Of a stretch of DNA of 64,000 nucleotides, positions 1-64,000 are shown piece after piece. The stretch's first letter is position 1. Each line of letters starts with the position of its first letter. The notes below the pieces were generated by a model. It was given only the letters and a program-made list of their open reading frames with translations. It was not told where the DNA came from and ran no database searches. Made by a program: the position numbers and the translations under genes. Origin of the DNA: Acidipila rosea (GTDB taxonomy: Bacteria > Acidobacteriota > Terriglobia > Terriglobales > Acidobacteriaceae); contig NZ_SMGK01000002.1 in assembly GCF_004339725.1 (NCBI RefSeq), positions 558,001 through 622,000 of the forward strand, given 5' to 3'.

Positions 1-44
1 CCGCTGGCGAGGACGGACGCGGGGCCGGCGCACCAGTTAAGTGC

Positions 45-73
45 TTGACATTCCCCGGTTCCCCGGCTACTCT
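45..73 (+). promoter_or_regulatory. Candidate sigma-70 type promoter for dprA
   Basis: A perfect -35 hexamer TTGACA (45-50) is followed after 17 nt by TACTCT (68-73), which matches the -10 consensus at only three positions. The spacing is ideal. It would give a leader of about 70 nt before the dprA start. The rest of positions 1-149 holds no gene I can support. Confidence 0.4.
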
Positions 74-149
74 CCGACAAAACCAGCAGCATATGAAGTG
101 AATACCTTAGCGCATCGCTCCCTTACCGGGCTGTGCCTGGACTGCTACC

Positions 150-1337
150 TTGGCCAAAGCGAACGTCGATCCTGCTTCCACTACTGCGTCCACTGCCCCT
201 GTCAGCGAGGAGCGGCTGGCATGGCTGGCCCTTGCTCTGACGCCCGGGCTCGGCCCGCGGCGCATCCTGCAGGCGGTGGAGCGCGCAGGCGCCGCAGCGC
301 ACCTGCTGCAGATGCCTCTGACGCAGCTTGAGTCCTTCAACTTCCCTGCTCCGGCGGTTCAGTTCATCGCCAGCGGCAGCGCCCACAAGGCAGCGGAGGA
401 GGAAGCATCGCTTCTCATCCGGGCCGGGGCCGGTTTTCTTACTTACGCCGACGCGAACTACCCTGAACGGTTGCGTGAGATCTTCGATCCCTCGCCGGTG
501 CTTTGGATTCGCGGCGATGCGACGCTGCTGGCCAGGCCTTCCATCGCCGTCGTGGGCACGCGGCATCCTTCGCTCTATGGCAGCGGCATGGCGGAGATGC
601 TGTCCCGCGACCTGGCGCACCGCGGCCTCATTATTTTGAGCGGCATGGCGCGCGGCATCGACACAGCGGCACACAAGGGCTCCATCGCGGCCAAGCGGCC
701 CACTATCGCCGTGTGGGGCACCGGCATTGACGTTATCTATCCCAAGGAAAACAAGGCGCTGGCCGAGCAGATTATCGCAGGCGGCGGCGCCATCGTCTCC
801 GAGTGCCCGCTGGGCACTTTTCCTGCCCCGCAGAACTTTCCCCGCCGCAACCGCCTGCTGAGCGGCATGAGCGTGGGAGTGCTGGTTGTCGAGGCCGGCG
901 AAAACAGCGGAACACGCGTGACCGCCCGCTGCGCGCTGGAGCAGAATCGGGACGTGTATGCCGTTCCCGGCAACGTCACGACCAAGAACGCCTGGGGGCC
1001 TAACACCCTGATAAAACAGGGCGCCAAGCTCACCGCGACGTGGGAGGATGTGTGGGAAGATCTCCCCACCCAGATCCGCGTCGAGGTGGAAGAGCGTGAG
1101 GGAATTGCATCCGAGGGGCAGGCTGCCGCATCGTTATTTGCAGAGGCGCCACTGCCCGCCAGCGAGGCCCGCATCCTCAGCCTGCTGCGACCGGATGAAT
1201 CTCTCCAACTTGACGAGATCATGGAAAAGCTGGAGTCTGAGCTCAGCTCCTCCGAGGTTTTCACGGCGATGTTCGAGCTGGAACTTGCGGGAAGAGTCAG
1301 GCAGCTTCCCGGCAAGAACTACGTCAAGTGCTTTTGA
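150..1337 (+). CDS. dprA: DNA-processing protein DprA (Smf)
   Basis: DprA binds incoming single-stranded DNA during transformation and loads RecA on it. The 395-residue protein has the usual order: an N-terminal helical region (about 20-90), the Rossmann-like DNA-binding core with GTRHPS near residue 135, SGMARGIDTAAH near 165-176 and NFPRRNRLLSG near 230, and a C-terminal winged-helix-like part (about 325-395). The start is TTG at 150; no ATG lies close upstream in frame and no clear Shine-Dalgarno is seen, so residue 1 is uncertain. It is followed 103 nt later by topA on the same strand, a common pairing, suggesting co-transcription. A small inverted repeat (TGGACGC/GCGTCCA) lies in that gap near 1380-1397. 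Confidence 0.93.
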   Translation: MAKANVDPASTTASTAPVSEERLAWLALALTPGLGPRRILQAVERAGAAAHLLQMPLTQLESFNFPAPAVQFIASGSAHKAAEEEASLLIRAGAGFLTYADANYPERLREIFDPSPVLWIRGDATLLARPSIAVVGTRHPSLYGSGMAEMLSRDLAHRGLIILSGMARGIDTAAHKGSIAAKRPTIAVWGTGIDVIYPKENKALAEQIIAGGGAIVSECPLGTFPAPQNFPRRNRLLSGMSVGVLVVEAGENSGTRVTARCALEQNRDVYAVPGNVTTKNAWGPNTLIKQGAKLTATWEDVWEDLPTQIRVEVEEREGIASEGQAAASLFAEAPLPASEARILSLLRPDESLQLDEIMEKLESELSSSEVFTAMFELELAGRVRQLPGKNYVKCF

Positions 1338-1440
1338 CACCACGCGCAGAGTGCCCCACAGTAGTCAATGAGTCGAAGTGGACGCAAGCGCGTCCAAGGT
1401 AAGGTAAGCACGGTCCCGCAGACCGCGCAGAAGGAACGCA

Positions 1441-4077
1441 ATGAGCAAATCACTTGTGATCGTCGAATCGCCAGCAAAGGCCAAGACGATTAACAAATAT
1501 CTCGGCAAGGATTATGTGGTCGAAGCATCGATTGGCCACATCATGGACCTGCCCAAAAACAAGATCGGCGTCGATTTGACCGACGGCACATTTGAGCCGG
1601 AGCTGATCGTCATTCCCGGCAAGGAAAAGGTCGTCGACCGCCTCAAGAAGCTGGCGGAGAAGTCCAGCGCTGTGTACCTCGCGCCTGACCCTGACCGCGA
1701 AGGCGAAGCCATCGCTGCGCACCTTGAAACCCAGCTGCGCATGGTCGTCAAACCGAGCATGATTCATCGCGTCACCTTCAATGAGATCACGCCGAAGGCG
1801 GTCGCCGCAGCGTTCAAACAGGCGCGCAAGGTCGATGCCAATCTCGTCGATGCGCAGCAGACGCGGCGCGTCCTCGATCGCATCGTGGGCTACCAGATTT
1901 CTCCGCTGCTCTGGGATAAGGTCCGACGCGGCCTGTCCGCCGGGCGCGTGCAGACCGTTGCCGTGCGCCTGATCGTCGAGCGTGAACGCGAGATCAAGGA
2001 ATTCAAGCCGGTCGAGTACTGGACGATCGATGCGAAGCTCACTCCCGACCCGAGCGGCCAGGAGTTCACTGCGCGCTTCACCGGCATCGACGGCAAGAAA
2101 GCAACCATCGAAACGGTGGGTGCTCCTTCTGTGCCAAATGGCGACGAGGCCCGGTCCATTGTGGAAGCGGCGAAGCGTGGCAAGTGGTCTGTGCGCTCCA
2201 TCGACCGGCGCGAGCGCAGCCGCAATGCCACTCCGCCCTTCACTACCAGCAAGCTGCAGCAGGATGCCTCGCGCCAGCTCGGCTTCAATGTGAAGCGCAC
2301 GATGGGCGTGGCGCAGCGCCTCTATGAAGGCATTGAACTTGGCCCGGACGGCACGGTCGGCCTCATAACCTACATGCGTACTGACTCGACCCGCGTCTCG
2401 CCGGACGCCATCCAGGCCGTTCGCGAATACATCAAGAACAAGCTGGGCGCGAAGTATCTACCCGCACAGCCCAATGCCTTCAAGTCAAAGAAGGACGCGC
2501 AGGACGCGCACGAAGCCATCCGCCCTACGAATCCTGAGCTGCACCCGGATCAGATCAAGCGCTTCCTGAGCGACGAGCAGTACAAGCTCTACAAGCTCAT
2601 CTGGCAGCGCTTCGTTGCGTCGCAGATGGTGCCTGCGGTCTTCGACCAGACGACGGTTGAGGTGCAGTCGGTGTCTGACCGCCGCTACGATTTCCGCGTC
2701 ACCGGCTCCATCATGAAGTTCGACGGCTTTCTCAAGGTCTATGAAGAGGCCAAGGAAGCGAAGGACGAGGACGACGAAGCGCTCAAGAACAAGCTGCCCG
2801 ACCTGAGGGATGGCCAAGCTCTGAAGCTCAACTCCGTCGATACCGAACAGCACTTCACTGAGCCGCCGCCGCGCTACAACGAAGCGTCACTGGTGAAGGT
2901 GCTCGAAGAACGCGGCATCGGACGCCCCTCGACCTATTCCTCAATCATCAATACGATCCAGGATCGGGAGTATGTGCAGAAGGTGGGAGGCGGCAGGACT
3001 GGCCGCTTTATTCCGACGGAGATCGGATTGGTTGTCACCGATCTGCTTATTGAGAATTTCCCCTACATCTTCGACACGAAATACACGGCGAGGCTTGAAG
3101 AGGAGCTCGACGACATCGAAGACGGCAAGGAGAAATGGACCGACCTGCTGAGCGGCTTCTACGGCCACTTCACGGAGGAGCTTGCCCACGCCAGCACCCA
3201 TATGGCTGATATCAAGCGCATGGAGACGCCCACGGATGAGAAGTGCGACCTGTGCGGCTCCCCGCTGGTTCTGAAGTGGGGCAAGTTCGGCTCCTTCTTC
3301 GCCTGCAGCGCCTACGACAAAAAGAAGAAGAACAGCTGCACCTTTACCAAGGAAAACTTTGCCGCCAAGCCGAACCTCACTTCGACCGACAGCGAGAGCG
3401 AACAGGAAGAGGAATACTGCGAAAACTGCGGCCGCGTGATGGTGCTTCGCAACGGTCCCTTCGGGCCTTTCATGGCCTGCCCCGGCTATAGCGAAGATCC
3501 GCCGTGCAAGACGATACGCCGCCTGAGCCAGAAGCAGCAGCAGAAACCCGCCGTGCCTCTCGAAGAGAAGTGCCCGGAATGCGGCGAGCATCTTGTGCTG
3601 CGTCACGGGCAGTATGGAGAGTTCACCTCCTGCTCGGGCTACCCGAAGTGCAAGTACATCAAGCAGAACACGATCGGGATGAAGTGCCCGCTGTGCCGTG
3701 AAGGCGAGATTGTAGAGAAGAAGGCGCGCCGCGGCAACCTCTTCTACGGCTGCTCACGGTATCCGAAGTGCGAGTTCACTGCCAACAACAAACCGGTCGA
3801 CCAGAAGTGCCCGGATTGCGGCAGCCCGTACCTGATGGAGAAGACTCTCAAGTCAGGCGTCTACCTCACCTGCCCCAATAACAAGAAGCCTGCCTCCGGA
3901 GAAGATGAAGCTCCGAAGAAGCGCAAGAAGAAGGGCGAGCCGGAGACGGAGGTCGCCTGTACTTACTCCAAGCGCATTGGCGATGCTCCTCCACCGGAAG
4001 AGCCGAAACCCGCCGCGGCGAAACCAACGGCCAGGACACATGGGCCGGTGGTCGAGCCAGAGCCACAGCCTGCGTAA
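1441..4077 (+). CDS. topA: DNA topoisomerase I (type IA)
   Basis: Relaxes negative supercoils by single-strand passage. The 878-residue protein begins with a TOPRIM domain (VIVESPAKA at the N-terminus; DPDREGEAIA near 80-90). The catalytic tyrosine is Y311 within YMRTDSTR. After the core there are five consecutive zinc-ribbon modules: four with two CxxC-type cysteine pairs and a fifth that keeps only three cysteines (CPDC...TCPNNK). A lysine-rich and Pro/Ala-rich tail follows. AAGGA about 6 nt before the ATG supports the start. The tail runs to within 20 nt of a small membrane-protein gene. Family membership is certain; the number of zinc modules is higher than in many homologues. Confidence 0.97.
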   Translation: MSKSLVIVESPAKAKTINKYLGKDYVVEASIGHIMDLPKNKIGVDLTDGTFEPELIVIPGKEKVVDRLKKLAEKSSAVYLAPDPDREGEAIAAHLETQLRMVVKPSMIHRVTFNEITPKAVAAAFKQARKVDANLVDAQQTRRVLDRIVGYQISPLLWDKVRRGLSAGRVQTVAVRLIVEREREIKEFKPVEYWTIDAKLTPDPSGQEFTARFTGIDGKKATIETVGAPSVPNGDEARSIVEAAKRGKWSVRSIDRRERSRNATPPFTTSKLQQDASRQLGFNVKRTMGVAQRLYEGIELGPDGTVGLITYMRTDSTRVSPDAIQAVREYIKNKLGAKYLPAQPNAFKSKKDAQDAHEAIRPTNPELHPDQIKRFLSDEQYKLYKLIWQRFVASQMVPAVFDQTTVEVQSVSDRRYDFRVTGSIMKFDGFLKVYEEAKEAKDEDDEALKNKLPDLRDGQALKLNSVDTEQHFTEPPPRYNEASLVKVLEERGIGRPSTYSSIINTIQDREYVQKVGGGRTGRFIPTEIGLVVTDLLIENFPYIFDTKYTARLEEELDDIEDGKEKWTDLLSGFYGHFTEELAHASTHMADIKRMETPTDEKCDLCGSPLVLKWGKFGSFFACSAYDKKKKNSCTFTKENFAAKPNLTSTDSESEQEEEYCENCGRVMVLRNGPFGPFMACPGYSEDPPCKTIRRLSQKQQQKPAVPLEEKCPECGEHLVLRHGQYGEFTSCSGYPKCKYIKQNTIGMKCPLCREGEIVEKKARRGNLFYGCSRYPKCEFTANNKPVDQKCPDCGSPYLMEKTLKSGVYLTCPNNKKPASGEDEAPKKRKKKGEPETEVACTYSKRIGDAPPPEEPKPAAAKPTARTHGPVVEPEPQPA

Positions 4078-4097
4078 CTCACAGGTGGAGTTGAAGT

Positions 4098-4322
4098 GTG
4101 AATGATCTGGGCCGCCTGCTGATTGGACTGGGAATACTCCTGCTGATCGCAGGCGGCCTTGTTTTGCTGCTCGGCAGGGTGGGGCTGCCGTTCGGCAGGC
4201 TGCCGGGCGACTTCTCTTACCGTGGGAAAAACGTCTCCGTCTTTTTCCCGCTGGGAAGTTCCATCCTGCTCAGCATTCTGCTGTCGCTGGTATTTTACCT
4301 GCTCTCGCGGATGCGCCGTTAG
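4098..4322 (+). CDS. Small DUF2905-like membrane protein
   Basis: A 74-residue protein with two predicted membrane segments (about residues 5-27 and 50-70) separated by a conserved-looking loop containing GRLPGDFSYRGKN. This matches the DUF2905 family, whose function is not known. The start is GTG at 4098, with GGAG about 10 nt upstream. It lies 20 nt after topA and probably ends that transcription unit. It converges on mnmA with only 4 nt between the stop codons, and no terminator is visible there. Confidence 0.75.
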   Translation: MNDLGRLLIGLGILLLIAGGLVLLLGRVGLPFGRLPGDFSYRGKNVSVFFPLGSSILLSILLSLVFYLLSRMRR

Positions 4323-4326
4323 CGGC

Positions 4327-5451
4327 TCAGAGGGCGGCGATCCAGCCGCCGCCGACAACTTCATCTTCGTCGTAGAAGACGGCCGCCTGACCGGGCGTTA
4401 CAGCGCGCACCGGCTCATCGAAAGTCGCAAGCACATCATCCTCGCCGATTTTTTCGATCACGGCCCAGGAGGGCTCGTGGCGGTGGCGAATCTTTACCTT
4501 GACGCGCATCGGCGCTTCGAGATCGGCAATGGAAATCCAGTTCAAGCCCCGCGCGCGCAACGTGCTGGTGCCGAGTTCCGCCTCGCCGCCGACGGTCACC
4601 TGGTGAGAGGCGCTGTCGATCTGCAGCACATAGAGCGGCGAGGGCGATGACACGCCCAGCCCCTTGCGCTGGCCCACCGTGAAGTTGTGGACGCCGCCAT
4701 GACGCCCCAGAACCTCACCATTGGCCGTTACAAGTTCGCCTGAGGTCTCCGGCATCTGCTCGCCCTGCTCGTGGAGGTAGGCGTCAATGAATTTCTTGTA
4801 GTCTCCGCCGGGAATGAAGCATATCTCCTGCGAATCAGGCTTGGCAGCGAGTGCCAGCCCGTGTTCACGGGCCACGTCGCGCACCTCGGGCTTGGTGTAT
4901 CCGCCGAGCGGAAACATGGTGCGCGAGAGCTGCTCCTGCGTGAGGCCGAAGAGGAAGTAGGTCTGGTCCTTGCTGGCGTCGGCAGGCCGCTTCAGAATCC
5001 AGCGGCCCCGCGCCGGATCGTACTCATTGCGTGCGTAGTGGCCGGTGGCGATGCGATCAGCGCCAATCTGGCGAGCCGTCGTCAGCAGCTGGTCGAACTT
5101 GAGATGGTTGTTGCAGAGCGAGCACGGAATCGGCGTGCGGCCAGCCAGATACTCGCTTACAAAAGGCCGCACCACATCCTGCTCAAAGCGCCGCTCTTCA
5201 TTGACGAGGTAGTAGGGGATCTCAAGCTTCTCGGCTACCCTCCGGGCGTCGTAGACATCATCGATGGAGCAGCAGCGGCCCTGCACCTCGACGGGAAGGC
5301 CTTCCTTGCCGGCGAGCCGCTTCTGGTTCCAGAGCTGCAGGGTCAGGCCAACGAGCTCGTGGCCCTCGGCCTTAAGCATCGCGGCTACCGTGGAGGAATC
5401 AACCCCGCCTGACATGGCGATGGCTATCGTGTTGTTGAAACTCTCTGGCAT
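4327..5451 (-). CDS. mnmA: tRNA-specific 2-thiouridylase MnmA
   Basis: Adds sulfur to U34 of tRNA Lys, Glu and Gln using ATP and a persulfide donor. The 374-residue protein opens with the PP-loop AMSGGVDSST, which binds ATP. The two catalytic cysteines are in the conserved settings PCSLCNN (about residues 120-126) and QEICFIPGGDY (about 205-215). The C-terminal beta-barrel region ends with AVFYDEDEVVGGGWI. Its start lies 6 nt after the stop of a cysteine desulfurase on the same strand, so sulfur donor and acceptor are probably translated together. Confidence 0.96.
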   Translation of the reverse strand: MPESFNNTIAIAMSGGVDSSTVAAMLKAEGHELVGLTLQLWNQKRLAGKEGLPVEVQGRCCSIDDVYDARRVAEKLEIPYYLVNEERRFEQDVVRPFVSEYLAGRTPIPCSLCNNHLKFDQLLTTARQIGADRIATGHYARNEYDPARGRWILKRPADASKDQTYFLFGLTQEQLSRTMFPLGGYTKPEVRDVAREHGLALAAKPDSQEICFIPGGDYKKFIDAYLHEQGEQMPETSGELVTANGEVLGRHGGVHNFTVGQRKGLGVSSPSPLYVLQIDSASHQVTVGGEAELGTSTLRARGLNWISIADLEAPMRVKVKIRHRHEPSWAVIEKIGEDDVLATFDEPVRAVTPGQAAVFYDEDEVVGGGWIAAL

Positions 5452-5457
5452 GAAACT

Positions 5458-6630
5458 CTAATCCGCTGCTACAGCGGTGGGACGCTTGTAAACCGGCGAA
5501 AGCTCGCGCAGGCGGCTGACCGCCGAGGGAACTACTTCGAGGGCAAACTCCACGTCTTCCTTTGCAGTCAGCTTCATCAGGCTGAAGCGCAGGCTGGCTC
5601 GCGCCCGCGACGGCGCCAGTCCCATGGCGGAGAGAACGTGCGACGGCTCCGTCGCGCCGGACGCGCAGGCTGAGCCTCCGGAGACCGCCAGCCCCTTCAG
5701 GTCCAGGGAGATCACCAGCGCCTCACCCTCCAGATGATCGAACCACAGATTCGTCGTATTCGGCACGCGTGCAACTCCGGCGCTATTGACCCCGGACTCG
5801 TCCACGCGCGCGAGGATTTCCTTCTCCAGCTCATCCCGCAGGGCCGCCAGACGCTCTATGGAGCCATCTGCGAGACCCTTCAGCGCGAGTTCGGCAGCTT
5901 TGCCCAGCCCCACGATTCCGGGCACGTTCTCAGTACCGGCACGGCGCTGGCGCTCATGCGCTCCGCCGAAGAATAGCGGCTCCAGCTGCGTACCTTTGCG
6001 GACATAAAGGATGCCCGTTCCCTGCGGCGCGTGCATCTTGTGCCCGGAGATGCTCAGCAGGTCGCAGCCAATCGCCTCTACGTCGATGGGCAGCTTGCCT
6101 GCGCCCTGCACGGCATCGGTGTGGAAATATACGTCGGCCTCGGCCGCGATGCGGCCTATCTCCCCGACCGGCTGAATCGCACCGGTCTCGTTGTTGGCCA
6201 TCATCACGCTGATCAGCTTCGTGTGCGGACGCAGCGCGCGGCGCACATCGTCGGGATCGACTACACCCTCGCTCGACACGGGAAGAAAGGTCACTTCGAT
6301 GCCGCGATCGCGCAGCTTCTCGGCGGCATGCAGCACGGCGTGGTGCTCAATGGTGGTGGTGATGAGATGATCGCCGGGAGTGATAAGCCCAAAGAGCGCC
6401 AGGTTATCGCTCTCAGTGCCGCCGCTGGTAAAGACGATCTCCCCAGGGCGGCAGTTCACCAGTCGCGCGACACTTGCACGCGCGCTCTCAACCGCTCCCC
6501 TGGCCTGCTGGCCGTGGCGGTGCACGGAGGAGGCATTCCCGAACTGTTCCAGAAAATAGGGGCGCATCACATCCAGCACCTCTGGAACGAGAGGCGTGGT
6601 GGCATTGGCATCCATGTAAACCCGGCGCAT
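5458..6630 (-). CDS. Cysteine desulfurase (NifS/IscS class, probably dedicated to MnmA)
   Basis: A PLP enzyme that takes sulfur from cysteine as a protein persulfide. The PLP lysine is in SISGHKMHAPQG, and the active cysteine sits in the flexible loop SGGSACASGATEPSHVL. I start it at ATG 6630 (N-terminus MRRVYMDANATTP, 390 residues), because homologues begin with this motif and a TACAAT box lies exactly 6 nt upstream. No Shine-Dalgarno is present, so it may be leaderless. Downstream, mnmA follows after 6 nt. No iscU, tus or other Fe-S genes adjoin, so the likely role is tRNA thiolation, as for the B. subtilis YrvO-MnmA pair; this specialisation is inferred from context. Confidence 0.93.
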   Translation of the reverse strand: MRRVYMDANATTPLVPEVLDVMRPYFLEQFGNASSVHRHGQQARGAVESARASVARLVNCRPGEIVFTSGGTESDNLALFGLITPGDHLITTTIEHHAVLHAAEKLRDRGIEVTFLPVSSEGVVDPDDVRRALRPHTKLISVMMANNETGAIQPVGEIGRIAAEADVYFHTDAVQGAGKLPIDVEAIGCDLLSISGHKMHAPQGTGILYVRKGTQLEPLFFGGAHERQRRAGTENVPGIVGLGKAAELALKGLADGSIERLAALRDELEKEILARVDESGVNSAGVARVPNTTNLWFDHLEGEALVISLDLKGLAVSGGSACASGATEPSHVLSAMGLAPSRARASLRFSLMKLTAKEDVEFALEVVPSAVSRLRELSPVYKRPTAVAAD

Positions 6631-6636
6631 ACTTCT

Positions 6637-6642
6637 ATTGTA
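6637..6642 (-). promoter_or_regulatory. TANNNT -10-like box of the cysteine desulfurase gene
   Basis: TACAAT on the minus strand, followed by AGAAGT and then the ATG. The same arrangement, nearly base for base, occurs before the oxidase gene at 9559. No convincing -35 element is seen. The geometry would put the transcription start at or next to the A of the ATG. Confidence 0.5.
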
Positions 6643-6693
6643 AGACGGGCTCATCTGCTACGCTGCAAGGTCGTTCATTTTAGAGGAGGCTCC

Positions 6694-7245
6694 ATGAAAT
6701 TCCGCATTGCCCTGCTTGCCCTCGCCATCTGTTGCCCGATCGCCTATGCTCAGCCATCGCCCGGCACCATGGGCACCAAAGCCGCTCCGGCAGAGGTCTA
6801 CGACCACTTGCTCTCCAACCTGCAGCGCGAAATTGTCGGCGCAGCCGACGCAATGCCGGCCGACAAGTACAATTTTGCGCCCACGCAGGGCGACTTCAAA
6901 GGGGTGCGCACCTTTGGCGAACAGGTCAGGCATCTGGCTGAATCCAATTACAACTACTTCAAGGACTGGGGTGCACCCAACTACGTGGACCCGAAGAGCA
7001 TTGAAAAGCTCACCAGCAAGGACGACATCATGAAGGCGCTGCGCGACTCCTATGCCTTCGCGCATGCCGCGATGAACACCATGACCGCCGATAACGCCTT
7101 TGAGCAGATGGGCGCGCGCAAGCAGACCCGCGCCGGCATAGCTGCTTTCAGCATGGCGCACTCCATGGATCACTACGGCCAGCTTGTCGAGTACCTGCGT
7201 ATGAACGGGATCATACCGCCGGCCAGCCGCAAGAGCGGCATGTAG
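6694..7245 (+). CDS. Exported DinB/YfiT-like metal-binding protein
   Basis: A 183-residue protein with a signal peptide (KFRIALLALAICCPIAYAQ, cleavage after AYA). The mature part fits the DinB four-helix-bundle family: a histidine in EQVRHLAE (about residue 77) and an HxxxH pair in MAHSMDHYGQL near the C-terminus form the expected metal-binding triad. DinB-fold enzymes include thiol S-transferases, but the substrate here is unknown. GAGGAGG about 6 nt before ATG 6694 fixes the start; the frame stays open far upstream, but that part is antisense to the desulfurase gene. It stands alone, divergent from the desulfurase and ended by a strong terminator. Confidence 0.82.
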   Translation: MKFRIALLALAICCPIAYAQPSPGTMGTKAAPAEVYDHLLSNLQREIVGAADAMPADKYNFAPTQGDFKGVRTFGEQVRHLAESNYNYFKDWGAPNYVDPKSIEKLTSKDDIMKALRDSYAFAHAAMNTMTADNAFEQMGARKQTRAGIAAFSMAHSMDHYGQLVEYLRMNGIIPPASRKSGM

Positions 7246-7251
7246 AAACAG

Positions 7252-7281
7252 CAAGGGCGTCCGCTGAGGACGCCCTTGTTT
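7252..7281. terminator. Bidirectional rho-independent terminator
   Basis: A perfect 11-bp stem (CAAGGGCGTCC, 7252-7262, with GGACGCCCTTG, 7268-7278) closes a 5-nt loop. TTGTTT follows on the plus side and A-rich sequence precedes it. It lies between the convergent DinB-like and citrate synthase genes and can serve both. Confidence 0.9.
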
Positions 7282-7300
7282 CCCTTCCTGAGTACAGCTC

Positions 7301-8434
7301 CTAACGGCGATCCATGGGAACATACTTCGCCGGATATTCGGGGCCGATATACTCCGCACGCGGACGGATGAGCCGGTTATCGTCCAGCTGCTCGATGATG
7401 TGCGCCGCCCAGCCTGCGATGCGGCTGATGGCGAAGATCGGCGTGAACAGGTCGAGGTCAATGCCCAGCGTCGTATAGGTCGATGCCGAATAGAAATCGA
7501 CGTTGGCGTTGAGCTTCTTCTCTTCCTTCACGAACAGCTCAACCTTGCGCGACATCTCAAACCACTTGGCATTGTTCGCCGCCCGTCCAAGGTCCTCAGA
7601 CATCTTGCGGAGGTGCGTCGCACGGGGATCCTCAGTGTGGTAAACGCGATGACCGAAGCCGGAGACCTTCTTCTTCTGGGCCAGCATTTCTTTCACATAT
7701 TCCACCGGATCGGCTCCAGCCTTGTCGATGGCGAAGAGCATCCGCATGACTGCCTCGTTTGCACCGCCGTGCAGCGGGCCCTTGAGCGCGCCGATGGCGC
7801 CGGTCACCGCCGAGTGAACATCCGACAGCGTTGCGGCAATTACGCGCGCGGCAAAGGTTGAGGCATTCAACTCGTGGTCTGCGTGAAGAATCAACGCAAC
7901 ATCGAAGGCCCGTGTGGCCGTCTCGGAAGGCTTTTCACCATTCAGCATCCACAGAAAATTCGCAGCATGCGACAACGACTTGTCTGCCGCGACAATCTCG
8001 CTGCCCTTGCGGATGCGGTCAAACATCGCGACGATCATGGGAATCTGCGCCGTCAGCGCAAAACTCTTCCGCACATTCGAGTCGTGATCGACGGCCTTTT
8101 CGTCGGCGTCATACATGCTCAGCGCTGAAACCGCTGTCCGCAGCACCTCCATCGGAGTGGCGGACTTCGGAAGCGACTTCAGCAATTCGACAACCTTGGG
8201 GTCTATCTGGCGTGCATCCGCGAGCTTACCGGTGAAATCGGCCAGCTCGGCCTGCGTCGGCAGCTTGCCGTGCCAGAGCAGGTAGGCGGTCTCTTCAAAC
8301 GTCGATTTCTCCGCAAGCTCATGGATGTCGATGCCGCGGTAGGCAAGGACCCCCGCATCTCCGTCGATCCAGCAGATGCCGGAGTTGGCTGCCACAATTC
8401 CTTCAAGTCCTTTCGCCGCTACTGCAGTCGACAT
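7301..8434 (-). CDS. gltA: Citrate synthase (Gram-positive-like short form)
   Basis: Condenses acetyl-CoA and oxaloacetate at the entry of the TCA cycle. The 377-residue length and N-terminus (VAANSGICWIDGDAGVLAYRG) match the short citrate synthases. Visible active-site segments are LHADHELNAST, GPLHGGANEAV, and GFGHRVYHTEDPRA, which carry the catalytic histidines. GAGGAG about 9 nt before the ATG supports the start. It is a single-gene unit with its own promoter (8524-8553) and a strong terminator at 7252-7281. The sdh operon lies about 8 kb away, so TCA genes are not clustered. Confidence 0.96.
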   Translation of the reverse strand: MSTAVAAKGLEGIVAANSGICWIDGDAGVLAYRGIDIHELAEKSTFEETAYLLWHGKLPTQAELADFTGKLADARQIDPKVVELLKSLPKSATPMEVLRTAVSALSMYDADEKAVDHDSNVRKSFALTAQIPMIVAMFDRIRKGSEIVAADKSLSHAANFLWMLNGEKPSETATRAFDVALILHADHELNASTFAARVIAATLSDVHSAVTGAIGALKGPLHGGANEAVMRMLFAIDKAGADPVEYVKEMLAQKKKVSGFGHRVYHTEDPRATHLRKMSEDLGRAANNAKWFEMSRKVELFVKEEKKLNANVDFYSASTYTTLGIDLDLFTPIFAISRIAGWAAHIIEQLDDNRLIRPRAEYIGPEYPAKYVPMDRR

Positions 8435-8523
8435 ACTTTCTTTTCTCCTCGGGTAAATCCTGCTGTGAAACCTGATTACGATGCGCCTTGCGCACCATGC
8501 GTTTTCAAAGGGTCTAAAGCTCG

Positions 8524-8553
8524 TTTATAGCTCAGTGAGTAAACGGTTGTCAC
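8524..8553 (-). promoter_or_regulatory. Candidate sigma-70 promoter of gltA
   Basis: On the minus strand GTGACA (8553-8548) is followed after 18 nt by TATAAA (8529-8524). Each hexamer matches its consensus at five of six positions. The start codon is 90 nt downstream, giving a leader of roughly 80 nt. This is the only obvious signal in the 135-nt gap between gltA and the upstream oxidase gene. Confidence 0.55.
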
Positions 8554-8569
8554 TTGCGCGGGCCGCTCA

Positions 8570-9559
8570 TCAATGGACGTTGGCCACTGCAAAACGGTCA
8601 CATCGGAACGCGGCGATATCCACATCGGGCTTTTCGCCACGCAGCAACTGGCCGATAAGATGCGCCGTTGCGGGCGCCAGCAGAATGCCGTTACGGAAAT
8701 GGCCCGCCGCTGCCCAGCACCTATTTGCGAATTCTCCCACGCATTCTCCCAGGATCGGCAGGCCGTCTTCTGACGCGGGCCGCAGCCCGGCCCAGGTCTC
8801 GACAATCTCCGCTGCCGCCATGGCCGGCCATAGCCTCGTTGCGCTCGCCAGCATCCTCTCGATCGCGCTCCGTTCAACCGACTTGTCGAAGCCGCCATGC
8901 TCCACCGTCGCGCCAATCACAACCCGTCCGTCGCCGCGCGGCACCAGGTAGAGCTCCGGCGTGCGGATGACATGGTCGAGCACAACGCCATCGGGCAGGC
9001 GAACCGTCGCCATCTGTCCCTTCACGGGAAAGACCGGGAGCGTACCCAGCGGAGGAAGCCACGCGCCACAGCAGCTGATGAACTTTGCTGCCGAAAAGCT
9101 CCCCCTGGCGGTCTCGGCAACCACGCCGCCTCCGTCCACCGTCACGCGGAGGACTTCGGTCTCCTCGATCAGCTCCACTCCCGCTGCACGCACCGCGGCC
9201 GGAAGAGCGGCGCAGAGGTCGCGGGGATCAAAGCTGTGCTCCTCCAGCCAAAGCTGTTCGCCTTGATGGGTATATTGCAGCGTTTTCGCCGTCCGCAGCG
9301 GCACCCGCAGCCCGGAGAGCTGCTCCACGCGCTGCAGAAATGCCGGGTACCGGCGAATGCTCAACTCTGCGAGCGCCTGCAATGCGGGCGGATTCTCAGG
9401 GTCGGTGGCGGCGAGCATTCCGGCTGCCGCCCAGGATGCCTCCTGCATTGCCTTGCCTCGCTCCAGTACGGCGACGCGCAGGCCGTGACCGGCCAGCTCC
9501 AGCGCCGCTGAAAGCCCAATAATTCCCCCACCTGCGATCAATACTTCCGTATCAGCCAC
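8570..9559 (-). CDS. thiO: FAD-dependent glycine oxidase-like enzyme (ThiO type)
   Basis: A DAO-family flavoenzyme of 329 residues. The dinucleotide-binding motif is at the N-terminus (VLIAGGGIIGLSAALELAGHG), followed by the arginine-containing ERGKAMQEASWAAAGML typical of ThiO. The C-terminal flavin-contacting motif is WAGLRPASEDGLPILG. ThiO oxidises glycine to the imine used to build the thiamine thiazole. No other thiamine gene is next to it, so another D-amino-acid oxidase specificity is possible. The start is GTG at 9559 with no Shine-Dalgarno, but a TACAAT box lies 6 nt upstream. Confidence 0.8.
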   Translation of the reverse strand: MADTEVLIAGGGIIGLSAALELAGHGLRVAVLERGKAMQEASWAAAGMLAATDPENPPALQALAELSIRRYPAFLQRVEQLSGLRVPLRTAKTLQYTHQGEQLWLEEHSFDPRDLCAALPAAVRAAGVELIEETEVLRVTVDGGGVVAETARGSFSAAKFISCCGAWLPPLGTLPVFPVKGQMATVRLPDGVVLDHVIRTPELYLVPRGDGRVVIGATVEHGGFDKSVERSAIERMLASATRLWPAMAAAEIVETWAGLRPASEDGLPILGECVGEFANRCWAAAGHFRNGILLAPATAHLIGQLLRGEKPDVDIAAFRCDRFAVANVH

Positions 9560-9565
9560 ACGTCT

Positions 9566-9571
9566 ATTGTA
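9566..9571 (-). promoter_or_regulatory. TANNNT -10-like box of the ThiO-like gene
   Basis: TACAAT, then AGACGT, then the GTG start. Compare the desulfurase gene: TACAAT, AGAAGT, ATG. The two 15-mers differ at two positions. This predicts a leaderless transcript. Confidence 0.5.
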
Positions 9572-9599
9572 TGGTGGTTGAACACGAAAGGCGCGCGCG

Positions 9600-10433
9600 A
9601 TGAGTGACGAAACGGTAGTCGAGCAGCGAAGCTATTCCGGGCTCTTCCTTTTTCTTCTTGCCATGGCGCTTCTTGGAGCGGTTGCAGCGCTTCTGTGGAG
9701 CTACACCCTGTCTTCGCGGCTTTCGCAGACAGAGGCGCACCTGCTCACCGCCGAGCAGCAGAACGACAAGCTCGCTGCTGAGCTCGACAAGACGAACGCG
9801 CGCCTCAAGGTCAACCAGGAAGAGCTGGGCCACTCCCTCGGACTGACGCAGAAACAGCTGGAGGCGCGGGCACAGGACCTGTTGCGCCGCCAGCAGGCAG
9901 ATGCGCAGCGCTTTGAAGCCGCCCAGGTCAATACGCAGAAGCAGATCGGCGCGGTCTCAAGCGACGTTTCCAGCGTCAAGACAGACGTTGGCGGCGTGAA
10001 ATCGGATGTGGCGCAAACCAAAACCGAGCTGCAGTCCGCTGTAAGCCAGCTACAGAGCATGAAGGGTGACCTAGGCGTCCAGAGTGGGCTTATCGCCACC
10101 AACCACAGCGAACTGGAAACACTGAAGCATCGTGGCGACCGCAACTATTACGAATTCACCCTGCACAAGGGCAAACGGCCGACCACGGTCTCGACCGTAG
10201 GACTCGAGTTGCGCAAGGCGGACACCAAGAGGAATCGCTATACCCTCAACGTCTACGCCGACGACAAGAAAATCGAGAAGAAGGATCGCAACATCAATGA
10301 GCCGGTGCAGTTCTACACCGGTAAAGACAATCTTCTCTATGAACTGGTCGTGAACAGCATCTCGAAGAACGAGGTGCAGGGTTACATCTCAACCCCGAAG
10401 AATGCTCCGCAGCCGGTGACGGTGACCAAATAA
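9600..10433 (+). CDS. Membrane-anchored coiled-coil protein of unknown function
   Basis: I do not recognise a named family. The 277-residue protein has one membrane segment near the N-terminus (about residues 14-36), then a long coiled coil (about 40-175). Inside it are clean heptads beginning with D-V (DVSSVKT, DVGGVKS, DVAQTKT). A globular, lysine-rich C-terminal domain of about 100 residues starts at RGDRNYYEFTLHKGKR. The topology suggests a short cytoplasmic end and a periplasmic rod carrying a small beta-rich domain. It is divergent from the ThiO-like gene and has its own terminator. Confidence 0.75.
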   Translation: MSDETVVEQRSYSGLFLFLLAMALLGAVAALLWSYTLSSRLSQTEAHLLTAEQQNDKLAAELDKTNARLKVNQEELGHSLGLTQKQLEARAQDLLRRQQADAQRFEAAQVNTQKQIGAVSSDVSSVKTDVGGVKSDVAQTKTELQSAVSQLQSMKGDLGVQSGLIATNHSELETLKHRGDRNYYEFTLHKGKRPTTVSTVGLELRKADTKRNRYTLNVYADDKKIEKKDRNINEPVQFYTGKDNLLYELVVNSISKNEVQGYISTPKNAPQPVTVTK

Positions 10434-10437
10434 AAAG

Positions 10438-10480
10438 CCTCACCCCGCGGCTGAGTTCAGCGCGCGAGGTGAGGTTGTTA
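10438..10480. terminator. Probable terminator between convergent genes
   Basis: CCTCACC (10438-10444) pairs with GGTGAGG (10468-10474), and the inner CCGCG/CGCG bases can extend the stem with mismatches. TTGTT follows on the plus side and AAAAAG precedes it. It separates the coiled-coil gene from the convergent membrane-anchored protein gene. Confidence 0.6.
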
Positions 10481-10483
10481 CTG

Positions 10484-11032
10484 TCAGCGCTTCGCCTCTA
10501 AGACCAGGTCTTTCTGGTGAATGAACGATACATTCACCACGAATCCCTGACGGGCATCCCAGTCGGCGGGGGTGATGGGGTAGTGAAAGAGCATAAGTCC
10601 CTCGACTGTCTGCCCCGGGGAGATCGTGATATCGCGCGGCACCGGCTGCGCCCGAAACGACGCAAGCTGCGGATAGGCCACGAACACCTTTTCAAAATCC
10701 TGCTGGCCGGCATTCAGGCTGCGCTGCTGCTCTCCATTCCGCATCGTCAGGGTACCTGCCATATCACTCAGGAAGAGCGGAATTTTTCCCTGGTTGTGAA
10801 TTTTCACCTTGGTGAAAACGAAGAGCTGGTCATAGGTTTCAAGACCGCCCTGCACTCCCTGCGCGCCCTCGCCGACCCGCATCTGGCTGTGGATAGGCGA
10901 TACCTGCACGCTTTCGATCTGCCCGACAGCGGCAGGCGGCTTCTGGTTGATGTAGACATAGCCGCCGATGACGGCAGACATTACGGCGACCGCTGCGAGC
11001 ACGATCAACACAGCGCGTGTTACAGAATTCAT
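10484..11032 (-). CDS. Membrane-anchored protein of unknown function
   Basis: A 182-residue protein with one N-terminal membrane segment (about residues 7-28) and an exported domain rich in beta-strand-like sequence (YDQLFVFTKVKIHNQGKIP; FLSDMAGTLTMRNG). No family is recognised with confidence. It follows polX on the same strand after 26 nt and is probably co-transcribed, but nothing in its sequence points to DNA metabolism. Confidence 0.7.
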   Translation of the reverse strand: MNSVTRAVLIVLAAVAVMSAVIGGYVYINQKPPAAVGQIESVQVSPIHSQMRVGEGAQGVQGGLETYDQLFVFTKVKIHNQGKIPLFLSDMAGTLTMRNGEQQRSLNAGQQDFEKVFVAYPQLASFRAQPVPRDITISPGQTVEGLMLFHYPITPADWDARQGFVVNVSFIHQKDLVLEAKR

Positions 11033-11058
11033 CCTTACCTGCTTTCAAGGACCTGCAT

Positions 11059-12801
11059 TCAAGGTTTTGGACGCAGCGCGGCGAGAAACCCCTCCGCCGG
11101 GCGCGTGTTCAGAACATCGTTTTTCGTGAGCCACGCCCGGCGCAGCTGCCGGACGCCGTAGCGCATCTTCTCCATGTGGCTCGTATGATGCGAATCCGTA
11201 TTGATCACGATCCTGCAGCCAAGCTCTTTCGCCAGGCGCAGATCGCGGTCGCACAGGTCGAGACGGTCAGGATAGGCGTTATGCTCCATGGCCACGCCCA
11301 GTTCCGCCGCGCGCCGCATGACAGCCGCGATATCGACCTGGAAGGCCTCCCGCCGCAGCAGCAGCCTTCCCGTCGGATGTCCGAGAATCCTCACATGGGG
11401 ATTCTCCAGGGCGCGCAGCACGCGCTCGGTCATCTGCTCCATCGGCTGATTGAAGAGCGAGTGGACGCTGGCAATCACCACATCCATCTGCGCCAGCACC
11501 TCGTCTGAAAGATCGAGCGCGCCGTCGCCGAGAATATCAACCTCGATCCCAGGAAAGACGCGGAGGCGGCCACCCATCTCGGCATCGACTTCGCGAATCC
11601 GCCGGATGTGTTCGAGCGCACGCGCATCGTCGAGGCCGTTGGTCATGGCCAAATTCTTCGAGTGGTCGGTGATCGCTATGTATTCGTAGCCGCGCGCCAA
11701 TGCCGCATCGGCCATCTCCCGGATCGTATTCCGCCCATCGGTGGCATCGGTGTGCATGTGCACATCGCCGCGAATGTCTTTGAGCTCAATCAGCGTGGGC
11801 AGGCGATGCTCGGCGGCAGCCTCGATCTCGCCATTGTTCTCGCGCAGCTCCGGAGGAATCCAATCCAGGCCCAGGGCCGCGTAAATTTCCTCCTCGGTCG
11901 CCGCCGCAACCGTCGAGCCGTCATCCACTCGCGCCAGCGCATATTCGCTGAGGGTGTACCCATGCTTCAGGGCGCGCTGCCGGATGCTGACGTTGTGCAT
12001 CTTGGACCCGGTAAAGTACTGGAGCGCCGCACCATAGGAGGCCTCAGGGAGCAGCCGCACATCTACCTGCAGACCATTGCGCAGCCGGAAGCTGACCTTG
12101 TTCTGCCCCTTCGCCAGCAGGTCGCTGATGGGCGGATACGCTGCCGTATACTCCACCGCTGCGGCTACGCAGTCCTCCGCGCAGGCCGGCCCTGTGGCCA
12201 GAATGTCCACATCGCCCGCGGTCTCACGCCCCCGCCGCAGGGAGCCGGCCGGGGTGAGGCGGTCGATGCCGGGAAAAGCCCGCAAATATGCCATTACTTT
12301 TTCGGCCGCCGTCTCCGCCTCGTCGATCAGGAAGCGGCCGCTGTTCCTGCGGTAATCCTCGATTCCCTTCTTCAGCTTGTCGATCTGCTTCTGCCCGAAG
12401 CGCGGCAGCGTGTTGAGCCGGCCCTGGTCGATCGCCGCGGCCAGCTCATCCACCGAGGCGATGCCGAGCGCGTCCCAGAAGAGGGCGACCGACTTCGGCC
12501 CCATGCCGGGCAGCTTCAGCAGCTCCAGCATCGACGGGCGAAACTTTACCAGCAGCTCTTCGCGCAGCGGCAGCGTTCCGGCTCGTTCCATCTCCTGGAT
12601 ATTTGCAGCCATCCCCTTGCCGATGCCGGGAATCGCCAGCAGCTTCTTCGGGTCGTCGGCGATGGTGGAGAGCTGGATGGTGCTCGACTCGACCGCCTCC
12701 GCGGCGCGGCGGTAGGAGCGGATGCGAAAGGGATCGCCGGAGCTGATCTCCAGCAGGTCGGCTGTCTCCGAGAGCAGCTGCGCAATGGTGCGATTGTCCA
12801 T
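11059..12801 (-). CDS. polX: Family X DNA polymerase with PHP domain (PolX)
   Basis: Gap-filling repair polymerase with 3'-5' exonuclease and AP-endonuclease potential. The 580-residue protein starts with the helix-hairpin-helix 8-kDa region (IPGIGKGMAANI; LPGMGPKSVALF). It continues with the nucleotidyltransferase motif GSLRRGRETAGDVDIL (about residues 180-195). The C-terminal PHP domain begins at GDVHMHTDATDG and includes AITDHS, HPTGRLL and NTDSHH, the metal-binding residues. I start it at ATG 12801 rather than seven codons upstream because a TATCCT box lies 7 nt before it; there is no Shine-Dalgarno. A cold-shock gene and its terminator lie just upstream. Confidence 0.94.
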   Translation of the reverse strand: MDNRTIAQLLSETADLLEISSGDPFRIRSYRRAAEAVESSTIQLSTIADDPKKLLAIPGIGKGMAANIQEMERAGTLPLREELLVKFRPSMLELLKLPGMGPKSVALFWDALGIASVDELAAAIDQGRLNTLPRFGQKQIDKLKKGIEDYRRNSGRFLIDEAETAAEKVMAYLRAFPGIDRLTPAGSLRRGRETAGDVDILATGPACAEDCVAAAVEYTAAYPPISDLLAKGQNKVSFRLRNGLQVDVRLLPEASYGAALQYFTGSKMHNVSIRQRALKHGYTLSEYALARVDDGSTVAAATEEEIYAALGLDWIPPELRENNGEIEAAAEHRLPTLIELKDIRGDVHMHTDATDGRNTIREMADAALARGYEYIAITDHSKNLAMTNGLDDARALEHIRRIREVDAEMGGRLRVFPGIEVDILGDGALDLSDEVLAQMDVVIASVHSLFNQPMEQMTERVLRALENPHVRILGHPTGRLLLRREAFQVDIAAVMRRAAELGVAMEHNAYPDRLDLCDRDLRLAKELGCRIVINTDSHHTSHMEKMRYGVRQLRRAWLTKNDVLNTRPAEGFLAALRPKP

Positions 12802-12808
12802 TGCACTC

Positions 12809-12814
12809 AGGATA
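12809..12814 (-). promoter_or_regulatory. TANNNT -10-like box of polX
   Basis: TATCCT on the minus strand ends 7 nt before ATG 12801. It lies just downstream of the cspA terminator hairpin, so polX may have its own near-leaderless transcript. Confidence 0.4.
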
Positions 12815-12820
12815 AAGCAC

Positions 12821-12853
12821 AAACCCAGCTGCCACCGTGGGCCAGCTGGGTTT
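12821..12853 (-). terminator. Terminator of the cold-shock gene
   Basis: AAACCCAGCT (12821-12830) pairs perfectly with AGCTGGGTTT (12844-12853), a 10-bp stem with a 13-nt loop. In minus-strand direction it is followed by TTTGTGCTTT. It sits between the cold-shock gene and polX, 20 nt before the polX start. Confidence 0.75.
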
Positions 12854-12932
12854 ATGGATCGCTAAGCAGGGGTGCGATCCTGCGCATCGACGAAGACCAC
12901 AAAATAAAAATTTCGAACTTAACCGAGGATAC

Positions 12933-13151
12933 CTAAGCGATCTCTCGCAGACGCGTCACCTGGTCCGCCTGGGGGCCTTTCTGCCCCTGAATGATGTCGA
13001 ACTCAACTTCGTCGCCTTCCTTCAGGCTTTTGTATCCGTCGATCTGAATAGCGCTGTAATGCACGAAAACGTCGGGGCCGTCATCGCGTCCGATAAAGCC
13101 ATATCCCTTCGCGTTGTTGAACCACTTCACCTTACCGCTATATTGAGCCAC
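12933..13151 (-). CDS. Cold-shock domain protein (CspA family)
   Basis: A 72-residue single-domain nucleic-acid chaperone. RNP1 is [10 protein letters not shown] and RNP2 is VFVHYSAIQ, both intact. The C-terminus [12 protein letters not shown] is typical. The start is the GTG at 13151 ([11 protein letters not shown] follows), because family members begin here; the open frame continues 16 codons upstream into sequence unlike the family. The 132-nt gap upstream is long enough for a regulatory leader of the kind seen in csp genes, but I cannot assign one. Confidence 0.93.
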
Positions 13152-13283
13152 GAGCCGCAAACCTTTCTCTGAAGCAAAGTACGGTTGGAGAAAGACCAAC
13201 CTGCTTGTCTAGAAAGACGCGATCTGCAGTACTTTGGTTTCCCTGCCCATGCTCAGTGGTGCAAATCAGTGCCGCAGCGCTTT

Positions 13284-13907
13284 TCACACCGTCTTTCTTT
13301 TTTGCTTTCTGTTCTCGTCCAGCATCCGCGCATAAAACAGCACCGACACAATCGTTTTGCCGTCGAGGATCTCGCCCGAGTGAATCATCTCAAGCACATC
13401 GGAAAGACGCATCATCACAATTTCGAGATTCTCGTCCGCCTCCGGCGCTGCCTGACCCGCCGTTAACTCCTCGGCGAGAAAGACCTGCATCCACTCCCCC
13501 AGAAAACCGGGGCTGGCAAAGTAGCGGACCAGCTTGGTCCACTTCCTGGCGCGGAAGCCTGTCTCCTCAAGGAGTTCGCGCTTCGCAGCCGGCAGTCGCT
13601 TTTCGCCCTCCTCCATCTTGCCCGCCGGCACCTCCAGCAGAAACTGCCCGGCGGCGTGGCGATATTGACGCTCCATTACGATCAGAGGGTCCCTGCTGCC
13701 CGTCTTGGCATCCACGGCGAGGATCACGACCGAGCCGTTGTGGCGAATCACTTCGCGCAGATGTGCATCCTCCGCGCCGGGCTCGCGCACCTGATCCTTG
13801 AAGACCTTGAAAAGCTTTCCGTTATAGGCGAGCTTCGAGGAGAGTACCTCGGCCTTCCCCCGTCTGCGTGTTGTCTTCTTTGCTGGCGCTGCAATCTGCT
13901 TTGGCAT
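13284..13907 (-). CDS. NUDIX hydrolase (ADP-ribose pyrophosphatase-like)
   Basis: A 207-residue protein with a complete Nudix box: G at GKMEEGEKRL, then AAKRELLEETGF (about residues 105-128), giving the GX5EX7REUXEEXGU pattern. The N-terminal strand-rich part (HLREVIRHNGSVVILA) and the VMERQYRH segment resemble ADP-ribose pyrophosphatases that act on ADP-ribose or related nucleotide sugars. A lysine- and arginine-rich extension of about 20 residues precedes the domain. A purine-rich AGAGAGG lies 7 nt before the ATG. It is divergent from the DUF2520 gene across 38 nt. Confidence 0.88.
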   Translation of the reverse strand: MPKQIAAPAKKTTRRRGKAEVLSSKLAYNGKLFKVFKDQVREPGAEDAHLREVIRHNGSVVILAVDAKTGSRDPLIVMERQYRHAAGQFLLEVPAGKMEEGEKRLPAAKRELLEETGFRARKWTKLVRYFASPGFLGEWMQVFLAEELTAGQAAPEADENLEIVMMRLSDVLEMIHSGEILDGKTIVSVLFYARMLDENRKQKRKTV

Positions 13908-13945
13908 TCCTGTCCTCTCTTCGATTTACGTTACCATCCGGTTCA

Positions 13946-14788
13946 ATGAAGAACAGAGACATCTGCATCATCGGCTACGGCAACTGGGGTGCTTCTCTTG
14001 CGCAGGCCCTTGTGAGCGCAGAACTTCCTCTGCGGGAGATCGTCGTCAGGCAGAAACCCCGGAAGCCTCTGACCCAAGACCAGTCGTTGCCATTCGTCCC
14101 GTGGCGGGAGGCGAAGCTCGATGCCGCGATCCTCTGGCTGTGCGTGCCCGATGGCGCAGTCGCGGACACCGCCGCGCGCATCGCCGCGAAGCGAGGGCGC
14201 CTCAAGGGGCAGGTTGTGATTCATTCAAGCGGCGCGCTGACAGCTGCAGCGCTTGAACCGGCGAGAGTTGCCGGCGCCGCAGTCGGGTCCGTCCATCCAG
14301 TCATGACCTTTCCCACCCGCCAGCCGGTTCCGCTCCGCGGAGTACTCTTCGGCATTGAAGCGACGCCCTCGCTGCAGCGACCCCTTGCGACGCTGGTGCG
14401 GCGGCTGGGGGGCAAGCCGTTCGGCATCGAATCCGGCCGGAAGGCCCTCTACCATGCTGCCGGAACACTCTCCTCGCCACTGATCGTCAGTGCCCTCGCC
14501 GCCGCCATGGAGACAGCCGCGCTCGCCGGGGTGGCGCAGCCTGCGGCCTTCGTGCAGGCGCTCGCCCAGGCTACCGTCGCCAACGTATTTGCCCATGGCC
14601 CGGAGAACAGTTTCAGCGGCCCCTTTGCCCGCGGCGATGTGGAGACGATAGAACTGCATCTTCGGGCCCTTGCCGGGCATCCGATGCTTCATGGGCTTTA
14701 TCGTTCGCTGGGCCTCTACGCAACCAAGGCTCTGCCGGTAGCGCGCAGGCACAGCTTGCAGACCGTCCTCAAGCGCATGAGAAACTAG
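13946..14788 (+). CDS. Rossmann-fold protein with DUF2520-type C-terminal domain
   Basis: A 280-residue protein. The N-terminus is a dinucleotide-binding fold (ICIIGYGNWGASLAQAL). The middle HSSGALTAAAL and GSVHPVMTFP match the motifs of the Rossmann-like/DUF2520 family related to pyrroline-5-carboxylate and ketopantoate reductases. The substrate is unknown. The start is ATG 13946; the frame is open further upstream but runs antisense to the NUDIX gene. TACCAT lies 8 nt before the ATG. It precedes bshC by 28 nt, so the two are probably co-transcribed. Confidence 0.8.
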   Translation: MKNRDICIIGYGNWGASLAQALVSAELPLREIVVRQKPRKPLTQDQSLPFVPWREAKLDAAILWLCVPDGAVADTAARIAAKRGRLKGQVVIHSSGALTAAALEPARVAGAAVGSVHPVMTFPTRQPVPLRGVLFGIEATPSLQRPLATLVRRLGGKPFGIESGRKALYHAAGTLSSPLIVSALAAAMETAALAGVAQPAAFVQALAQATVANVFAHGPENSFSGPFARGDVETIELHLRALAGHPMLHGLYRSLGLYATKALPVARRHSLQTVLKRMRN

Positions 14789-14816
14789 TTCATCAAAACA
14801 GGAGCGGAGAACAGTC

Positions 14817-16424
14817 TTGCAGACAGAGTGCTTCCCTAGTTCAATCGTGCCCGGGCAGAACAAGTTATTTACCGCCTACGCCGCCAGCCACGAGCCGCTG
14901 TCTCCGTTTTACTCCGAAACGCCCTGGTCGCAGCAGTGGATGTCGCAGGCCGCAACAACAAGTTCAGCGCAGCGTGAGGCCGTCGCGACCCTGCTTGCAG
15001 AACAGAACCGCAGCTTCGGGGCGTCTGAAAAGGTCCTGTCTAATATCGAACAGCTGCGCTCGGGCGCGGGCGCGGTCGTAACCGGCCAGCAGGTGACGCT
15101 CTTCGGCGGCCCGCTCTACACGCTGCTCAAGGCAGCGACCGCTATCCGTAAGGCAGCGGACGCCACCGCGGCCGGGCATCCGCATGTCCCCATCTTCTGG
15201 CTCGCCAGCGAAGATCACGACCTGGCCGAGGCCGACCATCTTTCTCTCACCTCAAAGCACGAGGTGAGGACCATCCATCTTGAGACAGCCGATGCCGCGC
15301 TCAGACTGCCAGTCGGCGGCCGCCAGTTGGGGCCGCAGATACGCGCCACTCTCGACCAGGCAGCGGAGCTGCTCGGGCCATCCCCAGCGCTTGACCTGCT
15401 CGAACGCTGTTACACCCCTGAGGCGACCTTCAGCCAGGCGTTTGCCCGGTTCATCAGCGCCGTCTTTGCCGACCAGGGACTGATCGTCATCGACGCCTCC
15501 ACCCGCGATTTCCATGCGCTGGGCCAGCCGGTGCTGCGGCACGCCATCGAACACGCCGTGGAGTTGAACGCCGCGCTGCTCGAACGCAATCAGCTGCTGG
15601 CCTCGCGCGGCTTTGACGCGCAGGTAATGGTCAAGCCGCAGGGCTCTTTGCTCTTCCTGCTCGATGAGGAGACAGGCGAACGGCTTTCGTTGAAGCTGCG
15701 CGGCGACAACATCTGGTCCGCAGGCAAAAAGACCTACTCCACCGCGGAGCTGCTCGCCATCCTCGCCGCTGAACCCCATCGGCTGAGCCCCAACGCGCTC
15801 CTGCGCCCGCTCTTTCAGGACTGGCTGCTGCCTACCAGCGCCTATATCGGCGGCCCGGCTGAGATCGCCTACTTCGCGCAATCGGCGGTGCTCTATGAGC
15901 GACTCTCCGGCCGCATCACGCCGGTGCTCCCGCGCCTGAGCGCAACCCTGATCGACGCGCAGAGCGCCGCCGTGATGCAGCGCTATGGGCTCTCGCTGCC
16001 CGATCTCTTCGCCGCGCCACCGGCGGAGCTTGCGCAGCGGATCGGCGCGCGCTCCATGCCAGTTGAGGGCAAGCGCAAGCTGGCCGCGGCAGGCAACGCG
16101 CTCGACGAAGAGCTGCAGTCGCTGACGGCCTGGATGCATGCGCTCGATGAAGGCCTGGGCCGCTCGGCCAACGTCGCCGCGTCCAAGATGCGCTACCAGA
16201 TGAACCGCCTGCGCCGCCTGGCCGCGAACCATCAACTGGAGCGCGACGCCAGCATCCGGCGCCACATCGACGCGCTCTACCGTAGTCTCTACCCCGGTGA
16301 ACACCTGCAGGAGCGCGCTATCGGCGCCGTCTCCTTTCTCGCGCAGTTCGGCGACGGGCTGGCCGGCGTGCTGGTAGAGAATGCAGCGCAGGAGTGCCCC
16401 GGGCACCGCGCCATTTTCCTCTAG
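14817..16424 (+). CDS. bshC: Putative cysteine ligase BshC (bacillithiol synthesis)
   Basis: BshC is the proposed last enzyme of bacillithiol synthesis, joining cysteine to glucosaminyl-malate. The 535-residue length is typical. Recognisable segments are GAGAVVTGQQVTLFGGPLYTLLKA, HVPIFWLASEDHDLAEADH and the C-terminal coiled coil with ERAIGAVSFLAQFGDGL. The start is TTG at 14817, with AGGAGCGG about 11 nt upstream. bshA and bshB are not in the window. An exported DinB-fold protein, from the superfamily that includes bacillithiol transferases, is encoded 8 kb away, but a link is speculative. Confidence 0.92.
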   Translation: MQTECFPSSIVPGQNKLFTAYAASHEPLSPFYSETPWSQQWMSQAATTSSAQREAVATLLAEQNRSFGASEKVLSNIEQLRSGAGAVVTGQQVTLFGGPLYTLLKAATAIRKAADATAAGHPHVPIFWLASEDHDLAEADHLSLTSKHEVRTIHLETADAALRLPVGGRQLGPQIRATLDQAAELLGPSPALDLLERCYTPEATFSQAFARFISAVFADQGLIVIDASTRDFHALGQPVLRHAIEHAVELNAALLERNQLLASRGFDAQVMVKPQGSLLFLLDEETGERLSLKLRGDNIWSAGKKTYSTAELLAILAAEPHRLSPNALLRPLFQDWLLPTSAYIGGPAEIAYFAQSAVLYERLSGRITPVLPRLSATLIDAQSAAVMQRYGLSLPDLFAAPPAELAQRIGARSMPVEGKRKLAAAGNALDEELQSLTAWMHALDEGLGRSANVAASKMRYQMNRLRRLAANHQLERDASIRRHIDALYRSLYPGEHLQERAIGAVSFLAQFGDGLAGVLVENAAQECPGHRAIFL

Positions 16425-16506
16425 GCCGAGCGCCGACCTCCCGTCAGGCCGGATGCTCCTAATCCCTGCATTTTTCGTCATATCGACCTGCAACTGCCCT
16501 GCTTCC

Positions 16507-16536
16507 TTGACGGTCGATCTTCCATATACCAATAAT
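16507..16536 (+). promoter_or_regulatory. Candidate sigma-70 promoter of sdhCAB
   Basis: TTGACG (16507-16512) is followed after 18 nt by AATAAT (16531-16536). Both match the consensus at five of six positions. It lies 75 nt before the sdhC start in the 187-nt gap after bshC. No other feature is seen in that gap. Confidence 0.55.
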
Positions 16537-16611
16537 GGGTGTTGATCATCTCCACACCTTGAACCATTGGCAGCGGCTTATTTTCCGATCGCCTGAAGGA
16601 GCATCTCGCAC

Positions 16612-17391
16612 ATGGCAACAGCCCAACGTCCTGTCGCGCCTACCACACACCGCGGCGTACAACCACTCCGTGCCGGACAGGGCAACTCCTTTCTGCTGCG
16701 CAAGCTTCACTCCCTGAGCGGCATCGTCCCCATCGGCGCTTTTTTGATTGAGCACCTCATTTCCAACTTCGAAGCACTCAAAGGCCCTGCCGCCTATGCC
16801 GCGCAGGTCAAGTTCCTCAACGGGCTGCCTTTTGTTCGAGTTCTGGAGTGGGTTTTCATTTTCATCCCGCTCGCCTATCACGCGCTCTACGGCGTCTACA
16901 TCTGGGCGCGCGGCAAGTCGAACGTCATCTACTACCCGTGGTCCGGCAACTGGATGTACATGATGCAGCGCTGGACGGGACTGATCGCCTTCGCCTACAT
17001 CGTGCAGCATGTCTGGCGGCAGCGCTTCTCCGGCGTCAACCTGCCTGAGCATCCGGGCGCGGCCTTTCACAAGGTGCAGATGGAGCTGTCGCACCCGTGG
17101 ATGCTGGCTGTCTACGCCATTGCCATGATCGCGACCTGCTGGCACTTCTCCTACGGCGTCTGGCTCTTTGCCGCCAAGTGGGGCATCACCCCGGGTGACA
17201 AGGCGCGTCGCCGCTTCGGCTTTGTCTGCGCCGCTCTCGGAGTCCTGCTCACGGTCATCGGTCTTGCCAGTCTCTATGCCTTCGTTGGACCCATGTACAA
17301 AAATGCGCCCGCGGATTTAAGTCCCGCGCAAATCGAACAGGGCAGCATGGCTCCGGCGCCTGCCGGAGCCCAGGTCCCCGCGTCAAACTAA
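16612..17391 (+). CDS. sdhC: Succinate dehydrogenase cytochrome b558 subunit
   Basis: Membrane anchor that binds heme and passes electrons from SdhB to quinone. The 259-residue protein has five hydrophobic segments, as in the B. subtilis di-heme type. Conserved heme-ligand region SLSGIVPIGAFLIEHL is near residue 35, and further histidines occur in AYHALYG, YIVQHVW and CWHFSYG. The start at ATG 16612 is preceded by AAGGAG at a 10-nt distance. It is the first gene of sdhCAB; sdhA starts 19 nt after its stop. The Pro/Ala-rich C-terminus is not conserved in the family. Confidence 0.94.
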   Translation: MATAQRPVAPTTHRGVQPLRAGQGNSFLLRKLHSLSGIVPIGAFLIEHLISNFEALKGPAAYAAQVKFLNGLPFVRVLEWVFIFIPLAYHALYGVYIWARGKSNVIYYPWSGNWMYMMQRWTGLIAFAYIVQHVWRQRFSGVNLPEHPGAAFHKVQMELSHPWMLAVYAIAMIATCWHFSYGVWLFAAKWGITPGDKARRRFGFVCAALGVLLTVIGLASLYAFVGPMYKNAPADLSPAQIEQGSMAPAPAGAQVPASN

Positions 17392-17410
17392 AGGAAGAAA
17401 GAGCAGAAAT

Positions 17411-19180
17411 ATGCCAGCAGCTCCGAAAATTATCGTCGTAGGCGGCGGCCTCGCAGGACTCGCCGCCGTCATCAAGATCGCCGAAGCAGGCGGCAAGGTC
17501 GATCTCTTCTCGATCGTTCCCGTCAAGCGCTCTCACTCCGTCTGCGCGCAGGGCGGCATCAACGCCGCCAAGAATCTCAAGGGCGAAGGCGACACCACTG
17601 CGCAGCACTTTGACGACACCATCTATGGCGGCGACTTCCTTGCCAACCAGACACCGGTCAAGGGCATGTGCGAAGCAGCGCCGGGCATCATCGATCTGCT
17701 CGACCGCATGGGCGTGCCCTTCAATCGCACTCCCGAGGGCCTCCTGGACTTCCGCCGCTTCGGTGGAACCCTCTATCACCGCACTGCCTTTGCCGGCGCA
17801 ACCACGGGCCAGCAACTGCTCTACGCGCTCGACGAGCAGGTCCGCCGCTATGAGTCCGAGGGCAAGGTCACGAAGTATGAGGGCTGGGAGTTCCTGTCAG
17901 CGGTTCTCGACAGCAGCCGCGTCTGCCGCGGCATCTGCGCCATGGACCTGCGCACCATGGAGGTCCGCACCTTTGCCGCAGATGCCATCGTCCTCGCGAC
18001 CGGCGGCATTGGAGCCATCTTCGGCAAGAGCACGAACTCCGTCGTCTGCACAGGCTCGGCCCAGTCGGCTGTTTATCAGCAGGGCGCCTATTACGCGAAC
18101 GGGGAGTTCATCCAGGTTCACCCCACTTCCATTCCCGGCGAAGACAAGCTGCGGCTGATGTCCGAGTCAGCGCGCGGCGAGGGCGGCCGGGTGTGGGTGC
18201 CGAAACAGCTTGGCGACAAGCGGCCGGCAAAGACCATCCCCGAGGGCGACCGCTGGTACTTCCTCGAAGAGTGGTATCCGAAATACGGCAACCTCGTGCC
18301 GCGCGACGTCGCCACCCGCGCCATTCACAAGGTGGTCTATGAGCACGGCCTCGGCATCGACGGCCAGCCGATGGTCTACCTTGACCTCACGCACATCGAT
18401 CGCGAGACCCTCAACCGCAAGCTCGAGGGCATCCTCGAAATCTACGAGAAGTTTGTGGGCGACGATCCGCGCGAAGTGCCGATGAAGATCTTCCCCGGCA
18501 TGCACTACACCATGGGCGGCCTCTGGGTGGACTTCAACCAGATGACGAATATCCCCGGCATCTTCGCCGCCGGTGAAGCCGAGTACAACTACCACGGTGC
18601 GAACCGCCTGGGCGCAAACTCGCTCGTCTCCTGCATCTATGGCGGCTTCGTGGTCGGCCCCAAGGCGACCGAGTACGCGAAGGCTCTGCCGGCAATGCAG
18701 GGTGACGGAGGCGCCGCAGATGAGAAGAAGCGTCAGGAAGAGCTGAACAAGCACCTCATCTCGAACGCGGGCACGGAGAATCCCTTCAAGCTGTGGCGCG
18801 AGCTGGGCGAGACGATGACCAAGAATGTCACCGTTATCCGCTACAACAAGGCCATCAAGCAGACGGACGAGAAGATCGTCGAGCTGCTGGAGCGCTACCG
18901 CAACGTTAACCTGAGCGACAAGAGCTCGTGGGCAAACACCAGCTTCGCCTTCACCCGCCAGCTCTACAACATGCTGCAGCTGGCTCGCGTGGTGGCGCAG
19001 GGCGCGGCGCTTCGCAACGAATCGCGTGGCGCGCACTACAAGCCAGACTTCCCGGATCGCGACGACGAGAACTTCCTCAAGACGACGAAGGCCTACTTTG
19101 CGCCTGACGCCGACGAGCCGCGTTTCGAGTACGAAGCGGTAGATACGCAGTACATCAAGCCGCGTCCGCGCAAGTATTGA
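17411..19180 (+). CDS. sdhA: Succinate dehydrogenase flavoprotein subunit
   Basis: Oxidises succinate to fumarate with covalently bound FAD. The 589-residue protein begins with the FAD motif IIVVGGGLAGLAAVIKI. The histidine for FAD attachment is in KRSHSVCAQGGINAA. Substrate residues are in the TSIPGEDKL and HYTMGGLWVDF regions, and the C-terminal EYNYHGANRLGANSLVSC is typical. The type is the Bacillus/epsilon-proteobacterial one. AGGAAG precedes the start. sdhB follows immediately. Confidence 0.97.
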   Translation: MPAAPKIIVVGGGLAGLAAVIKIAEAGGKVDLFSIVPVKRSHSVCAQGGINAAKNLKGEGDTTAQHFDDTIYGGDFLANQTPVKGMCEAAPGIIDLLDRMGVPFNRTPEGLLDFRRFGGTLYHRTAFAGATTGQQLLYALDEQVRRYESEGKVTKYEGWEFLSAVLDSSRVCRGICAMDLRTMEVRTFAADAIVLATGGIGAIFGKSTNSVVCTGSAQSAVYQQGAYYANGEFIQVHPTSIPGEDKLRLMSESARGEGGRVWVPKQLGDKRPAKTIPEGDRWYFLEEWYPKYGNLVPRDVATRAIHKVVYEHGLGIDGQPMVYLDLTHIDRETLNRKLEGILEIYEKFVGDDPREVPMKIFPGMHYTMGGLWVDFNQMTNIPGIFAAGEAEYNYHGANRLGANSLVSCIYGGFVVGPKATEYAKALPAMQGDGGAADEKKRQEELNKHLISNAGTENPFKLWRELGETMTKNVTVIRYNKAIKQTDEKIVELLERYRNVNLSDKSSWANTSFAFTRQLYNMLQLARVVAQGAALRNESRGAHYKPDFPDRDDENFLKTTKAYFAPDADEPRFEYEAVDTQYIKPRPRKY

Positions 19181-19196
19181 TAAGGAGATGGATCGA

Positions 19197-19946
19197 ATGG
19201 CAGAGCGCACCGTAAAGATTGAAATCAAGCGCCAGAGCAGCCCGGACAGCAGCCCGCACTGGGACAAGTTCGAACTTCCGCATCGTCCGGGCATGAATGT
19301 CATCTCCGCGATGATGGAGATTGCGGCAAACCCCTACACGGCAGACGGCAAAGAGACGACCCCCATCGCCTACGACTCCAACTGTCTTGAAGAGATCTGC
19401 GGTTCATGCGCCATGCTGATCAACGGCAAGGCACGCATGGCCTGCACCGCCCTGGTCGACAAGCTGGACCAGCCGATCAAGCTGGAACCGCTGTCGAAGT
19501 TCCCGCTGGTTCGCGACCTCTCCGTCGACCGCAGCGTTCTCTTCGAGAACCTGAAGGCCGTCAAGGCATGGGTGCCTATCGACGGAACCTACGACCTTGG
19601 CCCCGGCGAGCGCATCTTTCCACAGGTCCAGGAAGAGCGCTATCCTCTCTCGCGCTGCATCTCCTGCTGCTGCTGCATGGAGGTGTGCCCGCAGTTCAAC
19701 GAGTCCACCGGTTTCGTGGGTGCGGCCACGATTGCGCAGGCCCAGCTCTTCAACGAGCATCCTGCCGGCAAGGTGCTTAAAGAGGAGCGTCTGCACGCCT
19801 TGATGGGCGACGGCGGCATCCAGGAGTGCGGCTACGCACAGAACTGCGTGCAGGCCTGCCCCAAGCAGCTTCCGCTCACCAAGGCCATCTCCGATGTAGG
19901 CCGCGATGTGATGGTGCAGGCTGTCAAGGACGCTTTCACGCGATAA
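19197..19946 (+). CDS. sdhB: Succinate dehydrogenase iron-sulfur subunit
   Basis: Carries electrons through three Fe-S clusters. The [2Fe-2S] ligands are in SNCLEEICGSCAMLINGK. The [4Fe-4S] and [3Fe-4S] ligands are in SRCISCCCCMEVCP and CGYAQNCVQACPK. Two in-frame ATGs exist, at 19188 and 19197. AAGGAG (19182-19187) abuts the first but lies 9 nt before the second, so I choose 19197, giving 249 residues (MAERTVKIEIKRQ). It ends the sdhCAB operon, followed by a hairpin terminator. Confidence 0.96.
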   Translation: MAERTVKIEIKRQSSPDSSPHWDKFELPHRPGMNVISAMMEIAANPYTADGKETTPIAYDSNCLEEICGSCAMLINGKARMACTALVDKLDQPIKLEPLSKFPLVRDLSVDRSVLFENLKAVKAWVPIDGTYDLGPGERIFPQVQEERYPLSRCISCCCCMEVCPQFNESTGFVGAATIAQAQLFNEHPAGKVLKEERLHALMGDGGIQECGYAQNCVQACPKQLPLTKAISDVGRDVMVQAVKDAFTR

Positions 19947-19958
19947 GACTCTTCAACT

Positions 19959-20004
19959 ATCCCCGAACCGGCGACCACTCACTCTCGCCCGTTCGGGGAT
20001 TTCC
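19959..20004 (+). terminator. Terminator of the sdhCAB operon
   Basis: ATCCCCGAAC (19959-19968) pairs with GTTCGGGGAT (19991-20000), a perfect 10-bp stem with a 22-nt loop. TTTCCTTCCCT follows. The T tract is weak, but the stem is strong and the position is right. Confidence 0.65.
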
Positions 20005-20067
20005 TTCCCTGTTTTCGCCACGCAAAGAGACAAAGCAAGCTGCTCAGTGCGAAAATCTCCTCACCTT

Positions 20068-21123
20068 ATGAGTGCTCCTATTCGCGTCGCCGTAATCGGC
20101 TATGGCATGGCCGGCCGCATCTTCCACACTGCAGTTGTCAACGCGACTCCCGGCATGGAGCTGGCCTGCGTCGTGCAGCGAACCGGCAACGATGCCGCTG
20201 AACATTATCCCGGCATCAAGCTCACTCGTTCCATCGAAGAGATGCTCGCCGACCAGAGCATCGACCTGGCCATCGTCGCCACGCCCAGCCACAACCACTT
20301 TGAAGTAGCGGAGCAGTGTCTTCGCGCGGGCAAGAATGTTGTCATCGACAAGCCCTTCACCCTCACCTCGGACGAAGCGGCACGGCTCATCCATCTCGCG
20401 CGCGAACGCCAGCTGATTGTCACCGCTTACCAGAACCGCCGCTGGGACAGCGACTTCAAGACCGTCAAACAGGTGATGGCGAGCGGTGCTCTGGGCCGTC
20501 TGGTCGTCTACGAGGCACACTATGACCGCTTCCGGCAGGAGCCTCGCCTCAAGGTCTGGCGCGAGAATGGCGGCCCCGGCGGCGGCTTGCTCTTTGATCT
20601 GGGCCCGCACCTTATCGATCAGGCAATTTCCCTTTTTGGCGACCCTGAGGCCATCACGGCCAGCGTCCGCATCGAGCGCGAGGGAGCAGTCGTGGATGAC
20701 GCCTTCGACATCCATCTCGCCTATCCAAGGCTGACCGTCTGGCTGCGTTCGACGCTCACCGCCTACGCTCCCGGCCCGCGATTTACCCTCCACGGCACCG
20801 ACGGCACCTTCATCAAGTCCGGCCTGGACACGCAGGAAGATGCGCTCAAAGCCGGCGCCACCTTCGATTCGCGCTGCTTCGGCTACGAACCGCCGGAGCA
20901 GCGCGGCACGCTCTACCGGGTTGGCCATGAACCGGAATTGATTGAGACGCTCCCCGGCGACTATCGGGGATACTACGCGAGCGTGCGGGATGCACTGCTC
21001 GGCGTAGCGCCGCTCCAGGTTACTCCCGAGCAGGCCTGGCGTACGACTCGCCTGATTGAACTGGCGCGGCAGAGCAACGCGGAAGGCCGCACCCTCAAGG
21101 TCGACTTCAGCAACGCTCTCTGA
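20068..21123 (+). CDS. Gfo/Idh/MocA-family oxidoreductase
   Basis: An NAD(P)-dependent sugar or polyol dehydrogenase-like enzyme. The 351-residue protein starts with RVAVIGYGMAGRIFH (nucleotide binding) and has the family motif GKNVVIDKPF with the catalytic lysine near residue 95. GGGLLFDLGPHLIDQA supplies the conserved aspartate and histidine. The C-terminal part is the usual alpha/beta sheet domain. ATG 20068 is preferred over a GTG seven codons upstream, but neither has a clear ribosome-binding site. The substrate cannot be told from the sequence. It forms a single-gene unit. Confidence 0.9.
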   Translation: MSAPIRVAVIGYGMAGRIFHTAVVNATPGMELACVVQRTGNDAAEHYPGIKLTRSIEEMLADQSIDLAIVATPSHNHFEVAEQCLRAGKNVVIDKPFTLTSDEAARLIHLARERQLIVTAYQNRRWDSDFKTVKQVMASGALGRLVVYEAHYDRFRQEPRLKVWRENGGPGGGLLFDLGPHLIDQAISLFGDPEAITASVRIEREGAVVDDAFDIHLAYPRLTVWLRSTLTAYAPGPRFTLHGTDGTFIKSGLDTQEDALKAGATFDSRCFGYEPPEQRGTLYRVGHEPELIETLPGDYRGYYASVRDALLGVAPLQVTPEQAWRTTRLIELARQSNAEGRTLKVDFSNAL

Positions 21124-21128
21124 AAAGG

Positions 21129-21164
21129 CAGAGGGCGCCGCATAGCGCGACGCCCTCTGTTTTC
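21129..21164. terminator. Bidirectional terminator
   Basis: CAGAGGGCG (21129-21137) pairs with CGCCCTCTG (21151-21159) around a 13-nt loop. TTTTCCCC follows on the plus side and GAAAAGG precedes it, serving the minus-strand ferritin-like gene as well. Confidence 0.88.
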
Positions 21165-21176
21165 CCCGTCTGCAAT

Positions 21177-22109
21177 CTACTTGATGGTTCCGTTCAACCC
21201 GCCGGGAAAGAAGACGCCCGGCTTGCTGCCGCCGTACACAATGCTGAGCACCTGGGCCGTGGAACGGCTGAAAGTGATTGCATTCGAGTCGGCGTCCACG
21301 ATCGTCGCCGCACCGCTTGCCTCCATCCCTACCCCGATATCGTCGGGCATGGAAGGCGCAGGAGTGACCGCAGCCGCGCTCAACGAAGCACGTGCTGCAG
21401 CGATCTTCTGTGAAGCCGACTGCGCCGCCGTACCCGCCGCGTAGATACGCGTGCGAATGCTGCCCGCATGGTAAGCCTCGACCGCCAGAATACCCGCAGC
21501 CGCCTGCAGATACGTCTTGCTGGAGAGCAGCGGAGCCGCCCCGTTGTATGCCGTCACGCCTACATCCTCGAAGATGAAAGCGCCCAGCAGGAAGTTCGTT
21601 TCGTTCGCGAAGGGGTCGAAGGACGAGCCGAGCCCGGCAGCCATCGCTAAAGCGTTGAAGCTGTTGTAGAGGTCGATATTCGGCATCGCCACCGCGCTCG
21701 CACCGAGCGCGGTGGAGAGGAAGGAGACATGGTTGCGCTCCTCCATCGCGGTCTCGTTGGCGTAGTCCTGCAGCACGGTGGTCGAGAACTGCACCGGTGC
21801 GAAGTTCGGCTTCAGCGTCACCGATCCTGCCGTGCCTCCGCCACCCGTCACGCTCACCGGGGTTGAATATTTGTCGATGGTGACGCCTGCCGTTGCCAGC
21901 GTGTAAAACTGCGCCTCGAGGTATTCGAGGTTCAGCGCAAAATTGAGAATGTCAGGATCGCCGATGGTCGTGCTTTGCGCGTTGGCCACACGGCTCAACG
22001 CCAGGCCGGCCAGGGCCGCACCGCCCAGCATCATCGCCGAGCGGCGGCTGGACAGGCGTTCTTCTCTGCGTGCTGCGAGTTCCTTGATCAGAGTCTCTGT
22101 ATTTTCCAT
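21177..22109 (-). CDS. Tat-exported ferritin-like domain protein (copy 1)
   Basis: A 310-residue protein. The N-terminus has SSRRSAMMLGGAALAGLAL and a cleavage site after ANA, a Tat-like signal. The mature part begins with the ferritin-like helix ILNFALNLEYLEAQFY, whose glutamates would bind metal. A second helix has AMEERNHVSFL and a third AVEAYHAGSIRTR, completing an ExxH-type pattern. It resembles the Ferritin_2/desiccation-related group. Its C-terminus (FSRSTAQVLSIVYGG, FFPGGLNGTIK) is shared with the neighbouring copy, so the two arose by duplication. AAGGACA precedes the ATG. The function, whether metal or peroxide handling, is unknown. Confidence 0.85.
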   Translation of the reverse strand: MENTETLIKELAARREERLSSRRSAMMLGGAALAGLALSRVANAQSTTIGDPDILNFALNLEYLEAQFYTLATAGVTIDKYSTPVSVTGGGGTAGSVTLKPNFAPVQFSTTVLQDYANETAMEERNHVSFLSTALGASAVAMPNIDLYNSFNALAMAAGLGSSFDPFANETNFLLGAFIFEDVGVTAYNGAAPLLSSKTYLQAAAGILAVEAYHAGSIRTRIYAAGTAAQSASQKIAAARASLSAAAVTPAPSMPDDIGVGMEASGAATIVDADSNAITFSRSTAQVLSIVYGGSKPGVFFPGGLNGTIK

Positions 22110-22122
22110 GTGTCCTTGTCCT

Positions 22123-23073
22123 TTACGATGCCGAAGCGGTTATGGTGCCGTTGAGTCCCTTCGGGTAGAAGCCGCCGCTACTTACAGCGCCTGCCGTCGC
22201 GTTGAGATAAACGATGTGCAGCACCTGGTCCGTTGTACGGTGGAAGGCGAGAGAGTTGGAGTCGCAGGGAACAATCGTCTTGCTCGACACCTCAACCTCA
22301 GCGGTCACGTTGCCGGAGGCTGCCGCCGAAGCCTTGCCGCGAAGGTTGGAGATCTGGTTGGCGAGATTCAGATACGTGGGGTCAGACTGGTAGACGAGAA
22401 TCGTGCGAATCTCAGCCGCATGGTAGGCCTCGGTCGCGTGGATAGCCGCTGCCGCTCCCAGGATTGTCTTGTCAGAGATCAGCGTGACCGCGCCGTTGTA
22501 GGCTGTGACGCCTACATCTTCAAAGGTGAACGCTCCTACCAGGAACTGGTTCTCATCCGCAAAGGGGTTGAAGCCGCCGGTGATGCCGGCCGCCATGGCT
22601 GCCGCGCTGAAGCTGTTGGTCAGATCAATCGTCGGGCGATCCACCGCCGCAGAGCCAAGCGCCTTGCGCAGGAACGCGACATGCTCCATCTCGTCATTCG
22701 CGATTTCAAGGGCATAGGCCCTGAGCGCCGGAGTCTGAAAGGGCACCTGCGCTCCGCCAGTCACCTGCCCGGGATTCGTCCCGACCAGCGAAGATGGCAA
22801 ACCCTGTCCGGTCGCTGCCCGCAGATAGAACTCGGCTTCAAGGTACTCCAGGTTAAGGGCAAAGTTAAGGATGTCATTATCCGTAACCGCGCTCGTCGGG
22901 GGTGTTGGGGGCGTGGGAGCCGTTGTCATCTTGCTGCCCCCGCCGCAGCCGACTGCGGCAGTCACCGCGGCGACTCCGGCTCCGGTTCCCACGCCTGCCA
23001 GGAATCGGCGGCGCGTGAACCCACCTTGCACTATTGCACTCAGCTTGTCTTTTTCCACGATTGGCATCTCCAT
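22123..23073 (-). CDS. Tat-exported ferritin-like domain protein (copy 2, possible lipoprotein)
   Basis: A 316-residue paralogue of the next gene. The signal contains the Tat motif FTRRRFLAGVGTG and then AAVGCGGGSK, where the cysteine could be a lipidation site, which would tether it to a membrane. A Thr/Pro-rich linker follows. The ferritin-like core repeats the pattern of copy 1: ILNFALNLEYLEAEFY, DEMEHVAFLRKAL and ATEAYHAAEIRT. The shared C-terminus is FHRTTDQVLHIVY and FYPKGLNGTI. Its stop is 13 nt before the start of copy 1, so they form an operon. It is divergent from a secreted protein gene; the 216-nt gap between them shows no clear motif. Confidence 0.85.
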   Translation of the reverse strand: MEMPIVEKDKLSAIVQGGFTRRRFLAGVGTGAGVAAVTAAVGCGGGSKMTTAPTPPTPPTSAVTDNDILNFALNLEYLEAEFYLRAATGQGLPSSLVGTNPGQVTGGAQVPFQTPALRAYALEIANDEMEHVAFLRKALGSAAVDRPTIDLTNSFSAAAMAAGITGGFNPFADENQFLVGAFTFEDVGVTAYNGAVTLISDKTILGAAAAIHATEAYHAAEIRTILVYQSDPTYLNLANQISNLRGKASAAASGNVTAEVEVSSKTIVPCDSNSLAFHRTTDQVLHIVYLNATAGAVSSGGFYPKGLNGTITASAS

Positions 23074-23289
23074 TCAGAGTTCGAACATTCCCGATTACAC
23101 GAGGGGAACGCTTCACGCCCCGCCGGCGGATTGGTAGAGAGGATGACAAAACGCAAATTATTTTCGACACCGCCACTCCGGGTCAAAGATTACCGCCGGG
23201 CAGAGCAGGAAATCGCGCCCCATCGGCATCCAAATAACCGAGCTCAGAATTCTGCAGCGCAGAGTGGAAGAGGGCGTAGGCTGGTGTGC

Positions 23290-23862
23290 ATGAAATCTCC
23301 CCGCAGCGAGAAAGCACGGATGGCGGCAACCGTTCGAGCAATCCTGACTCTTGCCCTGCTGCTCTGCGTATCGGGCAGTGTGGTTCGCGCGGCCGCGTTC
23401 CAGCAGGACCCGCTAAGCGAAAAGGACATCGAAAAGGTGCGTGATGCCCGGGACCAGCCCAATGAACGAATCAAGCTCTACACGAAGTTCATCGATGAAC
23501 GCATCGCCACCATCAAAGATTTAACAGGCAAGACCAGGGCAAACAATCGCCGCACCCAGCTGCGCGATAAATTCCAGGAGTTTACCCGGCTCGCCGACGA
23601 ACTCGCAGACAACCTCGACACCTACAACACCGAGCACGCCGACATGCGCAAGGCCCTCAAAGATCTGGTCGCGGCCAGCGCCAAATGGGCTCCTGTGCTC
23701 AGTGCTCCCGCGAACGACTCGGTCTATGATTTCTACCGCGGGACCGCGGTCGAAGCAGCTCAAAGCGTGAACGACCAGGCAAAGAAACTGCAGGGCGAGC
23801 AGGACAAATATTTCGCAGAGCATAAAGACCAGCGAGGCAAAAACGGAACCGGCCCGGACTAG
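23290..23862 (+). CDS. Secreted helical protein of unknown function
   Basis: A 190-residue protein with a signal peptide (AATVRAILTLALLLCVSG..., cleavage after VRA). The mature part is strongly helical and charged: EKDIEKVRDARDQPNERIKL, EFTRLADELADNLDTYN, VNDQAKKLQGEQDKYF. No domain family is recognised. The start may be ATG 23290 or the ATG ten codons later. The frame is open for 1.3 kb upstream, but that part is antisense to the ferritin-like genes and is not coding. The S53 protease gene follows 63 nt later. Confidence 0.75.
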   Translation: MKSPRSEKARMAATVRAILTLALLLCVSGSVVRAAAFQQDPLSEKDIEKVRDARDQPNERIKLYTKFIDERIATIKDLTGKTRANNRRTQLRDKFQEFTRLADELADNLDTYNTEHADMRKALKDLVAASAKWAPVLSAPANDSVYDFYRGTAVEAAQSVNDQAKKLQGEQDKYFAEHKDQRGKNGTGPD

Positions 23863-23925
23863 CTTGCGCGTCAAGACTTGAAAAGCGCTCACAGAACAAG
23901 GCGTTTATGCCGATAAGCGCCTCGT

Positions 23926-26001
23926 ATGCGGCGCTGGCTTATCATTTTGTTCCTTTGCCTTTCCACGGCGCTCACCGCACAGAGTCCACAGACGATCCGT
24001 ATTCGGATGGCGCTGCCCGGCAGCGCTCCCTCGTCCGCGCTACGTGCGTTCGACGCCGGGCCGCTTGCAGCAGAAACTCCGCTTGAAAAAATTCTCATGC
24101 TGCTCAGCATTACGCCTGAACAGCAGCAGGCCCTGGACAGGCTCACCTCCGCGCAGCAGGACCCGGCGTCCAGCGAGTATCACCGCTGGCTTACGCCCGC
24201 CGAATATGGTGCGCGCTTCGGCGCTTCACCGGCACGGATCGCGGAGGTGACGGCGTGGCTGGAGCGCGAGGGGCTGCAGGTGAATGAAATCTCTGCAAGC
24301 CGCCGCTCTATCCTCTTCAGCGGCAGCGCTGCTGCGCTCGAGCGCGCATTCGCCACCCGCATGCACCGCTATGTCTTCAATGGGGAAGAGCACATTGCAA
24401 GCACCACAGCGCTAACCGTTCCGGTGAACTTGAATGGCGCGGTAGCCGGCGTTGTCTCACTCAACGGCCTCCGTGCCCGGCCGCTGCACACGCGGCCCAC
24501 CCCCGCCACTCTCGTCGCAGGAAACAGCGCGCTTGCCCCGGCAGATTTCAGGGCCATCTATGACGTGAATCAGGTGTGGAACGAGGGCTACAGTGGCGAT
24601 GGCCAGTCCATCGCTGTCATCTCCCGCTCGAACATCCATCCTGCGGACATTGAACAGTTCCGCGCATCGTTTGATCTGCCGCCCCGCGCACCTCAGGTCA
24701 TCGTCAACGGACCTGACCCCGGTACAGCCGATGCGGCTGATCTTGAAGAGGCGACTCTGGATACCGAATGGGCGGGCGCGATTGCAAGAGACGCAACCAT
24801 CCAGCTCGTGGCCACGCAGTCCACCGCTGCCACCGACGGCACCTATCTCTCCGCGGAGTATGCGGTTGACCACAACCTCGCCCCCATTGTGAGCTTCAGC
24901 TACGGCCTGTGCGAGACCAGCCTCGGCACTGCTGGCAATGCCTTTCTGAATGCACTGTGGCAACAGGCCGCTGTCCAGGGGATCACTGTACTCGTGGCTG
25001 CAGCCGATAGTGGAGCCGCCGCCTGTGACACTCCCTCCGAAACGATCGCGAAGCAAGGCCGCTCCGTGAACGGCATCTGCTCTACCCCTTATGACCTTTG
25101 CGTTGGCGGCACCCAGTTCACCGGGACCGCCGACTCTCTCGGCTACATCCCAGAAGCGGCATGGAACGCCAGCTCTGGGGGTGGGCTCTGGTCTACTGGA
25201 GGAGGTCGCAGCGCTGTCTACTCGAAGCCACCGTGGCAGAGCGGGCCAGGAGTTCCCGCTGACCACATGCGCGACGTGCCGGATGTGGCCCTCAACGCCG
25301 CTGCGCAGGATGGATACCTGATTTATCTCAACGGCTCCCTGCGCATCCTCAGCGGCACCTCGGCCGCGACGCCGGCCTTTGCTGGAATCGTGGCGCTGGC
25401 TGCACAGGTCGCCAATACGCGATTTGGAGCCATCAATCCGATGCTCTATCAGCTTGCGGCACTCCCGGAGAACAGTGGCGCGCAGCTCTTCCATGACATT
25501 GTCGATGGCGACAACAGTGTGCCCGGCGTCCCTGGCTTTTCTGCAGGCGTGGGCTACGATCCGGCCACGGGACTCGGATCGGTTGATACCGCCCACTTGA
25601 TCGCCGCTTTGTCGGCCAAGCCGGCAGCCCAGGCGGCCTTCAACCTGCAGCTTGGCGCTTCGCAGATTCAACTGGCTCCCGGTCGCGCGGCTACCGTTTC
25701 GGTTCGCGCGGCTCTACCGACTGATGTGGAGCCCGTGAGTCTCACCGTGAGCAACTCCTCGCCAAACCTCCGCGCCTACGTGCATCCAGACCAGATCACC
25801 GCAACCAGCAGCTCCGCTTCCCTTTCCATCTACACAGAGCCCAACACTCCGCCCGGCAGCTATCCACTCACCATCACCGCTACCTCCGGCAGCGAGCAGC
25901 ACCAGATCACACTCACCGTTACCGTTCCCTCCGGGCGCGTGCTTCCCTGCAACTGGTACGAGCGCAACCTGCCTGGCTACTGCAATCCGCAGAATTTTTA
26001 G
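23926..26001 (+). CDS. Secreted S53 family serine-carboxyl peptidase (pro-kumamolisin type)
   Basis: An acid-active secreted protease. The 691-residue precursor has a signal peptide (RRWLIILFLCLSTALTAQ), then a pro-domain (about 25-195) with LTPAEYGARFG. The catalytic domain has E275 and D279 (EATLD), the oxyanion aspartate D361 (VAAADSG) and the nucleophile S479 in SGTSAATPAFAGI. The Ca-site region DIVDGDN...GVGYDPATGLGS follows. An Ig-like beta domain occupies about 565-665, ending in a short Cys-containing tail. All catalytic residues are present, so it should be active after removal of the pro-domain. The natural substrate is external protein. Confidence 0.93.
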   Translation: MRRWLIILFLCLSTALTAQSPQTIRIRMALPGSAPSSALRAFDAGPLAAETPLEKILMLLSITPEQQQALDRLTSAQQDPASSEYHRWLTPAEYGARFGASPARIAEVTAWLEREGLQVNEISASRRSILFSGSAAALERAFATRMHRYVFNGEEHIASTTALTVPVNLNGAVAGVVSLNGLRARPLHTRPTPATLVAGNSALAPADFRAIYDVNQVWNEGYSGDGQSIAVISRSNIHPADIEQFRASFDLPPRAPQVIVNGPDPGTADAADLEEATLDTEWAGAIARDATIQLVATQSTAATDGTYLSAEYAVDHNLAPIVSFSYGLCETSLGTAGNAFLNALWQQAAVQGITVLVAAADSGAAACDTPSETIAKQGRSVNGICSTPYDLCVGGTQFTGTADSLGYIPEAAWNASSGGGLWSTGGGRSAVYSKPPWQSGPGVPADHMRDVPDVALNAAAQDGYLIYLNGSLRILSGTSAATPAFAGIVALAAQVANTRFGAINPMLYQLAALPENSGAQLFHDIVDGDNSVPGVPGFSAGVGYDPATGLGSVDTAHLIAALSAKPAAQAAFNLQLGASQIQLAPGRAATVSVRAALPTDVEPVSLTVSNSSPNLRAYVHPDQITATSSSASLSIYTEPNTPPGSYPLTITATSGSEQHQITLTVTVPSGRVLPCNWYERNLPGYCNPQNF

Positions 26002-26027
26002 CCGCGCTGTGCTACGCTCGCAGTTAA

Positions 26028-26714
26028 GTGAACCCGCAGCTCGTTTCAATTTTTCAGCTGGAGTACCGCGCACTGCGTCCGCGTGCTCCCATGCCGCCCA
26101 TCGATATCCGCTTTTATCGCTTCACCGGACTCAACACCACGATCCGCCTGCGCGAAGGACACCTCAAGGTTCACCTCTCTGACCTGCTCGAGGGCGCGCC
26201 GGAAAATGTTCTTCACGCCATCGCCCACATTCTGCTGGCGAAGCTCTATCGGAAGCCCATTGAAGCAGTGCACTCGGCCCGCTACCGCCGCTTCGCCTCA
26301 AGCGAATCCGTGATGAAGCAGACGGAGCGCATCCGTCAGACCCGCGGACGCAAGCGCATCTCGACCGCCAAGGGCGCTCACTACGATCTGGATGAAGTCT
26401 TCGACGCTTTGAACATGCGCTTTTTCTATGGACTGCTGGGCAAGCCGCAGCTCACCTGGAGCGAGCACTCCGCGCGCCGTACGCTTGGCCACTATGACGC
26501 CGCGCACAACACCATCATGGTCAGCAAAGTCTTCGACCGGAAGAACACGCCCCGCTTCGCCATCGAGTACCTGATGTACCACGAGATGCTGCACCTCAAG
26601 CATCCGGTCAAGGTGCGCGGAGGACGGCGATGCGTGCACCCTCGCGAATTCCAGGCGGAAGAAAAACTATTCCCCGAGCTGGAACTCGCGAAGGCCTACC
26701 TGAAGACGCTCTAG
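26028..26714 (+). CDS. SprT-like zinc metalloprotease-family protein
   Basis: A 228-residue protein. The zinc motif is YHEMLHLKHP, with H185, E186 and H189; a third ligand is likely in HPREFQAEEKLFPE. The preceding segment RFFYGLLGKPQLTWSEHSARRTLGHYD matches SprT-like domains. An N-terminal helical domain of about 85 residues is present. Such proteins are predicted peptidases, with targets unknown in bacteria. The start is GTG at 26028, with no Shine-Dalgarno; TACGCT lies 9 nt upstream. It converges on dnaE with a 19-nt gap. Confidence 0.82.
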   Translation: MNPQLVSIFQLEYRALRPRAPMPPIDIRFYRFTGLNTTIRLREGHLKVHLSDLLEGAPENVLHAIAHILLAKLYRKPIEAVHSARYRRFASSESVMKQTERIRQTRGRKRISTAKGAHYDLDEVFDALNMRFFYGLLGKPQLTWSEHSARRTLGHYDAAHNTIMVSKVFDRKNTPRFAIEYLMYHEMLHLKHPVKVRGGRRCVHPREFQAEEKLFPELELAKAYLKTL

Positions 26715-26733
26715 CGTGCTGGAGCAGGCAGCG

Positions 26734-29700
26734 CTAATCGAGCGCCTGCACTACACCCCGCCCAAGAAGCACCTCCACGCGATCAACAAAGGCGCGATCA
26801 GCTGCAATCTTCATATCTGCTGGTTCGAGCACCACGCAATATTCGCCGCGCTGCTCCAGGTTCAGCATCAGCCGCCCAGGTCCCGGCGACCCTACGATCA
26901 TCTCTCGCAATTCCGTCAACATGGACTCGCTCGCCCGTTCCAGCGGCACGCGAATGCGCACGTTGAGCGGCAGCTTCACCTTGACGTCTTCAAGCGCCTG
27001 TATCGACGATACGGCCAGCTTTGGCGCCGCATCCTCTTCGGCGCGCAGCTGCCCGCGCACCAGCACCGGCACCTCGATCTTCAAGGACTCAGCCAGCCGC
27101 TCGTAGTCCTTGGGAAAGCAGATGAGGTCGATCTTGCCGACGGTATCTTCGAGAGCGCCCTGGGCGTACAACTCCCCGGAGCGCTTCGATTTCGCCACCT
27201 TCAGGCCAGCGATCACCCCAGCAATTGCGATCTCATTCTCCGGTTGCTGTCCGCGGCGGCCCGTGCTGGGCGCAGGCTTCATCTCCATGGCAGCGGCCGT
27301 GTCCAAGACTCCGGGCAGATTGCGCAGCTTCTCCGCATATTTGTCGAGCGGATGACCCGAGACAAAAAAGCCCAGCACTTCCTTCTCAGCCTGCAGCCGC
27401 TGGTTTTCATCCCAGTCCGGAATGTTCGGCAGGCTGTCGGACTTATTCGCCGTCGCCGGATGATCGTCGAAGATGCCGAAGAGCCCATGCTGACCTGCCG
27501 CTGCATCGCGCTGTGCCTTCTGCGCGCGTTCGATCGCCTTGTCTGCGGCAGCGACAAGCTGCGCGCGACGGCCAAAGGAGTCGAGCGCACCAGCCTTCAC
27601 CAGCGATTCCAGCACCCGCTTGTTCATCAAACGCAGATCGACCTTCTCGCAGAACTCCCAGTAGTTCGAAAAGCTCTTGCCCTGCTCCGCCAGCTCCTTT
27701 CGCGCGGACAGGATGGAATCGATCGCGTTGCGCCCCACGTTCTTGATGGCCGTCAGACCGAAGCGGATAGAACTCCCATTCGGCGTAAAGTCCGCATCGC
27801 TCAGCCGTACGTCAGGCGGCTCAACCGCGATTTCCATCTCGCGGCATTCCTTGATGTATTTCACGACATTCTCAGGCTTTGAAATTTCTGACGTCAGCAG
27901 CGCCGCCATAAACTCGACCGGATAATGCGTCTTGAGATAAGCCGTCTGGTAGGCCAGCAGCGCGTATGCGGCAGAGTGCGATTTGTTGAAGCCGTATCCG
28001 GCAAACTGCTCCATCAGGTCAAAGATGCGAGTGACCTTATCCTTTGGAAACTCTTTGGCAACTGCGCCGGTTACAAACCGGTCGCGCTGCTTCGCCATCT
28101 CCGCAGGGTCCTTCTTTCCCATGGCGCGGCGCAGCAGGTCGGCCTCGCCGAGCGAGTAGCCGGCGAGCACGTTGGCAATCTGCATTACCTGTTCCTGGTA
28201 TACGATGACGCCGAGTGTCTCCTTCAGAATTCCTTCCAGCGGCGGCAACTCGTATTCCACCTTGCGCCTGCCCCACTTGCGCTCAATGAAATCGTCAATC
28301 ATGCCACCCTGAATCGGCCCCGGGCGATAAAGCGCATTGAGCGCCGTCAGATCTTCAACGCAGGTCGGCTTGTAGCGGCGCAACACATCGCGCATGCCGC
28401 CCGATTCAAACTGGAAGACTCCGGAGGTCAGCGCGCGGTGAAAGACCTGTTCGTAGGTCTTCAAATCATCGAGCGGAATCGTCTCCATATCCAGTTTCTG
28501 CTGGCTGTTGCCTTCGATCAGTTCAAGACAGTCGTCGATAACCGTCAGCGTAGTCAGCCCAAGAAAATCCATCTTGAGCAGGCCCATCTTTTCAACCGCC
28601 TTCATGTCATAGGCGGTCACGATTTCGTCGTTCTTGCTGCGGCTCAGCGGCACCAGGTCCGTCAGTGGCCGCGGCGCAATCACCACGCCGGCAGCGTGAA
28701 CACCGGCGCCGCGCACCAGCCCTTCAAGCTTCTTCGCCGTGTCGATCAGCTCGCGCGTCTGCGGATTTGTGTCATAGGCCTCCTGCAGCGGGGGTGAATC
28801 CTTGAGCGCCTGCTCAATGGTCACGCCGATAGTCGCCGGGATCATCTTTGCAATGCGGTCCACATCGCCGTAAGGCATATCGAGCGCGCGACCTACGTCT
28901 TTGATCGCCGCCTTGGCGGCCATCGTGTTGAACGTGATGATCTGCGCCACCTGTTCGCGCCCATACTTGCGGGTGACGTATTCAATCACTTCGCCGCGAC
29001 GGTTCATGCAGAAATCGATATCGATATCCGGCATCGAAATACGCTCTGGATTGAGGAAGCGCTCGAAGAGCAGCGCATTCTGCAGCGGATCGATATTCGT
29101 AATCTCCATCACGTAGGAGACCAGCGATCCAGCCGCCGATCCACGCCCCGGACCTACCGGAATATCGTGATCCTTCGCGTAGCGGATAAAGTCCCACACG
29201 ATCAGGAAGTAGCCGGAGAACTTCATCTGCTTGATGCAGGCGATCTCGCGCTCCAGTCGCGCCTCGTATTCCTCAATCGTGCTGCGCAGCAGGCCGCGCC
29301 CCTGCAGGTGGCGCACCGCCGTGTCCAGCCGCTTGCGAAAGCCCTCGCGGCACACCTGCTCAAAATAGCTGTCAATCGTGTGCCCCGGCGGCACCGCGAA
29401 TTCCGGAAATGGATTGTCGACCTTGTTCAGCGTGAGCGAGCAGCGCTCCGCAAACTGCATCGTGCGGCTCACGACCTCAGGCGCATGCGAGAAGACCTTC
29501 TCCATCTCCGCTGCCGTCTTCACATAAAACTGATCGCCGTCGAACTTGAACCGCTTCGGATCGTGAATCGATTTAGCCGTCTGCACGCACAGCAGCACAT
29601 CATGCGCGTGATGGTCGTCTTCGCAGAGGTAGTGGCTGTCATTGGTCGCCACCAGGGGAATATTCAGCTCCCGTTCCAGCCGGAAGAGGTCTGCATGGAT

Positions 29701-30252
29701 CTTCTTTTCCAGCTCAAGGCCCTGGTCCTGAATCTCCAGAAAAAAGTTGCCCTTGCCGAAGATCTCCTCATACTGGCCGGCAACTCCGCGCGCTTTCTCG
29801 TACTGCCCTGCCATCAGGTTTTCGCAAACCTCACCCGCCAAGCAGCCGGAGAAGCCCACCAGCCCGCTCGCATGTTCGGCAAGATATTTCTTGCTCACGC
29901 GCGGCTTGCGATAAAAACCATGCAGCGAAGCTTCGGATGTAATGCGAACCAGGTTTCGATAGCCCTCTTCATTCTCAGCCAGCACCAGCAGATGGTTATA
30001 TTTATCCTTCGTGGCCGGGGCGCGATGGTCGTCTTCTTTGCAGATGTAGAGCTCGCAGCCCAGAATCGGCTTTACACCCTTCTTCTTCGCCGCTTCAAAG
30101 AAATGCACTGCGCCATAGATGTTGCCATGGTCGGTGATCGCGACGGATTTCTGTCCAATGTCGGAGACTCGCGAGACGAGTTTGTCGACATCACAGGCGC
30201 CATCGAGCAGAGAGTAATCGGTATGCAGATGCAGGTGGGTAAATTCAGCCAT
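26734..30252 (-). CDS. dnaE: DNA polymerase III alpha subunit
   Basis: The replicative polymerase. The 1172-residue protein begins with a PHP domain (FTHLHLHTDYSLLDGA; ITDHGNIYGA). The palm has MPDIDIDF with catalytic D409 and D411, and GPGRGSAAGSLVSY just before. The finger and C-terminal parts include GAGVHAAGVVIAPRPL, the tandem helix-hairpin-helix region and an OB-fold (IAIAGVIAGLKVAKSKRSG). The length is normal for DnaE1. A 15-bp hairpin lies 24 nt upstream of the ATG; TAGAAT 12 nt before the start may be its -10 box. Confidence 0.97.
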   Translation of the reverse strand: MAEFTHLHLHTDYSLLDGACDVDKLVSRVSDIGQKSVAITDHGNIYGAVHFFEAAKKKGVKPILGCELYICKEDDHRAPATKDKYNHLLVLAENEEGYRNLVRITSEASLHGFYRKPRVSKKYLAEHASGLVGFSGCLAGEVCENLMAGQYEKARGVAGQYEEIFGKGNFFLEIQDQGLELEKKIHADLFRLERELNIPLVATNDSHYLCEDDHHAHDVLLCVQTAKSIHDPKRFKFDGDQFYVKTAAEMEKVFSHAPEVVSRTMQFAERCSLTLNKVDNPFPEFAVPPGHTIDSYFEQVCREGFRKRLDTAVRHLQGRGLLRSTIEEYEARLEREIACIKQMKFSGYFLIVWDFIRYAKDHDIPVGPGRGSAAGSLVSYVMEITNIDPLQNALLFERFLNPERISMPDIDIDFCMNRRGEVIEYVTRKYGREQVAQIITFNTMAAKAAIKDVGRALDMPYGDVDRIAKMIPATIGVTIEQALKDSPPLQEAYDTNPQTRELIDTAKKLEGLVRGAGVHAAGVVIAPRPLTDLVPLSRSKNDEIVTAYDMKAVEKMGLLKMDFLGLTTLTVIDDCLELIEGNSQQKLDMETIPLDDLKTYEQVFHRALTSGVFQFESGGMRDVLRRYKPTCVEDLTALNALYRPGPIQGGMIDDFIERKWGRRKVEYELPPLEGILKETLGVIVYQEQVMQIANVLAGYSLGEADLLRRAMGKKDPAEMAKQRDRFVTGAVAKEFPKDKVTRIFDLMEQFAGYGFNKSHSAAYALLAYQTAYLKTHYPVEFMAALLTSEISKPENVVKYIKECREMEIAVEPPDVRLSDADFTPNGSSIRFGLTAIKNVGRNAIDSILSARKELAEQGKSFSNYWEFCEKVDLRLMNKRVLESLVKAGALDSFGRRAQLVAAADKAIERAQKAQRDAAAGQHGLFGIFDDHPATANKSDSLPNIPDWDENQRLQAEKEVLGFFVSGHPLDKYAEKLRNLPGVLDTAAAMEMKPAPSTGRRGQQPENEIAIAGVIAGLKVAKSKRSGELYAQGALEDTVGKIDLICFPKDYERLAESLKIEVPVLVRGQLRAEEDAAPKLAVSSIQALEDVKVKLPLNVRIRVPLERASESMLTELREMIVGSPGPGRLMLNLEQRGEYCVVLEPADMKIAADRAFVDRVEVLLGRGVVQALD

Positions 30253-30275
30253 GGGTATGGCTCTATTCTATTGCG

Positions 30276-30330
30276 CTCAAAGCCGCACAGCTCGCGGCGA
30301 AGAAAAAGCGCAAGCCTGTGCGGCTTTGAG
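30276..30330. repeat. 15-bp perfect inverted repeat upstream of dnaE
   Basis: CTCAAAGCCGCACAG (30276-30290) is exactly complementary to CTGTGCGGCTTTGAG (30316-30330), with a 25-nt loop. It lies between the stop of the epimerase-like gene and the dnaE start, both on the minus strand. Neither side has a T tract, so it is either an unusual terminator or a structured element in the dnaE leader. Confidence 0.7.
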
Positions 30331-30355
30331 GAAAAGACGTCCTGCCTGGAACCAC

Positions 30356-31210
30356 CTAGGTAAGAATCGTCCGCAGATACTTGTAGCTTTGCTTGATGCT
30401 CGCCATCGGCGTGGTATCCGTCTGATCCTGCTCTACAAAGTAGTACTCGATTCCCAGACTTTGCGCCTCGCGGATTACGGCGTGCCAGTCGATGCTGCCA
30501 CTCCCCACTTCTGTGAAGTGGGCCGAGGCCTTGCTCATGTCGTTCGACGGGGGAAAGCCCGGCTTGCGGTCCTTGAGGTGAACCATGCGGACGCGGCGGC
30601 CAAGCTTCTTCATCATCGAGACCGGGTCAATACCGGCCTGCGCAACCCAGTAGCAGTCCAGTTCAAAGAACACCAGCGAAGGGTCCGTCTCTTTCATCAA
30701 CACGTCATAGCCGGTCGTCCCATTGAATTTGCGGAACTCATAGTCGTGGTTGTGAAATGCAAAGCGCATTCCCATCTGCTGCGCCTGCTTGCCCCATTCA
30801 TTAAACTGTTTCGCCGCCTGCTGAAAACCTTCGAGCGAGCTTCCCAGCGGGCGCGGCAGCATCGGGCAGACGATCCACTTCACACCCAGCTTTTTTGCGT
30901 AGTCGAAGTTCTGCGCCATCCCGTTGTAGTCGAAATGCCCGCTCGGCACGGTGAGGCCCGCATCGAGAATCATCTGTCGGAGCTGGGCCGCGGGATGGGA
31001 GTAGACACTGCTGTAGGTCTCAACCTCTTCGTAGCCGATGGCCCGAATCTGCTTCAACACCTCGCGCAAATCTCCTTCGGCAAGATTGCGGACAGTGTAG
31101 AGCTGAACGCCGATCGGAGTATGCCCGGCCGCAAAAGCGCGCATGTCTCCCATCCCGAGGACCGACAGAAGAGCTGCTGATGATTTGAGAAAGGAACGTC
31201 GTGTTTTCAT
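30356..31210 (-). CDS. Sugar phosphate isomerase/epimerase-like TIM-barrel protein, exported
   Basis: A 284-residue protein with a Tat-like signal (KTRRSFLKSSAALLSVLG, cleavage near AFA). The mature part is an AP-endonuclease-2-type TIM barrel: GVQLYTVRNL, YEEVETYS, RFAFHNHDYEF, VFFELDCYWV and RVRMVHLKDRKPG, the last three carrying likely metal ligands. Such proteins isomerise sugars or act on cyclitols, but the substrate is unknown. The start is ATG 31210; the open frame continues upstream only as antisense-like sequence within the kinase gene end. It lies 16 nt after the kinase gene and may be co-transcribed with it. Confidence 0.85.
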   Translation of the reverse strand: MKTRRSFLKSSAALLSVLGMGDMRAFAAGHTPIGVQLYTVRNLAEGDLREVLKQIRAIGYEEVETYSSVYSHPAAQLRQMILDAGLTVPSGHFDYNGMAQNFDYAKKLGVKWIVCPMLPRPLGSSLEGFQQAAKQFNEWGKQAQQMGMRFAFHNHDYEFRKFNGTTGYDVLMKETDPSLVFFELDCYWVAQAGIDPVSMMKKLGRRVRMVHLKDRKPGFPPSNDMSKASAHFTEVGSGSIDWHAVIREAQSLGIEYYFVEQDQTDTTPMASIKQSYKYLRTILT

Positions 31211-31226
31211 GTCCGCAACATCATAC

Positions 31227-32675
31227 TTAATCGTTTGATCTGGCGTCATCCAGTGGCAGCCAGAAGGCGAAATCCGCTCCCCTGCCCTCGTGGCTGATGA
31301 AGTCAATGCCACCGCCCTGCGCATGGAGGATAGCCCTGATGATCGCGAGCCCCATTCCGGTGCCGGGCGTTCGTTCGCGTTCGCGAACGCCGCGGTAAAA
31401 CTTGTCGAAGATAAAGGGGCGATCCTCGTCGCGAATCCCGCGTCCGTGATCGAGCACATGAAGCACCAGCCGCTCCTGCTCGATCGTCGCGCTGATCTTC
31501 AGCGGTGCTCCTACCGGCGAATACTTCACCGCATTCTCCACCAGGTGGCGCAGCACCTGCCGGAAGAGTTCACCGTCGATATTCACCGCCGGTATCTCCG
31601 GCTGCAGCTGCAGGTTGACCTCGCGCCCGCGGAGCTGCTCCTCCGCATCGCTCAGCACTGCGTCAATCAGCGGTCGCAGCTGCTGCCGCTGCCGCTTGAC
31701 ACGGACATTCTCCGTATCCAGCTGGGCCATGCGCACGGCCTGCCCGACAAGCCCATCGAGCCGCCGCGTCTCCTCCTCCACCACCGCGTACATCTCCGCA
31801 CGCACCGCCTCAGGCAGGTCAGGCTGCGAGATCAGCGACGTTGCCGCCGCTCGAATCGATGTCAAAGGGGTGCGCAGCTCGTGAGTGATCGAATCCATCA
31901 GCGCTGCACGCAGGCGCTCGCTCTCCTGCGCCGCCTTCAGATGGCCCGACTGCTCCAGGACCGATGCGCGCTCCAGGGCTATCGCGACCAGGCCCCCTAT
32001 GGCGCTCGCCATCTCCGGCGCGCATTCGCTTCCGGCGATCGCCAGCAGCCCCAGTCTTCTCATGCCCAGCATCAGGGGAACAACGCGCACAGCATTCATC
32101 TCGTCCACGCTGCCGTTCTTCGCCATGCTTCGCAGCTCGGCTACCGGGAGCAGCTCGTTTTCAGGATCTGAGTAGTAGGCTTCGTCCTGCGCATCCACAT
32201 AGAGAGCGACTGCTCGCAGCGAGAAGATGCGCGCCACCAGCGACGGCGCAGCACTCGCCAGCCCGGGAAGATCGATCAACAAAAGCTGCTGGCTGAACTC
32301 ATAGAGCTGTTCCACCTCAAGCCGGCGTGTCTCCGATGCCTCTGCCTGCCTTCGCGCCTTGTCTGACAGGTGACTCACCAGCATGCCCGAGCCGAGAAAC
32401 GCCGTCAGCGTCACCCAGTTCTCGGGATCGGCGATCGTCAGCCGTCCGACCGGCGGCAGGAAATAGTAGTTATAAAGCAGCGTGCACAGCAGCGAGAGAT
32501 AGACGGAGTAGACCAGCCGCCATCGCGACGCAGCCGCCATTACCAGCACGAGAAAGCTCAAAGCGACCGTCGTCTGGTTCACATGCAGCGCTCGGCGAAA
32601 GACCCACACCATCAGGAACGCCAGCGCGGTGCTGCCTGTATAACGCAGAAACACGATGCTGAAATTCGTTCTCAT
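31227..32675 (-). CDS. KdpD-like sensor histidine kinase lacking the N-terminal KdpD/USP domains
   Basis: A 482-residue kinase. It starts at once with a four-helix DUF4118 membrane region (about 5-105, VYSVYLSLLCTLLYNYYFLPP). A GAF-like region follows (about 130-240), then HisKA with the phospho-acceptor H265 (SITHELRTPLTS), and HATPase_c with VENAVKYSP, DHGRGI and GTGMGLAI. Full KdpD proteins carry about 400 more N-terminal residues (KdpD and USP domains) that are missing here; stop codons upstream rule out a longer frame. ATG 32675 has no Shine-Dalgarno; TATCAT lies 9 nt before it. It is divergent from kdpE and is its likely partner. Confidence 0.9.
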   Translation of the reverse strand: MRTNFSIVFLRYTGSTALAFLMVWVFRRALHVNQTTVALSFLVLVMAAASRWRLVYSVYLSLLCTLLYNYYFLPPVGRLTIADPENWVTLTAFLGSGMLVSHLSDKARRQAEASETRRLEVEQLYEFSQQLLLIDLPGLASAAPSLVARIFSLRAVALYVDAQDEAYYSDPENELLPVAELRSMAKNGSVDEMNAVRVVPLMLGMRRLGLLAIAGSECAPEMASAIGGLVAIALERASVLEQSGHLKAAQESERLRAALMDSITHELRTPLTSIRAAATSLISQPDLPEAVRAEMYAVVEEETRRLDGLVGQAVRMAQLDTENVRVKRQRQQLRPLIDAVLSDAEEQLRGREVNLQLQPEIPAVNIDGELFRQVLRHLVENAVKYSPVGAPLKISATIEQERLVLHVLDHGRGIRDEDRPFIFDKFYRGVRERERTPGTGMGLAIIRAILHAQGGGIDFISHEGRGADFAFWLPLDDARSND

Positions 32676-32684
32676 CCAGCCGCG

Positions 32685-32697
32685 ATGATACTGTATC
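32685..32697. promoter_or_regulatory. Palindrome and overlapping divergent -10-like boxes between kinase and kdpE
   Basis: The whole gap between the two start codons is 28 bp. At its centre is the perfect palindrome GATAC-T-GTATC (32687-32697). A minus-strand TATCAT (32690-32685) lies 9 nt before the kinase ATG, and a plus-strand TACTGT (32689-32694) lies 9 nt before the kdpE ATG. Confidence 0.45.
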
Positions 32698-32703
32698 CCG
32701 TGT

Positions 32704-33396
32704 ATGGCTGAACGTATTCTTATCGTCGACGATGAAGTCCAGATCACCCGGGTGCTGCGCGCCTCCTTCGCCGCGCAGGGCTATGATGTGCGCGCCGTCA
32801 ACGATCCGGAAGAGGCCCTGCGCGTCATTGCCGAATGGCCGCCGGACCTCATCCTCACCGATCTCATGATGCCCGGCATGACCGGCGTCGATCTCTGCCG
32901 TGCCATCCGCGCTCGCAGCACAACGCCGGTCCTGGTGCTCTCCGTGCGCGACCATGAACGCTCCAAGATCGAGGCACTCGACGCAGGCGCCGACGATTAC
33001 GTCACCAAGCCTTTCAGCATGCAGGAGCTTATGGCGCGGGTGCGCGCTCATCTGCGCCGCGCTCCTGAGCGCAGCAGCAACGCACCCCTGCAGACAGGCG
33101 ATTTCCTGATCGACATCGCGGCTCACAGCGTCACCGTCGCAGGCCAGCCGATTCATCTCACGCCGAAAGAGTTTGACCTGCTGCTTCATTTCGCCCGCAA
33201 TGCGGGCAAGGTGCTTACCCACCGCGCTTTGCTCACCGCTGTCTGGGGCGCCGACTCCGCGCAGCAGTCGGAGTATCTGCGCGTCTTTGTAGGACAGCTG
33301 CGAAAGAAGCTGCTCGCCAGCTCCCCACGGGAATACCTGCAGACCGAGCCATGGGTGGGCTATCGCTTTCTTCCCGAAGGCGCTCCCGAGCTCTGA
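32704..33396 (+). CDS. kdpE: KdpE response regulator (OmpR/PhoB family)
   Basis: Activates the kdp operon when phosphorylated. The 230-residue protein has a receiver domain with acidic residues DDE near the N-terminus, phospho-acceptor D53 (LILTDLMMPG) and the conserved lysine in YVTKPFS. The C-terminal winged-helix domain (about 130-228) has HLTPKEFDLLLHFARNAGKVLTH and YLRVFVGQLRKKL, characteristic of KdpE. It precedes the kdp structural genes by 66 nt and is divergent from its probable kinase, rather than following it as in most bacteria. Confidence 0.93.
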   Translation: MAERILIVDDEVQITRVLRASFAAQGYDVRAVNDPEEALRVIAEWPPDLILTDLMMPGMTGVDLCRAIRARSTTPVLVLSVRDHERSKIEALDAGADDYVTKPFSMQELMARVRAHLRRAPERSSNAPLQTGDFLIDIAAHSVTVAGQPIHLTPKEFDLLLHFARNAGKVLTHRALLTAVWGADSAQQSEYLRVFVGQLRKKLLASSPREYLQTEPWVGYRFLPEGAPEL

Positions 33397-33400
33397 ATCT

Positions 33401-33427
33401 TTACGATTTCCTTATGCCGCGCTTACG
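33401..33427 (+). promoter_or_regulatory. Possible KdpE operator: TTACG direct repeat
   Basis: TTACG occurs at 33401-33405 and again at 33423-33427, 22 bp apart, i.e. two helical turns, inside the 66-nt gap between kdpE and the first kdp ORF. Direct repeats at this spacing are usual for OmpR-family regulators. Assignment to KdpE is inference from position. Confidence 0.35.
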
Positions 33428-33462
33428 CCTGATTTAGAGCCCAGGCGATCTACTAAAGCGTT

Positions 33463-33549
33463 ATGGCAGACCTGATCGCAATTCTTGGCACGCTCGCCTT
33501 CTTCGTCATAGCGCTGCTCTATGTCGAAGCCTGCGAAAGGCTCCGGTGA
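33463..33549 (+). CDS. 28-residue single-pass membrane microprotein at the head of the kdp operon
   Basis: ATG 33463 opens a 28-codon frame. The protein starts MADLIAILGTLAFFVI, continues as one hydrophobic helix with LLYVEAC, and ends in the charged ERLR. It ends 7 nt before kdpF, and a GGTGA in its last codons can act as the kdpF ribosome-binding site. It has the size and shape of KdpF but not its PERF ending, so it is a different peptide. It could be a second small subunit or stabiliser of KdpFABC, or a leader peptide. It is shorter than usual annotation limits. Confidence 0.65.
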   Translation: MADLIAILGTLAFFVIALLYVEACERLR

Positions 33550-33556
33550 CCGGCGC

Positions 33557-33646
33557 ATGAGCATCCTCACCATCCTCATCCTGCTTCTCACCGTGGCCGT
33601 CTTCGGCTACCTTGTGGCCACCCTTCTCTTTCCGGAGCGCTTCTGA
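33557..33646 (+). CDS. kdpF: KdpF, small subunit of the potassium-transporting ATPase
   Basis: A 29-residue membrane peptide: MSILTILILLLTVAVFGYL followed by VATLLFPERF. The YL...P-E-R-F ending is the KdpF signature. KdpF sits beside KdpA and stabilises the complex. Its TGA overlaps the kdpA ATG by one base (33646), which implies translational coupling. Confidence 0.88.
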   Translation: MSILTILILLLTVAVFGYLVATLLFPERF

Positions 33647-35364
33647 TGACGCCGAATGGCTGGCTTCAGTTCCTTGTCTTCTTCGCGGCGCTGCTGCTGC
33701 TCAGCCGTCCGCTCGGCATCTACATCGCCCACGTCATCGAGGGCGGCAAGACATTCCTCGATCCCGTGCTCCGGCCCATCGAGCGCCTGATCTACCGCAT
33801 CAGCGGCATCGAGGCTGAGGAGATGAACTGGCGCGAATATGCAGGCGCAATGCTCCTCTTCAGCTTCGCCTCGCTTGCGTTGACCTACCTCGTCGAGCGG
33901 GCGCAGCATTTTCTCCCGTGGAATCCGCAGCATCTGCCCGGCGTCGCGGCCGATCTTGCATGGAACACGGCCGCCTCCTTCACGACGAACACCAATTGGC
34001 AGGCGTACACGCCCGAGTCCACCATGAGCTACTTCACGCAGATGGTTGGACTCGCGTATCACAACTTCTTGAGCGCAGCCGTAGGCATCGCCGTAGCAAT
34101 TGCGCTCGTCCGCGGCATCATCCGCAAGCAGTCTGCCAGCATCGGAAACTTCTGGGTCGACATCACGCGCACGACCCTCTACCTGCTGCTGCCGCTCTGT
34201 CTGCTGCTGGCCCCGGTGCTCATTGAGCAGGGCGTCGTCCAGAATCTCAAGCCGTACACCGCCGTCTCCACGCTCGACCACGGCCAGCAAACCCTCGCAC
34301 AAGGTCCTGTGGCCTCGCAGGAGGCGATCAAGATGCTGGGCACAAATGGCGGAGGCTTCTTCAACGCCAACAGCTCACACCCTTTTGAAAATCCGACACC
34401 CCTGACGAACTTTCTTGAGATGCTGTCGATCTTCCTCATCCCCGCTGCGTTGGTCTTCGCGCTGGGAGAGATGACCGGCTCGCCGGGACATGGCCGTGCT
34501 GTCTTCGCTTCCATGGCTATGCTCTTCATCGCGGGCTTCCTGACGATCTACTGGGCGGAGTCGCAGCCGCACCCGCTGCTCCACCACGTCGATCAACACG
34601 TCAGCGCACTCCAGTCAGGCGGCAACATGGAGGGCAAAGAGGTTCGCTTCGGCATCTCACAGTCCGCGCTCTTTGCCGCTGCAACTACGGATGCGAGCTG
34701 CGGCGCCGTCAACTCCATGCACGACTCCTTCACCCCGCTCGGCGGCATGGTCACGCTGGTCAACATCATGCTAGGCGAGATTGTCTTCGGCGGCGTCGGC
34801 TCGGGCCTCTACGGCATCCTCATCTACGTCGTGCTCTCCGTCTTCATTGCCGGACTCATGGTCGGACGAACGCCGGAGTATCTCGGCAAAAAAATAGAGA
34901 GCTTCGACGTCAAGATGGCCATGCTCTACGTGCTCATCTTTCCGCTCATCATCCTCGTGCTCACCGCGATCTCGCTGCTTTCGCCGATGGGTCTGGGCAG
35001 CCTCAACAACAGCGGTCCCCACGGGCTCACCGAGATTCTCTACGCCTTCACCTCCGCTGCCGGCAACAACGGCTCAGCCTTTGCCGGGCTCAGCGCCAAT
35101 ACGCACTGGTACAACTATTCCCTCGGCTTCGCCATGCTGATCGGTCGCTTCCTGATGATGGTTCCCGTGCTCGCGCTCGCAGGCAACCTTGCGCAGAAGA
35201 AGAGTGTTCCGCCCTCGCATGGAACCTTCCCGGTGAACACGGCGCTCTTTTCGCTGCTGCTGACCGGCATCATCCTCATCGTTGGCGCGCTGACCTTTTT
35301 CCCTGCGCTCAGCCTTGGGCCGGTTCTCGAACATCTCCTGCTCCACGCAGGCCACCTCTTCTAG
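33646..35364 (+). CDS. kdpA: Potassium-transporting ATPase subunit A
   Basis: The K+-channel-like subunit of KdpFABC. The 572-residue protein has about ten membrane segments. The four selectivity-filter-like P-loops are recognisable: TAASFTTNTNWQAY, LGTNGGGFFNANSSHPFENPTPL, CGAVNSMHDSFTPLGG and TSAAGNNGSAFAG. The start overlaps the kdpF stop and kdpB follows after 21 nt. Everything expected of an active subunit is present. Confidence 0.97.
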   Translation: MTPNGWLQFLVFFAALLLLSRPLGIYIAHVIEGGKTFLDPVLRPIERLIYRISGIEAEEMNWREYAGAMLLFSFASLALTYLVERAQHFLPWNPQHLPGVAADLAWNTAASFTTNTNWQAYTPESTMSYFTQMVGLAYHNFLSAAVGIAVAIALVRGIIRKQSASIGNFWVDITRTTLYLLLPLCLLLAPVLIEQGVVQNLKPYTAVSTLDHGQQTLAQGPVASQEAIKMLGTNGGGFFNANSSHPFENPTPLTNFLEMLSIFLIPAALVFALGEMTGSPGHGRAVFASMAMLFIAGFLTIYWAESQPHPLLHHVDQHVSALQSGGNMEGKEVRFGISQSALFAAATTDASCGAVNSMHDSFTPLGGMVTLVNIMLGEIVFGGVGSGLYGILIYVVLSVFIAGLMVGRTPEYLGKKIESFDVKMAMLYVLIFPLIILVLTAISLLSPMGLGSLNNSGPHGLTEILYAFTSAAGNNGSAFAGLSANTHWYNYSLGFAMLIGRFLMMVPVLALAGNLAQKKSVPPSHGTFPVNTALFSLLLTGIILIVGALTFFPALSLGPVLEHLLLHAGHLF

Positions 35365-35385
35365 AAGCGAAGGAGACATACATCC

Positions 35386-37419
35386 ATGACAGAAAAACAA
35401 AGTCTCTGGAACCCGGTAATTCTTCGCCAGGCCGTCATCGGCTCATTCACCAAGCTCGACCCGCGCCTCATGGTCAAGAACCCTGTGATGCTGGTTGTCG
35501 AGGCAGGCAGCCTGCTCACCACTGCGCTGCTCGTTGTCGATGCGCTCCACCACAGGCCGGGCTTTCGCTTTGACCTGCAGATCACGCTCTGGCTCTGGTT
35601 CACCGTGCTCTTTGCGAACTTCGCAGAAGCCATTGCCGAAGGCCGTGGCAAGGCCCAGGCAGACACGCTTCGCAAAGCCAAGGGCGAAACGATGGCTTAC
35701 CGCTATCGTCCCGACGGCTCCTTTGAGGCTGTATCCAGCGCAGCGCTCCGCACCGGCGATGTCATCAAGGTGGAGGCAGGCCAGTTCATCGCAGGAGACG
35801 GCGAGGTCGTCGAGGGCGTCGCCTCCGTCGATGAATCCGCCATCACCGGCGAGTCCGCGCCCGTTATCCGCGAAGCCGGCGGCGACCGCTCCGCCGTCAC
35901 CGGCGGCACGCGCGTGCTCTCCGACTGGATCAAGATTCGCATCACGTCCAACCCCGGCGAGACTTTCCTCGATCGCATGATCGCGCTCGTCGAGGGCGCA
36001 AGCCGCCAGAAGACGCCGAATGAGATTGCGCTGAGCATCCTGCTCTCCGGCCTCACCATCATCTTCCTGCTGGCGGTCGCAACGCTGCAGCCCTTCGCCA
36101 TCTACTCTCACGCACCGCAGACGATGTTCGTGCTCGTCTCGCTGCTCGTTTGCCTTATCCCCACCACGATCGGAGGCCTGCTCTCCGCTATCGGCATCGC
36201 AGGCATGGATCGCCTCGTCCAGTACAACGTGCTCGCCATGTCGGGCCGCGCCGTTGAGGCAGCGGGCGATGTCAACACGCTGCTGCTCGACAAGACCGGC
36301 ACCATCACTCTCGGCAATCGTCAGGCGACGGAGTTTTTCGCCGCACCCGGCATCAGCACCGAGCGACTCGCCGACGCAGCTCAGCTTGCCTCGCTGTCTG
36401 ACGAGACGCCGGAGGGGCGCTCCATCGTCGTGCTGGCCAAGGAGAAGTACAATCTGCGCGGCCGCGACCTCACCCACATGCGCGCCGAGTTTGTCGCCTT
36501 CACCGCGCAGACGCGCATGTCCGGCGTAGACCTGCCCGGCACAAGCATACGCAAAGGCTCCGCGGATGCCATCGCCCGTTACCTCGAGCAGCAGGGCTCT
36601 TCCATGCCGCGTAAGGTTACAGACAAGGTAGAGGAGATTGCGCGCCTGGGCGGCACGCCGCTGGTTGTCGCGGAGAACGAGACCGCGCTCGGTGTGGTCT
36701 ATCTCAAGGACATCGTGAAAGGCGGCCTCAGCGAACGCCTTGCGCGCCTGCGCGCCATGGGCATCCGCACCATCATGATCACCGGCGATAACCCCCTGAC
36801 CGCGGCAGTCATTGCTCGCGAAGCGGGCGTAGATGACTTCCTCGCCGAGGCAAAGCCGAAAGACAAAATGGACCTCATCAAGCTGGAGCAGAGCAAGGGT
36901 AAGCTGGTCGCGATGACCGGCGATGGTACGAACGACGCGCCCGCGCTCGCGCAGGCCGACGTGGGCGTAGCGATGAACTCCGGCACGCAGGCTGCGAAAG
37001 AGGCCGGCAATATGGTCGATCTCGACTCCAACCCGACCAAGCTCATCGAGATTGTAGAGATCGGCAAGCAGCTCCTGATGACGCGGGGCGCGCTCACCAC
37101 GTTCTCCATCGCCAACGATGTCGCAAAATATTTCGCGATCATTCCGGCCATGTTTGCCGGCGTCTTTCCCGTGCTCAACGCGTTGAACGTGATGCATCTC
37201 GCCACGCCGCATTCGGCCATTCTCTCGGCCGTCATCTTCAATGCGCTTATCATCATCGCGCTGGTGCCCCTCGCTCTGCGCGGTGTCCGGTACGAACCGA
37301 AATCGGCGCAGGCGCTCTTGCGGCGCAACCTGCTCGTCTACGGTGTCGGCGGCATCATCGTGCCGTTCCTCGGCATCAAGCTCATTGACGTGGTCATCAA
37401 CTCGCTCCACCTGGTCTAA
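35386..37419 (+). CDS. kdpB: Potassium-transporting ATPase subunit B (P-type ATPase)
   Basis: The ATP-hydrolysing subunit. The 677-residue protein has the phosphorylation motif DKTGT with D302, the actuator TGES (T154-S157) and the hinge [17 protein letters not shown]. The serine of TGES is the residue known in E. coli KdpB to be phosphorylated for inhibition. AAGGAG lies 11 nt before the ATG. It belongs to kdpFABC, and kdpC follows 11 nt after the stop. Confidence 0.97.
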
Positions 37420-37430
37420 AAGGCGCTTCT

Positions 37431-37994
37431 ATGAAAAAGACCCTGTTCATCTCGATTCGCTTTACGCTGCTCACGGCTGTGCTGCTCGGCGTCGCTTATC
37501 CGCTTGCCGTCACTGCCTTCGCGCACTACGCCATGCCGCGCCAGGCTGACGGCAGTCTGCTTTCTGTCGACGGCCACATCGCGGGCTCGCAGCTCATCGG
37601 CCAGCAGTTTACAGGCGACAGATATTTTCACGGCCGTCCCTCTGCCGCGGGCAACGGCTACGATGCCACTTCATCCGGCGGCTCCAACTTCGCGCAGTCG
37701 AATGCAAAGCTCGTTGCCCGCATCAACCACGATGCAGCTGAGGATGCGGCGCGTACGGGCAAGCCCGCGCCCATCGATCTGGTCACTGCTTCAGCGTCTG
37801 GCCTCGATCCTGACATCACTCCCGCAGGTGCGCTCTATCAGGTCAATCGTGTCGCCGAGGCGCGGCACATGGACCCCCAGCAGCTGCGCTCGCTCGTGGA
37901 GGCGCACATCACCGGGCGCCAGTTCGGCTTCCTCGGCGAACCTCGCGTCAATGTGCTTGAGCTGAATCTCGCCCTCGACCAAAGCAGCCGGTAG
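37431..37994 (+). CDS. kdpC: Potassium-transporting ATPase subunit C
   Basis: Single-pass subunit that increases the affinity of the complex. The 187-residue protein has an N-terminal membrane helix (about 8-30), then the conserved GQQFTGDRYFHGRPSAAG, SGGSNFAQSNAKL, SASGLDPDITPAGALYQ and the C-terminal LGEPRVNVLELN. It ends the operon. Its stop is 6 nt from the convergent kynU stop and no terminator is seen there, so opposing transcripts may overlap. Confidence 0.95.
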   Translation: MKKTLFISIRFTLLTAVLLGVAYPLAVTAFAHYAMPRQADGSLLSVDGHIAGSQLIGQQFTGDRYFHGRPSAAGNGYDATSSGGSNFAQSNAKLVARINHDAAEDAARTGKPAPIDLVTASASGLDPDITPAGALYQVNRVAEARHMDPQQLRSLVEAHITGRQFGFLGEPRVNVLELNLALDQSSR

Positions 37995-38000
37995 GACTGC

Positions 38001-39206
38001 CTAGAGAGCGGACGCCCGTTCTTCTTCGACAGCCGCGCGCAGCGATTTCGCCGCGAACCTCAGCTCCTCTTCGCGTGTCAGGCAGTCGGGGCAGAGGCGA
38101 AGCCACTCGCCACGCGCATCGGTGATCACGCCTTGCTCCTCCAGTCGCGCTACGACCGCCTGCGCTTCCGCGAGTCGCACGGCGAGAAACGCGCCATGCG
38201 CGGCATCGCCACCAACCGCTTCGATGCCTTCCGCAGCAAGCAGCGTCTTCAACCGGCGCAGTCGGTCGAGTCCGTAAGCGCGCAGCCGCTCCACTCCTGC
38301 TGTCAGCGTAAATTGCTGCCCGCTGCGCGCCTGGTAATAGGTCAGCACCGGCGGCGTGCCTTCGAGAAACGCGTCGCCGCCCGGCCGCAGCACGGGCACC
38401 TCACTGCGCTCATAGGCAAAGGTTGCAGCCTTGGCGAACCAGCCCGTATCGAGTGGCCGCAGACCACTCTCCATCACCTCAGGCGACAGGTAGAGGAAGC
38501 ACGCGCCCGGACCACCGCGCAGGTATTTGTAGCTGCCCCCGATCATGAAATCCGCCTTCATCGCCGCCACATCGACCGGCAGAACTCCGACGGCATGATA
38601 GGCATCCACCAACAGCCTCGCCCTCTTGCGATGACAGGCCTCGGCCAGGGCGTCGAGATCTTCCATCACCTGCCCGGTCATAAACATCACCTGCGAGACG
38701 ACCACCAGGTCAGTACGATCGTCGAGTGCCTCGATCAGCTGGCGAGCTGAAAACTCTCCTCGAACATCAGCCTCGACCCAACGCATCTCAATCCGTCCCA
38801 GAGCGGCATACTGCTTCAGCAGAATGTCCACCGAGTCGAACTCGCCGCGCGTCGAGAGCACGCGAGGCGTGCCCGGCAATGCATTCAACACGGCGCGAAG
38901 CCCTTGCCCTGCGGAGGTCTTCGGCACGACGCAGTCCACTCGCGGCGCGTGGATCAGCTCGGCGATTCGCGAGCGAAATGCATGCTCCTCCTCAAGCCAG
39001 TCGTCCCACGCATGGCCGAGCCTGCTTTCCCACAACCGCGTGGCTTCCACGACATCGTCGCGCATCTGGTCAAGCGGACGCCCCAGCGAATGATTCGCCA
39101 GATAGATACGATCACTCGCGAGCACGCGGGAAAACAGCGGCGCCACATATTTCGCGACCGCGTCTTCGGTTAGCGGCCCGCTGCCCAGCTGCGCGAGCGC
39201 CTTCAC
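38001..39206 (-). CDS. kynU: Kynureninase
   Basis: A PLP enzyme that cleaves kynurenine to anthranilate and alanine. The PLP lysine is in [17 protein letters not shown]. Upstream are [32 protein letters not shown] and [16 protein letters not shown], all typical. The start is GTG at 39206, overlapping the kynA stop as GTGA; the longer open frame upstream is kynA read in another frame. The protein is 401 residues. With kynA it forms a two-enzyme route from tryptophan toward anthranilate. Kynurenine formamidase, needed between them, is not adjacent. Confidence 0.92.
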
Positions 39207-40054
39207 TTCTGCCCCAGCCCTGTCCGCACCGCGAGCAGCTCTGGGAAGAATGTCAGCTCTAGCGCCTGCCGCAGAAAGCCCACGCCTGATGAGCCGCCTG
39301 TGCCCCGCTTGAATCCGATGATGCGCTCCACCGTCTTCATGTGACGAAAGCGCCAGAGTTGAAAATACTCCTCCACATCGACCAGCTTTTCGCACATCTC
39401 GTAGGCGTCCCACTGGCCGCGCGGGTTCTGATAGATCTCGCGAAACACTTCAATCAACGCGTCGTTCTTCGTGTGCGGCTCAGTCCAGTCGCGTTCGACA
39501 CATGCTGTCGGAACCGCCAGCCCACGCCGCGCCAGATGGCGCAGGAATTCGTCATAGAGGCTCGGCGCTTCCAGCACCGCCGTCAGCTCCGCATGGATCG
39601 CCGCATCGTGGCGAAAGACCACCAGCGCATCGCGATTCTTATTCCCCAACAGGAACTCCAGCATCCTGTACTGCCACGATTGGAAGCCGGAAGCGCTGCC
39701 CAGCACGCCGCGAAACTCCGCGTACTCCGAGGGCGTAAGCGTCTCCAGCACGGCCCACTGGTCGAAGAGCTGCATCTGGATCAGCTTGACCCGCGACAGG
39801 ATCTTGAAGCATGGATCGAGCTGGTCCTGCTGCACGAAGCGTATCGCCGCGGTCAGCTCGTGGATCATCAGCTTCATCCACAGCTCAGCCACCTGGTGTT
39901 GAATGATGAAGAGCGTCTCATCATGATGCGGCGGCGTAGAAAGTGGCCGCTGCTGCGCCAGCAGCCCTTCCAGGCACAGGTAGCCGCTGTAGCTCATGCG
40001 ATCCGCAAAATCCGTAACGATGCCGCCCTCAAGCGGCCTGCGGTTGTCCTCCAT
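39203..40054 (-). CDS. kynA: Tryptophan 2,3-dioxygenase
   Basis: A heme enzyme that opens the indole ring of tryptophan. The 283-residue protein begins [11 protein letters not shown]; family motifs are [30 protein letters not shown] (active-site histidine and substrate contacts) and [22 protein letters not shown] with the heme-ligand histidine. The start is ATG 40054, 2 nt after the antiporter stop and preceded by GAGGGG. Translation is probably coupled to the antiporter upstream and kynU downstream. Confidence 0.95.
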
Positions 40055-40056
40055 CT

Positions 40057-41328
40057 TCACCCCTCGGCAGCCTGCGCTGCACCTACGGCCATTGTTCGAC
40101 GCGCATCCCGCCGCGCCAGCGCAGGCATGCTCAGCCCCTGCACGACGATAGCGAAAACTACCACGATATAGGTAACCGCGAGCAGCAGATCCTTCGTCCC
40201 ATTCATAGGCAGAGAGAGCGCCAGCGCCAGCGAAAGCCCGCCGCGCAGCCCGCCCCACGTGAGCAGAGCAATTTCAGAACGAAGCCCGTGCCTGCCCCAG
40301 TGTAGAGGCGTCATTACGCCTGCCACGGTCACGCCGCGCGCGAGCAGGACCACCGGAATCGCCAGCGCACCGGCCAGCAGAAACTTGAAAGGAAAGCTCA
40401 TGATGAGCATCTCGAGTCCGAGCAGCATGAACAGAACTGCATTGAGAATGCCATCCACCAGCTCCCAGAACTTGTCGAGATAGTCATTTGCAGCCGCCGA
40501 AACCACCGACGATTGCTCTCGCCGCGCGCTCAGCACCAGCCCCGCCACCACCGCCTCCAACGGAGCGGAAACATGCAGCGCATCGGCCAGCGCGTAGCCG
40601 CCCATGGCCAGCGCCAGCGTCAGCAGGATCTCCGTCTGGTAGTCGTTCACGCGAACCAGCAGCGCGCTCGTCAGAAAGCCCGCAGCCAGACCGATCGCGA
40701 TGCCGCCGCCCGCCGCGACCGCCAGCAGCCGCACTATCCCCAGGAACCCAGGCAGGTGTCCGCTGGAGGAAGCCTCCAGCAGCGTCACAAACAGCACGGC
40801 ACCCACACCATCATTGAAGAGAGACTCGCCCGCAAGCAGCGTCTCCAGCCGTTTCGGCCCGTTCACGCTGCGCAGAATCGCGAGCACTGCGATAGGATCC
40901 GTCGGAGAAATCAGGGCGCCGAAGAGCAGGCACGCCGTCATCGGCACCTCCAGCCGGATCAGGTGGAAGACGCCCCACATCAACAGCGCCACCAGAATCG
41001 TCGAGACCATGGTGCCCACCACCGCAAGCAGCAGCACAGGCAGCTTGTGTCTTCGCAGCCTCACCGAATCCAGATGCAGCGAACCGGCGAAGAGCAGAAA
41101 CGCGAGCATGCCGTGCAGTACGATCTGCGGAAAGTCAATCTGCGAGACAGCGCTCATCGTCCAGTGGTGAACGCCGCTCAACCGGCCCACAGCGACCACC
41201 ACGAGCGACAGGGACAGCGCCAGCATGGTGACGCCGATGGTCGGCGTCACTCGCAGCCAGCGATAGTTGAAAAAGCTCAGCAGCGCCGCAATGGTGATGA
41301 GCATGCTGATCAGTTCAAAAGGGGTCAT
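40057..41328 (-). CDS. Cation:proton antiporter (NhaP/CPA1-like)
   Basis: A 423-residue protein with about 12 membrane segments. The conserved acidic pair region is [17 protein letters not shown], and [14 protein letters not shown] is the ion-binding signature of the CPA1 family. [17 protein letters not shown] follows near the C-terminus. It exchanges Na+ or K+ for protons; the ion cannot be told. It is the first gene of a tightly packed operon with kynA and kynU, an unusual partnership. Two ATGs lie 10 bp apart at its start because GGGGTCATC is tandemly duplicated; the upstream one opens only a seven-codon frame. Confidence 0.93.
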
Positions 41329-41415
41329 CAGGGGTCATCCGTTCGGCCTTCTCTGCTGCGATGCCATTTTTCACCCAAAGTGGCTGCAAAAAAATCTTTT
41401 TCCGCCAAAAAGCAA

Positions 41416-41446
41416 AATGGGCAGGAGGCGAGAGCCCCTGCCCATT
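41416..41446 (-). terminator. Terminator of secG
   Basis: AATGGGCAGG (41416-41425) pairs with CCTGCCCATT (41437-41446) around an 11-nt loop. In the minus direction the stem is followed by TTGCTTTTTGG, a T-rich tail. It ends 16 nt after the secG stop. Confidence 0.88.
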
Positions 41447-41462
41447 CAAAAATCCTTAGCGC

Positions 41463-41756
41463 TTACTTTTTCGCGGGAGCGCTCGTCGTCGTCTTGGTAC
41501 CCTCAAGCACCGAGTGGGTGCTGGAGTGCTTCTGCATCATCACCGTCAGAGTGATGGAAGTAATCATGAAAATCACGGCACACCAGGTCGTCAGCTTGGT
41601 CAGTAGATTGGCTGCACCGCGAGGGCCAAATGCCGTCTGGGAACCCTGGCCGCCAAATGCCCCGGCGAGGTCCGCGCTCTTGCCCTGCTGCAGCAGAACG
41701 ACACCGATCAGAAAGAGGCAGACGACAACATGTACAGCGATAACGAAATAGATCAT
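41463..41756 (-). CDS. secG: Protein translocase subunit SecG
   Basis: Small partner of SecYE in protein export. The 97-residue protein has two membrane segments (about 3-22 and 55-75) with the conserved loop VLLQQGKSADLAGAFGG between them and FGPRGAANLLTKLT before the second. The Lys/Thr/Ala-rich C-terminus is variable in the family. It is followed by a strong terminator and preceded by tRNA-Leu on the same strand. Confidence 0.94.
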   Translation of the reverse strand: MIYFVIAVHVVVCLFLIGVVLLQQGKSADLAGAFGGQGSQTAFGPRGAANLLTKLTTWCAVIFMITSITLTVMMQKHSSTHSVLEGTKTTTSAPAKK

Positions 41757-41799
41757 TTGTGTGTTTTCTTAGACCTTGTATAGCCTGACTCTGATTGTT

Positions 41800-41884
41800 T
41801 GGTGCGGAAGAGGGGACTTGAACCCCTATGCCTCTCGGCGCCACCCCCTCAAGATGGTGTGTCTGCCAATTTCACCACTTCCGC
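41800..41884 (-). tRNA. tRNA-Leu (anticodon GAG)
   Basis: An 85-nt class II tRNA. The acceptor stem is GCGGAAG/CTTCCGC, with discriminator A and an encoded CCA (plus-strand TGG at 41800-41802). The anticodon stem CCATC/GGTGG, with one G-U pair, closes the loop TTGAGGG, giving anticodon GAG. A long variable arm (CGCCGAGAGGC region) and the T-loop GGTTCAAGTCC are as expected for leucine. It decodes CUC and CUU. Confidence 0.96.
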
Positions 41885-42018
41885 ACTGCCAACTGCTGCC
41901 TGACTCTTATGAAGTATAGCAAAGCTCAGCGACTCTGCACGATGCAGTCTTGCACAGATTAGATTGCCGCTGCTCCGCACCTCTTTTCAGGTGCAGATAC
42001 CGCTCCATCTCCTTCATT

Positions 42019-42720
42019 CTAAAAATGGCGCCCCAGCTCCGCAAACCTTGCCAGCTCCAGCAGCCGTCGTCCTTCTTTCGCCTCTGCCACCTGGTCGTGC
42101 TCCAGCACCCAGGTATGAGGATGCTTGATGAAAATGGCGTTCAGCCCCACTGCCAGGGCAGGATTGATGTCCGACTTCGGGCTGTTCCCAATCATCCAGG
42201 CGCTGTCCGGAGATAGTCCATGCCGCCGCACCACGGAGCTGTACGCGTGAGTATCCTTCTCCCGCGGCACCTCCACCGCGCTGAAGCACGCAGCCACCCC
42301 CGACCGCGAGAGCTTGTCGGCCTGCTCGGCCTCGTTGCCCTTCGTCATCAGGATCAGTCGATGGCGCGAGCAGAGCTCCTGCAGCGTCTCCTCCACGCCC
42401 GGCAGCAGCTCTATCTCCTGCGCAGCGATGGAGTTGGCGAAGTTCGCCACCTGCTCTCGATTCTCCGCCGTGAGCGGCTCGCAGCTCAGCCGCTCGTAGC
42501 AGGTCAGCAGTGAATGGCGGAAGCTGCTCATTCCATATCCGTGCATCCGCACGGTCTCGCGCTCCACTTCATTCAGCTTCTCGCGGACCTCTTCGCGGCT
42601 GTGCTCCTTGTGATCCAAAAACGAAATAAACGAAGCAATCGCACGTTCGAAGTAGATATTGTTTTCCCACAGCGTGTCGTCTGCATCAATAAGAAGTGTC
42701 TGACCGGATACGAATCGCAT
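42019..42720 (-). CDS. HAD-superfamily hydrolase
   Basis: A 233-residue phosphatase-like protein. Motif I is LLIDADDTLWENN with the nucleophilic aspartate, motif II is LILMTKGN, and the C-terminal motif is AWMIGNSPKSDINPALAVG with the acidic pair. The helical cap lies between about residues 25 and 110. The substrate is unknown. There is no Shine-Dalgarno; TACCCT lies exactly 6 nt before the ATG. Confidence 0.88.
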   Translation of the reverse strand: MRFVSGQTLLIDADDTLWENNIYFERAIASFISFLDHKEHSREEVREKLNEVERETVRMHGYGMSSFRHSLLTCYERLSCEPLTAENREQVANFANSIAAQEIELLPGVEETLQELCSRHRLILMTKGNEAEQADKLSRSGVAACFSAVEVPREKDTHAYSSVVRRHGLSPDSAWMIGNSPKSDINPALAVGLNAIFIKHPHTWVLEHDQVAEAKEGRRLLELARFAELGRHF

Positions 42721-42726
42721 ACCTTG

Positions 42727-42732
42727 AGGGTA
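42727..42732 (-). promoter_or_regulatory. TANNNT -10-like box of the HAD gene
   Basis: TACCCT on the minus strand, then CAAGGT, then ATG 42720. This is the same 6-nt spacing as in the desulfurase, ThiO-like, miaB and hpt genes. Confidence 0.4.
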
Positions 42733-42840
42733 ACAGTGGCGATAGTCTTCGGGGCAGCAATCGGGGCTCGCATTTCCTGGTTCGACTAAGGGAGAGCCAT
42801 TTCATAACTTCGCAGGGTCAACTGCTGCCTTTGAGATGGA

Positions 42841-43860
42841 ATGCATAGAAAAATCCCATTCTTCTGCCTGCTGCTACTACTTCTTCCCTCCGCCTGCCTT
42901 CGTGCGCACGCCTCCGCTTCGCTGTTGCTCGAGGAGCCCTTCGGCGCCTTTGGGGCACTCAACCCCACAGGCCACGCGGCCATCTATCTCGACCGCGTAT
43001 GCGCGGAGACACCTACCCTGCTGCGCCGCTGCGGCCCGGGCGAGAGCGGTGCAGTCATCAGCCGCTACCACCGCGTCGGCGGGTATGACTGGCTCGCTAT
43101 CCCTCTGCTGCCCTATCTCTACGCCGTTCAATACGCCAGCGATGTTCCGCATTACGCCGATGCGAAGCTCGAAGCCAGGCTGCGCAACCGCTATCGTGAA
43201 GCTCATCTGCTCGCCTACGTTCCCGATCAGCCCGGAGTGGAAATGCCGGGCGGCGAATGGACGCAGCTCATCGGCGCATCCTACGACCGCAAAATCTATG
43301 GCTATGAGCTGGACACAACGCCGGAGCAGGACAATCGCTTCATCCAGACTTTTAACTCGGCACACAACCGCGCACATTTCAACCTGCTGTTCCGCAACTG
43401 CGCGAACTTTTCTGCGAACGTGATCGACTTCTACTTTCCACGCTCCGTGCGCAGAAACTTTCTGGTGGATGCCGGAATCATGACGCCGAAGCAGGTGGCT
43501 TACCGCTTCGTGCGCTATGGCCGCCGGCATCAGGCCCTTCACCCGAAGACATTCGTGATCCCCCAGGTCCCGGGGACCATTCGCCGCAGCCGCAATGTCA
43601 ACGGTGTAATCGAGTCCCTGATCAAAACCAAGCCCTACGTACTGCCGCTCGCGCTGCTGCACCCTTACTTCACGGGCACTCTGGTCGCAGCCTACTTCGG
43701 CGATCGCCGCTTTCAGCCGGACTCTACCGCGCAGGTCTTTGATCCCGCACTGCCTCCCGCTGCCGTCCTCGCCGAGCAGACAGTTCCCCTGCCCGCTGCT
43801 CAGGCCGGATGGCTATCGGAAACCACAGATACGCAGGCATCCAGCGGCGAAAGCGAATAA
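42841..43860 (+). CDS. Exported protein with a papain-like (NlpC/LRAT/DUF4105-like) His...Cys pattern
   Basis: A 339-residue protein with an N-terminal signal (HRKIPFFCLLLLLLPSACLRAHA). The mature part has a histidine in NPTGHAAIYLDRVC (about residue 40) and later HFNLLFRNCANFSANVIDFYFP (about 180-200). This H...N-C-F arrangement is that of permuted papain-fold peptidases or acyltransferases. The call rests on the pattern only. The C-terminal 140 residues are unrecognised. The next gene follows after 10 nt, so the two may share a transcript. The 120-nt gap before it holds the HAD-gene promoter and nothing else I can name. Confidence 0.6.
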   Translation: MHRKIPFFCLLLLLLPSACLRAHASASLLLEEPFGAFGALNPTGHAAIYLDRVCAETPTLLRRCGPGESGAVISRYHRVGGYDWLAIPLLPYLYAVQYASDVPHYADAKLEARLRNRYREAHLLAYVPDQPGVEMPGGEWTQLIGASYDRKIYGYELDTTPEQDNRFIQTFNSAHNRAHFNLLFRNCANFSANVIDFYFPRSVRRNFLVDAGIMTPKQVAYRFVRYGRRHQALHPKTFVIPQVPGTIRRSRNVNGVIESLIKTKPYVLPLALLHPYFTGTLVAAYFGDRRFQPDSTAQVFDPALPPAAVLAEQTVPLPAAQAGWLSETTDTQASSGESE

Positions 43861-43863
43861 ACT
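43858..43863 (+). promoter_or_regulatory. TANNNT -10-like box of the MBL-fold gene
   Basis: TAAACT, overlapping the stop codon of the upstream gene, ends 7 nt before ATG 43871. No Shine-Dalgarno is present in the gap. Confidence 0.35.
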
Positions 43864-43870
43864 GGCTCTT

Positions 43871-44497
43871 ATGATTCTGGAAACATTCCCGGTGGGGCTG
43901 CTCTCCTGCAACTGCACGATCCTCGGCGACGAGGAGGGCGGCGAAGCTATCGTGGTTGATCCCGGCGACGACGTTCCCGGCATTCTGGCGCGGCTTGCCC
44001 GTCATCACCTGACCCTCAAGCAGATCATCATCACCCACGCGCACATCGATCACGTGGGCGGCGCAGCGAAGCTCAAGGCTGCCACGGGCGCGCCTATCCT
44101 GCTCAACCAGAACGATCTGCCGCTGCTCGAGATGCTCTCCGCCCAGGCCGCATGGCTCGGCGTCGAAATGCCCGAATGGGTTCCACCCGATCAGCACGCT
44201 GCCGACAACCTGGTCATCGGGCTTAAGAAATTTCCGGGCATCGTCCTCCACACCCCAGGACACACTGAGGGCAGCATCAGCCTTCACTTTGCGCCGGAAA
44301 AGCTGCTCATCGCCGGAGACACTCTCTTTGCCGGGACCATCGGGCGCACAGACCTGCCCGGCGGCAACATGAAAAAGATCCTCACCTCGATCCATGACCG
44401 GCTCTTACCGCTGCCCGATGAAACCCGCGTGATCCCCGGCCACGGCAACAAAACCACCATCGGCCACGAGCGCAAGTCCAACCCCTTTCTCGTTTAA
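43871..44497 (+). CDS. MBL-fold metallo-hydrolase (glyoxalase II-like)
   Basis: A 208-residue metallo-beta-lactamase-fold enzyme. The metal motif is ITHAHIDHVGGA (HxHxDH), with further ligands in LHTPGHTEGS, AGDTLFAGTIGRTD and VIPGHGNKT. This set matches the glyoxalase II/YcbL-like hydrolases acting on thioesters. ATG 43871 is used; the open frame upstream belongs to the preceding gene read in another frame. Neighbours do not reveal the substrate. Confidence 0.92.
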   Translation: MILETFPVGLLSCNCTILGDEEGGEAIVVDPGDDVPGILARLARHHLTLKQIIITHAHIDHVGGAAKLKAATGAPILLNQNDLPLLEMLSAQAAWLGVEMPEWVPPDQHAADNLVIGLKKFPGIVLHTPGHTEGSISLHFAPEKLLIAGDTLFAGTIGRTDLPGGNMKKILTSIHDRLLPLPDETRVIPGHGNKTTIGHERKSNPFLV

Positions 44498-44555
44498 AGA
44501 GGGGGAGCCGCTGCCGCCTGCAGACTGTATACTCTGGGGCGAGGCTTCCTTCATC

Positions 44556-44798
44556 ATGTTTTCAGCAATGCGGTTCGTGTGGAACGCGACACGCGGAGCA
44601 CGACTGCGCCCGTGGCGTAGCGAATACATCAAGTGGCGGATCGAGACTTATTCCGGGATGAAAGCCGAGAGCCTGACCCGGAAGGATGTTCTCGGTTTCC
44701 TGTGGCGCGAGAAGGCGAACCTGCTCAGGTTTCTGCGATGGACGGGCGAGATGGAGTCCGCTGCTCAGCGCTTGAGTAAGTCAACGGAGAGACCTTGA
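44556..44798 (+). CDS. Small hypothetical protein overlapping the xylanase gene
   Basis: An 80-residue, basic, mostly helical protein rich in Trp and Arg (WRSEYIKWRIETYSG; FLWREKANLLRFLRW). There is no membrane segment, signal peptide or known domain. Its TGA overlaps the TTG start of the xylanase gene (TTGA, 44795-44798), evidence that it is translated. TATACT at 44527-44532 may be its promoter -10. Confidence 0.65.
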   Translation: MFSAMRFVWNATRGARLRPWRSEYIKWRIETYSGMKAESLTRKDVLGFLWREKANLLRFLRWTGEMESAAQRLSKSTERP

Positions 44799-46060
44799 CG
44801 ACGAGACGCGATTTTCTTCGATCGGGAACATTGGCTGCGGGAGCGGCGCTGCTGCCCTTCCCTCTCTATGCAAAGCGGAAGAAGAATCTGCCGCCGGCCG
44901 CGGGGCAGGTCTTCGCAGATGTCAGCGGCGCACGCTCTCTGCGCGCGCATGCCGATGCCCGGGGCTTTCTGGTGGGCTGCGCGGTCGATCCGGGCCACCT
45001 CGCCGCAGAGCCTGGTTACTCGGCTTCCGTGGCTGCCCAGGCCAATATCGTTGTCTGCGAAAACGCCATGAAGTGGGCCGCGCTTCGGCCGGCTGCCGAC
45101 CGGTTCGACTTCAGCGGCGCGGACGATGTGGTCGTCTTCGCGCTCTCGCACAATCAGAAGATTCGCGGCCATAATCTCTGCTGGCATGAGGCGCTTCCCT
45201 CCTGGTTTGCAGGCGCCGTCACCAGGCAGAATGCACAGCAGATCCTGGTCGAACACATCCGCACCGTTGCGGGACGATATGCAGGCAAGATGCATTCGTG
45301 GGATGTGGTGAACGAGGCGGTCAGGATCGAAGATAACCGTATCGACGGGCTGCGCAACTCGCCATGGCTGGAGCTGGCCGGCCCTGGCTACATCGAGCTC
45401 GCCTTCCGCACGGCGCGGCAGGCAGACCCGCAGGCATTGCTGACTTATAACGACTACGGCATCGAGCTCGACACTCGCGAACAGATTGAAAAGCGCGGTC
45501 AGGTGATGATGCTGGTCCGACGACTCAGGGCGCGCCGCGTGCCCATCGACGCTGTCGGCATCCAGAGCCACCTGACTGCAGGCGATCCGCTGCCCGGCGC
45601 CGGGCTGGTGGACTTTGTGCGCGAGCTGCGCCAGATGGGGCTGCAGGTCTTCCTCACTGAATTGGATGTGAACGAACAGAAGCTGCAGGGCGATGTTGCG
45701 GCACGCGATGCTGCCATTGCGCAGGTCTATCGCGACTATCTGACGATGATGCTGGCCGAGCCGAACGTCACCGCGGCGCTCACCTGGGGCATCACCGATC
45801 GCTATACCTGGCTTACTAAAAAGAAGCCTCGGCCAGACGGTGCGCCGCAGCGGCCATTGCCTCTGGACCCGGATTTCCAGGCTGCGCCTGCGTTTTTTGC
45901 GGAGCGGGCAGCCCTTGATTCGCGGCCGGCGCAGAGCAGCGGCGGGTATGCCCCGCCCTCCGGTCAGCCAGCAAATACGCCCTCTACGGACCCTTATGCG
46001 CCCTTCACGCCACAGACAAAACCGACGCCGCAAATGCCGCCAACAATGACGCATCAGTGA
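44795..46060 (+). CDS. Tat-exported GH10 endo-1,4-beta-xylanase
   Basis: Cleaves xylan backbones. The 421-residue protein has a Tat signal (TTRRDFLRSGTLAAGAALLP). The GH10 barrel shows GHNLCWHEALPSWF, the acid/base E174 in WDVVNEA and the nucleophile E289 in FLTELDVN. The aromatic WGITDRYTWL near the C-terminal side is also typical. After about residue 355 comes a Pro/Thr/Gln-rich tail of about 65 residues without a carbohydrate-binding module. The start is TTG 44795, overlapping the preceding stop. No other polysaccharide-degrading gene lies nearby. Confidence 0.93.
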   Translation: MTTRRDFLRSGTLAAGAALLPFPLYAKRKKNLPPAAGQVFADVSGARSLRAHADARGFLVGCAVDPGHLAAEPGYSASVAAQANIVVCENAMKWAALRPAADRFDFSGADDVVVFALSHNQKIRGHNLCWHEALPSWFAGAVTRQNAQQILVEHIRTVAGRYAGKMHSWDVVNEAVRIEDNRIDGLRNSPWLELAGPGYIELAFRTARQADPQALLTYNDYGIELDTREQIEKRGQVMMLVRRLRARRVPIDAVGIQSHLTAGDPLPGAGLVDFVRELRQMGLQVFLTELDVNEQKLQGDVAARDAAIAQVYRDYLTMMLAEPNVTAALTWGITDRYTWLTKKKPRPDGAPQRPLPLDPDFQAAPAFFAERAALDSRPAQSSGGYAPPSGQPANTPSTDPYAPFTPQTKPTPQMPPTMTHQ

Positions 46061-46098
46061 GCTAAATTGCACCATAAGCAGTGCAGGCGGAGGCCTCC

Positions 46099-46134
46099 AG
46101 CGATAATTATTATTACCTGATAATGATTATCGCT
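46099..46134. repeat. AT-rich imperfect hairpin, Fur-box-like
   Basis: AGCGATAAT (46099-46107) pairs perfectly with ATTATCGCT (46126-46134); the inner bases extend the stem to about 15 bp with one G-T pair and a short loop. The right arm contains GATAATGATTATC, close to half of the Fur-box consensus. There is no T tract. It lies in the 123-nt gap between the xylanase and ruvC genes. Confidence 0.6.
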
Positions 46135-46183
46135 AGAGCGATCTTCTGGCCCTTGGCTGCGGGCTGATTTAGACTCGCAGCAC

Positions 46184-46696
46184 ATGCGGGTTTTCGGCAT
46201 CGATTGCGGTACAGAATGCACGGGCTACGGCGTGGTCGAATCCGACGACAGCGCACGGGAGCCCAGGCTGATCTCGCTGGGACTGGGCGGGATTGTCCTG
46301 CCCAAGAAAGAGGCTTTGCCGCAGCGGCTGGCGCTGATCTATGCCCAGCTGACCTCCCTGCTGCTGCAGCACCAGCCCGACGTAGTAGCGATTGAAGAGG
46401 TCTTTTATTCGGTCAATGCCAAATCTGCGCTGAAGCTTGGGCAGGTGCGGGGCGTAGCCCTGCTGGCTGCGGCCAACCTCGCGCTTCCTGTAGCCGAATA
46501 CGCCCCGCTCAAGATCAAATCCACGGTCGTCGGCTATGGCCTCGCCCAGAAGGAGCAGGTGCAGTTCATGGTGGCGCGGCTGCTGCGGCTCGAGACGACG
46601 CCGGAGCCAGCCGATGCAGCCGATGCGCTGGCGATTGCCATCTGTCATATACATACGGCGCAGACACTGAGTCTGCAGATGGGACAGAGGCGTTGA
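46184..46696 (+). CDS. ruvC: Crossover junction endodeoxyribonuclease RuvC
   Basis: Resolves Holliday junctions. The 170-residue protein starts with RVFGIDCGTECTGYG (first catalytic aspartate). It continues with VVAIEEVFYSVNAKSALKLGQVRGV (catalytic glutamate) and ends with ADAADALAIAICH (last two aspartates). All four acidic residues are present. ruvA and ruvB are not nearby. ATG 46184 lacks a Shine-Dalgarno; TAGACT lies 8 nt upstream. The stop overlaps the next start as TGATG. Confidence 0.96.
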   Translation: MRVFGIDCGTECTGYGVVESDDSAREPRLISLGLGGIVLPKKEALPQRLALIYAQLTSLLLQHQPDVVAIEEVFYSVNAKSALKLGQVRGVALLAAANLALPVAEYAPLKIKSTVVGYGLAQKEQVQFMVARLLRLETTPEPADAADALAIAICHIHTAQTLSLQMGQRR

Positions 46697-47406
46697 TGGG
46701 AAGAAGAGGGTGGCTGGTAGTGCTGGCGCTGTTTGCCGGCTGGGGATGGGGGCAGACGGGGGCACAAACGGCAGTACAGACCGCGAACGGTGGAGGCGGC
46801 GAAGGGGCGCAGTTCAAGTACAGTTTTGAAAATCCGAAGCTCGATCCCGCCAGTTACACGATGGTGATCGACGAAGATGGGGAAGGCAAGTTCCACTCCG
46901 AGCCGGGGACAGTAGCGCCAGCGGACCTGGGGGCGCTGGCGCCGCAGGGGGTGACCCAGGAGATCACCATTACGGGCCCACTGCTCAGGCAGCTGTTCGG
47001 AGTGGCACGGTCGCACCACTTCTTCGCCATGGCTTGCGAGAGCACCAAAGACAAGGTCGCCTTCACCGGGAAAAAGCTGATGAGCTACAAGGGCAGCGAT
47101 GGAGCGGGAGCATGCACCTTCAATTATTCGCGCGATCAGCAGCTGAACCAGCTGGCCGACGAGCTGGCAGCCGTGGCCTTCACGATCAACGCCGGGCGGC
47201 GGATCCGGGTGGAGCACGAGCACGACCGGCTGAGCCTGGACGCGGAACTGGAGTCGCTGATGGAGGCGGCCAGAAACGGGCAGGCGCTGCAACTGCAGAA
47301 CATTGCTCCGACCCTGGAGTTAGTGGCGAGCGATGAGGCGGTCCTGAGCCGGGCGCGGGCGCGGGCCAATAAACTGCTGGTGATGATGAAGATGCCGGTG
47401 CGCTAA
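46696..47406 (+). CDS. Secreted protein of unknown function
   Basis: A 236-residue protein with a signal peptide (GRRGWLVVLALFAGWGWGQTGAQ). The mature part contains YTMVIDEDGEGKFHSEPG and two cysteines (MACES and GACTF) that may form a disulfide. No family is recognised. ATG 46696 overlaps the ruvC stop, so the two are translationally coupled, although the products act in different compartments. A TTG one codon upstream is a less likely start. Confidence 0.72.
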   Translation: MGRRGWLVVLALFAGWGWGQTGAQTAVQTANGGGGEGAQFKYSFENPKLDPASYTMVIDEDGEGKFHSEPGTVAPADLGALAPQGVTQEITITGPLLRQLFGVARSHHFFAMACESTKDKVAFTGKKLMSYKGSDGAGACTFNYSRDQQLNQLADELAAVAFTINAGRRIRVEHEHDRLSLDAELESLMEAARNGQALQLQNIAPTLELVASDEAVLSRARARANKLLVMMKMPVR

Positions 47407-47609
47407 GGCGGAAAGCGGTTGAGCTGGTTCGCCGGGTCAAAACACATTTATGCGGGCGGCGACGATAGTTGCACCGGTGAGAGAGCTTCGGCGTCCAATG
47501 AAGTTAGACCCGTGCAGAGGAGCGCAACTGTTCCGGAATTATGCGGTTTATATAGATGTTGAGAATCGAAAGCACGTCACACGTTAAGGGTCCTGGAAGG
47601 AGGTGCCGG

Positions 47610-49403
47610 ATGCGGCGCCTGGAAACGAAAACTCACAAGGGCAATGGTTGGTGGAAGATGGCGGCGCGGGCGGCGGCTATCGCACTCTGCATGGCGGCTG
47701 CCGTAAGCGGAGCGCGTGCGCAGGATGCGCTATGGCAGCAGGACAGCCAGGGGGGACAGAACGAGGTTCGCGCTGTGCGTCTGAGCGATGTCGAAGGCGA
47801 CGTGCAGGTGATGAGCGACGGCAGCACGGTCTTCAACCATGCGCAGCTCAACATGCCGGTGATGCAGGGCATGACGCTGAAGACGGGCAACGATGGAAGG
47901 GTTGAAGTGCAGTTTGAGGATGGCAGCGTCGCGCGGGTGACGCCGAACAGCTCCATTACTCTCGATAAGCTCTCCCGCGACCAGGATGGGACTACAGTAA
48001 CGACGATAGGCGCGCAGACCGGCCTGAGCTATTACGAGCTGAACGGGCAGAGCGGCCAATACACGGTGCATTTCGGGCCGATGGGCGTAACGGCGTCAGA
48101 GAGCACGATCTTCCGAATCGATCTCGATCAGGATCCCGCGACGTTGGCGGTAACACACGGGACCGTCCACGTGGAGAACAGCGAGGGACGGAGCGGATTC
48201 GATCTGCGTACGAACCAGACGGCGAGCATCAACTTCAAGGACATCAGCAACTACGACGTAGTGGACAGCGTGCAGGCCGACTCCTGGGACCAGTGGAACT
48301 CTGACCGCGACCAGGCGCTGGCGCGCATCTCTGAAAGCCAGACCAGCGCGCGGGGCGGCACAGGAAGCCCGGACGATCCAGCGTGGAACGACCTGGACTA
48401 CTACGGCAACTGGTATGACATGCCCGGTTACGGGCAGGGCTGGGCTCCGTCAGGCGTAGACGCGAACTTCGACCCGTTCGGCGCCGGGTCATGGGGATAC
48501 TACTCCGGTGTCGGATACTCCTGGATCTCCTCCTATCCGTGGGGATGGATGCCCTACCACTGCGGCGCGTGGAACTACTTTGGCGGCGGCCCGGGATGGA
48601 TGTGGTTCCCCGGAGGCTGCGGGTATGGCGCATTTGGCGGCGGCTGGTATCCGTATGCGAGTGTGTGGAATACGCCGCAGGGCTATAACGTGCCGGCAAG
48701 GCCGGTGGTCAACCCGGCGCGAGGCGGAGTCCACATGCCGCGGCAGTACCCGATGGTGAAGGTGAACCGGACGCCGAACCAGCGGTTTCGCGGAATCGGA
48801 CAGCCACGGATGCAGCCTCGCCCGATCACGATCAACCACACGACGATCCGGCCCCTGCAGGCCTCTATGCACCCGGTCTCCCGCGGTCCGCTGGGTGAAG
48901 GCTTCACTGGCGTAACCGCACGCTCGACGCTGCGGGAGTTCAACGGCGGCGTGAACAGCGGAAGGATGATAAGCCAGCCGGGGCGGCTGTCTTATGCCAC
49001 ACCGGGACAGGCTGTCAACACGCCGGGAGCAATGGTGACGATGCCTGGCCGCGAGGTCAACACGCCGGGCGGAATGGTGACGATGCCGGGCAGCTTTGCA
49101 GGCGCTACCGCGGGAGCGCGAATGGTCTATACGCCGGGCGCCTTCCGGAGCATGGATAACGGCGGTCGCTTTGGCGGAATGCCGGCGCAGCAGCGTTATT
49201 CCTCACCTCCGTCATTTCATGTCTCCGGGCCGTCGGGTGGCGGCTTCCACGGCGGCGGATTCAGCGGTGGCGGCGGATTCCGTGGTGGTGCGCCCTCAGG
49301 CGGAGGCTTCCGTGGCGCAGGCGGCGGTGGTGGATTCCACGGCGGCGGTGGTGGTGGCGGCTTTCACGGTGGTGGCGGCGGCGGCAGTGGTAGCCACCAC
49401 TAA
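47610..49403 (+). CDS. Exported FecR-domain protein with Trp/Tyr/Gly-rich and Gly/His-rich regions
   Basis: A 597-residue protein. A signal peptide (MAARAAAIALCMAAAVSGARA) follows a short charged N-terminus. A FecR-like beta domain covers about residues 60-210 (VEGDVQVMSDGSTVF, GRVEVQFEDGSVARVTPNSS). Then comes an aromatic and glycine-rich stretch (WGWMPYHCGAWNYFGGGPG, about 285-350), a Pro-rich part with a duplicated 14-residue unit (VNTPG...VTMPG), and a tail of FHGGG/GGGG repeats ending SGSHH. The start at ATG 47610 is fixed by a perfect AAGGAGG (47597-47603) 6 nt upstream. No sigma factor or TonB receptor adjoins, so it is not a classical FecR. The 203-nt upstream gap has only a possible -10, TATATA, near 47551. 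Confidence 0.8.
   Translation: MRRLETKTHKGNGWWKMAARAAAIALCMAAAVSGARAQDALWQQDSQGGQNEVRAVRLSDVEGDVQVMSDGSTVFNHAQLNMPVMQGMTLKTGNDGRVEVQFEDGSVARVTPNSSITLDKLSRDQDGTTVTTIGAQTGLSYYELNGQSGQYTVHFGPMGVTASESTIFRIDLDQDPATLAVTHGTVHVENSEGRSGFDLRTNQTASINFKDISNYDVVDSVQADSWDQWNSDRDQALARISESQTSARGGTGSPDDPAWNDLDYYGNWYDMPGYGQGWAPSGVDANFDPFGAGSWGYYSGVGYSWISSYPWGWMPYHCGAWNYFGGGPGWMWFPGGCGYGAFGGGWYPYASVWNTPQGYNVPARPVVNPARGGVHMPRQYPMVKVNRTPNQRFRGIGQPRMQPRPITINHTTIRPLQASMHPVSRGPLGEGFTGVTARSTLREFNGGVNSGRMISQPGRLSYATPGQAVNTPGAMVTMPGREVNTPGGMVTMPGSFAGATAGARMVYTPGAFRSMDNGGRFGGMPAQQRYSSPPSFHVSGPSGGGFHGGGFSGGGGFRGGAPSGGGFRGAGGGGGFHGGGGGGGFHGGGGGGSGSHH
49014..49097 (+). repeat. Tandem 42-bp repeat inside the FecR-domain gene
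   Basis: Two adjacent 42-bp units (49014-49055 and 49056-49097), each starting GTCAACACGCCGGG and encoding V-N-T-P-G...M-V-T-M-P-G. The copies differ at a few bases, so the repeat is not brand new. Confidence 0.75.
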
Positions 49404-49423
49404 ACAGAACGTGTCAACAGGAC

Positions 49424-49460
49424 TTGCCCTATGTCTCCAGCGAGGCATAGGGCAATTTTA
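49424..49460. terminator. Bidirectional terminator
   Basis: TTGCCCTATG (49424-49433) pairs perfectly with CATAGGGCAA (49446-49455) around a 12-nt loop, followed by TTTTATT. It separates the FecR-domain gene from the convergent ksgA. Confidence 0.92.
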
Positions 49461-49487
49461 TTGAGCGCCAGGAGACGGAGGATGGTC

Positions 49488-50282
49488 TTATAGCGGTTTG
49501 ATAAGGGAACGATGGAGTGAGGCGAGCCCCTCCATGTCTATTCCTTCAGCGCGTGCATCGAGCTGCAAGCCTGCCTCCTGGCAGGCATTTTCTATGGCCG
49601 CGGGCTGATAGCCTGCGGCGCGCAGGTTGTTGCGGAGGGTTTTACGCTTCTGCGCGAAGCACTGGCGTACGAAGGCGAGAAACTCTGCAGGCGAAACTCC
49701 GAGCGCCTGAAAACGCGGCGCGATCGTCAGCCGAAGCACGGTCGAGTGCACGTCGGGAGGCGGCGAGAAGTCTGCAGGCGGCAGCGTCATAAGCTTCTCC
49801 ACCTCAGCATAGAGCTGGGCGGTGACGGAGAGCATGCCGTAGTCGCGGCTGCCGGGATGGGCGGCGATGCGGTCGGCAACCTCGCGCTGCACCATGATGA
49901 CGGCGGTCCTGATGGCCTGATGGTGAGCAAAGAGGTGCAGGAGAATGTCAGAGGTGATGTAGTAAGGCAAGTTGCCGATGATCAGCAGGCGGTCTGCAGG
50001 CGACTGACGCAGAGTGTCGAGATCGACGGTGAGGATGTCTTGATGGATGACCTGGATCGAGTCGCCGAACCGGGCGCGGAGGGACGTGGCAAGCAGCGAG
50101 TCAAGCTCGACAACGACGAGGCGGGCGGCGCGCTGGGCAAGCAGTTCGGTGATGGCTCCCTTGCCGGGGCCGATCTCGACGACGGTCGCAGAGGAGAGAT
50201 CGCGCCCGAGCGCATCGACGATGGCGTGGCAGGCCTGCGGATTGACGAGAAAGTTCTGACCAAGTTTCGGTTTCTGTGGCAT
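49488..50282 (-). CDS. rsmA: 16S rRNA dimethyladenosine transferase KsgA
   Basis: Dimethylates two adenines in the 3' hairpin of 16S rRNA. The 264-residue protein has KLGQNFLVNPQACHAIV at the N-terminus, the SAM-binding VVEIGPGKGAITELLA, and the catalytic NLPYYITSDILLHL. The C-terminal helical domain includes RQCFAQKRKTLRNNL. It is divergent from glgA across a 114-nt gap that must contain both promoters; no clear -35/-10 pair stands out. Confidence 0.95.
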   Translation of the reverse strand: MPQKPKLGQNFLVNPQACHAIVDALGRDLSSATVVEIGPGKGAITELLAQRAARLVVVELDSLLATSLRARFGDSIQVIHQDILTVDLDTLRQSPADRLLIIGNLPYYITSDILLHLFAHHQAIRTAVIMVQREVADRIAAHPGSRDYGMLSVTAQLYAEVEKLMTLPPADFSPPPDVHSTVLRLTIAPRFQALGVSPAEFLAFVRQCFAQKRKTLRNNLRAAGYQPAAIENACQEAGLQLDARAEGIDMEGLASLHRSLIKPL

Positions 50283-50396
50283 CTACACATCCAGGGACTG
50301 TTGCTGCAATCGACCTGTTGCCGAAGCCAGCCGTCCCTATCGAGTCTAATTTAGACTTTTCAGTTGCGGTCTTAGCCGCCTTGGAGTTGAACCCGG

Positions 50397-51851
50397 ATGC
50401 ATATCGTTATTGCTGCCTCAGAGTGCACGCCCTATGTGAAGACGGGAGGGCTGGGCGACGTGATCGGATCGCTGCCGCGCGAGATCGCGAAACTTGGCCA
50501 CCAGGTGACGGTCTACCTGCCCTACTACCGGCAGGTGCAGCAGAAGGTGAAAGATGCGCCGCTGGCGATCAGCAGCCTCACGATTCCCTTCAACGGCTAT
50601 AACCGCTTCGCGGGAATTGTGGACGGAGGGTTGCGCGATGGAGTGCAGTACTACTTCGTAGCCAACGGGGAGATGTTCGATCGCGAGTCGCTGTATGCGA
50701 CGCCGTCGGGAGACTACTCCGACAACTGGGAGAGGTTCGCGCTTTTTTCGCGGGCGGTGATCGAGGCGGCCAAGCAGCTGGGGGTGCCGAAGGTCTTCCA
50801 CGTGCACGACTGGCAGGCGTCGATGGTGCCGGTCTATCTGAGAACCATCTATGGCAACGATCCCCTGCTGCACAACGCAGGGACGGTGCTGACGATCCAC
50901 AATGTTGCGTACCAGGGCGCATTTCCAGCTGACACGACAGAGCGCCTGCTGCTGCCGCCGGAGATCTTCACGATGGATCGCGTGGAGCAGTTCGGGAGCT
51001 TCAACTACCTGAAGGGCGGCATCGTTTACGCGGACAAGATCACGACGGTGAGCAACCGGTACGCGGAGGAGATCCAGACGCCGGAGTTCGGCAACTACCT
51101 GGACGGAATGCTGCGGGAGAAGCGGAGCAAGCTGATTGGCATTCTGAACGGGGTGGACTACGACAAGTGGGACCCGGCGGTGGACGGCAATATCGCTGCG
51201 CACTACACGGCGGAGAACCTGGCCGGAAAGGCAGACTGCAGGCGCGACCTGCTGCATGCTTTCGGCGCTTCGCATGTGGCGGAGGATGTGGCGGTGCTGG
51301 GCGTGATGTCGCGCTTCGCTACGCAGAAGGGCTTTGACCTGCTGGCCGCCATCGCGGAACAACTGATGCAGCGGCCGGTGATCCTGACGGTGCTGGGTAC
51401 CGGCGAAGCGTACTACGAGAACCTGCTGCGGGGGCTGCATGAGCGCTACCCGGAGAAGTTTGCGGTGCGGGTGATGTATGACGAGGCGCTGGCGCACAAG
51501 GTGGAAGCAGGCGCGGATATTTCGCTGATGCCATCAAAGTATGAGCCGTGCGGGCTGACGCATATCTACAGCCTGAAGTACGGCACAGTGCCCGTGGTGC
51601 GGGCGACGGGCGGGCTCGACGATACGGTGGAAGAATGGAACGCGGCGGCGGGCACCGGGAACGGCTTCAAGTTTGAGCGCTATGACGCAGGGGAATTTGT
51701 AGGCGCAATCGACCGGGCGCTGGCTGCGTTTCGCGACAAGGAGCAGTGGCACAGGCTGATGCGGAATGGCATGGCGAGCGACTTCTCGTGGACGAAGCCG
51801 GTGCGCGAGTACGCGAAGGTCTACGAGGAAGTGGCGCAGATGCGGAGCTGA
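50397..51851 (+). CDS. glgA: Glycogen synthase (ADP-glucose type)
   Basis: Extends alpha-1,4-glucan chains. The 484-residue GT5 enzyme begins HIVIAASECTPYVKTGGLGDV, with the KTGGL loop that binds ADP-glucose. Further marks are FHVHDWQASMVPVYLR, TIHNVAYQG, the C-terminal domain VLGVMSRFATQKGFDLL, and the nucleotide-binding SLMPSKYEPCGLTHIYSLKYGT. It is complete. No other glycogen gene is adjacent. Downstream is a 341-nt region of degraded, AT-rich sequence. Confidence 0.96.
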   Translation: MHIVIAASECTPYVKTGGLGDVIGSLPREIAKLGHQVTVYLPYYRQVQQKVKDAPLAISSLTIPFNGYNRFAGIVDGGLRDGVQYYFVANGEMFDRESLYATPSGDYSDNWERFALFSRAVIEAAKQLGVPKVFHVHDWQASMVPVYLRTIYGNDPLLHNAGTVLTIHNVAYQGAFPADTTERLLLPPEIFTMDRVEQFGSFNYLKGGIVYADKITTVSNRYAEEIQTPEFGNYLDGMLREKRSKLIGILNGVDYDKWDPAVDGNIAAHYTAENLAGKADCRRDLLHAFGASHVAEDVAVLGVMSRFATQKGFDLLAAIAEQLMQRPVILTVLGTGEAYYENLLRGLHERYPEKFAVRVMYDEALAHKVEAGADISLMPSKYEPCGLTHIYSLKYGTVPVVRATGGLDDTVEEWNAAAGTGNGFKFERYDAGEFVGAIDRALAAFRDKEQWHRLMRNGMASDFSWTKPVREYAKVYEEVAQMRS

Positions 51852-51855
51852 TGCG

Positions 51856-52003
51856 CTAGATAACGTATCCAGCGGGGTGAGTGTCGGAGTGGAACATGCG
51901 CACGGTTTCAAGCGAGTAGGCGGCGAGATCGCGGCCGATGAGGTTGCGCATGAAGGTCGGGTGCCGACAGATCAAACGTAAGGCAAGCCATAAGTCTCCG
52001 ATG
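51856..52003 (-). pseudogene. Possible 3' remnant of an unidentified gene
   Basis: On the minus strand an open frame ends at 51856 and its last 50 or so codons read like real protein (IGDLWLALRLICRHPTF, RDLAAYSLETVRMFHS). The frame continues upstream to 52101, but there the sequence becomes AT-rich and looks random. I do not recognise the family. It may be the C-terminal end of a gene lost in the same decay that damaged the neighbouring kinase gene. Confidence 0.3.
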
Positions 52004-52180
52004 CGAGCCCTAGTGCACGGATGAGTACTGAAAAGTGCCGTCAGTATGGCTTCTGGACAGAAGTTAGTTAAGCAGAAATATCTCCCGCCTAATAACTCCA
52101 AAGTAACTATAACTTATCCACTTATCTGAGTTATAGTTTCAGAACTTACTCAACTTACTAAGTTAGTTAGTCGATAGCGG
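52000..52180. other. AT-rich segment with inverted repeats between glgA and the nucleotidyltransferase gene
   Basis: This part of the 341-nt gap is clearly richer in A and T than its surroundings. It holds a perfect 10-bp inverted repeat, AACTATAACT (52105-52114) with AGTTATAGTT (52129-52138), and a second palindrome AACTTA-C-TAAGTT (52152-52164). GTTAGTTA-like words recur. It probably carries the promoter of the next gene, but it may be foreign or remnant DNA. Confidence 0.5.
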
Positions 52181-52192
52181 AGGCGCTGGAGA

Positions 52193-52945
52193 TTGCGATG
52201 CCTGAGCTCGAAGTCACAGGTGGTGCGCGCTGTGTGTAACGAATTGCCACCGGTCGCGCTGCTGGCTGGGGGGCTGGCAACGCGGCTGCGGCCGGCGACC
52301 GATATGGCGCCGAAGTCGCTGTTGCAGGTCGCGGGTAAGCCATTCCTCGCGCATCAGCTGCGGCTGCTGGCGCAAGAGGGCGCGCGGGACGTGGTGATCT
52401 GCTGCGGCCATTTCGGGGAGCAGATCGAGCACTTTGCCGGGGATGGCTCGGAGTTCGGCTGCAGGGTGCGCTACTGCTTTGATGGAGACAGCCTGCTGGG
52501 CACAGGCGGAGCGCTGCGGCATGCATTGCCGATGCTGGGCGATGTCTTCTTCGTGATGTATGGCGACAGCTATCTGCCGGTGAACTTCCGTGCCGTCCAT
52601 GACCGTTTCAAGGCGTTGCAGCAGCCGGCGCTGATGACCGTCTTTCGCAACCAGGGCCGATGGGACAAGAGCAATGTCATTTTCCGCAAGGGGCGGGTGG
52701 TGCTGTATGAGAAGACTCTCCCGCTGGCGGAGATGGAGTACATCGACTACGGGCTGGGCGTGCTGACGGCGGCTTGCCTTTCATCGTGGTGGGAGAACGA
52801 GGTGTTCGACCTTGGGGATGTCTACGGCAGGCTGGCGCGCGAGAGACGGCTGGCCGGCTTTGAAGCCACGGAACGCTTTTACGAGATAGGTTCGCATGCA
52901 GGACGGGCGGCAGCGGAGAAGTTTCTGAACGGGGTGACGGCATGA
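52193..52945 (+). CDS. Sugar-phosphate nucleotidyltransferase (HddC/RmlA-like)
   Basis: Transfers a nucleotide to a sugar 1-phosphate. The 250-residue protein has the signature LLAGGLATRLRPATDMAPKSLLQVAGKPF, then LGTGGALRHALP, the metal aspartate in FVMYGDSYLPVN, and ERFYEIGSHAGRAAAEKFL near the end, as in heptose 1-phosphate nucleotidyltransferases. The start is uncertain; TTG 52193 has GCGGAGG 9 nt upstream. Its TGA overlaps (ATGA) the start of a ruined GHMP kinase gene, the usual partner in activated-heptose pathways. The protein itself looks intact. Confidence 0.82.
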   Translation: MRCLSSKSQVVRAVCNELPPVALLAGGLATRLRPATDMAPKSLLQVAGKPFLAHQLRLLAQEGARDVVICCGHFGEQIEHFAGDGSEFGCRVRYCFDGDSLLGTGGALRHALPMLGDVFFVMYGDSYLPVNFRAVHDRFKALQQPALMTVFRNQGRWDKSNVIFRKGRVVLYEKTLPLAEMEYIDYGLGVLTAACLSSWWENEVFDLGDVYGRLARERRLAGFEATERFYEIGSHAGRAAAEKFLNGVTA

Positions 52946-53088
52946 TCCTGACGCGAACGCCGCTGCGGATTTCTGCTCTTCTATGCGCCGGACCGCAAGC
53001 GGCTGCGGCGCACGATGATGGAGGCAGGGTGACCGAGATGAGCTTCGACTATGACGGCTCGGCGGTGTTGCTGCGAAACGAAGGGTGA
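52942..53088 (+). pseudogene. Remnant of a GHMP sugar kinase (HddA-like), internally deleted and frameshifted
   Basis: The frame from ATG 52942 starts MILTRTPLRIS, the hallmark N-terminus of D-glycero-D-manno-heptose 7-phosphate kinases. The next bases, read in the second frame (about 52977-53030), give LFYAPDRKRLRRTMMEAG, which is the family's C-terminal region. The first frame then resumes with TEMSFDYDGSAVLLRNEG and stops at 53088, again typical of the C-terminus. About 280 internal codons, with the GGGTD, ATP-binding and catalytic parts, are missing, and there is a frame change. It is therefore non-functional as a kinase. The ATGA overlap with the upstream gene is preserved. Confidence 0.75.
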
Positions 53089-53101
53089 AGAAGCTGCGGC
53101 G

Positions 53102-53791
53102 CTAATCCTCGACGAGGCTCAACTGATGGCGCAGGTCGGCGCCGCGAATCCAGAAGATGACATCGGTCGCGATGTTGGCGGCATGGTCGGCAATGCGTTC
53201 CATGTTGCGCGCTACGAGCATGGCATGGAGCGCCTGCTCCGCAGTGGCGGGCTTCTTCTGAATCAGCTCAGTGAGCGCGGCGCGGGTGCGCTTGTACATC
53301 GAGTCGATCTCATCGTCCATTTCCCGGACGGACTCGGCGAGCTGCGCGTCGCCGTCAAGGAGAGCCTGAATGGCGGAGCGGATCATGCGGCCTGCGTATT
53401 CGCCCATGCCTTCAATATCAAAGGGGATGTTGGCGGGTTCGCTTTCGAGCAGTTCCAGGGTGCGGCGCGCGATGCTCATGGACTGATCGCCTATGCGCTC
53501 AAGCTCGCTGTTGATCTTGATAACGGCGAGGATGAAGCGCAGATCGATGGCCATGGGCTGCTCTTTCGCGAGCAGCTCGTAAGCCATCTCATCGACTTCG
53601 CGCTGCGCGGCGTTGATGGCTGTCTCGTTGTCGCGCACATACTGGCAGACGCCGGGGTCACGCTGGACATAGGCGTCGACAGCGGTCTCAACGGCAAGCT
53701 GGGAGAGAGCGGCCATGGCAAGGAGCTTGTCTTTGAGTTCCGCGAGTTGCAGGTGAAAGTGAATGCGCGGCAAATTTCCTCCAAACTGCAT
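53102..53791 (-). CDS. phoU: Phosphate-signalling protein PhoU
   Basis: Negative regulator of phosphate uptake and the Pho response. The 229-residue protein consists of two three-helix repeats, each with the metal-binding motif: ELERIGDQSMSIARR (about 95-110) and NMERIADHAANIATDVIF (about 195-212). The N-terminus before FHLQLAELKDKLLAMA is short. No pst transporter or phoBR genes are in the window, so it is encoded apart from the system it usually serves. Confidence 0.93.
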   Translation of the reverse strand: MQFGGNLPRIHFHLQLAELKDKLLAMAALSQLAVETAVDAYVQRDPGVCQYVRDNETAINAAQREVDEMAYELLAKEQPMAIDLRFILAVIKINSELERIGDQSMSIARRTLELLESEPANIPFDIEGMGEYAGRMIRSAIQALLDGDAQLAESVREMDDEIDSMYKRTRAALTELIQKKPATAEQALHAMLVARNMERIADHAANIATDVIFWIRGADLRHQLSLVED

Positions 53792-53825
53792 TGTGCATCA
53801 TGAGAGATGACAGTTTGACGAAAAT

Positions 53826-54575
53826 TTACAGAAGCCGCTTTTCTGCTTCGTGCGCAGCCTCATAAATCTGCTCAAAAGATTCGACGGCGTAGAGCACCTT
53901 CTGCATCTCGGAGACGAGAAACTGCTGATCGAGCACCTGATCGAGATTGAAGTCGCGAATCTCGGGGCCGCCCTGGATGACGTAGTTCGACTCGCCGTGG
54001 GAGGAGATGAGCCCTGAGCCGTAGATCCTGATGCGGCCATGCTGGCGGATGACGCCGAACTCAACGGTAAACCAGAAGAGTCGGCCCATGCGCTCGAGCT
54101 TGTCCTTGTCATGGATGAGCGCGGCGCAGACGCGGCCGTACTGCTGCAGGAAATCCGCGAAGACGGGGTGCGCGTGCATGGGCACGTGGCCGAAGACGTC
54201 GTGAAAGATATCCGGTTCGGGCGTGTACTCGAGGGACTCACGGCTACGGAGCCAGGTGGTGGTGGGAAACTGGCGCGCGGCGAGCATCTCAAAGAAAGCG
54301 TCCGGCGGCAGGAAGCCGCTGACGGGCGTCGCGTTCCAGCGGGTGCGCGGCCCGAGGCGGCGGTTGACCTCGGCGAGATTGGGTATGGTGTCCTGACGGA
54401 GGCCGATCTGCTCGAAGCCGTCGAGGTATTCCTCGCAGGCGTGCTCGGCGAGCTGCGGCATGCGACGGCTGACGAGCTCGGCCCAGGTGGCATGCTGGTC
54501 AGGGGTGTACTTCGACCAGTCCTGCTCGATCAGATACGGCTCGGCTGTCGGAAGACTGGTGATGACCGGTTGCAT
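53826..54575 (-). CDS. phhA: Phenylalanine 4-monooxygenase
   Basis: A pterin- and iron-dependent enzyme converting phenylalanine to tyrosine. The iron ligands are in PDIFHDVFGHVPMHAHP (two histidines) and the glutamate of WFTVEFGVI. FLPPDAFFEMLAARQFPTTTWLRS is the conserved substrate/pterin region. I start it at ATG 54575 (MQPVITSLPTAEPY, 249 residues), where GAGGG lies 8 nt upstream; a frame-extending ATG 20 codons earlier would overlap the MFS gene. It may provide tyrosine or begin phenylalanine breakdown. An MFS carrier gene lies directly upstream. Confidence 0.95.
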   Translation of the reverse strand: MQPVITSLPTAEPYLIEQDWSKYTPDQHATWAELVSRRMPQLAEHACEEYLDGFEQIGLRQDTIPNLAEVNRRLGPRTRWNATPVSGFLPPDAFFEMLAARQFPTTTWLRSRESLEYTPEPDIFHDVFGHVPMHAHPVFADFLQQYGRVCAALIHDKDKLERMGRLFWFTVEFGVIRQHGRIRIYGSGLISSHGESNYVIQGGPEIRDFNLDQVLDQQFLVSEMQKVLYAVESFEQIYEAAHEAEKRLL

Positions 54576-54631
54576 GCTTTTACCCTCACTTGTACAAAAC
54601 TCTTGAGCATGGCACCCGGATTTAAGGGCTG

Positions 54632-55897
54632 TCAAGACGAGCAGGCATCAGCAGGCAGCCTGACGGCAACGACAGCGGCCATCAGCAGGAGACCCGCGGA
54701 AACCAGCAGAGCGCCGTAGAAGCTGTGGGTGCGGTCGCTGACGATGCCCATGAGATAGGGTCCGCAGAAACCGCCGAGCGCTCCCACGGAGTTGATGAGC
54801 GCGATGCCGCCGGCGGCTGCGTCGCCCTGAAGGATGCTGGTGGGAACCGCCCAGAAAGGCCCCAGACAGCCCCAGATGCTGATGACGGCCACGAAAAGCA
54901 GAATGGTCGCAATGACGTGCTGGGTGAAGAGGCCGCTGAGCGCGAAGGCCAGGGTGGCGAAAACAAGGGCGGCGGCGAGATGACGGCGGCGCTCCTGGCG
55001 GAGATCAGAGCTGCGCGCGATGGCCAGCATGGCGATGGCGGCGAAGATGTAAGGGACGGCGGTGAGAGTGACGACGCGCAGATCGGAGCCGTGGGAGATG
55101 CGCTTGAGCAACACGGGCAGCCACATGCTGAGGCTGTAAAGCCCGGCGGAGATGGCGAAGTAGATGAAGGCGAGCTGCCAGATGACGGAGTTGCGAAAGG
55201 CATCGCGGAGATGGGAGCGGCGGCCGGGATGGAGATTTTCCGCGGCCAGGGTGGCGAGCAGCCACTCCCGCTCGTCGGCCGGGAGCCATGCGGCGGCGGC
55301 GGGAGAATCGAGCAGGACGAAGAAGGCTATGGCTCCAAAGAGGATCGAGGGCAGGCCTTCGCCGACAAAGAGCCACTTCCAGCCAGAGACGCCGAAGACT
55401 CCATCGAGACGGAGGAGCACCGCGGAGAAGGGCGCGCCGACGACGCCGGACAAGGTGGCGGCGGACATGAAGCCAGCGATGGCGCGAGCCCGCTGCGCCT
55501 GCGGGAACCAGTAGGTGAGGTATAGGACGATGCCGGGGAAGAAGCCTGCCTCGGCGGCTCCCAGGAGAAAGCGCAGGGTGTAAAAGGCGGCGGGGGTGTG
55601 GACGAGCGGCATCATGCAGGAGATGGCGCCCCAGACGACCATCAGCAGAGAGATCCAGCGGCGCGGGCCAACGCGGAGGAGCACCATGTTGCTGGGCACC
55701 TCAAAGAGCGCATAGCTGAGAAAGAACAGCCCCGCACCTGTGCCGTAGACCGTGTTGCTGAAATGCAGCTCGCGCTGGATGGCGAGCGCGGCGTAGCCGA
55801 CGTTGACGCGGTCAAGATAAGCAAAGATGTAGAGCGCGAAGAGAAACGGCATCAGGCGCCAGGCGATACGGCGCAGGGTCTGCTGAGGCGAGATCAC
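54632..55897 (-). CDS. MFS transporter, anion:cation symporter-like
   Basis: A 421-residue protein with 12 membrane segments. FAYLDRVNVGYAAL in helix 1, EVPSNMVLLRVGPRRWI after helix 2 and EAGFFPGIVLYLTYWFP in helix 4 are typical of the ACS family, which import organic anions such as sugar acids and aromatic acids. The substrate cannot be assigned; adjacency to phhA hints at aromatic compounds, but the 56-nt gap is long for a tight operon. It lies 24 nt after the metallophosphoesterase stop. Confidence 0.88.
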   Translation of the reverse strand: MISPQQTLRRIAWRLMPFLFALYIFAYLDRVNVGYAALAIQRELHFSNTVYGTGAGLFFLSYALFEVPSNMVLLRVGPRRWISLLMVVWGAISCMMPLVHTPAAFYTLRFLLGAAEAGFFPGIVLYLTYWFPQAQRARAIAGFMSAATLSGVVGAPFSAVLLRLDGVFGVSGWKWLFVGEGLPSILFGAIAFFVLLDSPAAAAWLPADEREWLLATLAAENLHPGRRSHLRDAFRNSVIWQLAFIYFAISAGLYSLSMWLPVLLKRISHGSDLRVVTLTAVPYIFAAIAMLAIARSSDLRQERRRHLAAALVFATLAFALSGLFTQHVIATILLFVAVISIWGCLGPFWAVPTSILQGDAAAGGIALINSVGALGGFCGPYLMGIVSDRTHSFYGALLVSAGLLLMAAVVAVRLPADACSS

Positions 55898-55921
55898 AGC
55901 CCGGATTGTCTCATGAGCCCG

Positions 55922-56791
55922 TCAGGCGAGGGTGATGTGGGTGATCTCCGGCGGGCAGTTGAAGCGGAAGGGCAGGCCCACGGCGCCGATGCCGCGGTTG
56001 ACGTAAAGCTGGGTCTGCCCTATGTGGAAGAGACCCTCTACATGCTCGGTGCCCATTTTGGGCAGGAACATGGCGGGCAGGAACGGAAACCGGATCTGGC
56101 CGCCGTGAGTATGCCCGGAGAGCATCAGGTCAACGCCGTAGGGCACAACCTCAGTGACGTAATCCGGCTCGTGCGCCAGCAGAATGACCGGCTCCTTATC
56201 AGCACGGAGCGAACTGGGAATGGCCAGCGGAAGCCGCGGGTCGCTCACGAGAGGATCGGCTACGCCGGCGATCCAGAGGCGCTTGCCGTCGCGTTCGATG
56301 GGGATGGCGCGGTTGTTCAACACGGGAATGCCTGCGGCCTGGATGATCTCGGTGATCTCATCGCAGCCGACAATGCAGTCGTGGTTGCCCATGACGGCGA
56401 GGCGCTGCGGGCAGCGGATGCCACGCAGAATTTCTGCGCAGTGATGGGCCCATTTAACGGAGTGCCACTTCCCTGCCGGGCCGTAGCTGATGAAGTCGCC
56501 GGTCAGCACGACCAGATCGGCGGGAAGACGGTTGATCTCATCGACGACCAGCTTGACGAAAAACGGCTCCGTGTATTCGGCATAGTGGATGTCAGAGATC
56601 TGCACGATCTGAAAGCCGCGGAAGGCCTCGGGCAGGCGCGGAAGGGTAAACGTCCGGCGCTCGATGCTGATTTCATGGCGGGAGATTTCTCCCGCGTACA
56701 AGGCAAGTCCTGCGGCAGAAAGCCCACCCAGCTGAAGGAAGCGGCGGCGGGTAAGGGGTGATTTTTTCTCAGTTGAGACGGCAGTCTCCAT
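55922..56791 (-). CDS. Tat-exported metallophosphoesterase
   Basis: A calcineurin-like phosphoesterase of about 289 residues. The Tat signal is LTRRRFLQLGGLSAAGLAL. The dimetal site is QISDIHYAEY, VLTGDFISYG, VMGNHDCIVG, ILLAHEPDYV and LSGHTHGGQI, all intact. The C-terminal YVNRGIGAVGLPFRFNCPPEI is the mark of the YkuE-like group that acts on phosphate esters outside the cytoplasm. Two in-frame ATGs exist, 56800 and 56791. TATTAT lies 7 nt before the second, which also has GGAAGG next to it, so 56791 is preferred slightly. Confidence 0.92.
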   Translation of the reverse strand: METAVSTEKKSPLTRRRFLQLGGLSAAGLALYAGEISRHEISIERRTFTLPRLPEAFRGFQIVQISDIHYAEYTEPFFVKLVVDEINRLPADLVVLTGDFISYGPAGKWHSVKWAHHCAEILRGIRCPQRLAVMGNHDCIVGCDEITEIIQAAGIPVLNNRAIPIERDGKRLWIAGVADPLVSDPRLPLAIPSSLRADKEPVILLAHEPDYVTEVVPYGVDLMLSGHTHGGQIRFPFLPAMFLPKMGTEHVEGLFHIGQTQLYVNRGIGAVGLPFRFNCPPEITHITLA

Positions 56792-56829
56792 TCCTTCCAT
56801 AATAGACTGCCCGCAGTCACTTGCCGTGA

Positions 56830-58344
56830 TCAGCCAATGAATCGCTGCCTAAGTTTTGCTTGAAGTAGGCCGTTCAACTCGCTCAATCCAAAGACAAAGT
56901 AGGCGGAGACAGCCAGAAGGCAGGTTGCTGCGGCGGTTATGCCGAAAATTATGGGCACCGACTCTGAGAGGGCGCGATAGGCCAGCCATGCGGCGGGAAG
57001 AAAGGCGAAAACCAGGAAGACGGCGAGCTTGACGACGGGGGCGATCGAGACCTTCATCTCCGCGGGGAAAAGCGAGACGTTGAGCTGCAGCAGGAAGATG
57101 GTCTGGAAGAGTTCGGTGGCCAGCCAGGCGATGAGGAAGCCGGGAACTCCGAAGGAGTGAACCAGCGGCGCGGCCACCAGCAGCATGGCGCTGTAGGAGA
57201 GGATGGTGAGGGTCGAGAGCTGTTCGTGCTGATTGCTGGAGGTCTGGAACTGGTACTTGTGTTCCTTGATGCCCATGACGGCGGAGACGAGGCCCATGAG
57301 GATGCAGATGATGGGCACGTAAAGGGCGCGGTTATGCAGCCAGACGGTGAACAGGACGGGGCTGCTCAGCAGGACGCCGACGCTGACGACGGGAACCAGC
57401 ATGAGGACGACGCGCTCGGAAAGATCGTAAAGCCGGTGAAGCTGCTTCCAGTTGCGCTGGCCGACGAAGTAGGTAATCTCCTGGCTGATGGAAAAGGTCA
57501 GCACGATGAGGAGCTGGCGCGACATGGAGTAAATGGTCCGCGTGAGCGAGAAGATTGCAACCGCAGCGGGGCCGAGCATCTTCTGCAGCAGGAGCACCGG
57601 CGCCTGCCAGCTAAGGAAGCTGGACAGCGACAGGAGGCCGAAGTGGCCGCTCGGCCGGATGATGGATCGCATCATGCCCGGGCGGCTGGCGGAGAGATCG
57701 GGCACGAGAAAGGGTGCGGTGATGCGGATATCGACCAGCACCAGCACGGTGAAGAGGGCGGTGGTGATGAGCTGGCTGGCGGCGAGGACCGGAAACGAGG
57801 CGCGATGCCAGGCAAGAGCGGCGAGAGCGAGGGTCATGGCCAGGCGGAGAAAATTATTCCAGTTGGCCCCGCGATGCGCCTGCCCCACGACCATGAAGCC
57901 GTTGGAGAGCAGCGAGAAGATCATGTTGACGAGAATCTGAAGCACCAGCAGCGACAGGGTGAGCGAAGCCTGGCGGTTGCTGGCGAAGGCCAGATGCAGC
58001 CAGCGGGCGATGGGCAGGAAGAACAGGACAGCGAGGAGCGGCGCCAGCATGGCGATGAGCAGGAAGAGCAGCCGAAGGGCGCTGGCCTGGATGGCGCGGG
58101 CCTCCTGCTGCTCGCCGCGGTTGTAGTGGATGGTCGCCTGGTTGTTGGCGTAAGTCTGGACGCCGTAGTTGATCGTGCCCAGGTAGGTGACGGCGGCGCT
58201 GAGCGCGATCCACTCGCCGTAAACCTCGACACCGTGGGCGTAACGATGGAGGAAGAAAGGCGGCACGAGCAACTGCGTGACGATCGAGACTCCCTGCCCC
58301 GTGAAGAAGGCCGCCAGCATCTTGAGAATTCTTCGCAGGTTCAT
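56830..58344 (-). CDS. Polysaccharide/oligosaccharide flippase-like membrane protein (Wzx/MATE type)
   Basis: A 504-residue protein with about 12-14 membrane segments. It has the layout of Wzx-type exporters: N-terminal LKMLAAFFTGQGVSIVTQLLVPPFFLHRYAHG and paired helices with short loops to the end. Such proteins move lipid-linked oligosaccharides across the inner membrane. No glycosyltransferase or polymerase gene is next to it, although a decayed sugar-nucleotide locus lies 4 kb away. Its substrate is therefore open. Confidence 0.78.
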   Translation of the reverse strand: MNLRRILKMLAAFFTGQGVSIVTQLLVPPFFLHRYAHGVEVYGEWIALSAAVTYLGTINYGVQTYANNQATIHYNRGEQQEARAIQASALRLLFLLIAMLAPLLAVLFFLPIARWLHLAFASNRQASLTLSLLVLQILVNMIFSLLSNGFMVVGQAHRGANWNNFLRLAMTLALAALAWHRASFPVLAASQLITTALFTVLVLVDIRITAPFLVPDLSASRPGMMRSIIRPSGHFGLLSLSSFLSWQAPVLLLQKMLGPAAVAIFSLTRTIYSMSRQLLIVLTFSISQEITYFVGQRNWKQLHRLYDLSERVVLMLVPVVSVGVLLSSPVLFTVWLHNRALYVPIICILMGLVSAVMGIKEHKYQFQTSSNQHEQLSTLTILSYSAMLLVAAPLVHSFGVPGFLIAWLATELFQTIFLLQLNVSLFPAEMKVSIAPVVKLAVFLVFAFLPAAWLAYRALSESVPIIFGITAAATCLLAVSAYFVFGLSELNGLLQAKLRQRFIG

Positions 58345-58432
58345 GAGCTGACCGGTCTTTCAGGCAGGAGCGATTCGGTTCGAGGCGCAGGAGCCGGGTT
58401 AAGGTCGAGCTCCAGTTCCCACGGGCCGACGG

Positions 58433-58918
58433 TTACATCTTGTAGCGGCCCAGATCCTCGTCGTTGAGTCCCTCGAGCCAGCGGCGCAGCTCCTCTGAGG
58501 TGGCCTGGTCTGCCGGATTGGGCAGCACCTTAGCCGCGCGCAGAACCTCCTCGTCAACGAAGATGGGGCAGTCGGAGCGCAGAGCCAGGGCGAGCGCGTC
58601 CGAGGGACGAGCATCGACGGTAACCGATTCTCCATTCTGCTCCAGCCAGATGACGGCGTAGAAGGTGTCGTTGCGGAGCTCGCTGACGACGACACGCTGA
58701 ACGCTCGCGTTGAGGCCGTTGATCATGTTCTTGAGCAGGTCATGGGTGAGGGGTCGTGGAGTCGTCGCCTTTTCGACCTCGAGCGCGATGGCGTTCGCCT
58801 CATAGAGCCCGACCCAGATGGGCAGGACGCTATCACCCTTCACATCTTTCAGAATCACGATGGGGGCATTGTTGGTCGGGTCCACCATCAGGCCGCGGAT
58901 TTTCATCTCTATTTCCAT
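58433..58918 (-). CDS. Bifunctional nuclease family protein (BFN, DUF151)
   Basis: A 161-residue protein of the family with reported RNase and DNase activity. Motifs are LPIWVGLYEANAIALEVE near residues 30-47, RPLTHDLLKNMI, and DARPSDALALALRSDCPIFV. The start is ATG 58918 (MEIEMKIRGLMVD), with AAGGAG 7 nt upstream. It lies 19 nt after the miaB stop, so co-transcription is likely; this pairing would place it in RNA metabolism. The cellular role is not known. Confidence 0.9.
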   Translation of the reverse strand: MEIEMKIRGLMVDPTNNAPIVILKDVKGDSVLPIWVGLYEANAIALEVEKATTPRPLTHDLLKNMINGLNASVQRVVVSELRNDTFYAVIWLEQNGESVTVDARPSDALALALRSDCPIFVDEEVLRAAKVLPNPADQATSEELRRWLEGLNDEDLGRYKM

Positions 58919-58937
58919 CTGGTGCTCCTTCCTTACG

Positions 58938-60278
58938 TTAGATAACAGCTTCACCAACGAGGCTGTTAGGAAAGCTCTTGGTCACGCGCACCGGCAGGTA
59001 GCTGCCCGGGGCGGGATAGATCGGTTGCGTGGTGGTGAAGTTGAGCGTCTTATTCTGCGAGGTGCGGCCGGTGATCTGTCCACGGGCCTCGTTGCGACCC
59101 TCTACCATTACTTCAAGTATCTGGCCGATGTGCTTGTCATAGTTCGCGCGTTGAATCTCACGCTGGCGATCGAGCAACACCTGCAGACGAGTGGATTTCT
59201 CTTCGTCGGGGATGGAGTCGGCCATGGTGATGGCAGGCGTATTGGGACGCGGCGAGTACTTGAAGGCAAAGACGGCGTCGTAGCCGGTGACCGCCAGCAG
59301 ATCAATGGTCTGCTCGAAATCTTCAGGGGTTTCGCCGGGGAAGCCCACGATGATGTCGGTCGTCATGCTGATGGGACGGCGGGCAGCCTTGATCCAGGCG
59401 ATGCGCTCCTCGTACTGGTCACGGGTGTACTCGCGCTGCATGAGCTGGAGAACACGCGAAGAGCCGCTCTGGATGGGCAGATGCACATGGTCGCAGAGGG
59501 TGGGCACGGCGTCGATCGCCTCCACGATGTCTCGGGTGAAATCACGCGGATGGGAGGTGGTGAAACGGACGCGGCGGATGCCCTCGACCTCACCGACGGC
59601 GGCGAGAAGCTCAGCAAAGCTGCGCTTGCCCTCGGAGTCGCGGTAGGAGTTTACATTCTGCCCGAGGAGCTGAATCTCGGTGTAGCCAGCGTCGGCCATG
59701 CGGCGCGCCTCGGCCAGTACGGAGGTGGAGGTGCGGCTGCGCTCCTTGCCACGCGTGTAGGGCACGACGCAGTAGGCGCAGAACTTGTCGCAGCCCTCAA
59801 TGATAGTGATGTAGCCGCGATGAGGGTTGCTGCGGGCGGTGAACTCGGTCTCGAAAGTTTCGTCGGTCTGGCGGTCGTCAAGACCGGTGATGCGGGACTC
59901 TCCGCGCTCGATCTGCACGAGCATCTCGGGGAGCTTGCGATAGGAGGCGGAACCGGCGACGAGCGAAACGTAGGGCGCGCGCTCGAAGATGCGCTCCCCT
60001 TCCTGCTGGGCGACGCAGCCGAGGACGCCGAAGCGCTTGCCCTTGGCATAGAGCTTTTTATAGTCGTTGAGGCGGTTGAAGACCTTCTGCTCCGCCTTGT
60101 CGCGAATGGAGCAGGTGTTGTAGAGAATGAGCCCGGCATCTTCTTCCAGATCGACCCGGCGATAGCCCTCATGCTCCAGCGTGCCAATGACCTTTTCAGA
60201 GTCATGCACGTTCATCTGGCAGCCGAAGGTCTCCAGGTAAAAGGTCTTTTCTGCGATTTTGCCGTTTGCATCAGCCAC
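58938..60278 (-). CDS. miaB: tRNA-2-methylthio-N6-dimethylallyladenosine synthase
   Basis: A radical SAM enzyme that adds a methylthio group to modified A37 in tRNA. The 446-residue protein has the N-terminal UPF0004 domain with its cluster cysteines (FGCQMNVHDSEK, GCVAQQEG and the intervening NTCSIRDKAEQK). The radical SAM motif is CDKFCAYCVVPYTRG (about residues 155-169), and a C-terminal TRAM domain ends the protein. It starts at GTG 60278, with no Shine-Dalgarno but TATACT 6 nt upstream. Confidence 0.96.
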   Translation of the reverse strand: MADANGKIAEKTFYLETFGCQMNVHDSEKVIGTLEHEGYRRVDLEEDAGLILYNTCSIRDKAEQKVFNRLNDYKKLYAKGKRFGVLGCVAQQEGERIFERAPYVSLVAGSASYRKLPEMLVQIERGESRITGLDDRQTDETFETEFTARSNPHRGYITIIEGCDKFCAYCVVPYTRGKERSRTSTSVLAEARRMADAGYTEIQLLGQNVNSYRDSEGKRSFAELLAAVGEVEGIRRVRFTTSHPRDFTRDIVEAIDAVPTLCDHVHLPIQSGSSRVLQLMQREYTRDQYEERIAWIKAARRPISMTTDIIVGFPGETPEDFEQTIDLLAVTGYDAVFAFKYSPRPNTPAITMADSIPDEEKSTRLQVLLDRQREIQRANYDKHIGQILEVMVEGRNEARGQITGRTSQNKTLNFTTTQPIYPAPGSYLPVRVTKSFPNSLVGEAVI

Positions 60279-60284
60279 CCTACG

Positions 60285-60290
60285 AGTATA
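60285..60290 (-). promoter_or_regulatory. TANNNT -10-like box of miaB
   Basis: TATACT, then CGTAGG, then GTG 60278: a near-consensus -10 box exactly 6 nt from the start codon. No TTGACA-like element is seen at the usual distance upstream. Confidence 0.55.
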
Positions 60291-60318
60291 TCCGTTCAGC
60301 GGCGGCCGGCGCGGGCTT

Positions 60319-61101
60319 TCACGAAGCAGTGAGAGCAGAGGCCGGCTCGGGTGCGGCGGATCGATGACTGCGCGCCCACAGAATGAGCAGGACTCCGGCG
60401 ACGACGCTGCCGAGGCTGGCCATCTGGGCGTTGCTCATGCCCCAGTAGAGCCGGGGGTTGATGCGGATCATCTCGACTAGGAAGCGGGCGATGCCGCTCA
60501 GGATGAGATATTCACCGGTGAGCTGGCCGATGGGCTTTGGGCTCTCAGGAGCGCCGCGGCGCCACAGGAACCAGCCGATGAGCAGGGCGGCGATGAGCTC
60601 ATAGATGGGCGTGGGGTGGACGCGCTGGGTGGTCGGAACCAGGCCGTGGGGAAAGCTCATGCCCCAGGGCAGGCTGGTGGGGATGCCATAGTCGCCGTCG
60701 CCGGAGGTGAGGCAGCCAATGCGGCCCACGCCGTAACCGAAGGCGGCGGCGGGAGTGGCGAGGTCAAGCATCCTCATGCCGCGGAGGCCGGCGCTGCGGC
60801 CCTGCCAGAGAAGCATGAGGATGCCGCCGACGAGGCCTCCGAACCAGGCAAACCCGGCGCGGTCAAAGAGCATGCCGACGGGATCGTGGATGAGCAGCGT
60901 GGGGGTTTCCAGAACATGCCAGAGCTTGGCGCCGATGACTCCGGCGACGGTAACCAGCGCGACAATCCCGACCGCGTCCGCGTCTATCTTCCAGCGGCGG
61001 AAATTGCGATGGAGCGACCATGCGGCGCAGACTGCTGCCAACCAGAGCATGATGCCGAAGGTTCCGATTTCAAAACGGCCAATGTGTATATATGGATACA
61101 T
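60319..61101 (-). CDS. lgt: Prolipoprotein diacylglyceryl transferase
   Basis: Attaches the lipid to lipoprotein precursors at the inner membrane. The 260-residue protein has seven membrane segments and the Lgt signature GYGVGRIGCLTSGDGDYG, plus HPTPIYELIAAL and the C-terminal RFLVEMIRINPRLYWGMSNAQ. ATG 61101 (MYPYIHIGRFEIGTFG) matches the family N-terminus; the longer open frame upstream overlaps hpt on the other strand and is not coding. It is divergent from hpt over 57 nt, where the minus-strand TATACT (61123-61118) may be its -10. Confidence 0.95.
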   Translation of the reverse strand: MYPYIHIGRFEIGTFGIMLWLAAVCAAWSLHRNFRRWKIDADAVGIVALVTVAGVIGAKLWHVLETPTLLIHDPVGMLFDRAGFAWFGGLVGGILMLLWQGRSAGLRGMRMLDLATPAAAFGYGVGRIGCLTSGDGDYGIPTSLPWGMSFPHGLVPTTQRVHPTPIYELIAALLIGWFLWRRGAPESPKPIGQLTGEYLILSGIARFLVEMIRINPRLYWGMSNAQMASLGSVVAGVLLILWARSHRSAAPEPASALTAS

Positions 61102-61146
61102 GATCGCTGCTGATACAAGTATAGCTTCCACAGCAGGCAATGGAGA

Positions 61147-61152
61147 TATGCT
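61147..61152 (+). promoter_or_regulatory. TANNNT -10-like box of hpt
   Basis: TATGCT, then GGAGTT, then ATG 61159: the 6-nt spacing again. The GGAG in the gap is too close to the ATG (2 nt) to be an effective ribosome-binding site. Confidence 0.45.
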
Positions 61153-61158
61153 GGAGTT

Positions 61159-61719
61159 ATGAGCACAATCCAGCCAAAAGCTGTTCCAGCCCCTGCTCTC
61201 AGTGTCCTCTTCAGCCGGGAGGAGATCCAGGAGCGCGTTACGCAAATCGGACAACAGATCGACGCCGACTACAAGGGGCAAAGCGTGGTGCTGGTGGGCG
61301 TGCTGAAGGGTGCGGCCATCTTTCTCGCAGACCTGGCGCGAAGCATCTCAGTAGAGTGCACCTTCGACTTTGTGGCTGTATCGAGCTATGGTAAAGGGCT
61401 GAACAGCAGCGGAGCCGTGAAGCTCATCAAGGATCTGGACCAGTCAGTGGAAGGACGCAACGTTATTGTCGTCGAAGATATTCTCGACACCGGCATTACG
61501 CTCGGGTTTCTGCACCAGATGTTTGCCCGTCATCGCCCGAAGTCCCTGCGGATTGCCGCGCTGCTGGATAAACCCAGCCGCCGCATACAAAAGATCAGCG
61601 CGGATTATGTGGGCTTCAGTATTCCTAATCAGTTTGTGGTCGGATACGGCATGGATTATGCAGAGCGCTTTCGTAACCTGCCGGAGATCTGCATTATGCC
61701 GCCGGACTTCCCTGAATAA
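61159..61719 (+). CDS. hpt: Hypoxanthine phosphoribosyltransferase
   Basis: Salvages hypoxanthine and guanine with PRPP. The 186-residue protein has VLVGVLKGAAIFLADLAR, FVAVSSYGKGLNSSGAV, the PRPP loop NVIVVEDILDTGITL and, near the end, YVGFSIPNQFVVGYGMDYAERFRNLP with base-contact residues. The length is normal. It precedes deoC on the same strand by 24 nt, placing two nucleotide-salvage genes in one likely unit. Confidence 0.96.
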   Translation: MSTIQPKAVPAPALSVLFSREEIQERVTQIGQQIDADYKGQSVVLVGVLKGAAIFLADLARSISVECTFDFVAVSSYGKGLNSSGAVKLIKDLDQSVEGRNVIVVEDILDTGITLGFLHQMFARHRPKSLRIAALLDKPSRRIQKISADYVGFSIPNQFVVGYGMDYAERFRNLPEICIMPPDFPE

Positions 61720-61743
61720 GCCCGAGCGCCAGGAGATTGCAGC

Positions 61744-62481
61744 ATGATAGACGAAGAGATCGTGGAAGAGCGGGAAGCGGTTTTCGACGGTGCGAAGTTT
61801 GCCGAAGAGGCTCTGCGGAGCCCGGCGACGCTGGCTGCGGTGATCGACCACACGCTGCTCAAGCCGGAGGCTACCCGGGAGCAGGTGATCAGGCTCTGCG
61901 AGGAGGCGGCGGAGCATCGCTTCGCCTGCGCGATGGTGAATCCGGCATGGGTGGCGACGGCGCATGCGGCGCTGGCGGGCTCGGGCATCCGGCTGGGAAC
62001 GGTGGTGGGTTTTCCGCTGGGAGCGAGCCTGTGCACGACCAAGCGGGAAGAGGCAGTGGAACTGGTGAAGCTCGGCGCACAGGACCTGGATATGGTGTTG
62101 AACGTGGGCATGCTGCGGTCGGGCGAGAATACGCTGGTGCGGCAGGAAGTTCGCTGCATTGCCCAGGTGGCGCACGATGCGGGGGCGATTCTGAAGGTGA
62201 TCCTCGAAACGTGCCTGCTGACGGTCGAAGAGAAGCTGCGGGCCTCAGAGCTGGCGATTGCAGGAGGCGCGGATTTCATCAAGACGAGCACGGGGTTCTC
62301 GACCGGGGGAGCGACGCCGGTCGACGTGGCCCTGATGCGGGGCGTTGCCGGCAACCGCTGCGGGGTGAAGGCTTCAGGAGGGATCAGGACGCTGGCGGAC
62401 GCGCGGAGCATGCTCGAAGCAGGGGCCAACCGGATCGGCGCAAGCGCAAGTGTCGCGATCGTGAAGGAGCTGCACCGCTGA
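61744..62481 (+). CDS. deoC: Deoxyribose-phosphate aldolase
   Basis: Cleaves 2-deoxyribose 5-phosphate to glyceraldehyde 3-phosphate and acetaldehyde. The 245-residue protein has VIDHTLLKPEATREQV, VGFPLGASLCTTKREEA, LDMVLNVGMLRSGE, the Schiff-base lysine in DFIKTSTGFSTGGATPVDV and ASGGIRTLADA. AGGAG lies 8 nt before the ATG. An N-terminal extension of about 25 acidic residues precedes the barrel. It follows hpt closely; both serve nucleoside breakdown and salvage. Confidence 0.96.
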   Translation: MIDEEIVEEREAVFDGAKFAEEALRSPATLAAVIDHTLLKPEATREQVIRLCEEAAEHRFACAMVNPAWVATAHAALAGSGIRLGTVVGFPLGASLCTTKREEAVELVKLGAQDLDMVLNVGMLRSGENTLVRQEVRCIAQVAHDAGAILKVILETCLLTVEEKLRASELAIAGGADFIKTSTGFSTGGATPVDVALMRGVAGNRCGVKASGGIRTLADARSMLEAGANRIGASASVAIVKELHR

Positions 62482-62562
62482 GAGGCGAATGTGCCGGCGC
62501 ATTGTCGGCCACAGCGCGATATGATGGCTGGTCGCACATTCCTTGTGTGCCACTGAAAACGA

Positions 62563-64000
62563 GTGACGGAAGAATCGACAAAAATCGGCGTACCTCCTGA
62601 ACACTTCGAGGGAGATTACCGGCCGGCGGAGTCAGTGAGCGCCGTGGAAGGCGCACGCCCACGCCTGATGGTGGAACCGGACCAGACCGGCTTCCTGATC
62701 CGGCTGGCGGATGCACTGAATACGACGCTCGACCTGCAGACCCTGCTGCAGCGCACGGCGGACCTGGTGCGCGCGGTGATCGACTTCCGCATCTTTGCGA
62801 TCCTGCTGCTGAACGACCGCACGAATGATCTTCGCATGCGGTTTCAGATCGGGCATACGCCGGAGATCGAGCGGATGCGCATCAAGGTGGGCCGGGGCAT
62901 TGTGGGCCAGGTGGCGCAGACGCGCGAGGCAATGCTGATCGGCGACGTCTCCCAGACGAGCAACTATATAGAAGCGAATCCGCATGTGCGGTCAGAGCTG
63001 GCGGTGCCGCTGATCGTGAAGAATCGCGTGATCGGCGTAATCGATATCCAGTCAGAACAGCTGGACTACTTCCAGCCGGAGCATCTGCACCTGCTCAAGC
63101 TGACGGCTTCGCGCATTGCACAGGCGATCGAGAACGCGCGGCTCTATACGCGGGTGGCGCGGCAGGCGCAGACGCTGCAGGTGCTGAACGAGATCAGCCG
63201 GGAGCTGACGTCGATTCTCGACCTGGACCCGCTATTTGAACGGATCGGTCAACTGCTGCGGCGCATTATCGACTACCAGATGTTTTCAATCTGGCTGGTG
63301 AACGAGCGGGAGCAGGTGCTCGAGAACAGCTTTGCGGTGCGATTTGGAGAGCGGTTTAACCCGGACGAGAAGCTGCCACTGGATCGCGGGCTGGTGGGAG
63401 CGGCGATCAGCGAACGGAAGCTGATCCACGCGCCGGATGTGCGGCGCGACCCGCGCTACTACATGGTGAACGCGGAGACGCGCTCGGAGATCGCGGTGCC
63501 GCTGATCCACAAGGGGAGAGTGATCGGCATTCTCGACGTGGAGCACACGCGGCCCAACTTCTTCAACGAAGACCATGAGCGGGCGGTGAATACGCTGGCG
63601 GGCCAGATCGCTATCGCGGTCGAGAATGCGCGGCTCTACCAGAAAGTGATGCAGCAGGAGCAGCGGCTGGAGCAGGACCTGGAGATGGCGCGCGAGGTGC
63701 AGCTGCGGCTGCTGCCGCCGCTGAAGCCGAAGCACCAGCGAGCCGAGTTCGCAGCGCGGTTTCTGCCGGCGAGGACGATCGGCGGAGATCTCTACGACTT
63801 TCTGCAATACGACAGCGACCGCAGCGCGATCGTGGTGGGAGATGTGAGCGGTAAGGCGGCTCCGGCGGCGCTCTATGCGGCGCTGGTCAGCGGCATTATG
63901 CGCTCGGCGGGAGCGCAGCATCCCTCCCCGTCAGAGATGCTGAGCCTGCTCAACGAGGCGCTGCAGGAGCGGCGCGTGGATTCGCAGTATGTGGCCATGC
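62563..64000 (+). CDS. Tandem-GAF PP2C-type serine phosphatase (RsbU-like), cut by the window end
   Basis: The open frame starts after a stop at 62554 and its first start codon is GTG 62563 (MTEESTKIGVPPEHF); it is still open at 64000 after 479 codons. A GAF domain spans about residues 55-195 (VGRGIVGQVAQTREAMLIGD) and a second about 210-360 (LVGAAISERKLIHAPDVRRD). After a coiled linker comes the SpoIIE/PP2C domain, with ARTIGGDLYDFLQYD and IVVGDVSGKAAPAALYAAL, whose aspartates bind metal. Such proteins dephosphorylate anti-anti-sigma factors in partner-switching stress pathways. Partners are outside the window. Confidence 0.88.
   Translation, partial: MTEESTKIGVPPEHFEGDYRPAESVSAVEGARPRLMVEPDQTGFLIRLADALNTTLDLQTLLQRTADLVRAVIDFRIFAILLLNDRTNDLRMRFQIGHTPEIERMRIKVGRGIVGQVAQTREAMLIGDVSQTSNYIEANPHVRSELAVPLIVKNRVIGVIDIQSEQLDYFQPEHLHLLKLTASRIAQAIENARLYTRVARQAQTLQVLNEISRELTSILDLDPLFERIGQLLRRIIDYQMFSIWLVNEREQVLENSFAVRFGERFNPDEKLPLDRGLVGAAISERKLIHAPDVRRDPRYYMVNAETRSEIAVPLIHKGRVIGILDVEHTRPNFFNEDHERAVNTLAGQIAIAVENARLYQKVMQQEQRLEQDLEMAREVQLRLLPPLKPKHQRAEFAARFLPARTIGGDLYDFLQYDSDRSAIVVGDVSGKAAPAALYAALVSGIMRSAGAQHPSPSEMLSLLNEALQERRVDSQYVAM

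Follow-up and report, generated by a model that had tools for sequence, protein, structure and literature searches.

A conserved single-pass peptide encoded ahead of kdpF as a probable fifth, KdpA-bound subunit of the Kdp pump

In this study, we analyzed a peptide of 28 residues encoded at the head of the kdp operon of Acidipila rosea, within a stretch of 64,000 nucleotides (the window). The peptide belongs to a conserved family ahead of kdpF, for which X is our working name. Based on sequence comparisons, X is probably an ancient single-pass subunit of the Kdp pump, the fifth, which binds KdpA and has been lost by E. coli. We also favor, with less confidence, a broader reading: Kdp would ancestrally consist of five subunits (X, F, A, B, and C) in most bacteria, the E. 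coli pump would be a derived form that lost one of them, and X would complete the KdpA pore domain through a conserved Asp–Arg bridge.

As described in an earlier note on this DNA, the reading frame of X is complete and encodes a single hydrophobic helix with a charged C-terminus, which reads ERLR (Table 1). Its stop codon is separated from the kdpF start by 7 nt, the distance given in that note, and kdpF is indeed a separate downstream gene with its own PERF ending and a match to PF09604 above the cut-off. The stop of kdpF and the start of kdpA overlap by 1 nt. Neither a promoter nor a terminator matched between kdpE and X. For the KdpD-like kinase, Table 1 gives the longest open reading frame, and the true start is probably near 32675. 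The genome encodes a single N-terminal KdpD domain (G000:C1:828173-828799), on another contig than the kdp-linked kinase.

Table 1. Features of the kdp locus, in window coordinates.
Feature	Position	Strand	Description
KdpD-like sensor kinase	31227..32747	-	DUF4118-HisKA-HATPase; lacks the N-terminal KdpD domain; longest ORF
kdpE-like response regulator	32704..33396	+	66 nt upstream of X, same strand
X	33463..33549	+	28-aa single-TM peptide MADLIAILGTLAFFVIALLYVEACERLR; ATG...TGA
X Asp3 codon	33469..33471	+	predicted salt-bridge partner of KdpA Arg85
kdpF	33557..33646	+	29 aa, MSILTILILLLTVAVFGYLVATLLFPERF, ends PERF; PF09604
kdpA	33646..35364	+	572 aa; predicted binding partner of X
KdpA Tyr81...Arg85	33886..33900	+	E. 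coli positions 78 and 82; predicted end of helix D1M1
kdpB	35386..37419	+	677 aa
kdpC	37431..37994	+	187 aa

Because no stretch of X is conserved enough for a back-translated scan, loci were gathered through KdpA. The earlier note had proposed a search for short frames ahead of kdpF in related genomes: all 30 kdpA loci of relatives from the same class carry a peptide of 27–33 residues before kdpF, with M1, D3, and C24 invariant. The whole collection is a non-random sample that favored loci with the best KdpA scores and did not reach Bacteroidota; of its 364 distinct kdpA loci, which represent about ten phyla, 285 carry X. The family consensus is M-x-D-[LI]-x-[FMY]...F-F...Y-V-x-x-C-[DE]-[RK]-L. 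At E<0.01, an iterated profile matched the region upstream of kdpA in 220 of 297 cases, whereas the reverse strands of the same 297 regions gave no match under E = 2, which places the X frame far beyond chance.

Based on named plasmid loci and a genome scan, X is present in Alpha-, Beta-, and Gammaproteobacteria, Acidobacteriota, Chloroflexota, and Actinomycetota, as well as in Paenibacillus, Myxococcota, Gemmatimonadota, Melainabacteria, and Deinococcus. It is absent from E. coli and other enteric-type loci, Pseudomonas-type loci, cyanobacteria proper, a clostridial/coriobacterial group, Lactiplantibacillus, and Halobacterium. On an unrooted KdpA tree, presence and absence of X require 12 changes, and the X-bearing rows are spread throughout; an old origin followed by several losses would be the simplest reading of this pattern. 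In six Myxococcota loci (L373, L363, L364, L375, L384, and L417), which are kin of X-bearing species, X is missing and KdpA retains Arg82 (E. coli numbering); L417 holds a possible decayed remnant of X, suggesting recent loss. KdpA chains occur in 25 PDB entries and represent three sequences, each as long as E. coli KdpA (557 residues), and all KdpA structures found there appear to come from E. coli. Since this organism lacks X, the peptide could be, and probably was, overlooked for that reason.

X is almost exclusively linked to kdp. A profile search of 247 genomes of the phylum returned 50 matches with E<0.001. Of these, 48 adjoin kdpA, another lies 1.8 kb away from a kdpA with a broken frame, and the remaining one runs to the edge of its contig; the best matches thus fall at a kdp locus in 49 of 50 cases. 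Similarly, when 7.3 Gb of plasmids were searched by tblastn with the X of Rhizobium, 180 records were retrieved, nearly all unannotated, from Rhizobium, Sinorhizobium, Deinococcus, Azospirillum, Phyllobacterium, and Shinella only, and the first four of these genera are represented in our sample by X-bearing kdp loci. Sensor kinases can be the targets of small membrane peptides, as PhoQ is of MgrB, and X might by analogy act on KdpD and not on the pump. We regard this as the least probable explanation: X is present in Rhizobium binae, where neither kdpD nor kdpE is annotated near kdpA, the kinase in the window lacks the KdpD N-domain, which sits on another contig, and the covariation of X is with KdpA.

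The earlier note had called the peptide undescribed, and neither Pfam nor NCBIfam nor any of the open-access papers searched describes it. A search with 44 diverse members gave nothing significant, with best E values of 0.047 (Pfam), 0.044 (NCBIfam), and 1 (PDB). In some sequence records, members do carry an annotation, either 'hypothetical protein' or 'potassium ABC transporter ATPase'. WP_275451547.1 (Azospirillum), recorded as hypothetical, is a family member in the same place, and the 34-residue X of Mycetohabitans (WP_212667346.1; L068, 2745-2849) bears the ATPase annotation, a misnomer.

X is selected as a protein, as judged from codon comparisons. The bias toward synonymous substitution envisaged in the earlier note was found in all nine groups of related loci, with dN/dS of 0.11-0.47, indicating purifying selection; in the same groups, KdpF gave 0.06-0.35. 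Moreover, pN<pS held for X in 242 of 243 pairs, which are non-independent.

The position of X at the operon head also raises the question of whether its translation, and not its product, is what matters. The distance between X and kdpF is mostly <20 nt across loci, and stop/start overlaps are frequent (4 nt, 39 loci; 1 nt, 13 loci); this tight spacing makes translational coupling of the two genes plausible. The ribosome-binding site of kdpF, which the earlier note had assigned to X, is unconvincing as a Shine-Dalgarno sequence, since GAAAGG (33535-33540), the sole purine run ahead of the kdpF ATG, ends 16 nt before it and is too distant. A translated leader that couples or controls translation of kdpF and kdpA, with the peptide itself secondary, would fit the location and the frequent overlaps. 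However, the amino acids of X are under purifying selection and covary with KdpA, and in four loci (L074, L075, L290, and L293) the gene order is kdpF, X, kdpA, with the peptide still conserved. In addition, no Rfam family, riboswitches included, matched anywhere in the window, and no terminator-like site was found in 32600-33700. We therefore consider such a leader very improbable, and the translational regulator suggested in the earlier note is not needed to explain a peptide whose sequence is conserved and covaries with a residue of a distant protein.

The statement that X is not KdpF was supported. X gave no match to PF09604 or TIGR02115 at E<10, whereas the neighboring KdpF matched at 3.3e-7, and alignment of the two profiles with hhalign yielded probabilities of 0.3 (global) and 3.4 (local). 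X and KdpF are of the same size, share the same predicted topology, and are encoded by adjacent genes, as would be expected if X were a diverged KdpF duplicate supplying a second KdpF-like helix. Short helices of this kind limit homology tests, including the hhalign values above; however, the conserved residues also differ (D3, FF, C, and [DE]RL in X; Y-L...P-E-x-F in KdpF), and X couples to other KdpA sites. Descent from KdpF is accordingly hardly likely.

Several small peptides accompany these genes. In seven Bradyrhizobium loci (L101, L109, L110, L113, L126, L132, and L137), a third small hydrophobic peptide (e.g., LLLADAVLVAGLLALVLPMLRWTQSLKG) lies between kdpF and kdpA, from about 130 to 22 nt before kdpA. 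L019 has an extra hydrophobic frame of 78 residues between X and kdpF, 364-127 nt before kdpA. Deinococcus sp. AJ005 (L073) lacks X and has a second small peptide, MGILLGLLILLALFGVVAWALKLPENL, after kdpF, 130-46 nt before kdpA, unrelated by eye. The KdpF tail P-E-x-F is present in 200 of 206 X-bearing loci and 13 of 40 X-less loci, the latter having mostly Ala or another residue at the Pro position; we dropped a link between this tail and X, since about five independent pairs (p = 0.5) leave it inseparable from phylogeny.

We compared KdpA between loci with and without X. Of 147 conserved KdpA columns, position 82 (E. coli numbering; Arg85 in the window) differs most: in the first set, 93% of the loci with X have Arg there, against 7% of those without X; Tyr78 (Tyr81 in the window) ranks second, at 94% and 20%. 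The 78/82 pair is Y/R in X-bearing loci, whereas X-less loci mostly have F and L/M/V. Among the loci with X, the identity of its third residue follows that of KdpA position 82: an acidic residue occurs with Arg82 in 184 loci and without it in 2, and a non-acidic residue occurs with Arg82 in none and without it in 11. No other KdpA column was as strongly associated with X residue 3 (Fisher 2e-16; the runner-up gave 5e-8); for the X–KdpA covariation as a whole, the effective sample size is only about 150 sequences. On the tree, residue 3 switched independently seven times, and Arg82 was concordant in 7/7 (sign test p = 0.016). New loci from Chloroflexota, Myxococcota, and Acidobacteriota gave 93 acidic/Arg pairs and one non-acidic/non-Arg pair, with no clear exception; of two apparent ones, L358 has a shifted alignment (MD at the start) and L371 is a truncated frame with an ambiguous start. 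A double switch has occurred naturally in the mycobacterial-looking Actinomycetota loci L163-L165, which combine an X that lacks the acidic residue with a KdpA that lacks Arg.

About 14 loci without X, most of them from Myxococcota, nevertheless have Arg82. The prediction that such genomes encode X elsewhere failed, as none was found in 13 genomes that keep Arg82 without X beside kdpA (0/13). Arg82 can therefore persist independently of X, at least soon after its loss, and recent loss of X is the likely explanation for these loci.

Mutual information was computed over all pairs of X and KdpA columns. The top pairs were X10-A74, X20-A424, X17-A496, X3-A82, X20-A418, X6-A100, X6-A483, and X13-A490. 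In the AlphaFold model of the window KdpA (mean pLDDT 85.8), all of these KdpA positions except A100 fall in helices 62-85, 419-445, or 487-517 (window numbering), which we term D1M1, D4M1, and D4M2 by channel-like order. These three helices contain 8 of the 10 best couplings and 15% of the columns. When X was shuffled among loci within 23 KdpA clusters, eight was reached in 0 of 60 trials (mean 4.0). When the shuffling was confined to 85 very close clusters, most of the signal persisted, which near-identical rows would lead one to expect. Clade structure accounts in part for the one-face pattern of X.

The couplings also suggest an orientation. They place X antiparallel to D1M1 and D4M1 but parallel to D4M2, as an N-out/C-in helix in one groove would require. 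In the new phyla alone (Neff 48), the parallel D4M2 diagonal recurs, and the antiparallel D1M1 diagonal is not high-ranked. For comparison, KdpF–KdpA couplings show a less clear pattern, and X couplings to KdpB (first 430 columns) are weaker than those to KdpA.

According to the mechanism that we propose, X and KdpF would be translated together from the head of the kdp operon, and X would insert into the membrane N-out/C-in and pack into a membrane-facing groove of KdpA formed by D1M1, D4M1, and D4M2. There, at the outer end of D1M1 and immediately ahead of the first pore helix, Asp3 of X would pair with Arg85 of KdpA (position 82 in E. coli). KdpF has been proposed to stabilize the Kdp complex (Gassel 1999, as cited in PMC12629597). 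The likeliest job of X would be of the same kind, namely stabilizing or assembling the KdpA pore domain, with tuning of K+ uptake as the alternative. In either case, X is not universally needed, since enterics function without it.

In the main rival explanation, X would not be a constitutive structural subunit but a regulatory micropeptide with a reversible effect on the turnover of the pump, in keeping with its single transmembrane helix, its covariation with KdpA, and its dispensability in several lineages. Phospholamban, sarcolipin, and FXYD proteins are single-transmembrane peptides that modulate eukaryotic P-type ATPases. However, X is encoded in the pump operon, usually within 20 nt of kdpF, and should be made with the pump, and its couplings are to the channel subunit KdpA and are weaker to the ATPase KdpB. 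On these grounds, reversible modulation appears unlikely, though clearly less so than the other rivals. The extra small subunit, one of the two roles suggested in the earlier note, is well supported by the near-exclusive linkage to kdp, purifying selection, and residue covariation with KdpA.

If X is such a subunit, the accepted composition of Kdp, a textbook ion pump, would change, with an additional component in most bacteria other than E. coli, among them soil bacteria, symbionts, and probably mycobacteria. X would also explain the conserved Tyr/Arg pair of KdpA that is missing in E. coli. The proposal names a partner and a pair of residues that can be tested directly, and it illustrates that gene finders overlook subunits of 26-30 residues even at famous operons.

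Compared with known systems, X most resembles KdpF (PF09604, TIGR02115), a single-pass peptide of about 29 residues from the same operon with the same predicted N-out/C-in topology. In contrast to KdpF, X shows no detectable homology to that family, has other conserved residues, is absent from E. coli, and co-occurs with KdpF instead of replacing it. AcrZ on AcrB and CydX on cytochrome bd are likewise very short single-transmembrane proteins in a groove of a large membrane complex, the placement predicted for X; their sequences and partners are unrelated to those of X, which is tied to Kdp. Finally, X would share with phospholamban, sarcolipin, and FXYD the association of a single-transmembrane peptide with a P-type ATPase complex, whereas X is bacterial and couples to the channel-like KdpA and not mainly to the ATPase subunit.
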